The position numbers and the translations under genes were made by a program. From assembly GCA_005239955.1 (NCBI GenBank), contig SBAW01000036.1, positions 1-49,940 on the forward strand: a DNA stretch of 49,940 nucleotides, given 5' to 3'. Of the stretch, positions 1 through 49,940 are shown piece after piece. The notes under the pieces are model-generated. The model made no database searches. It had not been told where the DNA came from and saw nothing but the letters and a program-made list of their open reading frames with translations. The stretch is from a bacterium (GTDB taxonomy: Bacteria; Patescibacteriota; Minisyncoccia; Phycocordibacterales; SBAW01). Position 1 is the stretch's first letter. The number at the start of each line of letters is the position of its first letter.

Positions 1-595
1 CAAAATAGTCAGCGCCAAACCGATCAATGACACCGAGCCTCTCGACGTGTCGATCCGCAACATTCGTGGGGAGGACGCGAAGGAAACCGAGAAGCCAAAA
101 GAGCATACGAAGAAGGAAGAAGTAGGCTTCGCGCAAGGTGCCGCGGAGTATTCCTCCGTGTCTCGCGCGCAGCTGTCGTATTCGATTACGAAACGATAGA
201 CGGATATGTTTGTAGGCACTGCTTTGCTGGCACCATTGGAGGGCTTTTATTGTTGCCCCTTCCCTCTTCGCAATGGCAAAAACGGCCCGCATAGGCTCTG
301 AAATAGTAGTTTCCGTGAGGATGATCGAGGGGTGAGTTTTCCGAAAGAGCCGCCGTGCATTTTTGAGAAGCTTCGCATAAGCCAGGATATGTGAGACGAA
401 AGGAATGAGTGCCCTCTTTCGAGGCAAAAGATCTTCGACGAAGGGAAGATTTTTGCTGCGAAGGTAGGTGCACATGCCGTTATCCTCAAGAAGGAGAAAC
501 GAGACGTCGAAGCGCTGCGTGAGGTCAGGCAATAATTTTTCAAAATATTTAAGCGGCGCGATATAACGCGGCGTAATGTAGAGAATCGGTTTCAT
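1..595 (-). CDS. Partial GT-B-like glycosyltransferase/polysaccharide transferase, runs off window edge
   Basis: An open frame on the minus strand starts with ATG at 595 and stays open for 198 codons to the window edge, so the C-terminus is missing. It begins MKPILYITPRYIAPLKYFEK and continues with alternating hydrophobic strands and a basic, Leu/Phe-rich stretch around residues 150-185. The N-terminal strand pattern and the conserved-looking TETTISEPMR suggest the first Rossmann half of a GT-B enzyme, loosely like capsule or CDP-glycerol-type transferases. No catalytic motif is inside the visible part. The start overlaps the stop of the cytidylyltransferase gene by 1 nt (TAATG), so it is the next gene of the nonulosonate operon and may transfer that sugar. 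This role is inferred from context only. Confidence 0.7.
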   Translation of the reverse strand, partial: MKPILYITPRYIAPLKYFEKLLPDLTQRFDVSFLLLEDNGMCTYLRSKNLPFVEDLLPRKRALIPFVSHILAYAKLLKNARRLFRKTHPSIILTETTISEPMRAVFAIAKREGATIKALQWCQQSSAYKHIRLSFRNRIRQLRARHGGILRGTLREAYFFLLRMLFWLLGFLRVLPTNVADRHVERLGVIDRFGADYF

Positions 596-1308
596 TATCG
601 ATTCCGGATATTCCGGATGGCCAGAATCTCTTCAACGCGCTTCACGTCCTCGAGGGAGTCGATATCAACGCTCTCCTCTTTCGTCATAACGATTGACGTT
701 GTCTTCGGCGGGAAGAATGTGGGCTCCTGAAGGAATGTTTCCGATCGCACAATATACACCGCGCCGTTTGAAAGATACACATCCGGAAGCGCTTGGCGGT
801 TCATGAAGGGAAAATCATTGCCTGCCGCCCCGCGCAATAACCCATTCTCGTCGCGGAAGAAAGTTTTTAGCGCTCGTTTGTCATAAGGAACGAGCGAAAT
901 AAGTCCATCGGCCCCACTTTGAAGCAACTCTTCGAAAGCCAGGGTGAGGTGCGCGCTCGTTCGAAGTGGCGAGGTTGGCTGAAGATAGACCATAAACGTC
1001 GGAGGTGCCCCCTCTTCCCGCAGATGCAGGAGTGCGTGGGTAACGACCGGCTCCGATCGCGCCGTATCATCAGAGAGTTCTGCGGGACGTTTGTGCGCTT
1101 CGGCCCCATACTGTTTCGCGACACTGAGAATTTCATCGTCATCTGACGATACGATAATGCGGGAGATAAACGGGCACCCCTTTGCCGCTTCAATACTCCA
1201 CACCAAGAGTGGTTTGCCGCCGACCGGCATAATATTTTTTCGCGGAATGCTCTTGGAACCTCCGCGAGCAGGAATAAGGGCGACCGCGGTAAATGCAGGA
1301 TTATTCAT
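595..1308 (-). CDS. neuA: Acylneuraminate (nonulosonate) cytidylyltransferase, copy 1
   Basis: This 237-residue protein activates a nine-carbon acidic sugar with CTP to give the CMP-sugar. The family signature ARGGSK is at residues 14-19, followed by IPRKN. SSDDDEI at 54-60 and LQPTSPLRT at 109-117 match the nucleotide-binding and sugar-binding loops of the NeuA/LegF/PseF family. The length is usual for single-domain members. The start ATG at 1308 lies 8 nt inside the preceding epimerase gene, and no Shine-Dalgarno site precedes it. It closes an A-C-B trio (595-3636) that would convert UDP-HexNAc to CMP-nonulosonate. Whether the sugar is neuraminic, legionaminic or another nonulosonic acid cannot be read from the sequence. 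Confidence 0.93.
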   Translation of the reverse strand: MNNPAFTAVALIPARGGSKSIPRKNIMPVGGKPLLVWSIEAAKGCPFISRIIVSSDDDEILSVAKQYGAEAHKRPAELSDDTARSEPVVTHALLHLREEGAPPTFMVYLQPTSPLRTSAHLTLAFEELLQSGADGLISLVPYDKRALKTFFRDENGLLRGAAGNDFPFMNRQALPDVYLSNGAVYIVRSETFLQEPTFFPPKTTSIVMTKEESVDIDSLEDVKRVEEILAIRNIRNR

Positions 1309-2578
1309 GGAATTTTTTTTGAAGCGACATGCTTTTCACATCGAGCGACGCAAGGATCTCGGCGATCCGTGGCCCTGACGTACCATCACCAAAGCGAAAA
1401 TCAGGCGGGCACACACCGCGCTTGGACTGCGAAACAATTGCGTCTTTGATCTTTGCTCGATCATGAGGAACCTCAATAACATTATCTCCCCGCTCGCGCC
1501 CCGCCTGGCGGTCGCCAACAAGAACAACCGGAATACCAAGGTATGCTGCTTCTCGCAAAAAGCTTGAAGAATTACCGACGGCAACCGCCGCATTCTTCAT
1601 CAGACGGTAGAACGTAAAGAGAGGCACACTCTTATAAAAACGAGTACGATGCGCCCCTTCAAGGGCAAACTGCCAAATGCGATCGGAAATAAAGGACGCG
1701 CCGGCATCAACGTTCGAACCTACGATGACCTTCTGGAGGGGGTGTTCTTGGAGTGCCCCGAGGAGTTCCTCAACATCGGTTTTGTTATGCTCGCCGCGGG
1801 TTGTGACGGGGTGGTAGATCACCAAGACATAGGGCTCCGAAAAATCGAGCACACTTCCCTGACCGTTATCTTGTGTATCCGGATTCTGAGGCTCGTTCGC
1901 GGTAAGCTCTCGAAGCATGTCGATGACTGGCATGCCAACGGTAAAGACACGGTCAGGATGCTCGCCCATGCGAAGCAGGCGCTCATGGCTCTTTTTTGTA
2001 AGTGGAAAATGGATATGGGCAAGTTTTGAGAGCGCGTGGCGCACACTTTCATCAATCGTACCCGACACATCACCTCCTTCGATATGCGCGAGCGGAATAT
2101 TCTTGAGGGCAGTCGCCATCGCTATGGGAAGAAGTTCAAAGCGATCGCCATAGATAAGAACGACGTCCGGAGAAAGTTGATCGAGTATGTTCCCAATCTT
2201 CCCGAGTGTCGCGGATGCCCCCATTAGCATAGCGCTCGTGTCGCCACCTTTGCGAAGGACGGGGATTCGGGCATCAATCGCGAAGCCGTCTTTGGCAAAA
2301 AGCCGTGCGACATAGGAGGGGTCGGTAACCTCCTCCCCCTTCCCAAGGAGTCGCGCGAAGAGAAGCTCAAGGCGCCAAAAGAGAAACTGGAGTGCGCGCA
2401 TAATATCGCCATGGCGGAGCGACCACCACAGTGAATTAACAAACGAGTTGGTACCGACGATAGTGAGAAGACGAAGATCCACTCGTTCCCGAATCGCGCG
2501 CATGACCGGAAAGAGCCGTCCGTAATCGGCCCGGCTTGTGGCAACAACCGCGATGGTTTTTACGTGAGAGGTCTCCAT
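1301..2578 (-). CDS. neuC: Hydrolysing UDP-HexNAc 2-epimerase (NeuC/LegG type), copy 1, with insertion
   Basis: This 425-residue protein has the hydrolysing 2-epimerase motifs: an N-terminal TSRADYGR loop (14-21), GDRFE (144-148), HIEGGD (165-170), YHPVTT, and a C-terminal VGNSSS followed by GDRQAGRERG. The family converts a UDP-N-acetylhexosamine to the free 2-epimer plus UDP, the first step of the nonulosonate route. Between the first strand and GDGFA-type region (about residues 45-90) it carries a Trp/Leu/Arg-rich insertion that includes WWSLRHGD, where relatives normally have a short loop. That makes it longer than the usual roughly 380 residues. It overlaps the cytidylyltransferase gene by 8 nt and follows the synthase gene by 5 nt. 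Confidence 0.9.
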   Translation of the reverse strand: METSHVKTIAVVATSRADYGRLFPVMRAIRERVDLRLLTIVGTNSFVNSLWWSLRHGDIMRALQFLFWRLELLFARLLGKGEEVTDPSYVARLFAKDGFAIDARIPVLRKGGDTSAMLMGASATLGKIGNILDQLSPDVVLIYGDRFELLPIAMATALKNIPLAHIEGGDVSGTIDESVRHALSKLAHIHFPLTKKSHERLLRMGEHPDRVFTVGMPVIDMLRELTANEPQNPDTQDNGQGSVLDFSEPYVLVIYHPVTTRGEHNKTDVEELLGALQEHPLQKVIVGSNVDAGASFISDRIWQFALEGAHRTRFYKSVPLFTFYRLMKNAAVAVGNSSSFLREAAYLGIPVVLVGDRQAGRERGDNVIEVPHDRAKIKDAIVSQSKRGVCPPDFRFGDGTSGPRIAEILASLDVKSMSLQKKFHE

Positions 2579-2583
2579 TCTTG

Positions 2584-3636
2584 TTATGCAAGGTCCTTCC
2601 GCCGAAGCTGGACATCCGCCGGAATATTTCGAGTTGCTCGTCTCTTTAGTACGCGCGGAAAATCAATTGCTTTGATTTCACCGGTGCCCGGACGCTTGAC
2701 CCACACATTCTTCTTACTGAAGCGCTCTCCTTTCTTGATGGGAGCGATGGAAACAACACAGGCATAGGCAAAATCAATCGTCACCTGCTCCTCGGGAAGA
2801 ATAGTTTTTTTGCCTCCAAGCGCACGATGGATAGCCTGCGAACCGAGAACCAATTCATGAAGCTCTTTGGGATCAATCGAGATCGGTACATCGGGTCCTT
2901 TCCAGTGCTTGTTGGAAGTGAAGTGTTTTTCAAGAATCGATGCGCCGAGTGCGACGGCAGCGAAACAAGTGTATAGCCCAAGTGAATGATCACTTTGCCC
3001 AAGCACTGCATCTGGAAACGCCTTCCGAAGATCGGCGATACCGCCAAGGCGGACTTTTTCATATGGTGTCGGGTACATTGACGTGCAGTTGAGAAGCGCA
3101 AATGGCGTCTTGTGTTTGCGAAAGATAGCAACCGCTTTACGCACAGACCTTATGTCGTTCATACCAGTTGAAAGAATGACTGGTTTTCCAAAGCGCGCGA
3201 TATGTTCAATGAGGGGATAGTTATTACATTCTCCCGAGCCAATTTTGTACGCTTTTACCTTGAGGCGCTCGAGTCGATCCGCGGCGGCGCGCGAAAATGG
3301 TGTCGAGAGATAGATAAGTCCAAGGCGCTCCGTGTACGTTTTCAGTTCCCGCTCTTCCCGCTCTGAAAAGGCACAACGCGCCATAATTTCCCAAATAGAA
3401 ACGCGCGCATTCCCCGGAATGACTTTCTTTGCCGCAGGAATCATCTCGTCCTCAATGACATGGCTTTGGAATTTCACGCACTCGGCTCCGGCCGCTTTTG
3501 CGTCCCGGACCATGCGCTTGGCTTTCGCCATGCTGCCTTCGTGGTTAATTCCGATTTCCGCAATAACGAAGGGTGCTCGGGTTTTACCAATGGCTCGCCG
3601 CCCAATCGATAGTGTTGGTGTCGTAGGTGATCGCAT
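2584..3636 (-). CDS. neuB: Nonulosonate synthase (NeuB family) with SAF domain, copy 1
   Basis: The protein is 350 residues with the start at ATG 3636, just after the upstream CBS gene stops at 3644. A longer in-frame extension would overlap that gene and adds a low-complexity, unrelated N-terminus. It condenses phosphoenolpyruvate with a 2-acetamido-hexose. AEIGINHEG at residues 26-34 is the NeuB signature at the first TIM-barrel strand. KFQ, STPFS, STGMND, NCTSMYPTP, GQSDHS and EKHFT follow in the family order. The last 60 residues form an antifreeze-like SAF domain, the usual NeuB C-terminal cap. It sits between the CBS protein and the NeuC copy in one transcription unit. Confidence 0.93.
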   Translation of the reverse strand: MRSPTTPTLSIGRRAIGKTRAPFVIAEIGINHEGSMAKAKRMVRDAKAAGAECVKFQSHVIEDEMIPAAKKVIPGNARVSIWEIMARCAFSEREERELKTYTERLGLIYLSTPFSRAAADRLERLKVKAYKIGSGECNNYPLIEHIARFGKPVILSTGMNDIRSVRKAVAIFRKHKTPFALLNCTSMYPTPYEKVRLGGIADLRKAFPDAVLGQSDHSLGLYTCFAAVALGASILEKHFTSNKHWKGPDVPISIDPKELHELVLGSQAIHRALGGKKTILPEEQVTIDFAYACVVSIAPIKKGERFSKKNVWVKRPGTGEIKAIDFPRVLKRRATRNIPADVQLRRKDLA

Positions 3637-3643
3637 AGGTCTA

Positions 3644-3988
3644 TTACGCGCGGACCGCGACGTTTGTGACGACGTTCTCTGTATCGATGATCGGAAGGAG
3701 GTTGATGCCGGGATGTTCCGCAAAGAGTTTTTTGCTTTCTTTTTCGGCACCCTTCCCCTCCGCTATGGTGAGCACGTTCATATTGAGTACTTTTTCAATC
3801 GGAGCAAGGGTGGTGGCACCTTTAACAAGCGCGCGTCGTATATCGCCATCAGCGACCACGCCACGAAGTCGGTTGTTGTCCCCCGTCACAATGACCGCAC
3901 CACGTTTATTCTCCGTAATAACGCGGAGCGCATCAGCAATCGTACTTTTCTCCGAAATGATGAAGAGAGCGCGGTCGAGTGGTTTCAT
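3644..3988 (-). CDS. Stand-alone CBS-domain pair protein
   Basis: The protein is 114 residues and consists only of a tandem CBS (Bateman) module. The first repeat runs from about residue 10 to 55, with GVVADGDIRRAL typical of the end of a CBS repeat. The second runs from about 65 to the C-terminus. CBS pairs bind adenosyl nucleotides or similar ligands and act as regulatory modules. In the GDP-sugar legionaminic pathway described for Campylobacter, the nucleotidyltransferase PtmE carries a CBS pair. Here the CBS part stands alone between a NeuC and a NeuB gene with no attached nucleotidyltransferase. It could be a separated regulatory subunit or a remnant. The start ATG at 3988 lies 9 nt after the preceding gene. 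Confidence 0.88.
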   Translation of the reverse strand: MKPLDRALFIISEKSTIADALRVITENKRGAVIVTGDNNRLRGVVADGDIRRALVKGATTLAPIEKVLNMNVLTIAEGKGAEKESKKLFAEHPGINLLPIIDTENVVTNVAVRA

Positions 3989-3997
3989 GAGATTTGC

Positions 3998-5242
3998 TTA
4001 ATAGGTAATCTTTTTAACAAGGAGTTTTTCATCCGGTGGTGTATTCACAATTATATCAACGACACGTCTGGCGGAGCGGCCATCGCCGTACGGATTCACG
4101 CAATTCTTCAGAGATTTCTTGAATGCTGGAGAAAGTGCTTTCTGTATGGCCTTTGCAATCGCACGACGCTCATGAGGCGCATTAATGACGTTTTTCCCCT
4201 GAAGTCGTCCCGCTTCACGGCGTCCAATATTGACTGCGGCGAGCTTAAATGAGGGTGCTTCGAGGATTCCTGAAGAGGAATTGCCGATCATAACATCAGC
4301 GGCGGCCATAAGACCCGCATAATCTTGTCGCGGAAGACTGGGGAAGATTTTCATCGCCGCGGTTCGCTCTTCGTTGATCGCTTCCGCGACAAGGCTCGCA
4401 CCCGCATCAGAATTGTTGAGAATAACTACAATCTGCGCATCGAACTGCTTCACTGCTTCAAGCGTCTCGACCATCTGCGTCTTTGCCTTTTCAAACTCTT
4501 CGGTTACTGGGTGCTGCAGAACGAAGATAAGCGGTTTCCCGTTCTCCAGAAGGCCGAGTTTTTTAAATAGCTCCTTACGTGGAGTAACTTTCCCATTAAT
4601 GAGATCGTCGAGCTGGGGAGCTCCGACGGTGTGGATGCGAAATGATTCTTCCCCCATTTTGCGCACGCGGTCCGCGGCATCCTTATTCGCGGCAAAATGG
4701 AGATGGGCAAACTTCGTGATGGCATGGCGAGAGACGCCGTCGATATTGCCAGAGACTTCGCCCGACTGGATATGACCGACTGGAAGATAGAGGTGGGCGC
4801 CGACAATCGCTGCCATGAGCTGCTCGCCGCGGTCGCCACCGACAAGAAGAAAATCTGCGCCCATCTGATGAAGCATCTCCGGAAGCTGAAGCATAAAGAT
4901 GGAGAGCGACTTCGCCATCGTGAGGCGGTTGTAGCCATCGAGCGTGTTGTGAAGGACCGCCTCGATCTTGAATCCCTCGCGTTTGATCTCTTCCATCGTC
5001 GAACCAAACCGGTCGAGAACATGCATGTTGCTGACAATGATGCCGTAATCAATGTCCTTGCGTCGGCTAATCTCCTGAATTACCGGACGGTAATAGCCCC
5101 ACTCCCCGCGGGAGCCGGCAATAATCGCGACCTTCTTTTTCTTTTTATGGTTGCTGGCTTTTGGCACGGATGTGGAATGTGGAAAAACAATACAATAAAA
5201 AATCAATAATGGCAAATCCCCGTCAGTATATTTATGGAACAA
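3998..5242 (-). CDS. Hydrolysing UDP-HexNAc 2-epimerase (NeuC/LegG type), copy 2
   Basis: The open frame is 414 codons. The family core begins at about residue 36 with VAIIAGSRGEWGYYRP, and the N-terminal 35 residues are hydrophobic and unlike relatives. A GTG at 5167 would give a more normal N-terminus, so the start is uncertain. Motifs are GGDRGEQL, HIQSGEVSGNIDG, LQHPVTE, and GNSSSGILEAPSF with the late GRREAGRLQG. This is the classical NeuC/LegG pattern and is closer to it than copy 1. It would release a 2-epimerised HexNAc for the second synthase (6279-7382). It is separated from the upstream methyltransferase gene by 26 nt or about 100 nt, depending on the start. Confidence 0.88.
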   Translation of the reverse strand: MFHKYTDGDLPLLIFYCIVFPHSTSVPKASNHKKKKKVAIIAGSRGEWGYYRPVIQEISRRKDIDYGIIVSNMHVLDRFGSTMEEIKREGFKIEAVLHNTLDGYNRLTMAKSLSIFMLQLPEMLHQMGADFLLVGGDRGEQLMAAIVGAHLYLPVGHIQSGEVSGNIDGVSRHAITKFAHLHFAANKDAADRVRKMGEESFRIHTVGAPQLDDLINGKVTPRKELFKKLGLLENGKPLIFVLQHPVTEEFEKAKTQMVETLEAVKQFDAQIVVILNNSDAGASLVAEAINEERTAAMKIFPSLPRQDYAGLMAAADVMIGNSSSGILEAPSFKLAAVNIGRREAGRLQGKNVINAPHERRAIAKAIQKALSPAFKKSLKNCVNPYGDGRSARRVVDIIVNTPPDEKLLVKKITY

Positions 5243-5268
5243 AGAACTGGTGAGAAAAGTTCCTTTTG

Positions 5269-6273
5269 TTAGCGCTTTTTGGCGGCGAAGATAAGCGTAT
5301 CGGCGATGCCGAGCTTTTTGAGAAGCGCTTTATAGCTTTGATCAACTCCGGCAATCCATTGATCAAGTGCCTGTTTATTTTTTCGATAAGACGGGAGCGT
5401 GGCAACACCAATGCCGCCTTTCTGATGCTTGTGAAGCGGATGATAGCGGAGCGAAGAAGGCGACCAGCAATCAGCGACCGAAGGGGCAAGCTTCCCGGCA
5501 AACATGGTTGTCAGGTGGGTGGTTGGATTCACAAACTGATGAAAATAGGTCTTCCCCGTGAGTCCCGCCCTCTTCCCCACCGCCTTAATAGTTTTTGGCG
5601 AGAAGTAGTAAATATGCGGTTCGCGATAATAGAAGTCATTAAATTCCGTGAGGTTATACATCGAGACTTCGACATCATCGATATTCGGTACCTCAACAAC
5701 GATATGGCCTCCTGGCTTCAGCGCTCGTACGGCGTGTTTTAGAAATGATACTGGGTCCGGAATATGCTCAAGGGTCTCGAGGATGAAGATGGTGTCGAAA
5801 TAGTTCTCTGGCAACGTGTCTTCCTCAAGCGGGTCGGTATACACCTTGATCTTGAGCTTCCGGCGCATAAAGGCCGCATTTTCGATATTAAGCTCAAGTC
5901 CTTGCGCCTCTCTCACCAACGGCTTCACCGCACCCAGAAATTGACCCGCCGATGCGCCGATCTCGAGGATACGGAAGTGTTTTTTGATGTACGGCGCAAA
6001 GGCTTTGAGACGTTCCCCTTGATACGGCGTATAGAGATCAAAAAGTTCTTGGGATGGTGAACGCTTCCCTAAGATGGGAGTAAACTTCTTCCGGTAATCG
6101 CCCCGGTAATATTCGTTCAGGTTCTCCTTTTTTGGCGCAAGCTGTACCAAACTACAACGCTGGCATTGATAGACTGCGCGCTTGATGCCATGGCGCACTT
6201 CCCCGCGCACGCGCGAAAGTTTTTTATTGCCGCACAGATAACAAGTAATGGACTTAAGTGCTAGGGATGCCAT
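5269..6273 (-). CDS. Zinc-ribbon class I SAM-dependent methyltransferase
   Basis: The protein is 334 residues. Four cysteines (C11, C14, C37, C40) form a CxxC...CxxC zinc ribbon, with the HGIKRAVYQCQRC context seen in bacterial sugar methyltransferases. A Rossmann methyltransferase domain follows, with the SAM-binding strand LEIGASAGQFLG, the acidic loop GLELN, and LETLEHIPDP (motif III-like). The C-terminal third is shorter on recognisable motifs. It lies between the NeuB copy 2 gene (5 nt away) and NeuC copy 2, so it may methylate the nonulosonate or a partner sugar, but the substrate is unknown. The start ATG at 6273 has no Shine-Dalgarno site. Confidence 0.85.
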   Translation of the reverse strand: MASLALKSITCYLCGNKKLSRVRGEVRHGIKRAVYQCQRCSLVQLAPKKENLNEYYRGDYRKKFTPILGKRSPSQELFDLYTPYQGERLKAFAPYIKKHFRILEIGASAGQFLGAVKPLVREAQGLELNIENAAFMRRKLKIKVYTDPLEEDTLPENYFDTIFILETLEHIPDPVSFLKHAVRALKPGGHIVVEVPNIDDVEVSMYNLTEFNDFYYREPHIYYFSPKTIKAVGKRAGLTGKTYFHQFVNPTTHLTTMFAGKLAPSVADCWSPSSLRYHPLHKHQKGGIGVATLPSYRKNKQALDQWIAGVDQSYKALLKKLGIADTLIFAAKKR

Positions 6274-6278
6274 AGAAG

Positions 6279-7382
6279 TTAGGCGACGTCTTCCCAGGTA
6301 AGCATGGTGTCCTTCGGCATGTCGCGAGCTGCCTTTTTTCCGATAAGTTTTTTTTCGTACATCGGGTCAAGATATTTCGAGGGGATACCCTCAACTTTTT
6401 TGCCGTCTATCTCCATCGTACGTGGCCGACGCTCGATAAGGTTCGCGGTAGTAAACGCTTCTCCTTTCTTTACATCACGAAACGTGGTTGCGGTATGAAA
6501 TGCCCAATCGCGGACAACTTGTTCCTCTTTCGTAATAATTTTTTCACTCCCGAGCGCCACTTCGATTTTTCGGATGCCATCGACAAGGTCGCGAAGCATA
6601 TGCGGTTCAAGCGCAATAAAATGATCCGGGCCTTTTTGTTTTCTCGAGAGGGTGAAGTGCTTCTCAATCACTTTGGCACCAAGTGTTACGGCCGCATAGG
6701 CGGTGTAATTGTCCATCGTATGGTCAGACTGGCCAACGATCACACCAAAATCCTTTTGAAGTCGCGGAATAAGTCCGAGGTTCGCATGGGAATAGTCGTT
6801 TGGCGGATACTCCGACGTGCAGTTGGTGAGGATAAGATTCTCCTTTGCGCCCTCCTCTTCGTAGACTTTCACGGTGTCCGCAATCTCCTCCCACGTGCAC
6901 ATACCCGTTGAAACGATAACCGGCTTCCCGGTCTTCTTTGACACTTGCGCAAGTCGACGATGCTGCGGAAGGTTGTCGAGTTCCCCCGAACCAGTCTTAA
7001 AGGCTTTCACGCCGATATCATTTAAAACATCAACCGCCGCGGTACAAAAAGGCGTACAAAGATATTCGATCCCCACCTTCTCACAGTACTCCATGATCTC
7101 TTTGTGCATCGGAAATGTAAAGAGATTACGCTGCAAAATATCATAGAGCGGCCCGTCCCACATTTGAATGGACCCGGGAATCATCTCATTTTTTCCATCA
7201 ACCTCATTCTTTCCGACAAGGTGAAGTTGGAACTTCGCGACGTCCGCTCCCGCTTCTTTGGCAGCGTCAACGAGTTTCTTCGCCGTCTCCATGCTCCCGT
7301 TGTGGGAATCGGCGATTTCAGCAATAACAACGACGCGCTGTCCGCCGATTTTCAATTTTCCAAACGTCAGTTCCTTTACCAT
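6279..7382 (-). CDS. Nonulosonate synthase (NeuB family) with SAF domain, copy 2
   Basis: The protein is 367 residues and a divergent NeuB paralogue. AEIADSHNG at residues 21-29 replaces the usual AEIGxNHNG. CTPFCTAA, KTGSGE, STGMCTWEE, NCTSEYPPN, GQSDHTMDN and EKHFTLSRKQKGPDH follow the barrel order. The C-terminal 70 residues form a SAF domain. It would condense PEP with an amino sugar, but the altered signature loop suggests a different acceptor from copy 1. The ATG at 7382 is only 9 nt below a TACAAT -10 box, so the mRNA is probably leaderless. A foreign-looking transporter gene now separates it from its likely partner cytidylyltransferase at 8510-9235. Confidence 0.92.
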   Translation of the reverse strand: MVKELTFGKLKIGGQRVVVIAEIADSHNGSMETAKKLVDAAKEAGADVAKFQLHLVGKNEVDGKNEMIPGSIQMWDGPLYDILQRNLFTFPMHKEIMEYCEKVGIEYLCTPFCTAAVDVLNDIGVKAFKTGSGELDNLPQHRRLAQVSKKTGKPVIVSTGMCTWEEIADTVKVYEEEGAKENLILTNCTSEYPPNDYSHANLGLIPRLQKDFGVIVGQSDHTMDNYTAYAAVTLGAKVIEKHFTLSRKQKGPDHFIALEPHMLRDLVDGIRKIEVALGSEKIITKEEQVVRDWAFHTATTFRDVKKGEAFTTANLIERRPRTMEIDGKKVEGIPSKYLDPMYEKKLIGKKAARDMPKDTMLTWEDVA

Positions 7383-7391
7383 GTCGTCTGC

Positions 7392-7419
7392 ATTGTACGA
7401 AGGAGAGCGAGAAAAGCAA
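7392..7419 (-). promoter_or_regulatory. Promoter of NeuB copy 2, leaderless spacing
   Basis: The -35 TTGCTT (7414-7419) and -10 TACAAT (7392-7397) are 16 nt apart. Only 9 nt separate the -10 from the ATG at 7382, leaving a leader of about 2 nt. The -35 lies in the T-rich tail of the terminator of the preceding cassette. Confidence 0.65.
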
Positions 7420-7420
7420 A

Positions 7421-7443
7421 GGGCGCGCCAGAGAGGCGCGCCC
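7421..7443 (-). terminator. Intrinsic terminator of the transporter cassette
   Basis: A perfect 9-bp GC hairpin (GGGCGCGCC / GGCGCGCCC, 5-nt loop) is followed on the minus strand by TTTGCTTTTC. It lies 24 nt after the stop of the transporter gene and closes that gene as its own transcription unit. Confidence 0.75.
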
Positions 7444-7467
7444 GAGTTTGGGATGCGAATTATTTTT

Positions 7468-8397
7468 TCAGCCTGTCACCACCAGCATGAGGCCGGCGGC
7501 GATGAGGCCGAGGGCTGGAATCCGGGTCACGAGACTCTTCTTCTCCTCCGTCCCGTAGTGACTCTTGAGCCCGAGCCATCCCAAGACGATGGCGCTCGTG
7601 CCGCCGATGACGGCAGTGAGACTCTCCTTGATCCCGATGACGTAGGACACCGTCGGAATCCAACTGAACGCGGCGATGTGCGCGATCACTGACACCGCAA
7701 AGAGGGTGCCGAAGATCGCGCAGAAGCCGAAATTCCGCCAGGAGACGACGCCTTTGTACTGCGCGGGACGCCAGAGCCAGTCGAGAGCGGCCAAGATGAG
7801 ACAGCCGATACCGACGAAACTGTGGCACACCACGAGGTAGAAGGGGCCACTCGCTGCTTTTGCCGCAATGTAATCGAGGTTCGACGTGACCATGAAGATC
7901 ATGACGACGCCGAGCTGCATAAGCGCCCCACGTGAATGAGCAATCGCCCGAAAAGGCCCCCAGACATCCATTCCCTTCTCGAGGTTGAGGAGGTACACGG
8001 CGCCGACCATCATGGCGATGCCGATCGTACCTCCTTTCCCCGGCAGGTCCCCCACCCCCATGGCGATGCTGAGGATCAGCACCGCAACAGGGGTGAGTGC
8101 GCCGATCGGTCGCGTGAGGATGAGCGGCGCGCATTTCGGTATCGCCGCGAGCATAACGAACGCGACCACGAGAAGTGCAGCGTTAATGATGGTCACGCTC
8201 CAGAACTCCGGTTTGACCGTCTCCGGCATCCCTGCGGAGAAAAGCCACACCGCCTCAAAAGGAACGGCGATCAAGAATCCGGCCCCAATGAAGGCGAGCG
8301 ATGGAATACGCGTGAAGGCGGGAACCGCCCACGCGAACCCGTTGAGCACGCCGGCGATAACCGGCAGTGCCCAGATGATCCAATGGGTGTCCGCCAT
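7468..8397 (-). CDS. EamA/DMT-type ten-helix membrane transporter, foreign-looking cassette gene
   Basis: The protein is 309 residues and almost entirely hydrophobic, with about ten predicted transmembrane helices in the two five-helix halves typical of drug/metabolite (EamA-like) permeases. The first helix includes ALPVIAGVLNGFAWAVPAF and the last LGLIAAGLMLVVTG. The substrate is unknown. The gene differs from its neighbours in several ways. It is clearly more GC-rich. It has a perfect GGAGG site 6 nt before the ATG at 8397, which no native gene here has. It has its own TTGACT/TAAATA promoter, a structured leader and its own terminator. It sits between the cytidylyltransferase and synthase genes of nonulosonate set 2, in the same orientation, and looks like a later insertion. 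Confidence 0.85.
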   Translation of the reverse strand: MADTHWIIWALPVIAGVLNGFAWAVPAFTRIPSLAFIGAGFLIAVPFEAVWLFSAGMPETVKPEFWSVTIINAALLVVAFVMLAAIPKCAPLILTRPIGALTPVAVLILSIAMGVGDLPGKGGTIGIAMMVGAVYLLNLEKGMDVWGPFRAIAHSRGALMQLGVVMIFMVTSNLDYIAAKAASGPFYLVVCHSFVGIGCLILAALDWLWRPAQYKGVVSWRNFGFCAIFGTLFAVSVIAHIAAFSWIPTVSYVIGIKESLTAVIGGTSAIVLGWLGLKSHYGTEEKKSLVTRIPALGLIAAGLMLVVTG

Positions 8398-8473
8398 GGC
8401 GGCCCTCCCTCACTTGGTTACCAGGATTGAGCCTGGCACTCATAAGCCCCGGGCTACCGGGGCATCCAGAGCT
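8398..8473 (-). promoter_or_regulatory. Structured 5' leader of the transporter gene with two hairpins and a Shine-Dalgarno site
   Basis: Two hairpins lie between the promoter and the ATG. The first is 8446-8463 (GCCCCGG / CCGGGGC, 4-nt loop), the second 8419-8438 (TGCCAGG / CCTGGTA in sense, one wobble pair). GGAGG follows at 8404-8408, 6 nt from the start codon. The layout could be a cis-regulatory RNA, but I cannot match it to a named riboswitch class. Confidence 0.5.
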
Positions 8474-8502
8474 TATTTAAGCACAAAAAAATAAAAAGTC
8501 AA
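8474..8502 (-). promoter_or_regulatory. Sigma-70-type promoter of the transporter cassette
   Basis: The -35 TTGACT (8497-8502) and -10 TAAATA (8474-8479) have the ideal 17-nt spacing. The -35 begins 8 nt after the stop codon of the upstream cytidylyltransferase gene. The leader from the expected start point is about 70 nt, in contrast to the leaderless native genes. Confidence 0.7.
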
Positions 8503-8509
8503 TCGCTCG

Positions 8510-9235
8510 CTAACTGATCCCCCACTTTCGGCGCATTTTAAATTCAGCGAGATCCCATTCTTCCTGCGTATCGATATCAGCGATGCCGCTCCCGTCCATC
8601 ACGTAGCCGTAGGTACTGTCTCCCCAGAGCTTGCGATCCCCTTCAAACAGATTTTTTGTGCGGAAGGCATAGATCGCAGAATTGCCCACGTACGATTTGG
8701 CAACATCTTGATTGCGGTGTGTGATCGCCTTTAGCGGCGCTCCATCCCCGACGCGGCCAAGGAGTCCCCCTTCTCCAATATGATACTGCTTGAGGTAGCT
8801 GTAGTGTCCGGGTGTCTCGGAAATACCGAGGAGTGAGTCAAAATCTTTTCTGGTGGCCATAATCTCCGCGACTTCGCGAATATGCTTCGCTTCCCTGCCA
8901 ACCGACGAAGGTTCAAGAAGCACAAAATGTTCCGGAGCGTAACCACCCTTTTTTAACTCTTCAAGGGCAAAACGAAGCGCGTCAGCCACATACGCCGTAT
9001 CGCCAGCAAGTTCTTTGGGTTCCATAAATGGCACCTCGGCGCCGTATCTTTTAGCGATAGCGGCAATTTCCTCATCGTCAGTCACCACAACAACGTGATC
9101 AAACGCGCCGGATTCTTTCGCCACTTCAATCGTCCACGCGATAAGTGGCTTGCCGAGAAAATCTTTAACATTTTTGCGTGGTAGTCGCTTTGAACCGCCG
9201 CGCGCCGGAATGAGAGCGAGAGTTTTTGACGTCAT
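8510..9235 (-). CDS. Acylneuraminate (nonulosonate) cytidylyltransferase, copy 2
   Basis: The protein is 241 residues with the start at ATG 9235, 10 nt after the upstream gene's stop. A 100-residue upstream extension exists but overlaps that gene and is not conserved-looking. LALIPARGGSKRLPRKN at the N-terminus, VVVTDDEEI, LLEPSS and HRNQDVAKSYVGNSAIYAF fit the NeuA family. Copy 1 has LQPTSPLRT where this one has LLEPSSVGR, so the sugar-binding loops differ and the two probably use different nonulosonates. DIDTQEEWDLA near the C-terminus is the usual family ending. With the NeuB and NeuC copies at 6279-7382 and 3998-5242 it completes a second pathway set, now split by the transporter cassette. 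Confidence 0.92.
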   Translation of the reverse strand: MTSKTLALIPARGGSKRLPRKNVKDFLGKPLIAWTIEVAKESGAFDHVVVVTDDEEIAAIAKRYGAEVPFMEPKELAGDTAYVADALRFALEELKKGGYAPEHFVLLEPSSVGREAKHIREVAEIMATRKDFDSLLGISETPGHYSYLKQYHIGEGGLLGRVGDGAPLKAITHRNQDVAKSYVGNSAIYAFRTKNLFEGDRKLWGDSTYGYVMDGSGIADIDTQEEWDLAEFKMRRKWGIS

Positions 9236-9245
9236 CGTTTTGCCA

Positions 9246-10607
9246 TCATATAGGAAGGCAGGAAAGAATGCATTCGACAATACGTTTCCCTGATCCCCCG
9301 TCAGTAAAAACACACTGATCGGCAACGATTTTCCTTCGCCCTTCGCTTCCTCGTGCTGGATTTTCGAGGAGCTCATGCATGTGTCGGAGTAACTCTTCCG
9401 GTGAGTGTGCGAGAAACACACCTCCCGTATCGACGATTGGTTTAAAGTGGGTGTAATCGTAATACTGACGTACCGACTCGTCGTAAGGTCGCTCCCTCTT
9501 CCCATCAAACGCGATATTGATAATCGGTTTATCAAAGATCGAGGCTTCGATATTCATGGTCGAAGCGGTCGCAATAACAAGATCGGCGTAGCGCGTGAGG
9601 CGCATGAGATTTTGGAGTTCATCATCGGTGAGCTCTGCGCTCTTATAAACCCCGCTTGAAGTTAAGACCCCGAACCGGTGCACGAGAGTGTGACGAAGCT
9701 TCCCGAGTGCGGATTCATCAACAGGGTACGCGGGATGAAGGCTCATGAGGACCTGGACGCTCTTCCCCATCAGGTCTTCTTCGATAAAGCGGTCAAGAAG
9801 CGGCCACACATCATGTCCATGAGGAGCGAGAAGAAGCCCCGGTTCGAGATAGAGAATAAGTTTTTTATTGGGGTCAAGTCCGAACATTTTGAAAAACGCG
9901 GCACGATCAGTCGTGTCGGGCTGGAAATACATATCGTATTGCGGTACGCCCGCAACAAATATTGAAGAAGTGGGATAGTCGTGGAGTGAGCTGACTTCTC
10001 GCTTCATGCGCTCGGTATTGACGATCATACGGTTCGGATGAAAACGGATAAGCCCTTTACTGGTCGGGTTGTCAAAACCTTTAAGCATCCCAACTGTCTG
10101 TACGCCACGACGCGCAGCTTCCCGAAGCATTCGTACGTCCGCGGTTGAAAGAATGTTGCCGGCAAAGACAAGGTCAGGTTGGTATGTTTCAAAGAGCTGC
10201 GTGTATCGCGCTCTCATAAAGAGTATCGAGTCGAGTGCACGCACCAGAGCGTGACCAAGTGGATTATTGAGAAGAAGCTGATAGGTGCGAATAATGAAGC
10301 GCGCAAGGAGTCCCTTCTTTGGGGAGACCGGTCCCCCGCCCATTTGAATATCGATTGTCTCTGTACGAACGAGGTTCCGGAGAAACTTCAACCACAATCG
10401 CTCAAAACGACCGTGGTGACGGATATCGACGCCTTCAACGCGGACGTTTTCGCTCCTGAATCGAGCGGCATAGTCTTTTACCTTCTTGGTATCGGTGATG
10501 ATAACGATCTGTAAATCTTTTTCTGAAACAAGCGTGGGGAGTACATCTGTTGCAAGAATGTTTTTGGCAATGAAGCCGTCATCAATGACAAGAAAAATGG
10601 TTTTCAT
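9246..10607 (-). CDS. GT-B-fold transferase, CDP-glycerol glycerophosphotransferase-like
   Basis: The protein is 453 residues. It has an N-terminal Rossmann-like half (IFLVIDDGFIAKNIL), a linker with LVFAGNILSTADVRMLREA, and a C-terminal half containing KLILYLEPG, MSLHPAYP, the phosphate-binding-like ATASTMNIEASIFDKPIINI, and a final FTDGGSGKRIVE. This arrangement resembles CDP-glycerol transferases, KDO transferases and polysialyltransferase-like capsule enzymes. Its place directly before the cytidylyltransferase suggests it uses the CMP-nonulosonate, which is an inference from context. It overlaps the upstream glycosyltransferase gene by 4 nt and has no Shine-Dalgarno site. Confidence 0.75.
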   Translation of the reverse strand: MKTIFLVIDDGFIAKNILATDVLPTLVSEKDLQIVIITDTKKVKDYAARFRSENVRVEGVDIRHHGRFERLWLKFLRNLVRTETIDIQMGGGPVSPKKGLLARFIIRTYQLLLNNPLGHALVRALDSILFMRARYTQLFETYQPDLVFAGNILSTADVRMLREAARRGVQTVGMLKGFDNPTSKGLIRFHPNRMIVNTERMKREVSSLHDYPTSSIFVAGVPQYDMYFQPDTTDRAAFFKMFGLDPNKKLILYLEPGLLLAPHGHDVWPLLDRFIEEDLMGKSVQVLMSLHPAYPVDESALGKLRHTLVHRFGVLTSSGVYKSAELTDDELQNLMRLTRYADLVIATASTMNIEASIFDKPIINIAFDGKRERPYDESVRQYYDYTHFKPIVDTGGVFLAHSPEELLRHMHELLENPARGSEGRRKIVADQCVFTDGGSGKRIVECILSCLPI

Positions 10608-11746
10608 GTGTTTGGCGCAGCATGACGGATAAATTCTACAATCGTTTCTCCGCGTTTTGCCCAGGTAAACTGCTCCACACGCTTGCGCGCCTCTCTTGCA
10701 AGGCGCTCGCCCTCTGCCTCATCGGCAAGAAGCGCTTTAATGGCCCGGGCAAACGAATGTGGGTCGTCAGCCTCCGCAAGCATTGCAGTATTTTCTGAAA
10801 CAACCTCACGGGTTGACGGAAGATCGCTCGCAACAATAGGGCGACCGCTCGCCATATATTCAAGGAGCTTCATGGGCGAGGTGTAGTGGCGGCCAATACT
10901 CGCTTTCCCCGATGTGGGAAGTACAAGGATATCCGCGGCTCTCTGCCACAGGGGTATTTTTTCGTGGGGTTGATGTCCTATGATTTTTATCCGCGGCGAA
11001 GATCCATATTTTCTTGAAAATGTAGCGACATCTGCCAGTGTCCCGCCGACAAAGACGACGAGCGCGCTGCCTTGAAGGAGTACGGCAGCCTGAGCCAGCG
11101 TTTCAACTCCCTTCCATTCGTAGAGATGCCCAGTATAGAGGACAATCGGTGCATCAAGCGGGAGGTTGAGTGTTTTACGCGCCTCTTCCTTTTCCATATC
11201 AATCGAAAATGCCGTGACATCAACCCCACCTGGCACATGGATAATACGCCGTGGCGCTATGGCAAAGGTTCGTGTTAATTCGTTTGCCATCCATGCCGTA
11301 ATGGCTACGATGCCGCGCATACGACGTAGCAGCGTGCGAAAGAGAAACGTCTTTCGTGTCGGAAACACATGGAGTTCGTAGAAGCAGTGTGGGAAAAAAA
11401 GTGAGACGAGAGACATTGCTTGTGGTTCATTAGAAAAAATCGCGTCGGTCTTTTGTGCGTGTCGAAGAAGATAGATGAGTGTTGTCACTCCAAAGGTGAC
11501 TGAGCTTATCCAGAATGCCAGGGACCGGAGAGGTGGTATTCCAAAGAAATCAAGTGTTTTAAGGTACGCCACCTCAGTATGTAAAAGATGTGAAGGCCCG
11601 GCCGATACACCTAGCCGACGTGGTGCGAGTATAGTCACGGAGGCTCCCGCCTCTCTCATCGCACGAGCCGTCTCCCTCGTCCACAACGATGCCGCTTTCT
11701 CGCTGGGGAAACGTCCGTGAAAAATGTACCAAATAGGTGTCGACAT
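10604..11746 (-). CDS. Family 4-type glycosyltransferase
   Basis: The protein is 380 residues with GT-B architecture: an N-terminal acceptor domain (IFHGRFPSEKAASLWTRE) and a C-terminal donor domain with PGGVDVTAF, VLYTGHLYEWKGVETLAQA, and the E-x7-E-like stretch SPMKLLEYMASGRPIVASD. These are typical of retaining GT4 enzymes that transfer a sugar from a nucleotide sugar. It is the first gene of the minus-strand nonulosonate block and starts 38 nt from the divergent plus-strand gene at 11785, so the short gap holds both promoters. Donor and acceptor are unknown. Confidence 0.88.
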   Translation of the reverse strand: MSTPIWYIFHGRFPSEKAASLWTRETARAMREAGASVTILAPRRLGVSAGPSHLLHTEVAYLKTLDFFGIPPLRSLAFWISSVTFGVTTLIYLLRHAQKTDAIFSNEPQAMSLVSLFFPHCFYELHVFPTRKTFLFRTLLRRMRGIVAITAWMANELTRTFAIAPRRIIHVPGGVDVTAFSIDMEKEEARKTLNLPLDAPIVLYTGHLYEWKGVETLAQAAVLLQGSALVVFVGGTLADVATFSRKYGSSPRIKIIGHQPHEKIPLWQRAADILVLPTSGKASIGRHYTSPMKLLEYMASGRPIVASDLPSTREVVSENTAMLAEADDPHSFARAIKALLADEAEGERLAREARKRVEQFTWAKRGETIVEFIRHAAPNT

Positions 11747-11772
11747 GAGTTTCTGTGGTTCGTATTCTTTAC

Positions 11773-11778
11773 TATACT
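11773..11778 (+). promoter_or_regulatory. -10 box for a leaderless start, divergent promoter gap
   Basis: TATACT lies only 6 nt before the ATG at 11785, so transcription would start at or next to the start codon. The -35 is weak. On the opposite strand the same sequence reads TATAGT, 27 nt before the ATG of the divergent glycosyltransferase (11746), so the 38-nt gap serves both directions. Confidence 0.6.
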
Positions 11779-11784
11779 GCCTCT

Positions 11785-13008
11785 ATGATTGAGAGGGTGA
11801 CGTCGTGCCGTGTGTGCGGAGGGACTAGTCTGACGCCGTTTTTTGATCTTGGGGAGCAGCCGTTTGCGAACGCGCTCCTTAAAAATCCGAATGACCCTGA
11901 TCCTCGGTATCCCCTTGCACTTTTATTCTGTAACACCTGCTCGCTGGTACAACTGACACATCGCGCCTCGGAGCGGGAACTGTTTGCTCATTATGTGTGG
12001 GTGTCGGGCACATCAACCGCGATACACTCCTTTAGCGAACAATTCTCCGATGAACTTCTCCGCCGCGCACCTTTGGCAAAGAATGGGTACGTCCTCGAAA
12101 TTGCCAGCAACGACGGCACCATGCTGAAGCCCTTTCTTAAACGTGGGTTAGAGGTCCTCGGTATCGATCCGGCAGAAAATATTGCGGCGATGGCGAACCA
12201 AGCCGGCATACCAACCGAGCCCGTCTTTTGGAGTAGGGAGGCGGCTCGCGACCTCGTGACTCGTAAAGGTCCCTCCCCCATCATCTTCGCGCGCAATGTG
12301 CTCCCTCATGTGAGCAATCAGCGCGATTTCGCTGAAGGTCTATCAATCGCGCTTGCGGAGGACGGCGTTCTTGCGATCGAGATTCACTACGCGGGCGTCA
12401 TCCTCAAGGATCTCCACTACGACTCGATTTACCACGAACATCACTGCTACTTCAGTCTCAGAGCGGTCGAACGACTCCTTAGCGAATGTGGACTCCAGGC
12501 CTTCGACATCATGCAAAGCCCCATCAATGCCGGTAACATCATTCTCTACCTTCGTAAGGGTCCGCAGTCACCCTCTCCTACTCTCGCCACCTTGAGAGCG
12601 GAAGAAGAGGCGCAAGGCGTACATCAACTTGGTCCGTGGCAGGAGTTTGCAATACGGGCAAAGCACCATAAAGAGGAGCTCGTTGCCCTCCTAGGGAAAC
12701 TCCTGAGCGAGGGAAAAAGTATCGCGGGGTATGGGGCCTCCGCGCGAAGCTCGACAATGCTTAACTTCTGTGGAATAGATAATGAGATCCTGCCCGTTAT
12801 CGCAGATAAGAGCCCGCTCAAGCAAGGACTCGTGACTGCGGGGACGCATATCAAGATCGTGAGCCCTGCCGAGATGCTCAAAGAAGCTCCCGACATTGTC
12901 ATGCTCCTCGCGTGGAATTTTAAAGAAGAAATCGTCGCGGAACTTCGAAATTCTTACGATTACACGGGTCGCTTCCTGACACCGTTCCCCACTATCTCTA
13001 TTGAATAA
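11785..13008 (+). CDS. C-methyltransferase-type SAM-dependent sugar methyltransferase
   Basis: The protein is 407 residues with the start at ATG 11785, 6 nt after TATACT. A GTG at 11755 is in frame but would place the -10 inside the gene. The N-terminal zinc-binding domain starts with CRVCGG and includes FDLGEQPFANALL and a second CNTC pair. The central Rossmann domain has VLEIASNDGTML and FARNVLPHV. The C-terminal domain has GKSIAGYGASARSSTMLN and KQGLVTAGTHI. This three-domain order is that of NovU/TylCIII-like C-methyltransferases acting on NDP-4-keto-deoxysugars. It opens the plus-strand sugar operon, 2 nt before the heptose kinase gene, which suggests a branched or modified heptose or deoxysugar product. 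Confidence 0.88.
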   Translation: MIERVTSCRVCGGTSLTPFFDLGEQPFANALLKNPNDPDPRYPLALLFCNTCSLVQLTHRASERELFAHYVWVSGTSTAIHSFSEQFSDELLRRAPLAKNGYVLEIASNDGTMLKPFLKRGLEVLGIDPAENIAAMANQAGIPTEPVFWSREAARDLVTRKGPSPIIFARNVLPHVSNQRDFAEGLSIALAEDGVLAIEIHYAGVILKDLHYDSIYHEHHCYFSLRAVERLLSECGLQAFDIMQSPINAGNIILYLRKGPQSPSPTLATLRAEEEAQGVHQLGPWQEFAIRAKHHKEELVALLGKLLSEGKSIAGYGASARSSTMLNFCGIDNEILPVIADKSPLKQGLVTAGTHIKIVSPAEMLKEAPDIVMLLAWNFKEEIVAELRNSYDYTGRFLTPFPTISIE

Positions 13009-13010
13009 CT

Positions 13011-14018
13011 ATGATCATCGTTCGAGCACCCCTTCGCATTAGTTTTGTCGGCGGCGGTACCGATTTGGCTACCTTCTATCGGCAATCGCCCGGGCGCGTG
13101 CTTTCTGGTGCTATTGATAAGTATGTTTATGTGACGATCGCCGAGATTCCGTTTAAAAAAATTGCGGTCCGGTATGCGGAAGGCGAGCGCGTCGACCATC
13201 CACGGGAGCTGAAGCATAAGCGCATTCGCGAGGCACTCCTTGACCTCGGGCTCGAAAGCCATCTGGAGATCGGCACCTTCTCCAATCTCCCGGGGCAAAC
13301 AGGTCTTGGTTCCTCATCGGCCTTCTCCGTTGCGCTCATTAAAGGTCTTAATCTCCTGAAGAAAAATAAGATTGATACCGCGACATGCGCGGAAGGTGCT
13401 TGCCGACTCGAGATTGATCTTGTCGGAGAACCAATCGGTAAGCAGGACCAATACGCCTCTGCCTTTGGCGGAATAAATGTCATTCAGTTCAATCCTGATG
13501 AATCAGTGACAGTCGAACCCCAGCTCCTCGGGTTTAAGGAGCGTCTCGACCTCGAAAACAATCTCGTCCTTTTCTTTACCGGCATCACGAGGGAAGCCGC
13601 GTCAGTTCTTACTGAGCAAAAGCAAAAGACGACGAGCGGTATTAATATCGAGACGCTCAAAAAGATGGCCGACTCCGTTTCTGATTTTAAGGATGCACTG
13701 TTCGCCGGTGATTTTAAACGTCTCGGAGCGATGCTCCACGAAGGATGGCTCCGGAAAAAATCGCTCGCCTCAAATATGTCGAACCCCGCAATCGACGACC
13801 TCTATGACTCGGCACTCGCCTCTGGTGCCTGGGGAGGCAAGATCCTGGGCGCCGGTGGAGGCGGATGTCTCCTTTTTGTTGTTGACCCACAAAAACGAGG
13901 AGCGGTGGAAGAAACTCTCCGAAAGGTGGCGAGGAAGCATGGACTCAGTGATGCAGACGTCATCCCCTTCTCATTCGTTCATTCCGGTGTTGAAGTAGTG
14001 ACAAATAGTGCTCATTAA
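13011..14018 (+). CDS. hddA: D-glycero-alpha-D-manno-heptose 7-phosphate kinase
   Basis: The protein is 335 residues and a GHMP kinase. MIIVRAPLRISFVGGGTDL is the HddA-type N-terminus, LPGQTGLGSSSAF is the ATP-binding glycine/serine loop, and GAGGGGCLLFV is the C-terminal GHMP motif. It phosphorylates D,D-heptose 7-phosphate at C1. It is the second step of the GDP-heptose route, and the first- and later-step enzymes are adjacent (14022-14627 and 15658-16857), which makes the assignment firm. The length is typical. No Shine-Dalgarno site precedes the ATG. Confidence 0.94.
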   Translation: MIIVRAPLRISFVGGGTDLATFYRQSPGRVLSGAIDKYVYVTIAEIPFKKIAVRYAEGERVDHPRELKHKRIREALLDLGLESHLEIGTFSNLPGQTGLGSSSAFSVALIKGLNLLKKNKIDTATCAEGACRLEIDLVGEPIGKQDQYASAFGGINVIQFNPDESVTVEPQLLGFKERLDLENNLVLFFTGITREAASVLTEQKQKTTSGINIETLKKMADSVSDFKDALFAGDFKRLGAMLHEGWLRKKSLASNMSNPAIDDLYDSALASGAWGGKILGAGGGGCLLFVVDPQKRGAVEETLRKVARKHGLSDADVIPFSFVHSGVEVVTNSAH

Positions 14019-14021
14019 AAT

Positions 14022-14627
14022 ATGGAGTCATTTATTAAAGAGTTCTCGGCAAAAGCGACACAGGCGATTCTTGCATTGCCAAGCAAGGAAATCGCCAAGG
14101 CGCTCGCGATTCTTCAGGGCGTCTATGAGCGGGAAGGCCGTATTTACGTGTTTGGAAATGGCGGGTCGCTTGCGCTTGCGACTCATTTCGTCGCCGACCT
14201 CAATAAAACGGTTTTTAGCCACAATCTTGATAAGCACACGAGGCGCTTCCAAGCGATTCGCCTTCCGTCAACCGAGTCCGAACTAACCGCATGGGCGAAT
14301 GACGTTGGCTACGACATGGTATTTGCCGGGCCACTCCAGAATTATCTCCAAGACCATGATGCGATCATCGCGATTTCAAGTTCAGGGAACTCGCCGAACA
14401 TTATAAAAGCGGTTGAGCTGGCTAAGAAAAATGGCAACCCCGTTATTGGTATGTCAGGATTTGATGGCGGGAAGCTCAATCAACTCGCTGATGCGAAGAT
14501 CTTGGTGACAACGCCAAAGGGTGAATACGAGGTCGTCGAGGGCGTACATGCTGTTGTCCTTCACCTTATCGTCAAATATTTCAAGAACTATTTCGACTAC
14601 TTGGTAGAGCTCGGGAAAGCAAAATGA
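14022..14627 (+). CDS. gmhA: Sedoheptulose 7-phosphate isomerase (SIS domain)
   Basis: The protein is 201 residues with one SIS fold. FGNGGSLALATHFVADL is the sugar-phosphate loop (family consensus GNGGSAADAxHxAxEL), AISSSGNSPNI is the second SIS loop, and EGVHAVVLHLI supplies the late glutamate and histidine expected in the active site. It converts sedoheptulose 7-phosphate to D-glycero-D-manno-heptose 7-phosphate. It lies 3 nt after hddA and overlaps the next gene by 4 nt. The neighbouring kinase and phosphatase/guanylyltransferase support the call over a generic SIS protein. Confidence 0.92.
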   Translation: MESFIKEFSAKATQAILALPSKEIAKALAILQGVYEREGRIYVFGNGGSLALATHFVADLNKTVFSHNLDKHTRRFQAIRLPSTESELTAWANDVGYDMVFAGPLQNYLQDHDAIIAISSSGNSPNIIKAVELAKKNGNPVIGMSGFDGGKLNQLADAKILVTTPKGEYEVVEGVHAVVLHLIVKYFKNYFDYLVELGKAK

Positions 14628-15661
14628 AACGGACAGTATTGGTCACCGGCAACCGCGGCTACATCGGCTGTGTGCTGACTCCCCTCCTCATGGAGCGTGG
14701 TTACCGCGTCATTGGACTTGATACCGGCTACTACGACGAGGTGGCGATGCCGCGCGTCCCTGAACCAAGTCAGCAGGTACGAAAAGATATTCGTGATGTC
14801 TCTGCGGACGATCTCGCGGGAGTCGAAGCGGTTGTTCATCTTGCGGCACTTTCAAACGACCCATTAGGTGAGCTCACGCCAGGCATCACCGAAGAAATAA
14901 ACCGTGATGCAACGATACGGCTTGCGAAGCTCGCAAAAGAAGCGGGAGTGAATCGGTTTGTCTATGCCTCGTCGCAAAGCATGTACGGCGTTTCCGATAC
15001 TTCCTCCGAAATTACGGAAGATATGGGAAGTGCCGAACATTCCATTACTGCCTACGCGCGCACGAAATGGGAAGCGGAAGTAGAGCTCAAGAAATTGCAC
15101 GATGATACGTTTACCGTGGTGTGCCTCCGTCCTTCAACAGTGTTTGGGGCAAGCTCACGACTCCGTACCGATATCGTTTTTAATAATTTTGTCGCTTGTG
15201 CATATACAACCGGAAAGATTGAAGTCAGAAGCGATGGGAGCCCATGGCGCCCTGTGATCCATGTACGCGATACCTGCGCGGCGTTTATCGCTTGTCTTGA
15301 AGTCCCAAAAGAACTGGTCGGCGACGAATCATTCAATGTAGGAATTCCGGGAGGCAATTACACGGTGCGGCAACTTGCGGAAGCGGCACAGCGGGTGGTT
15401 CCCGGAAGTACACTCACTTTTACCGGCGAACATACCGACGGCCGAAGTTATCGCGTATCCTTTGAAAAAATCCTGTCGGTACTGAAGGACTATTTCAAAC
15501 CGGAGTGGAATCTTGACCGCGGCGGAAAGGAGCTTGTGGAATTTTTTAAAAAAATCAACTTTACCGAAACGCAGTTCCGCGGCCGTGATACGAACCGCCT
15601 TAAACAAGTTAACTTTTTATATCAGAACGACCGACTTACAAGTGAGCTTCAGTGGAAATGA
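14624..15661 (+). CDS. NAD-dependent sugar epimerase/dehydratase (extended SDR)
   Basis: The protein is 345 residues. VTGNRGYIG near the N-terminus is the NAD-binding glycine loop. HLAALSNDPLGELTP is a subfamily signature shared with two other SDRs in this window (18970 and 24838). The catalytic set is the serine of YASSQSMYG and YARTK (Tyr-x3-Lys). It therefore looks active and acts on a nucleotide sugar. Its place inside the GDP-heptose genes suggests GDP-heptose or a derivative as substrate, for example 4-reduction or epimerisation, but this is inference. It overlaps gmhA by 4 nt and the next gene by 4 nt. Confidence 0.85.
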   Translation: MKRTVLVTGNRGYIGCVLTPLLMERGYRVIGLDTGYYDEVAMPRVPEPSQQVRKDIRDVSADDLAGVEAVVHLAALSNDPLGELTPGITEEINRDATIRLAKLAKEAGVNRFVYASSQSMYGVSDTSSEITEDMGSAEHSITAYARTKWEAEVELKKLHDDTFTVVCLRPSTVFGASSRLRTDIVFNNFVACAYTTGKIEVRSDGSPWRPVIHVRDTCAAFIACLEVPKELVGDESFNVGIPGGNYTVRQLAEAAQRVVPGSTLTFTGEHTDGRSYRVSFEKILSVLKDYFKPEWNLDRGGKELVEFFKKINFTETQFRGRDTNRLKQVNFLYQNDRLTSELQWK

Positions 15662-16857
15662 GGATTCGCCAAGCAGTCATTCTCGCGGGAGGACAAGGAA
15701 CGAGACTTCGACCGCTTACTCTCACAACGGCGAAACCCATGATCCCCTTCCATGGGAAACCATTTGCGCATTACCTCGTTGACCTTTTGAAGAAAAACGG
15801 GATTGAAGAGATTATTTTTTTAACGGGGTACCTCGGCGAGCAGTTCCCTGCCTATTTCGGCGATGGGTCAACTTTTGGACTCAACATTAAATACAACGAC
15901 ACGCCGCTTGAGGACGATACAGGAACGCGCGTGAAAAAAGCGCGTCATCTCTTTGACGAACGATTCCTCCTTATGTACGGCGATAACTACTGGCCGCTTG
16001 ATCTTCCCGCACTCGCCGCCTTTCACGAAAAACGAAAGGTGCCTCTTACGGTAACGGTGTATGAGCGGCCACATTCGGAAGCGAAGAAGAACAATATGCG
16101 CGTTGATGCTGAAGGATTCGTTACGACGTACGATAAAAAACGCGAGACGCCTGGGCTTAACGGTGTTGATATTGGTTTTTTCATTGTTGAGAAAGAAGCG
16201 CTTAATCTTCTTCCCGAATCAAACAGTCTCTTTGAGACGAATGTCATGTGGCCATTAATCCCAAAACACAAACTCGGCGGGTTCCTCTCGAAGCATCCAT
16301 ATTGGGGCTTGACCGACGCCGAACGACTTCCTGGAGTCGCACGCGCGCTCGACCCTGCGCGCAAAGTTGCGTTTCTTGATCGCGACGGCACCATTAACCG
16401 TCGCCCACCCAAAGCAGAATACGTGAAGAACTGGGGAGAGTTTGAATTTCTTCCCGGCTCAATTGACGGCATGAAAATGCTGTCCGAGGCTGGCTATGAA
16501 CTCTATGTCATCTCAAACCAATCGGGGATTGCACGTGGTATGGTCACCCCGGAGGCGCTCGAAGATATTCATTCGCATATGAAGACAGAACTTGCAAAAC
16601 ACGGCATCACTATTCAGGACATTTATTTCTGCCCGCACGGCTGGGACGAGGGTTGCCCGTGCCGAAAGCCTGCTCCGGGCATGCTCTACCAAGCCGCGAG
16701 GGAACATGACATTGATCTCACGCGCGCCATTCTCATTGGGGATGATGAGCGAGATATCGAAGCGGGACGGGCGGGAGGCTGTGCGTCAACATATCTTGTA
16801 TCCGAAGAAGAAACGCTTTTTTCTGTCGCGAAGCAGTTGGCTTCGCAGGCTGCCTGA
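15658..16857 (+). CDS. Fusion of heptose 1-phosphate guanylyltransferase and heptose 1,7-bisphosphate phosphatase
   Basis: The protein is 399 residues with the start at ATG 15658, an ATGA overlap with the previous stop. A GTG 6 nt upstream is possible. Residues 1 to about 230 form an HddC-type nucleotidyltransferase (ILAGGQGTRLRPLT, MYGDNYW). From about 238 a GmhB-type HAD phosphatase follows: FLDRDGTINRRP (nucleophile Asp), VISNQSGIARGM, and the zinc-ligand cluster CPHGWDEGCPCRKPAPGM, then IGDDERDIEAG. The fusion removes the C7 phosphate and then forms GDP-D-glycero-alpha-D-manno-heptose. Together with hddA and gmhA it completes the route in one operon. Confidence 0.93.
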   Translation: MRIRQAVILAGGQGTRLRPLTLTTAKPMIPFHGKPFAHYLVDLLKKNGIEEIIFLTGYLGEQFPAYFGDGSTFGLNIKYNDTPLEDDTGTRVKKARHLFDERFLLMYGDNYWPLDLPALAAFHEKRKVPLTVTVYERPHSEAKKNNMRVDAEGFVTTYDKKRETPGLNGVDIGFFIVEKEALNLLPESNSLFETNVMWPLIPKHKLGGFLSKHPYWGLTDAERLPGVARALDPARKVAFLDRDGTINRRPPKAEYVKNWGEFEFLPGSIDGMKMLSEAGYELYVISNQSGIARGMVTPEALEDIHSHMKTELAKHGITIQDIYFCPHGWDEGCPCRKPAPGMLYQAAREHDIDLTRAILIGDDERDIEAGRAGGCASTYLVSEEETLFSVAKQLASQAA

Positions 16858-16881
16858 ATATTGCTAGGATGGGTTTTACCA

Positions 16882-17415
16882 ATGGTATTTAAGCCGCAAA
16901 AAATTCCGGGCCTTTTTGAAATAGAGCCAGAACTAAAGGGTGACGAGCGAGGCTACTTTGCGCGCATTTTCTGCGAGAACGAACTGAGAAAACAAGGCAT
17001 TGAATTTGAGGTGCGGCAGGCAAATCGGTCATTTAACAAAACAAAGGGGACCGTCCGCGGAATGCACTTTCAAAAAGAGCCGAAGTGGGAATCAAAAATC
17101 GTGACCTGTATTCAAGGGGCTATCTACAACATCATCGTTGATCTTCGACCCGACTCCCCAACTTTTAAACAGTGGGCGCCAATTGAACTTTCGGCGGAAA
17201 AAAAGAATATGATGCTCGTTCCTAAAGGATGCGCCAACGGTTCGCAGACGTTAACTGATAACTGCGAGGTTTTGTATTTTATGTCAGAGTTTTACTCTCC
17301 CGAGCACGCGACTGGGATGAGCTACAAGGATCCGGAGTTCAACTTCGTGTGGCCCCTTGGCAAACCAACCGTTATCTCGCCTAAGGATGAGGCGCTCCCC
17401 TTCTATGCACATTGA
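16882..17415 (+). CDS. RmlC-like NDP-sugar 3,5-epimerase
   Basis: The protein is 177 residues with the start at ATG 16882; an upstream in-frame ATG at 16861 adds only seven unrelated residues. It is a cupin of the dTDP-4-dehydrorhamnose 3,5-epimerase family: DERGYFARIF, QANRSFNKTKGTVRGMHFQ (the catalytic His region), and YNIIVDLRPDSPT. The later loop reads PKGCANGSQ where RmlC has PxGFAHGF, so one conserved His is replaced by Asn. It could be an epimerase of GDP-4-keto-6-deoxyheptose or a related sugar rather than true RmlC. It lies 24 nt after the HddC-GmhB fusion and overlaps the next gene by 11 nt. Confidence 0.85.
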   Translation: MVFKPQKIPGLFEIEPELKGDERGYFARIFCENELRKQGIEFEVRQANRSFNKTKGTVRGMHFQKEPKWESKIVTCIQGAIYNIIVDLRPDSPTFKQWAPIELSAEKKNMMLVPKGCANGSQTLTDNCEVLYFMSEFYSPEHATGMSYKDPEFNFVWPLGKPTVISPKDEALPFYAH

Positions 17416-18175
17416 TCCCAAAAAAGGCATGATCACCTTTGATGACGGGAGCGAAGTAGCCCTTTACTCTCCCGAAGGCTTCCGCATTATCTCTGACTTG
17501 TGGATCAAGGTCGGATGGGATCAAAAGCATCTCTACTCGTTCACGTGGATGGGGCGGCCCATTATCCAGATCCCCGACGATATGGTACGGCTTCAGGAAG
17601 TCATCTATCAGTTGAAACCCGACGTGGTAATCGAAACGGGGATCGCGCACGGCGGCGGACTTATTTTCTATGCATCGCTTCTTAAAGCGATGGGCAAAGG
17701 AAAGGTTATTGGCGTTGATATTGAAATTCGCCCGCATAACCGCAAAGCGATTGAGGAACACGAGCTCTCCCCGCTCATCACCATGATCGAGGGAAGCTCG
17801 GTTGATTCTGGCGTCGTTGGTAAGGTGCGAGAGCTTATCCCGGGAGGTGCGACGGTCCTCGTCATTCTTGATTCAAACCACACACACGATCATGTGCTCG
17901 CTGAGTTGCGTGCATACGCTCCCATGGTTTCCGTAGGCTCCTACATCGTTTCGACCGACGGCTCGATGGAGTACCTTATGGACTCGCCTCGTGCGCGAAA
18001 GCAGTATCCCAAAATTGATGACTGGGCGTGGGATAATCCCAAAAAAGCAGCGCTCGATTTCGTCGCAGAAAACAGCAACTTCATCATCGAAGAGCCCCCG
18101 TTCCCCTTCAACGAGGGTGCAATTAACTTCCGTATCACACACTGGCCAAGCGCGTACGTGAAGCGAGTCCGCTAA
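17405..18175 (+). CDS. Cephalosporin hydroxylase (CmcI)-like SAM methyltransferase
   Basis: The protein is 256 residues with the start at ATG 17405, overlapping the epimerase stop by 11 nt. Motifs follow the CmcI family: VVIETGIAHGGGLIFYASLL (SAM loop), GVDIEIRPHN (acidic loop), GSSVDSGVV, and LDSNHTHDHVLAEL with a metal-binding Asp/His pair. CmcI relatives in polysaccharide clusters act as O-methyltransferases on sugars (for example rhamnosyl methyltransferases). The substrate here is unknown. The gene lies between sugar epimerases and is co-transcribed with the heptose genes. Confidence 0.85.
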   Translation: MHIDPKKGMITFDDGSEVALYSPEGFRIISDLWIKVGWDQKHLYSFTWMGRPIIQIPDDMVRLQEVIYQLKPDVVIETGIAHGGGLIFYASLLKAMGKGKVIGVDIEIRPHNRKAIEEHELSPLITMIEGSSVDSGVVGKVRELIPGGATVLVILDSNHTHDHVLAELRAYAPMVSVGSYIVSTDGSMEYLMDSPRARKQYPKIDDWAWDNPKKAALDFVAENSNFIIEEPPFPFNEGAINFRITHWPSAYVKRVR

Positions 18176-18181
18176 CAAGGT

Positions 18182-18973
18182 ATGCGCGTCCTTGTTACCG
18201 GTGCGACTGGTTTTATCGGGAAAGAAGTACTAAAACAGCTGCGTGCCAGAAAGCACCGGGCGGTCGGGCTGCGCTCACGGCTTTCAAACGAACGCAAGGT
18301 GGAGCGTGAGCTCATCCGGGTAAAACCAGACGTCGTCATACATCTCGCATGGGAAGGAATCCCTGATTTGAGTGCGCGAATGAGTGCCAAGAATCTCCGC
18401 ATGAGTTCACGTTTCCTCCGACTTCTCGCAAAACATAACGTCAAGAAAGTGATTGGGGTTGGAACGTGCTGGCAGATCGAGCATGACAAAACGCATGATG
18501 CGTTCGTGGCGGCGAAGGACGGAGTGCAAGCTACCGGCGAAGCGCTTATGAAGAAAAGCAGTGGCGTGTTTGTGTGGACGCGGCCCTTTTTTGTCTACGG
18601 GCCCGGCAAACGTCATGGGTCCCTTATCCCTGCGCTTATAGGAATGGCAAAGAAAGGCGAGGTACCGCTCCCGCGCACTCCAAACGCCTGGCATGATTTT
18701 GTATACGTGACAGATGTTGCAGAAGCACTGGTCCGTCTTGCGACCAAGAAAGTCGCCGGAGGCGTCTATGACATCGGAATGGGGAAGCTCACTCGAACCG
18801 GCGACATTGGCCGCACCATCGCGCGCGCCTTTACACTCCCCTATCCAAAACTTCGGAAACGCAAGCCGCAGGGGCTTCGGGCTGACACGAGGGCCCTGCG
18901 GCGCGCCACTGATTGGCAGCCGCGCGTTTCTATTCGCGAAGGCTTAAGAAAAACGATACAATCGCTCTCGTGA
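18182..18973 (+). CDS. Extended SDR sugar epimerase/reductase with Phe in place of the catalytic Tyr
   Basis: The protein is 263 residues. VTGATGFIG is the NAD(P)-binding loop. The Ser/Thr position is in VIGVGTCWQIEH. The expected Tyr-x3-Lys reads FVAAK, so the general-base tyrosine is replaced by phenylalanine while the lysine stays. RPFFVYGPGKRHGSLIP and DFVYVTDVAEAL are normal substrate-domain motifs. It may be a sugar-binding or reductase-like enzyme with a changed mechanism, or inactive. It is 6 nt after the CmcI-like gene and overlaps the next SDR gene by 4 nt (GTGA). Confidence 0.82.
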   Translation: MRVLVTGATGFIGKEVLKQLRARKHRAVGLRSRLSNERKVERELIRVKPDVVIHLAWEGIPDLSARMSAKNLRMSSRFLRLLAKHNVKKVIGVGTCWQIEHDKTHDAFVAAKDGVQATGEALMKKSSGVFVWTRPFFVYGPGKRHGSLIPALIGMAKKGEVPLPRTPNAWHDFVYVTDVAEALVRLATKKVAGGVYDIGMGKLTRTGDIGRTIARAFTLPYPKLRKRKPQGLRADTRALRRATDWQPRVSIREGLRKTIQSLS

Positions 18974-20061
18974 AGCGTGTCCTCGTTACAGGATCACTTG
19001 GCTATGTAGGGAGCGTCCTCGTACCCTATCTTCTCTCCCAGGGACACAGCGTCCGCGGTATTGACGTCGGCTTCTTTAAAGATGCACTTCTCTATCCCGC
19101 TCCCCCCTACGAGACCATCATCAAGGATGCTCGCGATATCACAAAAGAAGACCTTCGCGGATACGAGGCGGTTATTCATCTCGCGGCGATCTCAAACGAC
19201 CCCTTCGGCACCCTGACCGAGAGCCAGGTATACGGCCCAACGCGAGACTATGCACAAAAGATCGCCGCCGTCTGCAAAGAACTCGGTATTGATTTTATTT
19301 TCGCATCGAGCTGTTCGGTGTATGGGGCGGGTTCTACCGAGCTCTTCGATGAGCGCGCGAGCGTCGTTCCTCTGACGCCCTACTCGCGAAACAAGTTGCA
19401 GATCGAGGAAGACCTTCGGGCACTCGCCGACGACTCTTTTTCGCCGCTGTCGCTGCGCTTTGCGACCGCATATGGCCTCTCGCCGCGGATGCGTTTCGAC
19501 ATCGTTATTAATATGCTCTGTGGCATGGCAGTGGCGCGCCGCGAGATCGTGCTCAATTCCGATGGTCGTGCCTGGCGTCCGTTCATTCATGTGGAAGATA
19601 TGGCGCGCGTTTTTGATGTGGCGCTCTCTCGCGCCACGGGGAACGGGCTGACAATTCTCAATGTCGGTCTTGATAGTGATAACCTGCAGATTATTGATGT
19701 TGCGCGCATGGTTGAACAGACGGTGCCGGGAGCAACGCTTCGCTTCCTCACCACGGCCGACAAAGAAGGTGGGGCGGCCGAGCTTGTCCGAGACCGCAAG
19801 GTTCAAGACGGCGTCGACAAACGCACCTATCGCATTTCTTTTGCGCGCCTCAAAGAAGTTCTCCCCGCTTTCACGCCAGCACATACCGTAGCAGCGACTA
19901 TTCCCCAGATGACAAGGGCGCTTGCCGAAATGGGCTTTTCAGAGAATGATTTCAAAAAGAGCGGATTTTATCGCCTACAGCAGATGGAGAGCCTCTTCTC
20001 TCAAGGCGTCATCGATAGCGAGTTTCGCTTCAAGAAACCACAACCTCATGTCTACCCCTAA
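18970..20061 (+). CDS. NAD-dependent sugar epimerase/dehydratase (extended SDR)
   Basis: The protein is 363 residues with the start at GTG 18970, forming a 4-nt GTGA overlap with the previous stop. The in-frame ATG further upstream lies deep inside that gene. VTGSLGYVGSVL is the NAD loop, HLAAISNDPFGTLTES is the shared subfamily signature, and ASSCSVYG plus YSRNK supply Ser, Tyr and Lys. It is about 20 residues longer than the paralogue at 14624. It acts on a nucleotide sugar, probably the one being built in this operon, and the exact reaction is unknown. It overlaps the formyltransferase gene by 14 nt. Confidence 0.85.
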   Translation: MKRVLVTGSLGYVGSVLVPYLLSQGHSVRGIDVGFFKDALLYPAPPYETIIKDARDITKEDLRGYEAVIHLAAISNDPFGTLTESQVYGPTRDYAQKIAAVCKELGIDFIFASSCSVYGAGSTELFDERASVVPLTPYSRNKLQIEEDLRALADDSFSPLSLRFATAYGLSPRMRFDIVINMLCGMAVARREIVLNSDGRAWRPFIHVEDMARVFDVALSRATGNGLTILNVGLDSDNLQIIDVARMVEQTVPGATLRFLTTADKEGGAAELVRDRKVQDGVDKRTYRISFARLKEVLPAFTPAHTVAATIPQMTRALAEMGFSENDFKKSGFYRLQQMESLFSQGVIDSEFRFKKPQPHVYP

Positions 20062-20842
20062 ATTATTTCTTCTTGCCGATTACCCAGGCGGTGTTGCAAT
20101 CGCACGCTACCTTAAGGAGCAGGGCGAAACGATTGTCGGCCTCGGCATTCACGGCAAGGAGGTGGAAGGTCCCATCAACCGTGGATGTACCGAAGAAATT
20201 CTTCGGATCCTCAATCTCCCTGCCGATCGCGTATTTCACTGCGCGGATATCGATAGTGGGTCCGCACTCCCGACAATCAAAGCGTTAAAGCCCGATATTG
20301 CGCTCTCGCTTTTTTGGAGCAAGATTTTGAAACCAGAGTTTCTTGAGATCCCACGACGGACGTACAACCTCCACCTCTCCTTCCTCCCCTACAATCGCGG
20401 TGCCAATCCAAACGCGTGGGCCATTGTTGATGGGACGCCTGCTGGGGTAACAATTCATGCGGTTGATCCTGGCGCCGATACGGGCGCGATCCTCGCACAG
20501 CGAGAGGTTCCCGTAACATCGATCGATACAGGGGAAACCCTCTACAAAAAGCTCGTTGCCGAGGCGGTATCGCTCTTTACAGAGTCATGGTCGAGCATTC
20601 GAGATGGCAACGTAGCCGAAATTCCACAGAAACGAGAGGCGGGGACGTCCCATCGACGGAGTGATTTTTCAAAGCTCGACGTCATTGACCTCGATCGGCC
20701 AACAACCGCACGAGCAGTCATTGATCACCTGCGCGCTAAAACATTTCCGCCGTTTCCGGCCGCGCATTTCGTTGATAGAGACGGCAAAAAGGTTAACGTA
20801 CGAGTTCTGCTTACCTATAGAGACCATGAAGAAAAAAAGTAA
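20048..20842 (+). CDS. Sugar N-formyltransferase (methionyl-tRNA formyltransferase-like)
   Basis: The protein is 264 residues with the start at ATG 20048; a longer frame from 19922 overlaps the SDR gene and is unlikely. The Formyl_trans_N domain is clear: NLHLSFLPYNRGANPNAW holds the catalytic Asn and His, and DPGADTGAIL holds the catalytic Asp. Enzymes of this type (WbkC, VioF, ArnA N-terminal domain) move a formyl group from N10-formyl-tetrahydrofolate to an amino sugar. The next gene encodes a sugar aminotransferase, overlapping by 17 nt, which supplies the amino group. It is too short and in the wrong context for Fmt. Confidence 0.9.
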   Translation: MSTPKLFLLADYPGGVAIARYLKEQGETIVGLGIHGKEVEGPINRGCTEEILRILNLPADRVFHCADIDSGSALPTIKALKPDIALSLFWSKILKPEFLEIPRRTYNLHLSFLPYNRGANPNAWAIVDGTPAGVTIHAVDPGADTGAILAQREVPVTSIDTGETLYKKLVAEAVSLFTESWSSIRDGNVAEIPQKREAGTSHRRSDFSKLDVIDLDRPTTARAVIDHLRAKTFPPFPAAHFVDRDGKKVNVRVLLTYRDHEEKK

Positions 20843-21968
20843 CCGCATCCCCTCAGCCGGGCCCTCGATCACGATGCGCGAAGTGCGCCTTATTGCCGAT
20901 GCCGCAAAGACGGGCTGGTACGAGAATCGTAACGACTATCTCAACCGTTTTAACAAGAAGTTTGGGGCGCTCACCAAGCGTCGATTTGTTCTTCCCACCG
21001 CGCACTGCACCGACGCTATCCACCTCGCGCTCCTCACCTTGGGGATTGGCAAAGGCGACGAGGTTATCGTGCCGGACATCAGCTGGATTGCGTCCGCTTC
21101 CCCCATCACCTATGTGGGGGCGACCCCGGTCTTTGCCGATATTGAGGAAGCGAATTGGTGTCTCTCGCCAGAATCTCTCGAGCGCGCCATTACGAAGCGC
21201 ACAAAAGCGGTCGTGGTTGTCCATACGTATGGCTCCATGGCGCGCATAGAGACAATCATGCGGATCGCAAAAAAACATCAGCTTGCGGTTATTGAAGATG
21301 CGGCGGAGGCGTTAGGATCTTCGTATCATGGCAGACCCGCAGGATCGTTCGGGGACGTGAGTGTTATGAGTTTTAATGCGACAAAAATTGCGACCGCGGG
21401 GCAAGGAGGCGTGTTTGCCACCAATGACAAAGCACTCTATGAGAAAGCACGGCGATTCGTACGCCACGGCATGGTTCCCTATACACCCAACCGAACCTTC
21501 TGGGCTGACCAGATCGGCTATAACTACGAATGGACCAATATGCAGGCGGCATTTGCTCTGGGGCAACTCGAACGCCTTCCTGAATTAGTGCGCTTCAAGC
21601 ATCGCGCGTTCTCGTGGTACCAGAAATACCTCCATCGTTTGCCGCTCACGCTCAATCCGTCCCTTCCCCGCACGAGGAGTAATCACTGGCTTGCGGTCGC
21701 TCTTTTTGATCGAGGTACGAAGGTGACGAAAGAAGCAATGGTTGCCTTTTTGCAAAAGTCAGGCATTGATGGCCGTCCCTTTTTCTACCCCATGAGCTCA
21801 ATGCCGGCGTTTCGAAACTGGACAAAAGGAAAAGGATACGCGAAACGAAATCCGATATCGTATGACCTATCGCGGCGAGGATTGTGCCTCCCCAGCGCCT
21901 TTTCCTTGACTTCGAGCCAAGTAAAAACAGTTGCGCAAGTGCTCCGACAGATGCTGGCCCGCCGATGA
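20826..21968 (+). CDS. DegT/DnrJ/EryC1/StrS sugar aminotransferase (perosamine synthase-like)
   Basis: The protein is 380 residues with the start at ATG 20826. It has LPTAHCTDAIHLALLTLGI (cofactor phosphate region), EDAAEALGSSYHG (the Asp that contacts the PLP ring nitrogen), and SFNATKIATAGQGG with the catalytic lysine. GYNYEWTNMQAAFALGQLERL is the usual substrate-side motif. The family transaminates NDP-4-keto sugars using glutamate. Pairing with the formyltransferase suggests an N-formylated 4-amino-sugar such as N-formylperosamine, although no GDP-mannose 4,6-dehydratase is recognisable here. It overlaps the next gene by 4 nt. Confidence 0.9.
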   Translation: MKKKSNRIPSAGPSITMREVRLIADAAKTGWYENRNDYLNRFNKKFGALTKRRFVLPTAHCTDAIHLALLTLGIGKGDEVIVPDISWIASASPITYVGATPVFADIEEANWCLSPESLERAITKRTKAVVVVHTYGSMARIETIMRIAKKHQLAVIEDAAEALGSSYHGRPAGSFGDVSVMSFNATKIATAGQGGVFATNDKALYEKARRFVRHGMVPYTPNRTFWADQIGYNYEWTNMQAAFALGQLERLPELVRFKHRAFSWYQKYLHRLPLTLNPSLPRTRSNHWLAVALFDRGTKVTKEAMVAFLQKSGIDGRPFFYPMSSMPAFRNWTKGKGYAKRNPISYDLSRRGLCLPSAFSLTSSQVKTVAQVLRQMLARR

Positions 21969-22918
21969 ACCAACGCGCCCGGCTTATTATCCCAACCTAT
22001 AATCGCCCGGCGATGCTCCGGCGCGCGCTTTCCTACTATGCGGAATCTTCGGAGAAATTTCCGCTCACCATCGCCGACTCGAGCGAGCCTCATTTCGAGG
22101 AAGAAATAGCAAAGATCATTGGTATGGCGAGCAGGGAGCTCGCGATTATTCATGATCGCTATCCTTCTTCCCTCAATCCTCACTACAAGTTCGCCGCCGC
22201 GATGGCGAAGGTAGTGGAACCGTATGTGATACTTGCGGCCGATGATGATTTTGTTGTGCCGCATTCAATCAAGAGAGGCATTCTGTACCTTGATGCCAAT
22301 CCCGACTACGCGATGGTTCACGGAGCCTATGTATCTTTCCACGCCGATCGAAGTGCACATACGTTTCGCTGGCAGCCAATCTATGGGCACCAAACCAGAG
22401 CGGAGATTGATGCGGTGGCGCGGATGAAGAACCATATCGCCCACTATTACCCGACGCATTTTGGCCTTTCTCGGAGCGCCGCCGCAAAGGAAGCGTATGG
22501 GGCGCTCCATACCAACAAGATTGACCCGGTGCTCTGGGGGGAGCTTATACCCTCTTTTCTCCTGCCGCTTATGGGGAAGCAACGTGTCTTACCAATTCTC
22601 TGGTCGATTCGCGACGCGCATTCGTCGGGGCGGGATACCTGGCCAACTCTTGATGAGTTTAAGCGGCAAGGGCGATACAAAAGTGAATATGAGCGGATGC
22701 GAAACGCTGCGCTCCCCTACCTCACGAAGTATGCGTCACTCCGAGGTAATGCAGCGGAGCGTTTTATGGATGAGACACTTGCCATCTACATCGCTCGTCT
22801 CGGGGCTCCAAAGACGCGATCGATAGGAAAACGGATTTACGAACGGATACGAAAAACAATGACGCGAGGACGTTTCGGCGATGAGATAGAGCGCGTACGG
22901 GCTCTCGTGCTAAAGTAG
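21965..22918 (+). CDS. Family 2-like glycosyltransferase domain protein
   Basis: The protein is 317 residues with the start at ATG 21965 (ATGA overlap). RLIIPTYNRPAMLRRALSYY is the N-terminal nucleotide-sugar-binding strand. VILAADDDFVVPHSI gives the DxD-type motif, and HYYPTHFGLSR is typical of a glycosyltransferase subfamily in surface-polysaccharide clusters. A basic C-terminal region (RIYERIRKTMTRGR) could contact the membrane. It probably adds the sugar made by the preceding genes. Acceptor and linkage are unknown. Confidence 0.83.
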   Translation: MNQRARLIIPTYNRPAMLRRALSYYAESSEKFPLTIADSSEPHFEEEIAKIIGMASRELAIIHDRYPSSLNPHYKFAAAMAKVVEPYVILAADDDFVVPHSIKRGILYLDANPDYAMVHGAYVSFHADRSAHTFRWQPIYGHQTRAEIDAVARMKNHIAHYYPTHFGLSRSAAAKEAYGALHTNKIDPVLWGELIPSFLLPLMGKQRVLPILWSIRDAHSSGRDTWPTLDEFKRQGRYKSEYERMRNAALPYLTKYASLRGNAAERFMDETLAIYIARLGAPKTRSIGKRIYERIRKTMTRGRFGDEIERVRALVLK

Positions 22919-22924
22919 CGCCAC

Positions 22925-23896
22925 ATGAAAAGGACCTCGGAGAGTATCGTTGTTCTCATCGGCGCAGGATCGCTCGGGAGACGGCACCTCGAAGGATTAC
23001 TCAGTGTCCGTCGTCCACTTCTTATATATGTCATTGATCCGTCTCTAGAAGCGCTTCGCGACGCAAAAAAACTAACGGCTCGCACACGCCACAAGGTCTT
23101 TTGTGCCACACGCATCCCAGCTCTGTCGCGAGTCGATCTGGCGATTGTTGCCACTACATCGCAACATCGGGCGAATATGGTCCGTGAATTACTTCAAAAA
23201 AGTGAAATAGTACGATATATCGTACTAGAGAAGATTTTGTTTGATAAAAAGTCTGATTATGCGGCGATCCAGAAACTTCTGCGCAAACGTCGCGTACGCG
23301 CGTGGGTCAATTGTCCGCTTCGCCTTTTTCCACTCCAGCACCAGCTTCCGCACCTTCTTGGCATAGGACCTATTTCCTGCCACGTGAGCGCCGGCGCGCG
23401 CTATGGGCTTATGACAAACATTGTTCACTATGCCGACCTTATGTGCTTTTTGACTGGCTCCAATCGCTTTACTACCGACACGTCGCTCCTCTCGCCTCGC
23501 GTGGTCCCCTCTAAACGCCAAGGATTTAAGGAGCTCCAGGGCTCGCTTACTCTTCGATTCCCCGGAGGCTCTCGACTTATTGCAACGACGCTTCCTCAGG
23601 GCGGAGCGCGAAGCACTACAGTGCTCGGCAGTAGGGCGCGAGTGATTCTCATTGAGACTACGCAAACGGCAGATATCGCAGAAAAACGGACGGGTTGGAA
23701 ATGGAAAGAGGTTCCTGCGCCATTTCTCCTTCAGAGCAAGATGACGGGTGATATCGCAAGCCAGATTCTTATCAGAGGTATGTGCGAACTACCAACTCTT
23801 GAAGAATCCTCACGAACTCATCTACAAATTCTTGAGTCGGTGCAGAAGTTTTTGAGGAAAAACGGCTATCGTAAAACAGCCTATCCATTCACATGA
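22925..23896 (+). CDS. Gfo/Idh/MocA-family oxidoreductase, copy 1
   Basis: The protein is 323 residues. VVLIGAGSLGRRHLEGL is the NAD(P) loop, DLAIVATTSQHRANMV the second half of the Rossmann fold, and VLEKILFDKKSDY holds the EK motif where the Lys is catalytic. The C-terminal alpha/beta domain has YGLMTNIVHYADLMCFLTG, with the His that usually sits in the active site. Members oxidise or reduce sugars and nucleotide sugars. It precedes a second family member with a 4-nt overlap. GC content in the middle is slightly lower than around it, but codon use looks native. Confidence 0.85.
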   Translation: MKRTSESIVVLIGAGSLGRRHLEGLLSVRRPLLIYVIDPSLEALRDAKKLTARTRHKVFCATRIPALSRVDLAIVATTSQHRANMVRELLQKSEIVRYIVLEKILFDKKSDYAAIQKLLRKRRVRAWVNCPLRLFPLQHQLPHLLGIGPISCHVSAGARYGLMTNIVHYADLMCFLTGSNRFTTDTSLLSPRVVPSKRQGFKELQGSLTLRFPGGSRLIATTLPQGGARSTTVLGSRARVILIETTQTADIAEKRTGWKWKEVPAPFLLQSKMTGDIASQILIRGMCELPTLEESSRTHLQILESVQKFLRKNGYRKTAYPFT

Positions 23897-24834
23897 AAAA
23901 ACAACCGATTGCAATCGTTGGTACCGGACGGATGGCACGAGAGCATGCGAAGGTGCTTAAAGCGATGCGCATTACGCCAATAGTCATTGGCCGAAGCCGT
24001 GAGGGCGTTGCGGCATTTGAGCAAGAAACAGGGCTCTCGGCGGACGTAGGAGGTCTTCGGGGGTATAAAGGCACGTTACCAAAAACAGTCATCATCGCGG
24101 TAGATGCCGACTTGCTGCCAACCGTTGCGAAAGACGCTATACGACGTGGCGCACGACGGCTTCTTCTTGAAAAGCCTGGCGCACTTTCTTTTGCGGAACT
24201 CAAAAAGATGGATCGTGTTGCTCGCGCACATCGCGCACAAGTGTTTATCGCCTACAATCGCCGCTTTCTTGCTTCCGCATTGAAGGCACGAGAGCTGATC
24301 AAAAAGGATGGCGGCCCGGTCTCTTACACATTTAATTTCACCGAGCGGCTTACGGCGAAAGAATCAATCAAGAAGCTCGGCATTAGCCGTGCGACAGAAA
24401 AACGATGGTTCATCGCCAATTCGACTCATGTGGTTGATCTTGCCTTCTTTCTTGGCGGGACACCTCGGGTTATATCGGGTTTTGCCAAAGCAGGCCCTCT
24501 CTGGAGCCCACACCCATCGCTTTTTGCGGGGTCAGGGGTAACAACGCAAGAGCACCCATTCTCCTACCGCGCGAACTGGGAGCTCCCAGGACCGTGGAGT
24601 GTGGAGGTAGGAACAAAGAAGCGTCGCCTTATCCTTGAGCCTTTGGAGACCCTGCGGGAAGAGGTGGACGGTGCGGTGAAGCCAGTTCAATTCGACGGTC
24701 GTTTGGATAAGAAATTTAAACCGGGCTTTTGCCGACAGATGGAAAGTTTCCTTGGCGATGGAAGGGATCTCCCGACCCTTGCCGAGCAAATCGAGCAGTT
24801 CTCGTGGTACGAACAAATCGAGGGCGGTTCGTAA
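23893..24834 (+). CDS. Gfo/Idh/MocA-family oxidoreductase, copy 2
   Basis: The protein is 313 residues. IAIVGTGRMAREHAKVLKAM is the cofactor loop, LLLEKPGALSF carries the EKP catalytic motif, and AYNRRFLASALKAREL and STHVVDLAFFLGG fit the family's substrate domain. It shares only general features with copy 1, so the pair is not a recent duplication. It ends the plus-strand operon, and the convergent SDR gene begins 3 nt later with no terminator between them. It probably reduces a keto group of a sugar intermediate, substrate unknown. Confidence 0.85.
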   Translation: MKKQPIAIVGTGRMAREHAKVLKAMRITPIVIGRSREGVAAFEQETGLSADVGGLRGYKGTLPKTVIIAVDADLLPTVAKDAIRRGARRLLLEKPGALSFAELKKMDRVARAHRAQVFIAYNRRFLASALKARELIKKDGGPVSYTFNFTERLTAKESIKKLGISRATEKRWFIANSTHVVDLAFFLGGTPRVISGFAKAGPLWSPHPSLFAGSGVTTQEHPFSYRANWELPGPWSVEVGTKKRRLILEPLETLREEVDGAVKPVQFDGRLDKKFKPGFCRQMESFLGDGRDLPTLAEQIEQFSWYEQIEGGS

Positions 24835-24837
24835 GTG

Positions 24838-25821
24838 CTACGCGCCGAGGAGTTTTTTGAAGACGCGGATGTTGTAAAAACGATCTTCCTCAAAGGGGAA
24901 TGAGGGGCCAACATGTAGGTCGAGCCCGGCAAGAATGGTCTCGATTGAACCCGTTGGGGCGAACATAAGTTCACGCTTTGCTTTTTCGGTCGACACACGA
25001 TAGTTGCGGACGTCGGGGACTTTGTTGATCACCAGTTCAACTGTTTTGCCGTGGCGTGCTTTCAGATGATCGACAACGACCTCAGCGACATTTCCAACGG
25101 TGTAGTTGTCGGAGCCGACGTTGTAGGTTCCGCTGATGCCCTCTGGCGCCTCAACGGCCTGTATGTACGCGTGTGCCGCATCTTCGATTGCGAGGACTGG
25201 CCGCCAAATCTCCGGATTATTGACGGTTACTTTCCCTTCCATCATCGCCGTCTTATAAAGGGTGTTAACGAGAAGATCAAAACGCATGCGTGGGGAATAA
25301 CCGCATACCGTGCCCATGCGAAGTCGAATAACAGAAAAATTCTTATCCGCAAGCGAGGAGACCGCGAGTCCACCACAGAGTTTCGAGATGCCATAGGGAT
25401 AAAAACAAACCGTGCCGTCTTCCTCGGTCGAAAGAGAGTTGTCGGTATAGCCATACACGGCACAGGATTCAGCGTAGATGTAGCGCTTCACGCCTGCCGC
25501 TTTAGCCGCATGGGCGAGGTGTGCCGCTGCCGCGACGTTGTGAACATAGTTAAGAGCTGGCGCAAGATTCGCCATGGGGTCGTTCGAGAGTCCCGCAAGA
25601 AAAATGACCTGATCGTAACCTTTGAGATCTTCCGTCCTGAGGTCCATGACATCGCGAATGATGACATTCACGTCCTTCCCGAGATGGTTACCAAACCACA
25701 AGAGATCAACAACGGTCACCTCATGGCCGGCCGTCATAAGCTCTGGCACGAGACGGGAGCCCACAAAGCCCGCACCGCCGGCGACAAGAATTCGCTGTTT
25801 AGTATTTGTTGAGGAAGGCAT
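24838..25821 (-). CDS. NAD-dependent sugar epimerase/dehydratase (extended SDR)
   Basis: The protein is 327 residues. LVAGGAGFVGSRLVPEL is the NAD loop, FLAGLSNDPMANLAP is the third copy of the SNDP signature in this window, and AESCAVYG with YGISK gives Ser, Tyr and Lys. It is related to the SDRs at 14624 and 18970. The ATG at 25821 lies 22 nt inside the 3' end of the frameshifted PLP-dehydratase gene, so the two are one transcription unit. It would process the NDP-keto-sugar made by that enzyme, which is an inference from linkage. Confidence 0.86.
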   Translation of the reverse strand: MPSSTNTKQRILVAGGAGFVGSRLVPELMTAGHEVTVVDLLWFGNHLGKDVNVIIRDVMDLRTEDLKGYDQVIFLAGLSNDPMANLAPALNYVHNVAAAAHLAHAAKAAGVKRYIYAESCAVYGYTDNSLSTEEDGTVCFYPYGISKLCGGLAVSSLADKNFSVIRLRMGTVCGYSPRMRFDLLVNTLYKTAMMEGKVTVNNPEIWRPVLAIEDAAHAYIQAVEAPEGISGTYNVGSDNYTVGNVAEVVVDHLKARHGKTVELVINKVPDVRNYRVSTEKAKRELMFAPTGSIETILAGLDLHVGPSFPFEEDRFYNIRVFKKLLGA

Positions 25822-27036
25822 CGAAAACTTCTTTCATCCGCGCAAGGTGTGCGGGGGTAAGTCCGTGGCGGCAGCCAATGAGGAATCCTTTTTTCATAAT
25901 GCGATCAGCGACTGGATATTTCCGCTCCTTCACTCCGGCGGCCTTGAGCGCTTTTGCAAAGCCAGGCTGCTTAAAAATATTACCGGTAAAGATTGGCCGC
26001 GTCTGCACATTTTGTTCTTCAAGATACTTCGTCAGCTCATATCGACTAAAGGGTGCCCCTTCGCGAATCTCAAGCGGGAACGCGAGCCACGCAGTATCGC
26101 TCTTCGGGTGCGTTTCGGGAAGGATGAAGAACTGCTTATAGCGTCTAAAGTAAGCGGTCAGCGCTTTAAAGTTCGCTTTTCGGCGGCGCGCAAACCCGGG
26201 GAAACGCTGAAGCTGCTCGAGGCCAAACGCTGCCGGAATCTCACTACTTTGAAAGTTGTAACCAACCTCGCTAAAGATAAACTTCGCATCATAAGGCTCC
26301 CCATCCAAAGTTCCCGCAAAACGCTTTTTGATAGCCTCTGATTCTTCATAGACTCCAAAAAGTGTTGATTCTCTCCCCCAATTCGAGATAACGAGCGCGC
26401 GGCGCGCGAGCTTCCGGTCATTGACGCAGACCATCCCGCCGGTAGCTGCCGCGGTAATGATGTGCGAGGCGTAAAAGCTCGTTGCGGCGACGTCGGAGTA
26501 AGTGCCGGTTGGCTTCCCCGCAAAGCGGCCTGCGAGCGTGTCGCATGAATCTTCGATAATCTCGAGGTTATGTTTTTTTTGCAATGCGCGCGAGGCGCGC
26601 CATGTCCGGAATGCTTCCGATAAGGAGCGGGATCATGAGCGCGCGGGTCTTCTTGGTAATACGTGACTCAAGCTCATCGATATTGATGGTGTACTTCCCT
26701 GCTTCAACATCGGCGAAAACGGGGACGAGCCCTTTCTGGAGAAGGGGCGCAACGGTAGTTGAAAACGTGAGGGCGGGAGTAATGACTTCCGAGCCTTTGG
26801 GGAGATTAAGCGCTTCAACAGCCGTGAGATTCGCCGACGAACCCGGAATTAACCATAATGCCGTGCTTCTTACCGAAAAGCGCGGCAACGGCGCTTTCAA
26901 ACTTTTTTACTCGATGTCCGGCCGCAAGCTGGAGCGGGTTTTCGAGCACTTCGGCAACTGCACGCTTTTCCTCGCGACCGTATACGGTAGCCGCATAGGG
27001 TACGCGAAGTGGTTCTTTCATTCCTTTCTTTTTCAT
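25799..27036 (-). pseudogene. RfbH/ColD-like PLP-dependent sugar 3-dehydratase broken by two frameshifts
   Basis: Three overlapping frames together encode one protein of about 410 residues: 26815-27036 (N-terminus), 26568-26900 (middle) and 25799-26584 (C-terminus). The first shift is an extra T after GTTAATTCCGGG (VNSG, then SSANLT in the next frame). The second is an A8 run at 26573-26580 where seven A would keep the frame (IAKK-HNLEIIEDS). The fold is DegT aminotransferase, but the catalytic Lys position reads SFYASHIIT, with His as in RfbH (SFYPAHHIT) and ColD, which remove the C3 hydroxyl instead of transaminating. It may be a true pseudogene or two sequencing errors. Its own promoter lies upstream. 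Confidence 0.85.
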
Positions 27037-27051
27037 ACAAAAGCGTCGTTT

Positions 27052-27079
27052 ATTCTAACCGACAACGCCCATTTCGCAA
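27052..27079 (-). promoter_or_regulatory. Promoter of the frameshifted PLP-dehydratase gene
   Basis: The -35 TTGCGA (27074-27079) and -10 TAGAAT (27052-27057) are 16 nt apart. The ATG at 27036 is 15 nt below the -10, giving a leader of about 8 nt without a Shine-Dalgarno site. Confidence 0.55.
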
Positions 27080-27117
27080 TGTGTTAAGAGGACAAAAGGA
27101 CTGGAGCCGACCTCAAC

Positions 27118-27146
27118 CAATGATGGACATCGTATGTCCATCATTG
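27118..27146. repeat. Perfect 13-bp inverted repeat
   Basis: CAATGATGGACAT and ATGTCCATCATTG are separated by CGT. It lies between the GC terminator of the Nudix cassette and the promoter of the next gene. There is no T-run, so it is not a classical terminator. It could be an operator, a transcript-stabilising hairpin, or an end of the inserted cassette. Confidence 0.8.
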
Positions 27147-27160
27147 TTCGCAATGCAAAA

Positions 27161-27185
27161 GGCGCGCGCCAAACCGGCGCGCGCC
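27161..27185 (-). terminator. Intrinsic terminator of the Nudix-like cassette
   Basis: GGCGCGCGCC is repeated with a 5-nt loop (27161-27170 and 27176-27185), forming a 10-bp GC hairpin followed on the minus strand by TTTTGC. It begins 7 nt after the stop codon of the Nudix-like gene and resembles the terminator of the transporter cassette. Confidence 0.75.
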
Positions 27186-27191
27186 CCTCGG

Positions 27192-27719
27192 TCACCTCCT
27201 TCGCCATGCCCCTACCGCAGCGGGTATGAGCGTATCGCGGTGGTGCTCTACCATGCGGCGCGGAAGAGCCAGTGGATGAAAGAACCTCGCCTTCCGACCT
27301 GACAGCTTAGCCAGCTCCTCCGGCACTTGTGCAACGTGGAGGAGAGCGATATAGCGTCCGCGTCTCACGCGCAAATCGAACCATTGCGTGAAGCGTGGCG
27401 TGACACGAATGTCAGCGAGCTCGTCATACCACAAGCGCTCGAGTGCAGTGGTCGGCGACTCGCTTGGCCCATGCGTCACACCGGGCATATTCCATTCATT
27501 CGGCCACGGTTCGGCCGGATTCTCCCGGCGGGTTGGGCGTTTGACGAGCCAGATTTCTCCGGCCCCATTGAAGAGCGCCAACTCTGTTGACACACCCCTC
27601 GTGGAAAGCTGCAGGGCTTCGTAGACGGCAGACGGCAACTGCCGACGCTTCACGTCACGAGCGATGACGCGAAGCAACTGAACGGCCGTTTTGATGCGGT
27701 CGTCGGTCCAGAATGACAT
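27192..27719 (-). CDS. Degenerate Nudix-like protein, foreign-looking cassette gene
   Basis: The protein is 175 residues. From about residue 45 a Nudix-like fold appears: ELALFNGAGEIWLVKRPTR, then WPNEWNMPGV and a weak Nudix box where GPSE, ER and DE stand for the canonical Gx5Ex7REUxEExGU. The missing glutamates make hydrolase activity uncertain. The N-terminal 40 residues are helical and basic. The gene is GC-rich, has a perfect GGAGG site 5 nt before its ATG, and has its own promoter and terminator, like the transporter gene at 7468. It interrupts the gap between a glycosyltransferase and the PLP-dehydratase genes in the same orientation. Function unknown. Confidence 0.75.
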   Translation of the reverse strand: MSFWTDDRIKTAVQLLRVIARDVKRRQLPSAVYEALQLSTRGVSTELALFNGAGEIWLVKRPTRRENPAEPWPNEWNMPGVTHGPSESPTTALERLWYDELADIRVTPRFTQWFDLRVRRGRYIALLHVAQVPEELAKLSGRKARFFHPLALPRRMVEHHRDTLIPAAVGAWRRR

Positions 27720-27724
27720 CTGTC

Positions 27725-27781
27725 CCTCCTATCCTTAACGAACAACGGATGTAGTAGATAGGATTTCTTTTGAGATGTCAA
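27725..27781 (-). promoter_or_regulatory. Promoter and Shine-Dalgarno site of the Nudix-like cassette
   Basis: The -35 TTGACA (27776-27781) overlaps the TGA stop codon of the upstream glycosyltransferase (27778-27780). A -10 is either TCTACT (17-nt spacer) or TATCTA (15-nt spacer). GGAGG lies at 27725-27729, 5 nt from the ATG. Confidence 0.65.
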
Positions 27782-28581
27782 AACCTCCGTATCCGCCCGA
27801 ATAGTGCTCTGAGAAGCGCTGCTTGATACCACTGTCGCGCGAGTTCATGTGCGAGCGGCAGTTTTGTGCCGCGACAAAAGAGTCGCGTGCGAAGAAGTCG
27901 AAAGAGAAATAGTCCGGCAATAAGAGATTCGCGCCAGGCAAGCCGGAGCCACAAACGAAGCGAAAGATTGGTACGTCGTGCCGCTTCAAGTGCGATATAG
28001 CCACGCCACTTCTCTTTCAGATCTTCGACGTCATCGGGAAGTGGCGTATAGAGGTTTGCGGGAAATACCGGCATCGTAATCCCCTTCTTCGGAACGACAC
28101 GCTCGTGAATGGGTTTAATCCACCCTTCAATCGCATCTTTGTGATAGAGCCTCACCTGGCGGGACGGGTACGTACTCGCGCAATCGATCTCCACACCCCG
28201 GACCACATAGATTCGGTTGAGCCAGTAGGCTCCGACTGCCCCCGACGCAATAACCCGCCGCAACTCATTCTTGAAATCGTCCTTCAGGTAATCTCCCGTG
28301 TCGATATTGAGCACCCAGGCCTCGCGCGCAATGTCGGTGCATTGATTACGAATGCCAGAAAAATCCTTTATTGATCCATCCTCACGCAAATAGCGTTTGT
28401 CCTGCATTTCTACCCGAACGCCATAGCGCTCCGCCACCCCGCGCGTCTCATCCCTTGACCATCCGTCACAAATAGCAACATCAGAAAAGTCTTTGACGGA
28501 CTCGAGGAGTATCGGCAATTCTTTTGCCGAATTGTGAGTAGGTATGACCACGGAGCATGGGATAGGCTTGTTGTCATTCAT
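27778..28581 (-). CDS. Family 2 glycosyltransferase (WaaE/KdtX-like)
   Basis: The protein is 267 residues. CSVVIPTHNSAKELPILLES opens the GT-A fold, VAICDGWSRDET and VLNIDTGDYL give the metal and nucleotide-sugar contacts (DTGD in place of DxD), and CASTYPSRQVRLYHKDAI matches the WaaE-type lipopolysaccharide-core glucosyltransferase subfamily. The C-terminus is Arg/Leu-rich and amphipathic. Its stop codon is part of the -35 box of the inserted Nudix cassette. It lies 5 nt after the family 4 glycosyltransferase gene. Confidence 0.87.
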   Translation of the reverse strand: MNDNKPIPCSVVIPTHNSAKELPILLESVKDFSDVAICDGWSRDETRGVAERYGVRVEMQDKRYLREDGSIKDFSGIRNQCTDIAREAWVLNIDTGDYLKDDFKNELRRVIASGAVGAYWLNRIYVVRGVEIDCASTYPSRQVRLYHKDAIEGWIKPIHERVVPKKGITMPVFPANLYTPLPDDVEDLKEKWRGYIALEAARRTNLSLRLWLRLAWRESLIAGLFLFRLLRTRLFCRGTKLPLAHELARQWYQAALLRALFGRIRRF

Positions 28582-28586
28582 GGCAA

Positions 28587-29579
28587 TTATTTGATCTCTT
28601 CGCGGAGGCGCTCTGCGAGCGCCGTGAGGCTTTCGTGCTCGCGAACATAGGCGCTTTGACGACGGGCCACTTCCTTACGCTCGGCGGGAGAAAGAGAAAG
28701 GGCCGTAGAAAGAGCGCGTGCCACGTCCCCGGAATCATTCTTCGAGCGAAACCTCTCCTCGACAAAATCGAAGGCTTTGCTCGACGTCACGATGGGCACG
28801 CCGCAGGCTGCCGCCTCAAGAACCACTTTATCGTAATTACCGGGGGCGGTGAGATTAATGAGCGCACCAGCCTTTTGATACACCGCGGGCAGCGCATCAT
28901 ACGGTAACGGACCGTGGAATACCACATCGTGACCTTGCGCTTTTTCGCGCAGATGCATTTCATGCTTTTTGTCGGAGAACGACCCCACAATATCAAGCGG
29001 GGCATCAATTGAAACTGCCGCCTCGACAATAATATCGACACGTTTTGCCGGAGCGACGCGCCCCACGTAGAGGGCGCGCGATGGCGCCGTACCATTTTCG
29101 TGCGGCAAAAAGAGTGATGTATCGATGCCCGCCGGCATACGAACCGCATTTCTAAATTGGCTCGTATAGGCGAGAGGGGACGTATGAAAAACGCGCTCTG
29201 CGAGGCGGCTTGCGAGCGATACCTTCCACCCTCCACGATCATGGTTGTACCAAAGATAGAAGGACTTTCCCCAGAGCCACCAGAATAGGAACCCGAGCAG
29301 AATGTATTCCGGGTTCATGTGGACCAGCACGCTGTCATAGTCGCGGCGCAAACGCGTGATAAGTGTAAAAAAGCGCAAGAGATAGGTCATTCTTCCCTTC
29401 CCTTCCTCCTTACCGAGCGAGTGGAGGATGACGTTCCCTGGCAGACTGTAATTACCGCGGCGAAGGCAAATGATCGTGATCTTCTCAAATCTCTTCGCGA
29501 ATTCGTTGGTCCACCGATGGAAGAATCCGAGGACCGGGTCGTCGCGGTCGACGGCTTGAGTCACGATGAGAAGTCTCAT
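28587..29579 (-). CDS. Family 4-type glycosyltransferase
   Basis: The protein is 330 residues with a GT-B fold. It has an N-terminal MRLLIVTQAVDRDDPVLGFF, a middle LYVGRVAPAKRVDIIVEAA, VVFHGPLPYDALPAVYQKA, and a donor-site NYDKVVLEAAACGVPIVTS with the expected conserved Glu. The enzyme would transfer a hexose or similar from a nucleotide sugar to a lipid-linked or surface acceptor. It is 9 nt after the UDP-sugar dehydrogenase gene and 5 nt before the family 2 enzyme. Confidence 0.88.
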   Translation of the reverse strand: MRLLIVTQAVDRDDPVLGFFHRWTNEFAKRFEKITIICLRRGNYSLPGNVILHSLGKEEGKGRMTYLLRFFTLITRLRRDYDSVLVHMNPEYILLGFLFWWLWGKSFYLWYNHDRGGWKVSLASRLAERVFHTSPLAYTSQFRNAVRMPAGIDTSLFLPHENGTAPSRALYVGRVAPAKRVDIIVEAAVSIDAPLDIVGSFSDKKHEMHLREKAQGHDVVFHGPLPYDALPAVYQKAGALINLTAPGNYDKVVLEAAACGVPIVTSSKAFDFVEERFRSKNDSGDVARALSTALSLSPAERKEVARRQSAYVREHESLTALAERLREEIK

Positions 29580-29588
29580 AGGCTACGG

Positions 29589-30446
29589 TTACTTTTTGAG
29601 ACGCGTGGCGCCATAGACGCCCTTAAGGAGGTCGCGATCCTTGTTGGTTGAAAGAAGAAGGTCGATGTTCTTGTCCTCGAGCGCACGCAAAAAGGCCCTG
29701 CCTTTTTTATCTTTTATGTACAGTCGGTCGTAGAGGCGCGCGAGAGAAGCAACGTCTTTAATGAAACAACCTCCACCAGCGCCGCGACCTTTTTTATGGA
29801 CGGGGTTCGCATAGCGGTTTGGAATAAGCGGGTCAGCCGCTATGGCCCTTGCGATAGGTTTCCAATCGACACCGAGGCGTCGTCCCAGATCGTAGATGAT
29901 ATTAAAGGCGATGATTTGAGTGTAGCCGCTAAAATTGTGAGCGTACTTGATGAGCTCCGCTTCTTCGCTGCTACAGGTAAGCGAGAAGTCCGCTTTCGGG
30001 AGAAGTGAGTGGATGAGCTTCGCGGCCGCAATGTGACGCGGTCTGCGCTCGGGCATCCCGACGATCGATGAAAAGGGGTGATCGGTATCGCGCTGCGCCG
30101 TTGCGACACTTAAGAATTCCGGTGAACAAAGAACCGTTATATGTCGAAACTTTTTCTGGAGGCGTCTGGTGATGCCCGGCTGAAGCGTCGATTTGATGAC
30201 GGCGATCTTTCCCCTTCCGACCTGTGAAAGTCCCTCCTCGACAATTCGCGCGTCGAAGCCACGCGGGGTGGTTGGTGTTGGAACGCAGACAAACACCACA
30301 TCGCAGTCCTTGATGCGTTCCTTGTTGACCCGGTACTTCGGTTCAAGCGAGTAGCGGACAACATCGAATTTCCGACGTTCGAAATTGTTGGCATAGCTCC
30401 CGCCCACATATCCCTGCCCAATAAAACCAATTTGTACCTTTTTCAT
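29589..30446 (-). CDS. Short UDP-glucose/GDP-mannose dehydrogenase-family protein
   Basis: The protein is 285 residues with the start at ATG 30446; a longer frame overlaps the upstream gene. GFIGQGYVGGSYANN is the NAD loop, CVPTPT and STLQPG are family motifs, and GRGAGGGCFIKDV holds the catalytic cysteine. Normal UDP-sugar dehydrogenases are about 420-450 residues with a C-terminal nucleotide-sugar domain, which is essentially absent here. The truncated form may have a different substrate or rely on a partner. The gene is 20 nt after the HAD gene and in the same operon. Confidence 0.82.
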   Translation of the reverse strand: MKKVQIGFIGQGYVGGSYANNFERRKFDVVRYSLEPKYRVNKERIKDCDVVFVCVPTPTTPRGFDARIVEEGLSQVGRGKIAVIKSTLQPGITRRLQKKFRHITVLCSPEFLSVATAQRDTDHPFSSIVGMPERRPRHIAAAKLIHSLLPKADFSLTCSSEEAELIKYAHNFSGYTQIIAFNIIYDLGRRLGVDWKPIARAIAADPLIPNRYANPVHKKGRGAGGGCFIKDVASLARLYDRLYIKDKKGRAFLRALEDKNIDLLLSTNKDRDLLKGVYGATRLKK

Positions 30447-30466
30447 ATGCTTTGTAACGCCAATTC

Positions 30467-31012
30467 CTATGACAAGTTTCCTAGGAAAGCGTCTAATTCT
30501 TCCATCGATTCTACCGGTGTGCAATCAACGGTTGGCGCGGCACGCACGAGGACGCGACGCATCCACACCCGCATAACCTCTGGTACTTCGGCCGCAACTG
30601 AATCAAGTTGCATACCGTCGTCATCCACAAACACAATCGGCTGCGGGAGTGGTAGGAGTTTCTTAATCGCATGCCCCTTTAATTCTGACGTGTACACCAC
30701 CCTACTAAAGCGATCAACAATGCCCGTACTTTCTACCTTCGAACGCTGGAGATCTTCATTGCCCCACGTCAGGATCGCAAGATCCTGTGGATTTCGCTTT
30801 TCAAGAAACGCCATGACATCGGGATAAAGAAACTGCCGTAGTTCGCCTGGCTCAAACCGCAAATTGCCATTGAGGATATGAGAATTTGCGAGGGCAGCAA
30901 GCTCCAATTCTTCCCCTATGTGATCTTTGAGAGAGGGTAACTTCTTAAAACAGTAGTCGATAAAGGTATCTGTGTCGAAAATAGTGCGATCAAAATCAAG
31001 GAGGACGGTCAT
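30467..31012 (-). CDS. HAD-superfamily hydrolase
   Basis: The protein is 181 residues. LLDFDRT puts the nucleophile Asp at residue 6 and the general acid Asp at 8. ILTWGNEDLQ is motif II, the Lys in TSELKGHAIKKL is motif III, and IVFVDDDGMQL is motif IV. It is a small-molecule phosphatase or phosphoglucomutase-like enzyme with unknown substrate. It overlaps yvcK by 4 nt (ATGA). Confidence 0.82.
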   Translation of the reverse strand: MTVLLDFDRTIFDTDTFIDYCFKKLPSLKDHIGEELELAALANSHILNGNLRFEPGELRQFLYPDVMAFLEKRNPQDLAILTWGNEDLQRSKVESTGIVDRFSRVVYTSELKGHAIKKLLPLPQPIVFVDDDGMQLDSVAAEVPEVMRVWMRRVLVRAAPTVDCTPVESMEELDAFLGNLS

Positions 31013-32001
31013 AGAAGTGCGGTGAGTGCCTTTGCGAGCTTGTCAGAGTCGTGACGAATGAGGCTTCGCTGAAGTACGTCACCTGAGGGTTTTTTAATCT
31101 CTTCAGGCGATAAAAAATTTTCCCGAATAACACCTCCCTTAAAGGTCCCGATATCATCAACAATCGGAAACTCATGCTGCTCTTTGTACCGCGCAATGAT
31201 GGAGTCAGGGAGTGACGCACTGTTGACGAGCACGTAGTCGGGCGCTCGCCCCACATATTTTTCAATCTCCCGGACGAAGTCCCCGGTTGTGAAGCCGTGC
31301 GTCTGGCCGAACTTGCTCATGAGGTTGGTTATGTAGATGAGCTTGCCTTGCGAAGCACGAATAGCCTGCGGCATGCCATCAACGACGATATTGGCAAGTG
31401 TCGAAGTGTAGAGATCTCCCGGCCCAAGGACAATGAGATCTGCTTCTTTGATGGCCCGCTCCGCCTCCTTCGTAGCCTTCGCCGACGGATCGATCCAGAG
31501 GCGTGTGATGCGCAGCTTTCCATCTCGCCCCGCAACTTCATCGATCGGATCTTCACCCGCAATAACGGTTCCATTCTCAAATTGTGCCATGAGCGTCACA
31601 TCTTTCGTGGTGACCGGAATGACTTTCCCTTTGATGCGCAACACCGATCCGGCAAACTCAATCGCCTTCTCCTCTGAGCCGAGGATGTCCGTCATGGCGA
31701 CAAGGAAAAGGTTGCCGAAATTGTGCCCTGAAAGTCCGTTTCCCCGATCAAATCGATACAAAAAAAGCCGCCGCAGGATGTCGTTGTCATCGGCGAGTGC
31801 CGCGAGCGCCATGCGAAAATCCCCGACGGGAAGATAGCCGAATTCGTCGCGGAGTCTTCCCGTTGAGCCGCCATCATCGGCAACGGTCACAATCGCGGTA
31901 AGCCGCACCCCATCTTTAACATATTTGCGAAGACCAGAAAGCACGGTGTAGGTTCCCGTGCCGCCTCCAATGACAGCGATGTTTTTTGTTCCATTATTCA
32001 T
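31009..32001 (-). CDS. YvcK/CofD-like gluconeogenesis and cell-shape factor
   Basis: The protein is 330 residues with the start at ATG 32001 (a longer frame overlaps the glycosyltransferase by more than 140 nt). IAVIGGGTGTYTVLSGLR, TVADDGGSTGRLRDEF, LPVGDFRMAL and SGHNFGNLFL are the family's phosphate- and nucleotide-binding motifs. YvcK homologues bind UDP-sugars and link central metabolism with peptidoglycan synthesis. The position inside a glycosyltransferase operon fits a UDP-GlcNAc-sensing role, which is an inference. It overlaps both neighbours (8 and 4 nt). Confidence 0.92.
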   Translation of the reverse strand: MNNGTKNIAVIGGGTGTYTVLSGLRKYVKDGVRLTAIVTVADDGGSTGRLRDEFGYLPVGDFRMALAALADDNDILRRLFLYRFDRGNGLSGHNFGNLFLVAMTDILGSEEKAIEFAGSVLRIKGKVIPVTTKDVTLMAQFENGTVIAGEDPIDEVAGRDGKLRITRLWIDPSAKATKEAERAIKEADLIVLGPGDLYTSTLANIVVDGMPQAIRASQGKLIYITNLMSKFGQTHGFTTGDFVREIEKYVGRAPDYVLVNSASLPDSIIARYKEQHEFPIVDDIGTFKGGVIRENFLSPEEIKKPSGDVLQRSLIRHDSDKLAKALTALL

Positions 32002-33106
32002 GGTGATGTGGAGTGCATAGAGCCCACGTATCTTTAAGCGCCCGGAGGTATTCGTCAAGTGTCCACGGATGAATCGCTCGCGCGCACTCTTGTAGTTGTT
32101 TTGCCTTATGTCCCCTGTCTGCCGTTTTCTGTCGGAGCGACGCAATAAGACCCTCTGCGATCCCTCCTGTGTTTCCGATAGGTACTACCTCGATGAGATC
32201 GCGCGGGAGGCCGTGCCCGATTATACCAACATCAGTTGAAACAATGGGGCACAAGGCGCGTGCCGCCTCAAGAAGAACAAGTCCATATCCTTCCGAGGGG
32301 GCGGTATGAAGAAGGAGTGCGGCGTGACTCATAAGTGCCGCCGTGTCGGCGCGCCAACCAAGAAATGTCACGTGTTTTTCAATGTTCAGTGTGCGGGCAA
32401 GGGCTTCCAGGCGGCCGCGCTCGCGGCCGTCGCCAGCGATCACCAGTTTGAATTCGGGAAATTGATGCGCCATGCGCGCGAAACCTTTGATTGCCATATC
32501 GACCCCCTTCTCCTTTTCAAGACGAGATACAACCAAGATAAAGGGAGAAGGGGGTATGGAATCGACGGAACCCTTGTCATGCTCGCGCGCATAAACCGGG
32601 AGAACGACGACAGGGTGAACCTTCGGAAAGCGAGACATGACTGAATGTTTTATTCTATCGGATACAACTCGGACGCAGTCAGCTCGTGGAATGATGAAGC
32701 GCGCAAGAAGCACACGGACAAGGTTGAGAAGCGAGTGGGGTCGAAAGTGTGGGCTGAAGATGTCAGCATGAATTTGTACCTGAAACGCGATCGGCAAACG
32801 TCTTTTGAGCATGAGCCCCACAAGACCAGACTCGAAGGGGTCCTGTGTCGTTACCAAATCCGCCCCTCTTCCCTCCCTCTGACCGATCCGCACGGCATCA
32901 GTGATATAGAAGAACCGAGAACGAGAGTTGGTCGGCACTACCCGCACGTGGGTCCCGATTTGTCGCGCCTGAAGCCCAAGCTCTCGCTTCGCAAAGACGA
33001 TAATGAGATGGGAATCGAGGAGCTGTGATTGCTCGAGCGTCCGGCGCACCACATCGCTTTCCTTGTCAAACAGCCGGCGATCCGATCCGATGGTGATGAG
33101 CCTCAT
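31994..33106 (-). CDS. Family 4-type glycosyltransferase
   Basis: The protein is 370 residues with GT-B architecture. It has VTTQDPFESGLVGLML in the acceptor half, FILVVSRLEKEKGVDMAIKGFA and VIAGDGRERGRLEALA in the donor half, and APSEGYGLVLLEAARALCPIVST as the donor-site motif with its conserved Glu. It is one of three consecutive GT4 genes that overlap by 4 nt, so they are probably translated as a coupled set. Donor and linkage are unknown. Confidence 0.9.
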   Translation of the reverse strand: MRLITIGSDRRLFDKESDVVRRTLEQSQLLDSHLIIVFAKRELGLQARQIGTHVRVVPTNSRSRFFYITDAVRIGQREGRGADLVTTQDPFESGLVGLMLKRRLPIAFQVQIHADIFSPHFRPHSLLNLVRVLLARFIIPRADCVRVVSDRIKHSVMSRFPKVHPVVVLPVYAREHDKGSVDSIPPSPFILVVSRLEKEKGVDMAIKGFARMAHQFPEFKLVIAGDGRERGRLEALARTLNIEKHVTFLGWRADTAALMSHAALLLHTAPSEGYGLVLLEAARALCPIVSTDVGIIGHGLPRDLIEVVPIGNTGGIAEGLIASLRQKTADRGHKAKQLQECARAIHPWTLDEYLRALKDTWALCTPHHHE

Positions 33107-34107
33107 AGTGCCAAAGCGATTCCCTCTAAGTCACTAACGACATCCCCCCACAAGCGCACGTAGGAGAACGCTCTCACACGCTCGCGTGCCGCCGTATAGG
33201 TTTTTTCATCAAGGAGTTCCTCGATGGCCCGTGCGAGTGCCTTTTCGTCGCGGGTGTCAATAAACGCTCCGATAGCGCTAAGTCTCAGGAGGGCGCCGGT
33301 GTCTCTCGTCGCAATGAATGGTTTCCCCGCACGAACGGCATCAGCGAGGGTGTTGGGGTTTACTTCGGAATGGGACGCAACGATGAGTGCGTATGATAGA
33401 GCGACACGGGCACGATGTTCTTCCGGCGGGAGTGCTTTGGTATCGAGTGAAATATCCGGATATTGTTTCTCTATCTCCTTGAAAACTCGCTTCAGGCGTT
33501 GGAGGTTCTTCAGCCGAATAGGTCGGCCGGCAGCAACAAATACCCTGGAACGCGGAAGTTTCTCGGCATCACGCTCCGGAAATACGTTTTCAAGGACATG
33601 GGCTCGCGCCGCATTAAAGCGGTATGCCACGTGCCAAATGTCGCGCTGCCACGCCGTTGTAAAGAGCACCGCATCGGCATACGTAAGGAGGCGTTTTGTT
33701 AATCGGCGAATAAGTCGTTCCTTCAAAGAAAGTGGCCGCGGTGCCAGGTAAAACTCCGACAAGAGGATTTCCTTTCCCGTTCGCTCGACGTAGGACTCCC
33801 ACAGGTAATCGCCGCCGATGCGCACCATAAACTTCTTCCGGAAAAGTCGCGCGAGGAGAAGTGCCGGGAATCCAACACTCCATGTGTCGAGCGCCAAGAC
33901 AATATCCGATCGCATCAGTGCTGGCAGAAGCCGAAGAGCGTATACGAGATGGCGAAGACCGGGCGGAAGAGCTCGCTCAAGCGCTCCATAGGCGACAACG
34001 CGGATAACATGCCCGCGGCGTTTAAGCTCTGCGGCAATCCCTTCGGCGTATTGGGCCGGCCCTGCGACCGCAGGCGGGAGCGACGGTGTTGCGATGAACC
34101 AGTTCAT
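33103..34107 (-). CDS. Family 4-type glycosyltransferase, somewhat divergent
   Basis: The protein is 334 residues with the start at ATG 34107 (ATGA overlap with the previous gene). WFIATPSLPPAVAGPAQYAEGIA is the acceptor-domain start. VLFTTAWQRDIWH and FPERDAEKLPRSRVFVAAGR lead to the donor half, which ends with VASHSEVNPNTLADAVRAGKPFIAT. In the donor site the usual E-x7-E is reduced to an Asn/Asp pattern, so the donor specificity may differ from its neighbours. Middle gene of a GT4 trio. Confidence 0.84.
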   Translation of the reverse strand: MNWFIATPSLPPAVAGPAQYAEGIAAELKRRGHVIRVVAYGALERALPPGLRHLVYALRLLPALMRSDIVLALDTWSVGFPALLLARLFRKKFMVRIGGDYLWESYVERTGKEILLSEFYLAPRPLSLKERLIRRLTKRLLTYADAVLFTTAWQRDIWHVAYRFNAARAHVLENVFPERDAEKLPRSRVFVAAGRPIRLKNLQRLKRVFKEIEKQYPDISLDTKALPPEEHRARVALSYALIVASHSEVNPNTLADAVRAGKPFIATRDTGALLRLSAIGAFIDTRDEKALARAIEELLDEKTYTAARERVRAFSYVRLWGDVVSDLEGIALAL

Positions 34108-35315
34108 GAGGAAGACAAAAGGGTGGCAAAAACTTTTTGTCGCATGTCGCGGGCGATAATGTCCCAATCGTATTTTTCAATCACCATCGCTTTGGCGGTC
34201 GCTACAACTGCACGAACTTTTTCCGGGCGAGCCATAATCTCTGTAATGGCTCCCACAATCTGTTCGGGAGCATTTTTGTCGACCGCGAAACCGGTAATTG
34301 GCTGTCCCGGGTTTCGTTTTTCATCAAAGAGAAAATCAGCGATGCCTCCTTCCTGTGTCGCAATAACCGGAAGTCCGGCGGCCATGGCTTCGACAAATGA
34401 CGCACCCATTCCCTCCGAGCGACTGGGGCGAATGAATATGTCGCAAGCCTGCAGGTAGGCGGGCATATCGGTATGGCTTACTTGTCCTACGAAAGTGACG
34501 CGTGATTCAACGTCGTGCTTTTTTGCCAGTGCGCGAAGCATTTCCTCATCGGGACCAACGCCAAGAATAATGAACCGCACCTGTGCGGGCAGATCGGGAA
34601 GGGCGCGAATGACATCGTCAAGAGCATTCTTCCGAACGAGCCTCGACGTCGTGATGAGGAACACGTCACCCATCCGTTTCCCGAGGACATCCTTGATAGA
34701 GTCGATCACGCGCGTCGGATACTCCTTGGAGAAGTGCGCCACATTGACGGCGTTCGGGACGAGCACAACGGGTCCACGGAACCCTCGACGCCGCGCCCAT
34801 TTGCTCAAGAAGGTGGAAATGACCGACACGATCTTTGCCCGCGTGAAGGCGCGAGAAAACAAGGGCCACAGCGGACGCATCTTTCTTTCAATGTATTCCG
34901 GCGGATCTCCTTCCTGGAGCTCAAGGATGAGTGGGACCGTGGGTACTAAGAGTGAAAAAAGGGCCGCAGGGGCGCCGCATGAGTGCGCCATCATGGCCCA
35001 GCTTGCGTCGTAGTGGTAACGCCGATGGAGAAAAAATGCTCTAATCCCTGCGGCGATTTGAAAATACATTTTATTGAGATGGAGTGGAAAGCGCCGCAGC
35101 TCTGCCATGGAAGGGTTGTTGCGCGAGAAACCAATTCGATGGACGAGTACATTGCCAACGCGCTCCACTTTGGGAAGCGTTGAGTCAAAACGCAGACAAA
35201 TCATATGAAATTCGATGTCGCTCATGCGATCCGTTTTTTCCTTTATAGCAACCTCCGCTCCCCCGACGTGCTTGGGGAAATAGGCGAGCGAAAAGATAAG
35301 TACTTTCTTTTTCAT
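34104..35315 (-). CDS. Family 4-type glycosyltransferase
   Basis: The protein is 403 residues. FSLAYFPKHVGGAEVAIKE is the N-terminal acceptor region typical of GT4 enzymes, and LVPNAVNVAHF, LLITTSRL-type strand, FIILGVGPDEEMLRALA and IRPSRSEGMGASFVEAMAAG form the donor half with conserved Glu residues. Its N-terminal half is related to the C-terminal part of the fusion protein encoded just upstream (35312-36760), suggesting a local duplication. It overlaps that gene by 4 nt. Confidence 0.9.
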   Translation of the reverse strand: MKKKVLIFSLAYFPKHVGGAEVAIKEKTDRMSDIEFHMICLRFDSTLPKVERVGNVLVHRIGFSRNNPSMAELRRFPLHLNKMYFQIAAGIRAFFLHRRYHYDASWAMMAHSCGAPAALFSLLVPTVPLILELQEGDPPEYIERKMRPLWPLFSRAFTRAKIVSVISTFLSKWARRRGFRGPVVLVPNAVNVAHFSKEYPTRVIDSIKDVLGKRMGDVFLITTSRLVRKNALDDVIRALPDLPAQVRFIILGVGPDEEMLRALAKKHDVESRVTFVGQVSHTDMPAYLQACDIFIRPSRSEGMGASFVEAMAAGLPVIATQEGGIADFLFDEKRNPGQPITGFAVDKNAPEQIVGAITEIMARPEKVRAVVATAKAMVIEKYDWDIIARDMRQKVFATLLSSS

Positions 35316-36760
35316 ACCATTGATCGAGCGACGATATCGGCGTAGGCAAAACGAAGCGCGTTACCAAACGCGTCGCCGTCGCCGAGACTCCCGCGTGGGA
35401 GCGCTCTTTTAGAAACCGCGCGCGCCTCCTTTTCTTGCAGAATAGATGAGCCATAAACTTGGTCAGCGCGACCTAAAAGCACGGCGAGTGCTGTTTTTCG
35501 TATGACCCCTAATTCGGCAAGCCGTTGGTCAGCAAGAGTAATGAGAAGCGAGAGAGGCGAAAAGAGATGCGTGAAGAGCGCGGCAAGTGCGCCATAGCTT
35601 GCCATAATACTCCAGAGAAAGAGGTAGCGATGTTTCCGCACAAGGCGTGCGCCGACCACCGCCCCGAAAAACGGCAGGAGAAATTTGTCAACGCGAGCGC
35701 CAATCCCTACGCGATGGAGCGTCATATTAGGGACCGGGGCTTTCGTGGCTGCGCCGGGCACAAAACGGGTGGTGACCACGTCAAAGTGAACACCGGGGAG
35801 CTCCCGCGCAAGAGCAACCAGTGCGTCCTCTGCAAGACCGGAAACGGGAGCAAAGGTGGTCGAGAACACGAGGACTCGCTTTTCTCGCGGCGCGGCGCGC
35901 TTGGTTGTCGCAATAAATGCTTGCACATAATCGGCCAGTGATCGATGGGGTTGCCAACCAAGGGCCTGTGTTTTGCTGCTGTTGAGCGTCGACGTCGTGC
36001 GGTTACCGCGACGCTCAGGAAAAAACACGATGGTGTCGTCGGAAAATTCGAAGAGTTGCGCCAGATTCAAAATCGAGTGCGCTTTGTCATTCCCCACTCC
36101 ATATTCATCTCCCTGTCCTCCTTCGCCCACACGAACTAACGCATCCACAATATCTGCTACATGGGTAAAATTGCGCTCTTGGGTCCCTGGGCGCACGATG
36201 GCGCACGGTGCGCCCGAAGCGTACATACGTCTGAATTGCTCGACGACAGTGCCATAGACTCCCGCACGCTCGCGCGCTCCGAACACGTTGTAAAAGTAGA
36301 CAATGGAGTATGGCAGATTCTCGTTCTCACCAACACGCTTCACGAGTTCGGAATTCTCGGCCTTCGTGCGCGCATAGGGCGAGGTATGACGTGCAGCCCC
36401 CCCGTCACCAAACTTGGTCGATGAGCCGGCATACACGAGTTTACATTTGTGCATGCGCCAGAATTCAATGACCGCGGCCGTGCCGCGCGTGTTGAGATCT
36501 TCTACAATGTCGGGTTCGAGCACGCTTTGCTCAACGCGCGCATATTCACCGAGGTGATAGAGGAGATCCGGGCGTTCAGGAATACGCGCCGCAATATGTT
36601 TGGTGTGGCCTTCGCGATACTCCACCCCCTCGATGTGGTTGTCGCGTGAGCCGGTGAAATAGTTATCAAGCGAAATAACCCGGTGACCCTGTGCCACCAG
36701 CCGCTCACATAAATGAGACCCGATAAATCCGGCACCACCAGTGACCAGTATAGTTTTCAT
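35312..36760 (-). CDS. Fusion of a nucleotide-sugar epimerase (SDR) with the N-terminal half of a GT-B glycosyltransferase
   Basis: The protein is 482 residues. Residues 1 to about 290 are a GalE/WbpP-like extended SDR: LVTGGAGFIGSHLCERL, SLDNYFTGS, YAGSSTKFGDGG and YARTK (Tyr and Lys present), ending in LADYVQAFI. From about residue 300, KRVLVFSTTFAPVSGLAEDAL begins a GT-B acceptor domain that resembles the first half of the next glycosyltransferase (34104-35315). It stops at about 190 residues without a donor-binding domain. The fused half could bind the acceptor or a partner GT. The epimerase part likely interconverts UDP-hexoses. Confidence 0.87.
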   Translation of the reverse strand: MKTILVTGGAGFIGSHLCERLVAQGHRVISLDNYFTGSRDNHIEGVEYREGHTKHIAARIPERPDLLYHLGEYARVEQSVLEPDIVEDLNTRGTAAVIEFWRMHKCKLVYAGSSTKFGDGGAARHTSPYARTKAENSELVKRVGENENLPYSIVYFYNVFGARERAGVYGTVVEQFRRMYASGAPCAIVRPGTQERNFTHVADIVDALVRVGEGGQGDEYGVGNDKAHSILNLAQLFEFSDDTIVFFPERRGNRTTSTLNSSKTQALGWQPHRSLADYVQAFIATTKRAAPREKRVLVFSTTFAPVSGLAEDALVALARELPGVHFDVVTTRFVPGAATKAPVPNMTLHRVGIGARVDKFLLPFFGAVVGARLVRKHRYLFLWSIMASYGALAALFTHLFSPLSLLITLADQRLAELGVIRKTALAVLLGRADQVYGSSILQEKEARAVSKRALPRGSLGDGDAFGNALRFAYADIVARSMV

Positions 36761-36864
36761 ACATACTGCGAGCCAACCTGTCCCGTAGCCAACGCGAAGC
36801 GTCGTGGTACTGGGATGAAGCCCGCGCCTCCCGTTATGAGGATTGTTTTCTTTGACTCTTCCAT
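36757..36864 (-). pseudogene. Remnant of an SDR N-terminus just upstream of the epimerase fusion
   Basis: A 35-codon frame reads MEESKKTILITGGAGFI and then loses similarity (PVPRRFALATG). The first part matches the NAD-loop start of the following gene (MKTILVTGGAGFIG), so it looks like the 5' end of a second epimerase gene that was lost or recombined away. Its TGA overlaps the ATG of the intact fusion gene by 3 nt, so it may now act as a translated leader peptide. Confidence 0.6.
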
Positions 36865-36876
36865 TGATCTTCTCCG

Positions 36877-38313
36877 TTAATCTGTTTCTTCTATGATTTC
36901 GATCCGCTCCTGCGTTTGACCTTTGCGCACCAAAAGTGTGGCGCTGACACCTGCCAGAATAATGCCAATAAGTGCGAGAACCAACCAGAGCGTGCGATCT
37001 TCCTTCTCGTTTCCACCTCCCGTCGAAAGGATGACGGCAGCAGCATTTGCTTCTTCGAGCACGGGACCCTCCCCAACTGCTTCTGGCTCCTCTGTTGTTT
37101 CGAGGCGTGGCGGCACCGACACTTTTTGCTCTTCTCCCCGGAGAGATGCTGCTTCAGCTTTACTGAGGGGAGTGGGTGCAGGTGGAGGAAGGGACGGCGG
37201 AGGAGGCGGCTCTGCGAGTATGCCGTTTGGGTAAAAGAGGAGCGGCACACTGCTCATATCAAGGAGTCGCGTTGTTCCAACGGCGAATCGAACACCTGCC
37301 TCAGGAAGAAGAACTGTATCGGGGGGAATTGTAAAGGAGGTAGGGCCTCGCTTTATGATCCACCCCCCAATAGCAACCTCTCGCGCCTCGTTATTTAACA
37401 ACACAATAGAGCCATCAGTTTCAGGCATAATCTTGATGTTCGCCGATTTCGCGTCTACGATAAGCCGGCCCGTAGCGGTGCCATCAAATCCTGAAGCAGC
37501 AACGTAGATGAGGTAGCGCCCCGGATATGTGTACGCGTAGAGTATCGATCTTCCTTCCCGTGTATCGCCATTCCCAAAACTCCACACATAGCGTGCACCT
37601 TCCATTGCTTTGCCGGAAGGACTATAGAGTTGTGCCTCAAAAACACTGTCCGCGCCTACTGTCGGAACCGAGAGACCTTTCACTATGACCGTATGTTTTG
37701 TTGGTTCTCCTGCCAGCGCTTCAACCGTCGAAGGGGTTGGCGAGGGTGTGGGTGTAGGAGTTGGTGATGGAGAAGGCGACGGCGTGGGCGTTGGAGTTGG
37801 TGACGGAGATGGCGAGGGTGATCCCAATGGATGAGAACCGGGAGTTGGCGATCCCCCCACAAAGGTAGTACCGGAGCGAGAAAGAGACGTACCATCCCCT
37901 GCCCCGCCCATGGTGCTATCGTAGGTTGCTGAATCTTCATCGGTTAAATCAGCACGCCGTATGACGAGTGTCTCGCCGGTATTACTTAACGAAAACGAAC
38001 TGTCAAAAAGAATGCCGGTAAATGTCGGCCAATCAATAAGAAATTTTACCGTATCATCGGCAATAACGGCGCTCTCTCCAGCAGGCAACGTCACGACCCC
38101 TTGCGTAAGGGTGAGCGTGTGGTTGGTGGTCGCTTCGTAGAGTTTGTAGTCGGTGAGGTCGACGGCACTTGTGCCATCGTTGGTGATCTCAACCCACTCC
38201 CGGCCCGAGTCCGCGCCATCGAGGTCGTACATGACCTCGGAGAGGATAATGGAAGCCTCTACCGAAGACGGTAGAAAGAGAAAAGGGAGTAATAGAAAGC
38301 TACGAGCTGTCAT
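36877..38313 (-). CDS. Secreted surface protein with lamin-tail and PKD domains and C-terminal membrane anchor
   Basis: The protein is 478 residues. A signal peptide (1-20, ending SSVEA) is followed by a lamin-tail domain (21 to about 165: ILSEVMYD, REWVEITNDG, DLTDYKLYE). A Ser-Pro/Thr-Pro tract lies at about 163-200, then a PKD-like domain (WSFGNGDTREG, YAYTYPGRY). A second short lamin-tail-like unit has IVLLNNEAREVAIGGWII. A Pro-rich stretch and a final transmembrane helix (LWLVLALIGIILAGVSATLL) with a short charged tail finish it. It is exported and anchored with most of the chain outside. It overlaps the VirD4-like gene by 14 nt, so the two are co-expressed. Lamin-tail proteins of this shape are common on CPR cell surfaces. 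Confidence 0.85.
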   Translation of the reverse strand: MTARSFLLLPFLFLPSSVEASIILSEVMYDLDGADSGREWVEITNDGTSAVDLTDYKLYEATTNHTLTLTQGVVTLPAGESAVIADDTVKFLIDWPTFTGILFDSSFSLSNTGETLVIRRADLTDEDSATYDSTMGGAGDGTSLSRSGTTFVGGSPTPGSHPLGSPSPSPSPTPTPTPSPSPSPTPTPTPSPTPSTVEALAGEPTKHTVIVKGLSVPTVGADSVFEAQLYSPSGKAMEGARYVWSFGNGDTREGRSILYAYTYPGRYLIYVAASGFDGTATGRLIVDAKSANIKIMPETDGSIVLLNNEAREVAIGGWIIKRGPTSFTIPPDTVLLPEAGVRFAVGTTRLLDMSSVPLLFYPNGILAEPPPPPSLPPPAPTPLSKAEAASLRGEEQKVSVPPRLETTEEPEAVGEGPVLEEANAAAVILSTGGGNEKEDRTLWLVLALIGIILAGVSATLLVRKGQTQERIEIIEETD

Positions 38314-40144
38314 CTAACTTCAACATCTGCCTCAGGACCTCCTCGGGCACTTCCTTTGGTTTATCGTGCGGTACATTGGCTGGTTCTTCTTGGCGCGGCA
38401 CTCCTTCTACCCCCGCTTTTGCCAGTACCCCTTGAAGTTCCTGTCCCTTTTTCTCTTCAATACTTTTGCGCTCCGCCGCTACGGTACGCTTTGCACGCTC
38501 AATAGCCTCGCGAAGACTTGTTCCTCCTTCAAGCGGGGGTTTTTTCTTTGCCTCAGGTTGCGAAGGCTGTGGTGGTCGCGGACGTTCTCTTGGTGGTTGA
38601 GTTTGTGGTTGAGGCGGACGAGGACGCTCTTCTCGTGGCTGCTGCGGGAAACGCAGCGGCATCGGCCTTTCTCCTCGTGGCGTTGCGGGAAAAGGCTGTC
38701 CTCCGCGTGATGCGCCTCCCGGATTCCCTCCAACCCCGCTCGGAGCAGGGGGAGCACTTCGCACGGGAGCACTTCCGCGCGGCGGGAAACCCGCTTGAGT
38801 ACGGTAGTAGGCAGAGCGCTCTTCGGCAGGTTTGGGGCGCTGCTGCATCGGTGTCTCTTCTTGAATGCGTTTAATTTCCGCTTCAACTGATTGGCGCTGG
38901 GCGGCATAGGTCTGCCGAGAAAAGTCTTTGACTTGTTCCGCGTAGGTTGTGGGGGGGAGATCAAAGGGTGGCAGTGTTGTCGCAGAAAACGGGGCACTTC
39001 CCACACCATCAATCATGAGGGTGAGGTAAATCTGTGCAAACCCTAAGTTGAGCAAGTCTTCTGGCACAAAGTGGGGTTTAAAGACTGTTTCGAGAATCTC
39101 TGCGTCAAAAGGACCGACACGAAACACAATCGTTGAGCCGACGTTCCCGAAGACGGCGCTTCGTACTTCCTCCTCCATCTGCTCAATGTATTGATGCGCA
39201 ATGATGAGGTTGAGTTTATATTTTCGTGCTTCGGAGAGAATGTCGGAGAATGATTGGTTTGCAAATGACTGAAACTCGTCGACGAAAAAGTAAAAGTTGG
39301 GAAGCTTCGCGAGTTCACTGCTTGAAGCGTCGGCACGGCTCATGGCCGCGAGATAAATCTTGGTGACGAGCATAGACCCAAGGAGCTGTGCATTGACTTC
39401 CCCGACCCGACCCTTAGAGAGGTTCATGATGATAATTTTTCGGCTATCCATCATCTCGCGGAAATCAAAGGATGATTTTGGCTGCCCCACAATGTTACGA
39501 ATCAAGGGGTTACTCGTGAACTGCCCAATCTTGTTTTGAATCGCCGGGGTTGCCTCTTGCGTATAGCGGTCGGTATAGGTCGCAAACTCATCGAGCCAAA
39601 AGCTCTTTACGATAGGGTCCTTCGCATGTTCAACGACCTTCTTCCGATATTCCTTATTGACGAGCATGCGGTTAACATCAAGAAGTGTTGAGCCAGGATA
39701 CTCAAGGAGCGCGAGAAGTGTGTTTGAGAGGATGTATTCCATGCGCGCACTCCACGCATCAACCCAGATCTTCCGAAAAGCCGAAAGAAGCCCGGAGACA
39801 ACGAGGTGTCGTTTGTCATAGCCAACATCTTCCATGATGTTGAAGGCTATGGGGTAATCCATATCAAAAGGCGCAAAATACAGCACGTCTTTAATCCGGT
39901 GCTCAGGTACGTACTCAAGAATCCGATCAGCAGTCGAGCCGTGGGGATCAATAAACGCAATGCCCTCGCCATTTCGAATATCCTGAATCGCCATGTTCTC
40001 GAGCATGGTTGATTTGCCCATACCCGTTTTCCCAACGACATACACATGGCGCGCGCGGTCTTTGCGCTTAATGCCAAAAGGAATTCGCTTACCGCGCGAG
40101 TTGGTAGCAGCAAAATAGGCTATTTGCTCGGGGTCCTCCCGCAT
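38300..40144 (-). CDS. VirD4/TraC-like type IV secretion ATPase with proline-rich C-terminus
   Basis: The protein is 614 residues. A P-loop at 38-46 (GKTGMGKST), FIDPHGSTADRIL, MNLSKGRVGE and a Walker B-like FYFFVDEFQSFANQSF fit the HerA/VirD4 family of DNA- or protein-pumping ATPases. The C-terminal 170 residues are rich in Pro, Arg and Gln and then charged (EEVLRQMLKLDD). No N-terminal transmembrane helices are visible, unlike true VirD4, so it may be a soluble pilus- or DNA-handling ATPase. Its ATG lies 9 nt below a TATACT box, suggesting a leaderless mRNA. Confidence 0.88.
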   Translation of the reverse strand: MREDPEQIAYFAATNSRGKRIPFGIKRKDRARHVYVVGKTGMGKSTMLENMAIQDIRNGEGIAFIDPHGSTADRILEYVPEHRIKDVLYFAPFDMDYPIAFNIMEDVGYDKRHLVVSGLLSAFRKIWVDAWSARMEYILSNTLLALLEYPGSTLLDVNRMLVNKEYRKKVVEHAKDPIVKSFWLDEFATYTDRYTQEATPAIQNKIGQFTSNPLIRNIVGQPKSSFDFREMMDSRKIIIMNLSKGRVGEVNAQLLGSMLVTKIYLAAMSRADASSSELAKLPNFYFFVDEFQSFANQSFSDILSEARKYKLNLIIAHQYIEQMEEEVRSAVFGNVGSTIVFRVGPFDAEILETVFKPHFVPEDLLNLGFAQIYLTLMIDGVGSAPFSATTLPPFDLPPTTYAEQVKDFSRQTYAAQRQSVEAEIKRIQEETPMQQRPKPAEERSAYYRTQAGFPPRGSAPVRSAPPAPSGVGGNPGGASRGGQPFPATPRGERPMPLRFPQQPREERPRPPQPQTQPPRERPRPPQPSQPEAKKKPPLEGGTSLREAIERAKRTVAAERKSIEEKKGQELQGVLAKAGVEGVPRQEEPANVPHDKPKEVPEEVLRQMLKLDDSS

Positions 40145-40153
40145 ACAGCGTTC

Positions 40154-40159
40154 AGTATA
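40154..40159 (-). promoter_or_regulatory. -10 box for a leaderless start of the VirD4-like gene
   Basis: TATACT on the minus strand is followed by 9 nt and the ATG at 40144. The -35 region is poor. With the usual 6-7 nt to the start point the leader would be 2-3 nt. Confidence 0.6.
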
Positions 40160-40179
40160 GCAAAGGAAAAGCCTTGATT

Positions 40180-41436
40180 TTAGGGCTCTTGGGGCCCGAC
40201 GACTTGTTTGAGACTTCCGTATTTATTTGCCGGATCCCAAAACATCCACGAGGTAAGTCCTGCGTCATAGGTCGCTTTGATTTGGGCCTCGATGTCTGCC
40301 GGAAGGTAGTCCTTGCCGTAGTCAAAATCTTGGAGCCACGGCCGCATCTTAAGCGCGGAGTAGGCTGGTTTGCTGTAGGTATAGGGAGAGGTGGTTGTCG
40401 AAAGAAGTTGGTGCGTAAGGGCCGTGACAGTTGTGGTCGTTGCGACGGTACGATTTACGGCTTCGGTCATTGAATAATTCACCACCCTGTACGGATCTCC
40501 GTTTGGATTACTAAGCCCCAGAAACGACTTGGGGTAATGCGATGGATAGACCATGGGTGCAATGAAATCAAAGTACGGAAGCGCCCGCTCAAGAACTTGC
40601 CCAATATTGAGGTCGTCTACATTGGTGGTTGTCATACCAAAAAGGTCAGCGGACATCACGACGCCTGTCGGCTTCACGTGGGCCTGAAGATAGACGAAAA
40701 ATTCTTCGAGCGCCTGTGCGCGATTGCCGCCCAGATAGACGATGTCAGACATGGGACCATCTGATGGCCACCGAATGTAGTCGTAGTTCAGTTCGTCAAA
40801 ACCAAGAGCGTACGATTCTTTTGACAGCTCGACAATGTATTCCCAAAATGGTTTTGAAGAAACCGAAACAAACGAAAGTCCTTTGTAATCTTTCCACGGC
40901 TCTCCGGGGCGCGACTTACTTTGGACCGATTGATCGGGGTATTTTTTCGTGTAATACGGGTCCTGAAATACCGTGATGCGACCGATGACAAAAATATTTT
41001 TAGCGTGGAGGCGGTCAATGAATGTTTTCATGTCTCGCGCACCACATTGGTCGGAAACTGCATGCGCGAGTTTAGGATTGTCGGTCGTAAATGCAATTTT
41101 CCCCGTGTAATCTTTTATATCAATGACAATCGCATTAAGTTCCGTCTCATCAACGAGTTCTACGAGAGTGTCGCGAAACGATGGCGTCCCCACCACACAT
41201 TGACTCATGTAAATAGCCTTAACCGCAGCAGGAAGTGGCACGTGAGTAGCGGAGGATGGCGTTGGCGCGGGAGATGAGGCTCCCGGAGAAGTGTCGTCGC
41301 CAAGGGTGACAGAGGTACGAAAGAGATTCGGCGAATAGATAAAACCGCCAAGGGCAAGGGCGATAGCTGCCATGCTTCCTCCAAGAAGAAGGAGCGAGTT
41401 CCCCCGTCTTGCCTTACCGCTGCGTCGTGCCGCCAT
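40180..41436 (-). CDS. Membrane-anchored DUF4015 putative glycoside hydrolase
   Basis: The protein is 418 residues. One transmembrane helix (about 17-36, LLLLGGSMAAIALALGGFIY) anchors a large outer domain. VVGTPSFRDTLVELVDETELNAIVIDIKDYTGKIAFTT is the DUF4015 start (quoted here as separate motifs: AIVIDIKDYTG), with LGFDELNYDYIRWPSDG carrying acidic candidates for catalysis and FIAPMVYPSHYP later. The fold is a TIM barrel related to GH13-like hydrolases. It may cleave or bind a surface glycan. It overlaps the small membrane protein gene by 23 nt. Confidence 0.85.
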   Translation of the reverse strand: MAARRSGKARRGNSLLLLGGSMAAIALALGGFIYSPNLFRTSVTLGDDTSPGASSPAPTPSSATHVPLPAAVKAIYMSQCVVGTPSFRDTLVELVDETELNAIVIDIKDYTGKIAFTTDNPKLAHAVSDQCGARDMKTFIDRLHAKNIFVIGRITVFQDPYYTKKYPDQSVQSKSRPGEPWKDYKGLSFVSVSSKPFWEYIVELSKESYALGFDELNYDYIRWPSDGPMSDIVYLGGNRAQALEEFFVYLQAHVKPTGVVMSADLFGMTTTNVDDLNIGQVLERALPYFDFIAPMVYPSHYPKSFLGLSNPNGDPYRVVNYSMTEAVNRTVATTTTVTALTHQLLSTTTSPYTYSKPAYSALKMRPWLQDFDYGKDYLPADIEAQIKATYDAGLTSWMFWDPANKYGSLKQVVGPQEP

Positions 41437-41650
41437 GAGTATTCACATTGCTTTCAATGAAAACGCCACTGCGGCTCGCTTCTCTGCGGCGCTCCCGTGC
41501 CATAAATTCTCGGCGAAGCGAAATGGCAACCACGACAATAATGATGCCGAGGACGACAAATATAATTTCTCGCCAGGATTGCGGGAATCCCAAGAACGGG
41601 AGTATGCCAACCCCCAGTCCGCACAAAAAGAGAATCGTATCTTTGGACAT
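41414..41650 (-). CDS. Small two-helix membrane protein
   Basis: The protein is 78 residues. Two hydrophobic segments (about 6-22 ILFLCGLGVGILPFLGF and 29-46 IIFVVLGIIIVVVAISL) are followed by an Arg-rich stretch (RREFMARERRREASR). The shape is a hairpin membrane protein with a basic cytoplasmic tail. It sits 12 nt after rsmI and overlaps the DUF4015 gene, so it is part of that unit. I do not recognise a family. Confidence 0.7.
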   Translation of the reverse strand: MSKDTILFLCGLGVGILPFLGFPQSWREIIFVVLGIIIVVVAISLRREFMARERRREASRSGVFIESNVNTHGGTTQR

Positions 41651-41662
41651 GGTGGAGCTATT

Positions 41663-42352
41663 TTAGTACGAGCCGGAAATGAGCACAACAAACTCCCCTC
41701 GCACACTGTCAGGACGGGCAGTAAACGACGCCATAAGTTCTTCCGGCGTGCCAAAGCGGAATTCTTCATGGATTTTGGTGAGTTCTCGCGCAATGGCGAC
41801 ACGCCTTGTGGGTACTACCTTCGCGAGCGATTCGAGCGTCTTCATGATACGATGGGGCGATTCATAGAAGACAACGGTGCGAGAAGTTTCAGCAATTTCT
41901 CCAAACAGAGTCTGTCGCCCCTTTTTGTGAGGCAAAAACCCAAGAAAGAGAAAATCAGAAGAAGGAAAGCCGGACGCTGAAAGCGCCGCGGTAACCGCTG
42001 CGGCCCCGGGAATAGGAACCACGGCCACCTCAGGGAGCTCTTCACGAATACGTGCGACGAGTTTTACTCCAGGGTCAGAAATGGTTGGTGTTCCCGCGTC
42101 AGAGACAAGTGCCACCCCCTTCCCTTCCCGGAGCACTGCCACAATTTCATCTTCTTTTATTGCAGAGCTATGCGCGTGGTAGGAGCGTGTCTTTGCGTTG
42201 ATGCCGTGGCGCTCTAAAAGTACGCGCGTGGTACGGGTGTCCTCACAAAAGATGACATCGACTTCTTTGAGTATGCGAAGTGCCCGAAGCGTAATGTCTT
42301 CAAGATTCCCAATCGGTGTCGCCACAATATAGAGTTTTCCTTTTTCATCCAT
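41663..42352 (-). CDS. rsmI: 16S rRNA (cytidine1402-2'-O)-methyltransferase
   Basis: The protein is 229 residues. LYIVATPIGNLEDITLRALR at the start, FCEDTRTTRVLL, and ALVSDAGTPTISDPG are hallmarks of RsmI, a tetrapyrrole-methylase-fold enzyme. YESPHRI and the late REFRFGTPEEL-type region fit. It 2'-O-methylates C1402 of 16S rRNA, next to the P-site codon. In this genome an intron interrupts the 16S gene about 2 nt from C1402. The gene follows a winged-helix regulator gene by 10 nt, and a copy of that regulator's presumed operator overlaps its promoter region. Confidence 0.93.
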   Translation of the reverse strand: MDEKGKLYIVATPIGNLEDITLRALRILKEVDVIFCEDTRTTRVLLERHGINAKTRSYHAHSSAIKEDEIVAVLREGKGVALVSDAGTPTISDPGVKLVARIREELPEVAVVPIPGAAAVTAALSASGFPSSDFLFLGFLPHKKGRQTLFGEIAETSRTVVFYESPHRIMKTLESLAKVVPTRRVAIARELTKIHEEFRFGTPEELMASFTARPDSVRGEFVVLISGSY

Positions 42353-42362
42353 AAAATAGAGT

Positions 42363-42632
42363 TTATTCTAAACTTCTCAAGAACTTTAGAACTTGGGAGG
42401 CACGGCTGGTAATTTTATGGCGTACGCTGTGTCCGTCACTACGCTTCAATAAGAGCCCGGCAATTGCCAGACGTCGCATGTGGTCTGAAGCAGTTTTAAA
42501 GTTTATGGAAAGCGCCCCCGCGACCTCTTCCAACGAGAGCTCTGGTTCTTTGCGAAGAAGTTCCAAAATTTCAATGCGCCGATGGTTTGCAAACCCTTTA
42601 ACCAAACGCTCTAGTTCTCTAAATTTCCTCAT
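42363..42632 (-). CDS. ArsR-type winged-helix transcription regulator
   Basis: The protein is 89 residues. A winged helix-turn-helix (FANHRRIEILELL, SLEEVAGALSINFKTASDHMRRLAIAGLL) with a short wing (KRSDGHSVRHKI) fits the ArsR family. There are no cysteines, so it is not a thiol metal sensor. A perfect 38-nt palindrome directly upstream (42636-42673) and a second near-copy at the 3' end of the gene just before rsmI suggest that it represses itself and rsmI. Confidence 0.88.
   Translation of the reverse strand: MRKFRELERLVKGFANHRRIEILELLRKEPELSLEEVAGALSINFKTASDHMRRLAIAGLLLKRSDGHSVRHKITSRASQVLKFLRSLE
42366..42392. promoter_or_regulatory. Second operator-like palindrome before rsmI
   Basis: ATTCTAAACTTCT and AGAACTTTAGAAC flank CA. 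One half is identical to the main operator and the other has one or two changes. It spans the last codons of the regulator gene and lies 13 nt before the rsmI ATG, overlapping a possible -10 TAGAAT. Confidence 0.65.
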
Positions 42633-42635
42633 GTT

Positions 42636-42673
42636 ACTTTGTTCTAAAGTTCTTGAGAACTTTAGAACAAAGT
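42636..42673. promoter_or_regulatory. Operator palindrome of the winged-helix regulator
   Basis: ACTTTGTTCTAAAGTTCT and its exact reverse complement are separated by TG, giving 18-bp arms. It lies between a TATACT -10 box (42675-42680, just after the murC stop) and the regulator's ATG, so it covers the transcription start and the whole leader. Such a site is expected to bind a dimer and block its own promoter. Confidence 0.85.
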
Positions 42674-42680
42674 CAGTATA

Positions 42681-43970
42681 TCAGTGCGCAATCAATTCAG
42701 CGACCTTATACACATCCCCCGCTCCAACGGTCATGACAAGATCCTCCGGTCCGGTGTGTTTGAGGAGATATGCTGCAATCTCATCAAATGAGTGGAGTGC
42801 TTGCACATTCTTATTTGTCTTTGAGATTGCGCGAGCGAGATCGTTGCTCGTAACCCCAGGTATTGGTTCTTCACGAGCGGGGTAAATAGGTACCAGAATT
42901 ACATTGTCAGCTTTCGCAAGTTCAGTCACAAATCCGTCAAAAAGGTCCCTCGTGCGTGAGTAGAGATGGGGGTGAAACACAATGGTAATCTTTTTATCCG
43001 AAAATTTTTGACGTGCCGCTTTGAGTGTTTCGCGAATCGCGGTTGGGTGATGCGCGTAGTCATCGTATACCAAGGCTCCAGTCTTTGTTTTGCCTTTCGC
43101 TTCAAAGCGTCGCCAACTGCCATTAAAAGAAGCGAGTGACGTATCAATGACGTTGTGTGGAAGCATGCCATCGAAGGCGCACGCCGCTGCCTTTGCCGCA
43201 CGTGCATTCTCTTCATTAAAGGAGCCGAGAAGTTTAAGCGCCGGCACCTGCTCTTTCGTGTAATCAATAATGCGTGCTCTCACCCCCGCAACGATAGGCA
43301 CTATGGCGGGGTGGACGGGATCTGTGACAATGGCGCCGTGGGACGGCAGCGCGAGAGCGGCTTTCCGATAGGTGTCTTGAAGCGCCTGAAGATCTTTAAA
43401 GAAATCAGTATGATCCCACTCAACATTGGTGAGCACCAGAATCGTTGGCGAAAGATCAAGGAGGTGGTTGCGATACTCACAGGCCTCCACAACAAAAAGA
43501 GAGGGATTACCGGCAAGGAAATTTGATTCAAAATCTTTAACGAGACTTCCCACAATTGCGGTAGGTTTCTTTCCAGCATCGGCGAGGATTTTGGCGATCA
43601 TGCCGGTTGTCGTCGTCTTTCCGTGGGTCCCGGTAATCGCAATCGTATAGGCCTCACGCGATGCCGCTCCGAGTGCTTCAAAATAGGAGAGCATGGGGAG
43701 CGTACGCTTCATCGAAGCGGCACGTTCTGGGTTATCGCTCCACACCGCGTCGCTATAGATGACCACGTCGACATGAGAAGGAATATTTTCTGGGTTTTGA
43801 CCAATGGAAACCTTCGCTCCCCTTTTTTCAAGCAGCTCGGTAACGACTGATGCTTCTCTGTCAGAACCAGTCACGACGACTCCTCGGGAAAGAAATAATT
43901 GTGCAAGTGCCGACATCCCAATGCCGCCAATCCCAATGAAGTGTGCTTGTTTGACAGATTCAATATTCAT
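42681..43970 (-). CDS. murC: UDP-N-acetylmuramate--L-alanine ligase
   Basis: The protein is 429 residues, slightly shorter than the usual 450-490. HFIGIGGIGMSALAQL is the nucleotide/UMAG-binding loop, ITGTHGKTTTTGMIAKIL the ATP P-loop, EACEYRNHLLDL and NVEWDHTDFF the central-domain motifs, and DDYAHHPTAI the C-terminal Mur-ligase motif. It adds L-alanine to UDP-MurNAc in peptidoglycan synthesis in the cytoplasm. It overlaps the 139-residue unknown gene by 4 nt. The presence of murC, murD and murI indicates that the organism makes its own cell wall. Confidence 0.95.
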   Translation of the reverse strand: MNIESVKQAHFIGIGGIGMSALAQLFLSRGVVVTGSDREASVVTELLEKRGAKVSIGQNPENIPSHVDVVIYSDAVWSDNPERAASMKRTLPMLSYFEALGAASREAYTIAITGTHGKTTTTGMIAKILADAGKKPTAIVGSLVKDFESNFLAGNPSLFVVEACEYRNHLLDLSPTILVLTNVEWDHTDFFKDLQALQDTYRKAALALPSHGAIVTDPVHPAIVPIVAGVRARIIDYTKEQVPALKLLGSFNEENARAAKAAACAFDGMLPHNVIDTSLASFNGSWRRFEAKGKTKTGALVYDDYAHHPTAIRETLKAARQKFSDKKITIVFHPHLYSRTRDLFDGFVTELAKADNVILVPIYPAREEPIPGVTSNDLARAISKTNKNVQALHSFDEIAAYLLKHTGPEDLVMTVGAGDVYKVAELIAH

Positions 43971-44386
43971 GAGCCGTATACCTGGTCAACCGCCTGAGCG
44001 AAAATAGGCAAAAATGTCTTCACCGCCTGACTTTGATCATACGGAATCGATCCTTTCTTTCCGGTTATAGGAAGACGATCCATCATGGCTGACTGCACAT
44101 CAATCTTGCTAAATCCTGTCGCTTTAAGAAGTGTGCAGAAAGCTATGTAGTGTGCCACCGTACCGTTGTTTTGACGAACAAATGCCGCAAATGTTGGATC
44201 GGGTGAAGGAATGCGATAGGAAGAATCTTTTTGAATCTCATCTCGGACTTGTAACAAAAAGTCCATGCATTCGCCGCAGGTCTTTCCTTCCTTCTTATTC
44301 GGGAGGAGAAAACTCAAAGGGTTTTGTGCAATCCTTGTTATTAAAGCCTGTCGTTCAGGGTCTTTTTTATCAGGTTTCTCTTTCAT
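43967..44386 (-). CDS. Unrecognised 139-residue protein between murC and murD
   Basis: The protein is 139 residues, soluble and charged at the N-terminus. It contains KTCGECMDF (CxxC), YRIPSPDPTFAAFVRQNNGTVAHYIAFCTLLKATG and a C-terminal IPYDQSQAVKTFLPIFAQ. Its exact 4-nt overlap with both murD and murC shows that it is a conserved part of this operon, so it may serve cell-wall synthesis. I do not recognise the family. Confidence 0.75.
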   Translation of the reverse strand: MKEKPDKKDPERQALITRIAQNPLSFLLPNKKEGKTCGECMDFLLQVRDEIQKDSSYRIPSPDPTFAAFVRQNNGTVAHYIAFCTLLKATGFSKIDVQSAMMDRLPITGKKGSIPYDQSQAVKTFLPIFAQAVDQVYGS

Positions 44387-45696
44387 AAGGCATGTATAGC
44401 TGTGATAAACTGTTCCCCTCTATCATATTCATTTTTAAACATTCCAAATGATGCGAACGCGGGGCTAAAGAGGATCGTGTCTCCGCTTTTTGCTTCATGA
44501 ACTGCCGCCTTCACTACATCTTCTATATTGCGATATATCGCAATATTGGGTAATTGCGATTTTATTTGGTCCGTGCCAGTTCCAGCGAGGAGTATAAGAC
44601 TTTTGGTACGGACTTTTATCTCCTCAAGGAGCGCATTCATAGTGAGACCTTTATCATAGCCTCCCATAATGAGGATGACGTTTTTGTTACCGCGATCAAG
44701 CGCGCGGAGGCCAGCAATTGTCGCTTCTGGAGTCGTTGAGGTGGTGTCATTATAGATTTTTATGCCGTTTTTTTCTGCCACAAGCTCGAGGCGACCCGGA
44801 ACTCCAGGAAATTTCTGCAACGCTCTTTGAATAATCTCATCATCAACTCCGAATTCTCTCGCTGCTGCTGCGGCCAAGCTCGCGTTGTAGCGATTATGCT
44901 CTCCGGGGATAGCAAGTTTCCATGACTTCGGTAAATCTTTCGCCACAACAACATGGCTGCAGATTTTGCTTCTGTATTTCTCTTTAATGATCGGTGCGAC
45001 TTGAGAGCCCACAACAAGCGTGTCGTCATCTTCTTGGCAAAGAAAGACAGCCGCTTTATCAGCAAGATAGCGATCCCTGTTGCCATAGTAATCAAGGTGA
45101 TCGTCGTAAAATGTCGTAAAAACGCTTATTTCTGGGCTTATTTTCTCGTCCGCAAATCCTTGGAGTTGCCACGAATCAAGTTCGAGTACCGCGACCGAGT
45201 CGCCGCTTACCTTAGAGAGGAGCGCGAGCGTTGAGACGCCAGCGATATTACCGGCAAGAATAGCGTCATCACCCGCCTCTTTAAGTATTGCGTGGATCAT
45301 TGTAGCGACAGTTGTTTTGCCTCGCGTACCGGTCACGCCAATCACTGGAATCTCTGCGAGCTTCGTGAAAAGCGCTGTCGACATTGTGACAGGGATTTTG
45401 TTTTTCTTCGCTTCAGCGATATAGGGGGAGTCGAGCGGAACTTTGGGACCCTTGATGATAAGGTCGCGATCGCGGAAATCCTCGAGCTTATGTTCACCGA
45501 GCGTATAGCAAATATTTTTGTATTGCGTTAACTTCTCGAGCGAAGATGCAAGCTCTTTCTGGCTTTTCATATCAGTGACGATGAGGTCTGCACCGCACTC
45601 CGCAAGAAATGCCGCGTCCCCTACCCCACGCCCAAGGAGCCCCAATCCCATAAGGGTTATTTTCTTGCCGTTGAAATAAGTGCGGTAATCAATCAT
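44383..45696 (-). CDS. murD: UDP-N-acetylmuramoylalanine--D-glutamate ligase
   Basis: The protein is 437 residues, a normal MurD length. LMGLGLLGRGVGDAAFLAE is the N-terminal UDP-binding domain, VIGVTGTRGKTTVATMIHAIL the ATP P-loop, and TFYDDHLDYYGN and YNDTTSTTPEATIAGL the central and C-terminal motifs; MGGYDKGLTMNALL is the family-specific late motif. It adds D-glutamate to UDP-MurNAc-L-Ala. MurI, which supplies D-glutamate, is encoded 15 nt upstream. Confidence 0.94.
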   Translation of the reverse strand: MIDYRTYFNGKKITLMGLGLLGRGVGDAAFLAECGADLIVTDMKSQKELASSLEKLTQYKNICYTLGEHKLEDFRDRDLIIKGPKVPLDSPYIAEAKKNKIPVTMSTALFTKLAEIPVIGVTGTRGKTTVATMIHAILKEAGDDAILAGNIAGVSTLALLSKVSGDSVAVLELDSWQLQGFADEKISPEISVFTTFYDDHLDYYGNRDRYLADKAAVFLCQEDDDTLVVGSQVAPIIKEKYRSKICSHVVVAKDLPKSWKLAIPGEHNRYNASLAAAAAREFGVDDEIIQRALQKFPGVPGRLELVAEKNGIKIYNDTTSTTPEATIAGLRALDRGNKNVILIMGGYDKGLTMNALLEEIKVRTKSLILLAGTGTDQIKSQLPNIAIYRNIEDVVKAAVHEAKSGDTILFSPAFASFGMFKNEYDRGEQFITAIHAL

Positions 45697-45711
45697 GCCA
45701 GAAGAGCTACT

Positions 45712-46503
45712 CTATACTGTTTTGAGCACATGATAAACAGGTGGGGCCACTTCAATAGAATAGTCCGTTCCACCAAAAAGTTCTGCGACATAGGACGAGA
45801 AAACGGAAGATTCTTTCGAGATAAGGAATTGCAGCTTCCCTGTTCCTTCAATTGAGAAGCGTTTTATCACTTCCTGTGCCACAGCATCTGCAGGATCAAA
45901 GAGTTCGATAGTGCTTCTCTGATCTTTGAGACACTCCGCAAATACATCGGCAACAAAAGGATAGTGGGTGCAGGAGAGTGAAATAATTTCTGCGCTATTT
46001 TTTAAAGCACTCTCAACCGCTTCGCGTACCGCGGCCTTAATTTCGCCTTGCGAGGCGCCTGACTCGATAAGACCAGCGAGGGCGGGAACAGCAATGGGTA
46101 CAATCTGCGTTCCCCCTTTTTGAAATGCGTCCTGATAAATACCGGAACGGATAGTTGCCTCTGTGCCAAGCACCGCGATCTTTTTCTTTCGCGGCGCAAG
46201 CGCCGCAACCGTAGGCTCAACCATTTCGATAACGTCAAAGACATGGAGCCGCAGAAGATCGATGGGGACGGCATGAACCGAAACTGACGCACTATTACAT
46301 GCGCTCACAATTTGAGTACAGCCCGCCGCATGGAGATACCGCAGTGTCATGCCAATAAGATCGGCTATTTCGCTTTTACTCTTTGGCCCGTAGGGCGCAT
46401 TTGCGGTATCGCCAAAATAGACGATGTCGGCTTTCGACGCTCGCTTGCGAATGGCCTGAAGCACTGCAAGCCCCCCTACTCCAGAGTCAAATATCCCAAT
46501 CAT
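45712..46503 (-). CDS. murI: Glutamate racemase
   Basis: The protein is 263 residues from ATG 46503, the start typical of MurI (MIGIFDSGVGG). A GTG at 46527 would add eight residues that are only the translated 3' end of a tRNA-Leu copy, so it is rejected. SACNSAS and LSCTHYPF hold the two catalytic cysteines, and YFGDTANAPYGPKS is the substrate loop. It makes D-glutamate for MurD. The ATG begins directly after a 24-nt duplicate of the tRNA-Leu 3' end, which leaves no room for a ribosome-binding site. Confidence 0.95.
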   Translation of the reverse strand: MIGIFDSGVGGLAVLQAIRKRASKADIVYFGDTANAPYGPKSKSEIADLIGMTLRYLHAAGCTQIVSACNSASVSVHAVPIDLLRLHVFDVIEMVEPTVAALAPRKKKIAVLGTEATIRSGIYQDAFQKGGTQIVPIAVPALAGLIESGASQGEIKAAVREAVESALKNSAEIISLSCTHYPFVADVFAECLKDQRSTIELFDPADAVAQEVIKRFSIEGTGKLQFLISKESSVFSSYVAELFGGTDYSIEVAPPVYHVLKTV

Positions 46504-46522
46504 GTGGGCGCGAGAGGACTTG
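46498..46522 (-). repeat. Duplicate of the tRNA-Leu 3' end at the murI start codon
   Basis: The 19 nt CAAGTCCTCTCGCGCCCAC plus the following TGATT repeat the end of tRNA-Leu (46657-46682) with one base missing. The copies are about 160 bp apart and in the same orientation, as attachment-site pairs are. The copy runs into the murI ATG. Confidence 0.75.
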
Positions 46523-46664
46523 GTCACCAGTTTCTAAGTCGCTTTGCTCCATAAGAACTGTCGGCCCCGGCTCGTCCGCTTCGCAGACTCCGCCCTTCAA
46601 ACTCCTTCTCGCCTCACAATGATAACTCGTTCAGACTGCCCCCGGCAGTCTTCACGAATCATTG
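46523..46664 (-). other. Spacer between tRNA-Leu and murI with nested hairpin
   Basis: No gene is seen. In minus-strand sense it holds AGACTGCC-GGG-GGCAGTCT, a perfect 8-bp hairpin, enclosed by CACAATGAT and ATCATTGTG. There is no T-run after it. It may be a remnant of inserted DNA between the two tRNA 3'-end copies. Confidence 0.55.
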
Positions 46665-46746
46665 TGGGCGCGAGAGGACTTGAACCTCCATGCCTTGCGG
46701 CATACGCTCCTGAAGCGTACGTGTCTACCAATTCCACCACGCGCCC
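46665..46746 (-). tRNA. tRNA-Leu (anticodon CAG)
   Basis: An 82-nt cloverleaf with 7-bp acceptor GGGCGCG/CGCGCCC, discriminator A, the long variable arm of a leucine tRNA (TGCCGCAAGGCA), T-loop GTTCAAGTC, and anticodon loop TTCAGGA. CCA is not encoded. It reads CUG codons. Confidence 0.93.
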
Positions 46747-46752
46747 GTTGCA

Positions 46753-46781
46753 TGGGATCGAACTTTTGTCTTTCCCTTATC
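46753..46781 (-). pseudogene. 3'-half fragment resembling tRNA-Ile
   Basis: About 24 of 29 positions match the anticodon-to-T-arm part of the intact tRNA-Ile at 46833-46862 (shared: GATAAGGGAAAG and GTTCGATCCC). The acceptor strand does not pair with anything nearby, so it is a remnant. Confidence 0.65.
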
Positions 46782-46822
46782 GGCGGCAGCGAGCGAGGGC
46801 TGAAAACAGATAACTCGCTGTG

Positions 46823-46894
46823 TGCGGGCGGAAGGGATCGAACCTTCGACCTTTCCCTTATCAGAGGAATGCTCTACCACTGAGCTACGCCCGC
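46823..46894 (-). tRNA. tRNA-Ile (anticodon GAT)
   Basis: A cloverleaf with acceptor GCGGGCG/CGCCCGC, D-arm GCTCAGTGGTAGAGC, anticodon stem TTCCT/GGGAA with loop CTGATAA, and T-arm with GGTTCGATCC. Discriminator A; CCA is not encoded. In many bacteria this tRNA lies in the 16S-23S spacer; here it is separated from the 16S by a terminator. Confidence 0.94.
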
Positions 46895-46954
46895 ACACAA
46901 GGAACTATTTTGTTTTCAAGCCCGAGCGAGCGAACCGCCGATATGCTTTGCATA

Positions 46955-47005
46955 TCAGAGGAATGCTCCCTGCCTGCGCAGGCAGGTACCACTTCAGCTA
47001 GCCTG
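46955..47005 (-). pseudogene. 5'-half fragment resembling tRNA-Ile with an 18-nt palindrome in its D-loop
   Basis: GAGCATTCCTCTGA is identical to the tRNA-Ile D-arm end and anticodon arm. TAGCTGAAGTGGTA matches its D-arm start with one extra base. The two parts are separated exactly after GGTA by the palindrome CCTGCCTGCGCAGGCAGG. No T-arm or acceptor partner follows. Confidence 0.7.
46969..46986. repeat. Perfect 18-bp palindrome inserted in tRNA-like sequence
   Basis: CCTGCCTGCGCAGGCAGG equals its own reverse complement. It occurs once in this window and interrupts the tRNA-Ile-like fragment, as a dispersed palindromic repeat would. Confidence 0.85.
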
Positions 47006-47047
47006 CAGTTTCGAACCTTCTATATCTATCAGGAAACGCGCTCTCAC

Positions 47048-47077
47048 GCAAAAGCCCGCCTCGCGGCGGGCTTTTGC
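47048..47077 (-). terminator. Terminator after 16S rRNA
   Basis: A perfect 13-bp inverted repeat GCAAAAGCCCGCC/GGCGGGCTTTTGC with a 4-nt loop. The T-stretch in the 3' arm fits an intrinsic terminator, symmetric enough to act in both directions. It lies just outside the pre-16S processing stem. Confidence 0.8.
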
Positions 47078-47092
47078 TACAGCATCTTTCTT

Positions 47093-47106
47093 TTGTTTCG
47101 TTCATC
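47093..47106 (-). other. 3' strand of the pre-16S processing stem
   Basis: GATGAACGAAACAA in minus-strand sense pairs perfectly with TTGTTTCGTTCATC at 49574-49587 upstream of the 16S 5' end. The 14-bp helix encloses the whole 16S gene and would be the RNase III-type processing site. Confidence 0.75.
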
Positions 47107-47362
47107 ACCAGTGTCGGTATGTCTGGCGAACCGAGCGCATTTTAAAGATATCGCGCCACTATCTCTCTCGATTGCTCGAGCGATCGACTGTCAGTCATCC
47201 TGATGCCTTGCGGCAGAAGGACAACGTTTTCACCTTGAATGAATCCACGAACAGCTTCCGCTACCCGTGCCTTGTTACGACTTACTCCCTGTCACTGAGC
47301 TTACCGTGGGCCTGCGCGAGGCAGGACTTCGGGCACTCCCAGCTCCCTTGAGTTGACGGGCG

Positions 47363-48212
47363 AGTATCTTCGCAAATCTACGAATTAATGTTCCCACCGT
47401 ACGTGCGGCTTTCCCGCATACGGCGAGTTCAGTGCATCCGCTGCTTCAACAAAAGCAGCCGCTGAACGCCGGCATCCGTCCGATGAATTTCTTTATTCAG
47501 AAGTTTCATCATCGTGCAAAATACCGTAAAGTCATGTCGCTTCGATGCAAATCGAAGCGTATGCTTCGTGAAAAACGGAATAATAATATCCGTTAAATCA
47601 CTCCACCGATATACCTCGAACCGGTAGCAATTTTGGTGATTGGGCCGTGTGTCTTTCTGAAAATACACACTGCCACAGCCAAAATAATCTCGGAGTTTAA
47701 AGAGAATCTTTTTGTCTCGCTCGATGAGTTTGATGTAGAACTTTGGTTCTACAACTACTCGTCGAGCTGCCGTTTTTACGTTCGAGGGATCTCGAACATA
47801 TACGGTAAAGCTCCCTTCTCCGTCTACTAGTCCGACAATATAGTCGGGCGTTAGCGATTCACTGAATGAGCCCTTCATTGCATTCCTGCAGTTACTATGA
47901 CTCAGCTGACTTCTGACGCTGCGTCAGATTTATTCTACCGTGCATTGGCACGATAACAGCGTCAGATCTCCACAGGTTACGCATTGCTCCTTTCCAAACA
48001 TCCATACCAGATTTGATTCTCGATCTTCCCTACCCTCACCGCCCATCTGGCAGGTCGATCAATCTGTTGCTTTGTATGGCTATTTTTTGCATCCGGACCC
48101 TCCGCCACCATCCTCACGGAATAGTGACTGTCCTTCTGCTACGCTCCCAGAGACGATCCGGGAGGCGCGGATTTTAACCGCGTGGCGCAATGCGCTGCTG
48201 TGCGCGTTTATT
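47363..48212 (-). other. Intron in 16S rRNA near position 1399/1400 (E. coli numbering)
   Basis: The 16S reads TTGTACTCAC at 48213 and resumes with CGCCCGTCA at 47362, so about 850 nt interrupt the decoding region between C1399 and C1400. The intron carries a LAGLIDADG gene. Close to its 3' end is a hairpin CCGTATGCGG-GAAAG-CCGCACGTACGG with a 2-nt bulge, like the structured 3' parts of self-splicing introns. A homing intron of group I type is most likely, but I could not identify the P7 core. Splice points may shift by a few bases. Confidence 0.85.
47429..47878 (-). CDS. Intron-encoded LAGLIDADG homing endonuclease
   Basis: The protein is 149 residues. YIVGLVDGEGSF at 13-24 is the single LAGLIDADG helix with its acidic catalytic residue; KFYIKLIERDKKILFKLRDYFG and SVYFQKD are typical of the saddle-shaped DNA-binding fold. 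With one motif it should work as a homodimer. It would cut intron-less 16S genes at the insertion site and spread the intron by homing. The basic C-terminus (KEIHRTDAGVQRLLLLKQR) fits this family. Confidence 0.92.
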   Translation of the reverse strand: MKGSFSESLTPDYIVGLVDGEGSFTVYVRDPSNVKTAARRVVVEPKFYIKLIERDKKILFKLRDYFGCGSVYFQKDTRPNHQNCYRFEVYRWSDLTDIIIPFFTKHTLRFASKRHDFTVFCTMMKLLNKEIHRTDAGVQRLLLLKQRMH

Positions 48213-49024
48213 GTGAGTACAAGACTTGAGAACGTATTCACCGCGGTATAGCTGACCCGCGATTACTAGCGATTCCGACTTCATGAGGTCGAGTTGCAGA
48301 CCTCAATCCGAATTGGGCCAACCTTTCTAAGGATTTGCTCCGTCTTACGACATTGCGTCCCGTTGTAGTTGGCATTGTATCATGCGTGCAGCCCAGGGTA
48401 TCAGAGGGACATGCTGACCTGGCGTCATCCCCACCTTCCTCTCCCGTGAGGGAGCAGTCTCGCCTGACATGTAAAACAGGCAACGGGGGTTGCGTTCGTT
48501 ACCCCACTGAAGGGAACAGTTCAAACCACGAACTGACGACGGCCATGCATCACCTGTGATGCCGCCTTGCGGGGGCTCTCCTTTCAAAGAGCTTTCGTCA
48601 TCATTTCTAACCCTGGTAAGGTTCTTCGTTTACCATCGAATTAAGCCGCATGATCCACCGCTTGTGCAAGTCCCCGTCTATTCCTTTGAGTTTTAATCTT
48701 GCGATCGTACTACCCAGGCGGTTCTCTTAACGCGTTAGCTTCGCCTCTCAGAGGGTCGATACTCCGAAAAGCCAGAGAACATCGTTTAGGGCGTGGACTA
48801 CTGGGGTATCTAATCCCATTCGCTACCCACGCTTTCGTATCTCAGCGTCAGGAAATGTGCCAGTGTGCTGCCTTCGCATTTGGTGTTCCCCAAGATATCA
48901 ACGGATTTCACCCCTACACCTTGAGTTCCGCACACCTCTCACATCCTCGAGTTGTGCCGTTTCTCCCGCGCTTCCGCTGTTGAGCAGCGGGCTTTTACGA
49001 GAGACTAACACAACCGCCTACATA

Positions 49025-49057
<33 letters not shown>

Positions 49058-49573
49058 GGGCCTCTGTATTACCGCTCCTGCTGGCACAGAGTTAGGAGCC
49101 CCTTATTCTTGGAGTAACGTCAATAATTTCCTCCTCCATAAAAGATGTTTACGTCCCGAAGGACTTCGTCCATCACGCGGCGTCGCTCCGTCAGGCTTTC
49201 GCCCATTGCGGAATATTCTTGGCTGCAGCCATCCGTAGATGTATGGGCCGTGTCTCAGTCCCATCGGTGGGGGTCAAGCTCTCACTCCCCCTAGCCGTCA
49301 TAGCCTTGGTAAGCCATTACCTTACCAACTAGCTGATAGCCCGCAGGCTCTTCCCTCAGCGGATTGCTCCTTTACTCTCTCGAGACTATCGGGGATTACC
49401 TCGCCTTTCGGCGAGCTATACCCGACTGTGGGGTAGATTCCTACGTATTAATACCTCGTCTGCCGCTCCCTTGCGGGCGCTCGACTTGCATGCCTTATCC
49501 ACGCCGCCAGCGTTCACCCTGAGCTAGGATCAAACTCTATTTTATGAAGCTCCACGCTTGCGCGCTTCGCCTC

Positions 49574-49587
49574 GATGAACGAAACAA
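49574..49587 (-). other. 5' strand of the pre-16S processing stem
   Basis: TTGTTTCGTTCATC in minus-strand sense pairs with 47093-47106. See the 3' strand entry. Confidence 0.75.
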
Positions 49588-49781
49588 GAGAAAAACGCTG
49601 TTGTGTCTTTCTGTTTGTTTCAATTGGAATTTCCTAGACTCTAGTCGGAAGTAATCTGGTGATACTTCCTTTTTTGGTTTCTTGTCTTCCGAGCCGCCGT
49701 AGCTCCTACAGTCACGGTGGTCGGATTTGCTGTGAATCTATTCAGTTGTCAACGAACCCCTCCCGCTCTCCGGACTTGAAC

Positions 49782-49799
49782 AAAAAACCGCCGAAGCGG
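49782..49799 (-). terminator. Terminator-like hairpin immediately after the rRNA promoter
   Basis: CCGCTTCGGCGG (4-bp stem on a TTCG loop) is followed by TTTTTT. It begins about 6 nt after the predicted start point of the rRNA promoter, too close for a normal terminator of that transcript, so it may be an attenuator or early-arrest site. Confidence 0.55.
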
Positions 49800-49811
49800 A
49801 AGGTAGAGGCT

Positions 49812-49839
49812 ATTATATAGACGACGAGCCAAGAGTCAA
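49812..49839 (-). promoter_or_regulatory. Strong 16S rRNA promoter
   Basis: The -35 TTGACT (49834-49839) and consensus -10 TATAAT (49812-49817) are 16 nt apart. It is the best -10 box in the window, as expected for rRNA. The start point would be near 49805. Confidence 0.75.
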
Positions 49840-49896
49840 GCGACAGTCTTCTCCAACGCAAGATGACACCCAAATCGGGGACGATTCTAGCGTAAA

Positions 49897-49917
49897 GGGA
49901 GCCGAAAATGGCTCCCC
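49897..49917 (-). terminator. Possible terminator of an upstream gene
   Basis: GGGGAGCC-ATTTTC-GGCTCCC followed by TTTACG on the minus strand. It would end a minus-strand transcript that comes from beyond the window edge. No gene is seen from 49818 to the end. Confidence 0.45.
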
Positions 49918-49940
49918 ACGCGAAGTCGCCGTAGCATGCC

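Follow-up and report, generated by a model that had tools for sequence, protein, structure and literature searches.

A Shine-Dalgarno-bearing transporter gene, probably imported, in a Patescibacteria genome whose 16S rRNA lacks the anti-Shine-Dalgarno

The window analysed here (the whole stretch of 49,940 nt) belongs to a tiny symbiont-like bacterium and includes a transporter gene preceded by a Shine-Dalgarno sequence (SD) that the 16S rRNA of the same genome is not equipped to read.

Loss of the anti-SD has been published for some CPR lineages (class iv, including Ca. Campbellbacteria, Wolfebacteria and Absconditabacteria; PMC10783764), and according to an earlier survey (PMC6107228) absence of the anti-SD generally goes together with absence of SDs. 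The host resembles these SD-scarce organisms in that its 16S rRNA has no CCUCC and its native genes are SD-free; however, the studies concerned catalogue species and conclude that SDs, too, are few or missing in them, whereas the host keeps a minority class of apparently foreign genes with strong SDs. Most genes of the Bacteroidetes are likewise SD-free, but there the anti-SD is conserved (PMC6847099), whereas it is absent from the host 16S rRNA. A partial literature search found no report of a foreign SD-bearing gene class in Patescibacteria or Parcubacteria.

Anatomy, surroundings and product of the transporter unit

The transporter gene (7468–8397, minus strand, as are all features of the unit) encodes 309 amino acids between an ATG start and a TGA stop codon. 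As a first-pass annotation of this DNA had stated, GGAGG (8408–8404) lies 6 nt (GCCGCC) upstream of the ATG at 8397, and the gene is followed by its own GC-hairpin terminator (7443–7421), which consists of a perfect 9-bp stem with a 5-nt loop (GGGCGCGCC-TCTCT-GGCGCGCCC) and a T tract (TTTGCTTTT). The higher GC content reported there is also confirmed by comparison with the window (GC 0.613 vs. 0.522; GC3 0.79 vs. 0.55, z 5.2). The promoter and the structured leader described in the same annotation stand in part. The hexamers TTGACT (8502–8497) and TAAATA (8479–8474) are present with a 17-nt spacer, the first beginning 7 nt past the stop codon TAG (8512–8510) of the upstream gene, but they agree with the consensus at only 5/6 and 4/6 positions, the -10 hexamer lacks the final T and a consensus scan misses the element, which was read directly and is best regarded as a weak, putative sigma-70-like promoter (8474–8502). 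The predicted 5' leader of about 70 nt (8398–8467, counted from a presumed transcription start) contains one perfect 7-bp GC hairpin (GCCCCGG-UAGC-CCGGGGC), but as a whole it folds no better than shuffled sequences (z -1.44) and it matched no Rfam family up to E 1; a riboswitch or another known structured leader was rejected on these grounds. The hairpin was also rejected as a trait of the gene class described below, being equally common upstream of native genes. When the fold is extended into the first part of the ORF, the AUG comes out as open (predicted 0.92–1.0 unpaired) and GGAGG as partly open (0.06 to 0.96 across its bases).

The unit interrupts a set of nonulosonate genes, and the clean split that had been claimed holds: the upstream neighbour, an acylneuraminate/pseudaminate-type cytidylyltransferase gene (8510–9235), and the downstream neighbour, encoding a NeuB-type nonulosonate synthase (6279–7382), have the same orientation, are intact and match the corresponding domains. 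No homologue of the transporter occurs in any of 59 relatives from the family and order, and orthologues at the same locus, which the annotation had named as counter-evidence to its reading, were looked for and not found among them. In one relative (G023, locus L054) the cytidylyltransferase and NeuB homologues are directly adjacent, without the transporter; this is evidence of gene order only, because the nonulosonate genes of the relatives are only about 35–40% identical. Neither direct repeats flanking the unit nor an integrase inside it were found, and a mobile genetic element was rejected for want of terminal repeats, target duplication and integrase.

Two divergent nonulosonate sets lie side by side in this region (595–7382 and 8510–9235, minus strand), comprising two NeuB proteins, two NeuC-type epimerases and two cytidylyltransferases, which suggests the synthesis of two different sialic-acid-like sugars.

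The transporter protein matched no relevant Pfam or NCBIfam family (a Pfam search up to E 10 gave one irrelevant weak match) and does not reach the cut-off of EamA (PF00892), so it is filed as a DMT-fold protein rather than as a member of that Pfam family. Its homologues are at most about 30–32% identical over long stretches; distant ones (20–30% identity, e.g., those from L002, L003, and L005) do score as EamA, and the protein departs from several of their nearly invariant positions. An AlphaFold2 model based on an alignment of 31 homologues (from Cyanobacteria, archaea, Parcubacteria, Omnitrophota and others) shows a confident DMT fold, i.e., an inverted-repeat helical bundle (pLDDT 86.6), and structure comparison ranks LicB first (Z 27.2, rmsd 2.6, 266 aligned residues), followed by YddG (5i20, Z 23.6). 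The likeness to EamA-like DMT transporters thus extends, as a predicted fold, throughout the protein, whereas the family match of its own is missing and near-invariant positions deviate; the product is predicted to be a divergent EamA/DMT-fold membrane protein of the drug/metabolite-transporter type. Its position beside nonulosonate genes makes a CMP-sialic-acid transporter a tempting identity, and the fold resembles that of such transporters, but the structural ranking favours LicB; a shared fold does not settle the substrate. As a protein the transporter is nothing out of the ordinary; the informative point is the systematic mismatch between gene and ribosome.

A 16S tail without anti-SD and SD-free native genes

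The 3' end of the 16S rRNA gene (47230–47300, minus strand) has helix 45 followed by GGATTCATTCAAGG (vs. GGATCACCTCCTT), without a CCTCC anti-SD. The host tail, GGAUUCAUUCAAGG, is thus devoid of CCUCC; it reads GTGGATTCATTCAAGG where the canonical sequence is GGATCACCTCC, and the non-canonical tail is also given as AUUCAUUCAA. CCUCC is missing from all 29 tails recovered from relatives across the order (loci L018–L046). In these relatives helix 45 is kept and an ATTCAA-type tail replaces the anti-SD, TTCAA itself appearing conserved. The canonical tail pattern was found in 157/379 genomes sampled from the phylum vs. 1/17 of the host order (the host genome included), figures in which a missing match may also mean an unassembled 16S gene or a diverged pattern. 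The SD of the transporter would form a duplex of -11.9 kcal/mol with a canonical tail and of -4.5 kcal/mol with the tail of its own 16S rRNA, in agreement with the first-pass claim that this 16S rRNA cannot pair with GGAGG.

The genome had further been called SD-free, and for native genes this is correct: 13 SDs were observed vs. 11.4 expected among 558 genes. The same pipeline can detect SDs, since the sister lineage Doudnabacteria (G387) shows a normal excess (16/107 vs. 0–3 in controls). Isolated native genes carry instead a TANNNT box whose end lies precisely 6 nt upstream of the start codon (29/220 vs. about 2–3 per position), and the same box is found in 22/110 isolated native genes of G003, a genome of another genus in the same family. 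This is the signature expected of leaderless mRNAs and points to native genes being often leaderless; the box is absent from the high-GC3 genes described in the next section.

Two further features of the rRNA region were observed. An intron of about 0.9 kb (47310–48205, minus strand) interrupts the 16S gene close to its 3' end; in it a group-II-D1D4-type RNA match (47870–47940), barely above threshold, is combined with an ORF for a LAGLIDADG homing endonuclease (47432–47878), types of RNA and endonuclease that do not usually go together. Between the genes for tRNA-Ile and tRNA-Leu (46740–46820, minus strand) lies what looks like a disrupted copy of the 3' half of a tRNA (gataagggaaagacaaaagttcgatccc).

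A class of high-GC3 genes with SDs

The transporter had been described as a singular cassette that differs from every native gene. This is wrong, as it is one of a class: a NUDIX gene in the window (27192–27719, minus strand; TAGGAGG as SD in TAGGAGGGACAG-ATG, GC3 0.67, GC-hairpin terminator) and tens of genes elsewhere share its design. The class was surveyed in 665 of the 716 kb of the genome, in which 695 genes were called with a simple home-made script; a threshold of GC3 of at least 0.66 (genome average about 0.56) yielded 63 genes. Properly placed SDs (GGAGG/AGGAG) precede 25/63 of these vs. 22/632 others (odds ratio 18, p 2e-16), and 4.8 would be expected among the 63 from shuffles of the same 16 nt. 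High-GC3 genes are small, are solitary (gap of at least 50 nt) in 73–87% of cases, vs. 47–49% of genes below GC3 0.6, and are followed by a terminator in 57–58% vs. 15–19%. SD, solitary position and terminator occur together in 22 genes, about 1.6 being expected under independence. The encoded proteins are functionally diverse (NUDIX, PIG-L, cation efflux, trypsin-like, GNAT), many of them belonging to no family. The flanks of class members share no 10-mer common to at least four of them, and shared 9-mers are confined to SD and terminator strings.

High GC3 could in principle arise from codon selection in native, highly expressed genes. The codon choice of the transporter does fit the preferences of the genome (codon z +1.3), and a gene that two genera share with 84% identity (apparently ribonucleotide-reductase-like) is GC3-high in both (0.74 and 0.73). 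However, ribosomal-protein genes have GC3 values mostly of 0.48–0.61 and no SD, so that high GC3 is not an effect of expression, and the transporter is absent from the 59 relatives, no family orthologues with the same GC3 having been found; a native origin is therefore very improbable.

An error of assembly or binning that joined donor DNA to this metagenome-assembled genome (MAG) would account for the alien composition and is favoured by the number of contigs (56) and by one contig dense in such genes. Against it, high-GC3 genes are present on 28 of the stretches surveyed, among them long contigs where native genes flank them on either side, the SD enrichment persists when only stretches of 15 kb or more are counted (p 2e-10) and in the seven-contig genome G003, and the transporter unit is inserted cleanly between intact genes. 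A chimera can scarcely be the explanation. The dense contig itself (C11, 7.2 kb; L115) carries six GC3-high genes (0.72–0.93) at a GC content of 0.58 and is possibly a contaminant or a mobile-element contig in the MAG.

G003 has its own set of genes of the same design (SD in 9/49 vs. 8/344, p 4e-5), and a few such genes occur in the smaller samples of G024, G002, and G042; G037 (GC 39%) shows SD depletion and no such class. In the sampled part of G003 homologues were found for 3/63 high-GC3 genes vs. about a third of native genes.

Origin of the units and status of their SDs

The unit is missing from relatives, has an alien composition and brings along everything needed for its expression, which together argue for import from SD-using bacteria. 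The transporter gene is most likely a complete unit acquired from a GC-richer bacterium of this kind, one of roughly 40–60 such imports, and its SD a relic that does not pair and is left as a mark of foreign origin. The transfer, its direction and its recency are inferred, the transfer itself from composition and phyletic absence; a very recent acquisition is plausible. Under this proposal an autonomous unit (promoter, leader, SD, ORF, and terminator) would have been inserted between two co-directional nonulosonate genes of a recipient belonging to an order of Patescibacteria whose 16S tail lacks the anti-SD and whose native genes are SD-free and often, it appears, leaderless. GGAGG would be unreadable there by normal pairing, and translation of the transporter, if any, would depend on the open AUG and on initiation that needs no SD. 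Survivorship may explain why the imports are solitary, as only self-contained units would be expressible after insertion.

No close donor sequence was found in any of the searches, only distant homologues, which occur in a minority of 378 other genomes of the phylum (identity up to 30% over long stretches) and are similarly distant outside it. Canonical CCTCC tails are present in several of the genomes with a homologue (G117, G159, G314, G106, G428, G373, and G329) and some of the homologues have SDs of their own (L003, L006, and L009). The transporter matched no phage, plasmid or viral source, three other class members matched no viral contigs, and PHROGs matches were few and weak.

That the SD is a leftover is argued by its pairing, which is strong with the canonical tail and no better than that of shuffled sequence with its own. 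SD frequency moreover falls with GC3 toward native values (0.39–0.40 above 0.66, 0.12 at 0.60–0.66, and 0.02 at 0.5–0.6), as expected if imported SDs decay. The main observation that the relic model leaves unexplained is a group of nine genes of lower GC3 that also have the full design of SD, solitary position and terminator; their SDs could be kept for a reason, or some donors could have had a similar GC content.

These nine genes favour the alternative that the SD is functional. The solitary GC-rich genes would then be a maintained class of expression units, and some other element (a second rRNA, a variant or a protein-mediated contact) would recognise their GGAGG, while native genes use leaderless or SD-free initiation. 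The sharp placement of the class SDs (GGAGG/AGGAG from -10/-11, with a modal spacing of 5–6 nt between GGAGG and ATG), the recurrence of the class in G003 and the presence of S1-domain proteins point the same way. However, a single 16S 3' end was found in the host genome (a MAG 92% complete), and a search of it for a second 16S with CCTCC gave a single exact match to GGATCACCTCC, which lies in an apparently coding region and not in rRNA. The poor pairing with the host tail, the drop of SD frequency with amelioration and the small number of class members common to both genera also speak against a maintained function, which is unlikely. A further reading, in which imported SD-bearing units are continually renewed and are translated by an SD-recognising route that bypasses the 16S 3' end, so that two initiation modes would be split by gene origin, is distinctly unlikely.

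If the SDs are relics, as we consider probable, they escape the usual selection in a host without anti-SD and would therefore serve as a composition-independent marker of imported genes. The system makes it testable how ribosomes adapted to leaderless, SD-free mRNAs express foreign mRNAs with leader and SD, and whether the mismatch between SD and ribosome limits gene transfer into bacteria with tiny genomes.

Two clusters of such units were seen besides. On contig C6 of the host (L170, G000:C6:20001–40000) four solitary genes with SD and terminator, at 2078, 6309, 12058, and 14125, lie within 12 kb and have GC3 values of 0.53–0.61; they either have ameliorated since their import without losing the SD or came from a donor whose GC content was similar. 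In G003 (L206, G003:C1:240001–260000) genes that look like members of the purine pathway, with N-termini resembling those of PurB and PurK, form solitary units of high GC3, which suggests that purine synthesis was imported there gene by gene.

Follow-up and report, generated by a model that had tools for sequence, protein, structure and literature searches.

Does a bacterial 16S rRNA that ends without CCUCC reflect a true loss of the anti-Shine-Dalgarno sequence (aSD), and, if so, how are the genes of such an organism started? The question is raised by the minus strand of the window, i.e., the whole stretch of 49,940 nucleotides analyzed here (contig SBAW01000036.1), whose only 16S rRNA gene ends, after an intact helix 45, in GAUUCAUUCAAGG. 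The first-pass annotation, made from this single sequence, had claimed that the aSD is absent and that initiation should be leaderless or led by the start codon alone. Our analysis confirmed the observation and supported the interpretation, and, moreover, showed that the trait is shared by essentially every sampled relative from a whole order of Parcubacteria. The features of the 16S locus are as follows.

48213-49545, minus strand: 16S rRNA exon 1, from the 5' end to CTTGTACTCAC (Rfam RF00177, 1266.8 bits, match at 48200-49545); the exon boundary is set by intronless relatives, which read CTTGTACTCACCGCCCGTCAACTC.
47363-48212, minus strand: group II-like intron of 850 nt in the 16S, not part of the aSD loss.
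47429-47878, minus strand: ORF of a LAGLIDADG homing endonuclease (149 aa) inside the intron (Pfam PF00961, E 3.2e-17).
47233-47362, minus strand: 16S rRNA exon 2, from CGCCCGTCAACTC to the presumed 3' end, which is assumed to lie 13 nt after helix 45, as in E. coli.
47246-47269, minus strand: helix 45, intact, with a GGAA loop.
47233-47245, minus strand: 3' tail GATTCATTCAAGG, where GATCACCTCCTTA is expected; no aSD.
47229-47239, minus strand: mini-hairpin TTCA-AGG-TGAA, overlapping the site of the lost aSD.
49574-49587, minus strand: 5' leader strand of the presumed 16S processing stem (TTGTTTCGTTCATC).
47093-47106, minus strand: 3' trailer strand of the presumed 16S processing stem (GATGAACGAAACAA).
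47050-47075, minus strand: intrinsic terminator-like hairpin after the 16S (AAAAGCCCGCCGCGAGGCGGGCTTTT).

The 3' part of the gene reads AAGTCGTAACAAGG (47283-47270), followed by the 10-bp helix 45 (CACGGGTAGC-GGAA-GCTGTTCGTG, 47269-47246) and then by GATTCATTCAAGGTGAAAACG. The elements CACG and CGTG, described in the first-pass annotation as linkers flanking helix 45, are in fact the outer half of this helix itself. CCTCC does not occur from exon 2 to the terminator. The genome (716 kb in 56 contigs, 91.6% complete) contains one 16S, and neither a second copy nor any 16S-type CCTCC end was found in this assembly. The first-pass annotation did not mention that the gene is split by an intron; the latter lies between CTTGTACTCAC and CGCCCGTCA (decoding region, 5' of helix 44), 117 bases upstream of the tail, and is unrelated to it. 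The intron is absent from the 16S of seven relatives; the Rfam model group-II-D1D4-1 matches it just over the threshold and a domain V-like hairpin is present at 47396-47424, yet it encodes a LAGLIDADG endonuclease and its ends do not match the group II GUGYG...AY consensus. As to the presumed processing stem, leader and trailer contain a 14-base exact complement, but the energy of the whole duplex is no better than that of shuffled sequences. The 16S is followed by its own terminator and then by tRNA-Ile and tRNA-Leu genes (46664-49545, minus strand); no 23S is seen in the window downstream of the 16S, so the rRNA operon looks split. Elsewhere in the window (595-36760) there is a long run of surface-sugar genes, judged from ORF translations only: NeuB-like synthases, UDP-GlcNAc epimerases, CMP-sugar transferases, NAD-dependent epimerases and glycosyltransferases.

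Since the sequence comes from a metagenome assembly and an intron does lie in this 16S, an assembly error, a misread 3' end or an inserted element hiding a normal tail had to be considered. This explanation is refuted by comparison with the relatives. All 30 16S ends recovered from the family, the window included, lack CCTCC and share a consensus close to GAAYAATTCAAATGAAA, and intron-free relatives have the same kind of tail. In the order, the pattern GTCGTAACAAGG-N20-40-CCTCC was found in only 2 of 297 genomes (designated here G167, contig C6, 260-305, and G329, contig C26, 5400-5445). G167 has its own aSD-less copy as well as the CCTCC copy on a 4-kb contig, and the two CCTCC copies resemble each other more than the order, so both are probably contamination of the bins. 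We collected 84 16S ends of the order (the window and 83 other genomes), although over a quarter of the order genomes gave no 16S 3' end with the pattern used; none of the 84 has CCTCC. The tail is itself conserved (A2 in 84/84, U7 in 78/84, U8 in 82/84, C9 in 74/84), with the A/U-rich consensus GAWYAWUUCAA. Public records with the same helix 45 and similar tails belong to Kaiser-, Nomura-, Taylor-, Harrison-, Adler-, Staskawicz-, Colwell-, Campbell-, Zambryski-, Vogel- and Jorgensenbacteria, among them a complete chromosome, CP011215.1.

Where the loss occurred can be inferred from the relatives outside the order. Other classes of the phylum keep GGATCACCTCC, the tail being usually GATCACCTCCTTTCTA. 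Within the class but outside the order, of 98 tails 36 keep CCTCC, 15 keep only CTCC, 3 only TCC, and 44 none of these. CCUCC therefore decayed within the class and is gone throughout the sampled order.

The structure at this place, however, appears to have been kept. In aSD-bearing relatives the tail and the bases after it can form CUCC-UUUCUAA-GGAG, while in the aSD-less order a hairpin stands at the same place with other letters (UUC/GAA, UUCC/GGAA, GUC/GAC, AUC/GAU, UUUUA/UAAAA). Of 80 distinct tails, 62 form at least 3 bp, whereas shuffling of the 3' side gives 26 on average (maximum 42) and dealing the 3' sides out anew among the sequences gives 54.6 on average and at most 61 in 500 trials. 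The excess over re-dealing is small but beyond every trial; as related sequences are not independent, we consider it good but not conclusive evidence for compensating changes. In the single-sequence fold of the own 3' region the hairpin is weak and the result is not informative (z -0.81). We suppose that the hairpin was kept probably because it serves 16S 3'-end maturation rather than mRNA binding: in aSD-bearing relatives the 3' half of the CUCC/GGAG hairpin lies beyond the E. coli-type mature end, which makes a precursor role the simpler reading. It is possible, though we regard it as unlikely given also the shortness of the stems, that the hairpin is part of the mature 16S and has acquired a new role, for example capping or sequestering the 3' end or docking on the divergent bS21. 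In this case, equally doubtful as a whole, an entire order would have turned the end of its 16S rRNA into a structured, co-varying element in place of the single-stranded aSD, with initiation resting on leaderless mRNAs and a divergent bS21.

Helix 45 is kept, with compensating changes in relatives, and the RsmA/KsgA family is found in 49 of 51 genomes. Loss of bS21, considered as a cause, was suggested by the Pfam model, which detected this protein in 24 of 79 order genomes at any score and in 5 over the cut-off; however, a profile built from three sequences of the order finds it in 73 of 79 genomes (in the own genome on contig C50, L189:104-385), so bS21 is divergent, not lost. Some of these hits contain an in-frame TAA or TAG within the matched stretch. 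Era binds GAUCA-CCUCC in other bacteria (PMC10582724), and a 2025 survey of ribosome biogenesis in CPR reports it to be mostly missing there and notes that the 16S 3' terminus was often not fully annotated, without mentioning Shine-Dalgarno (PMC12641178). Our search agrees: no match over the cut-off was obtained in 55 class genomes, with or without aSD. Era thus does not explain the difference, though its absence may have relaxed the tail.

The gene starts agree with the loss. Most of the own genome and stretches of other genomes were analyzed, with starts called mechanically as first ATGs. Shine-Dalgarno (SD) words (GGAG, GAGG, AGGA) at -18..-4 stand before 8.5% of 1357 genes in six aSD-less samples, against 10.2% at internal ATGs; in aSD-bearing relatives the values are 15.2% against 10.3% (p = 0.002), and the starts of the two groups differ at p = 4e-5. 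E. coli K-12, treated by the same crude method, gives 54% against 5%, so even the aSD-bearing relatives use SD sparingly. Two aSD-bearing members of the same class also show no SD enrichment, so the lack of SD use is not unique to aSD-less members; this fits SD disuse before aSD loss. The conservation of the new tail might suggest a changed aSD (about UUCAA) with a co-evolved SD (UUGAA) upstream of genes. However, TTGAA, TTGAAA, TGAAA, TTGAAT and CTTGAA are not enriched upstream in the own genome, Campbellbacteria, the genome designated G042 or pooled relatives, and the hairpin explains the conservation at least in part, which makes this possibility very unlikely.

Instead, a TATAAT-like -10 box begins exactly at -12 before 29 of 572 own genes, where about 1.4 are expected per position, while at internal ATGs there is no peak. 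In those 29 genes G stands at -14 in 66% and T at -15 in 48%; these are the extended -10 letters, which were not used in the selection. No clear peak of a -35 element was found in front of these boxes. The same -12 peak is present in Campbellbacteria, G042, another genome designated G158 and the pooled relatives, and is absent in E. coli (0 of 46). The base before the start codon is a pyrimidine more often than before internal ATGs (70% versus 59% in the own genome), as expected if the A of AUG is the transcription start. Given the usual geometry of sigma-70 promoters, this spacing should put the transcription start on or next to the start codon, which is the mark of leaderless mRNAs. An example of a predicted leaderless start in the window is the following.

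11773-11778, plus strand: -10 box TATACT, exactly 12 bases before the ATG at 11785.

The peak is also present in one aSD-bearing relative (designated G533), so leaderless genes probably came before the loss. Boxes at -13..-11 account for at most a fifth of genes per genome, and the way the rest are started is only inferred. In this respect, an SD-independent initiation mainly by A-rich, unstructured leaders, as in Bacteroidota, with leaderless genes being a minority, remains a tentative alternative: the region from -12 to -2 is A-rich in several low-GC genomes. However, the -10 box explains part of this A/T signal, and in the own genome with its 51% GC the A enrichment is modest.

Taken together, these data allow us to state with considerable confidence that the organism belongs to a large order of Parcubacteria whose ribosomes have lost the aSD, with the reservation that, in the absence of transcript data, the mature 3' end and the transcription starts are predicted from the sequence. 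Most likely, the ribosome of this order recognizes the start codon with initiator tRNA, mostly on leaderless mRNAs with 5'-terminal AUGs and, inside operons, on unstructured or coupled starts; this part of the scheme is an inference. With SD pairing unused, the C-rich tail drifted to A/U, while the short hairpin, probably needed for 3'-end maturation of 16S, was kept.

Bacteria without CCUCC in 16S are already known (Lim et al. 2012, cited in Amin et al. 2018, PMC6107228; PMC10783764) and include some Flavobacteriia, Mycoplasma, Carsonella and Hodgkinia. Like the order discussed here, they have an intact helix 45, a 13-base tail without aSD, no SD-like motif before genes and no co-evolved substitute motif. 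However, those 128 organisms are concentrated in a few genera, while here the loss covers a whole order (90 families sampled), with visible intermediate stages in sister orders, a kept and compensating 3' hairpin and a -10 box at -12. The main texts of both papers mention neither Parcubacteria nor candidate phyla, and we found no published report of order-wide loss in Parcubacteria in the open-access literature searched, although, as subscription papers were not covered, prior notice cannot be excluded. In Bacteroidota (Flavobacterium johnsoniae; PMC6847099, PMC9976891) mRNAs also lack SD and bS21 is kept, but the CCUCC tail is usually kept too and is hidden in a pocket of bS21, bS18 and bS6, whereas here the sequence itself is gone. 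In Mycobacterium tuberculosis (PMC3898074, PMC4633059) many starts likewise lie at or next to the transcription start, but mycobacteria appear to keep the aSD and to use SD leaders as well, while here no aSD remains. The mammalian mitochondrial small-subunit rRNA also has no aSD (PMC10582724), but it serves an organelle with a few mRNAs and not a bacterium with hundreds of genes.

CCUCC is among the most conserved sequences of bacterial life, and its loss was known mainly from scattered genera, endosymbionts and organelles. Its absence from a whole order of Parcubacteria, next to relatives with intact and half-decayed copies, gives a natural series for asking what the aSD is for, whether SD disuse comes before aSD loss, and how bacterial ribosomes pick start codons without it. 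In practice, gene finders that rely on SD motifs will misplace starts in these genomes, SD-based expression or reporter designs should fail in them, and rRNA annotation that demands the CCUCC end will truncate their 16S.
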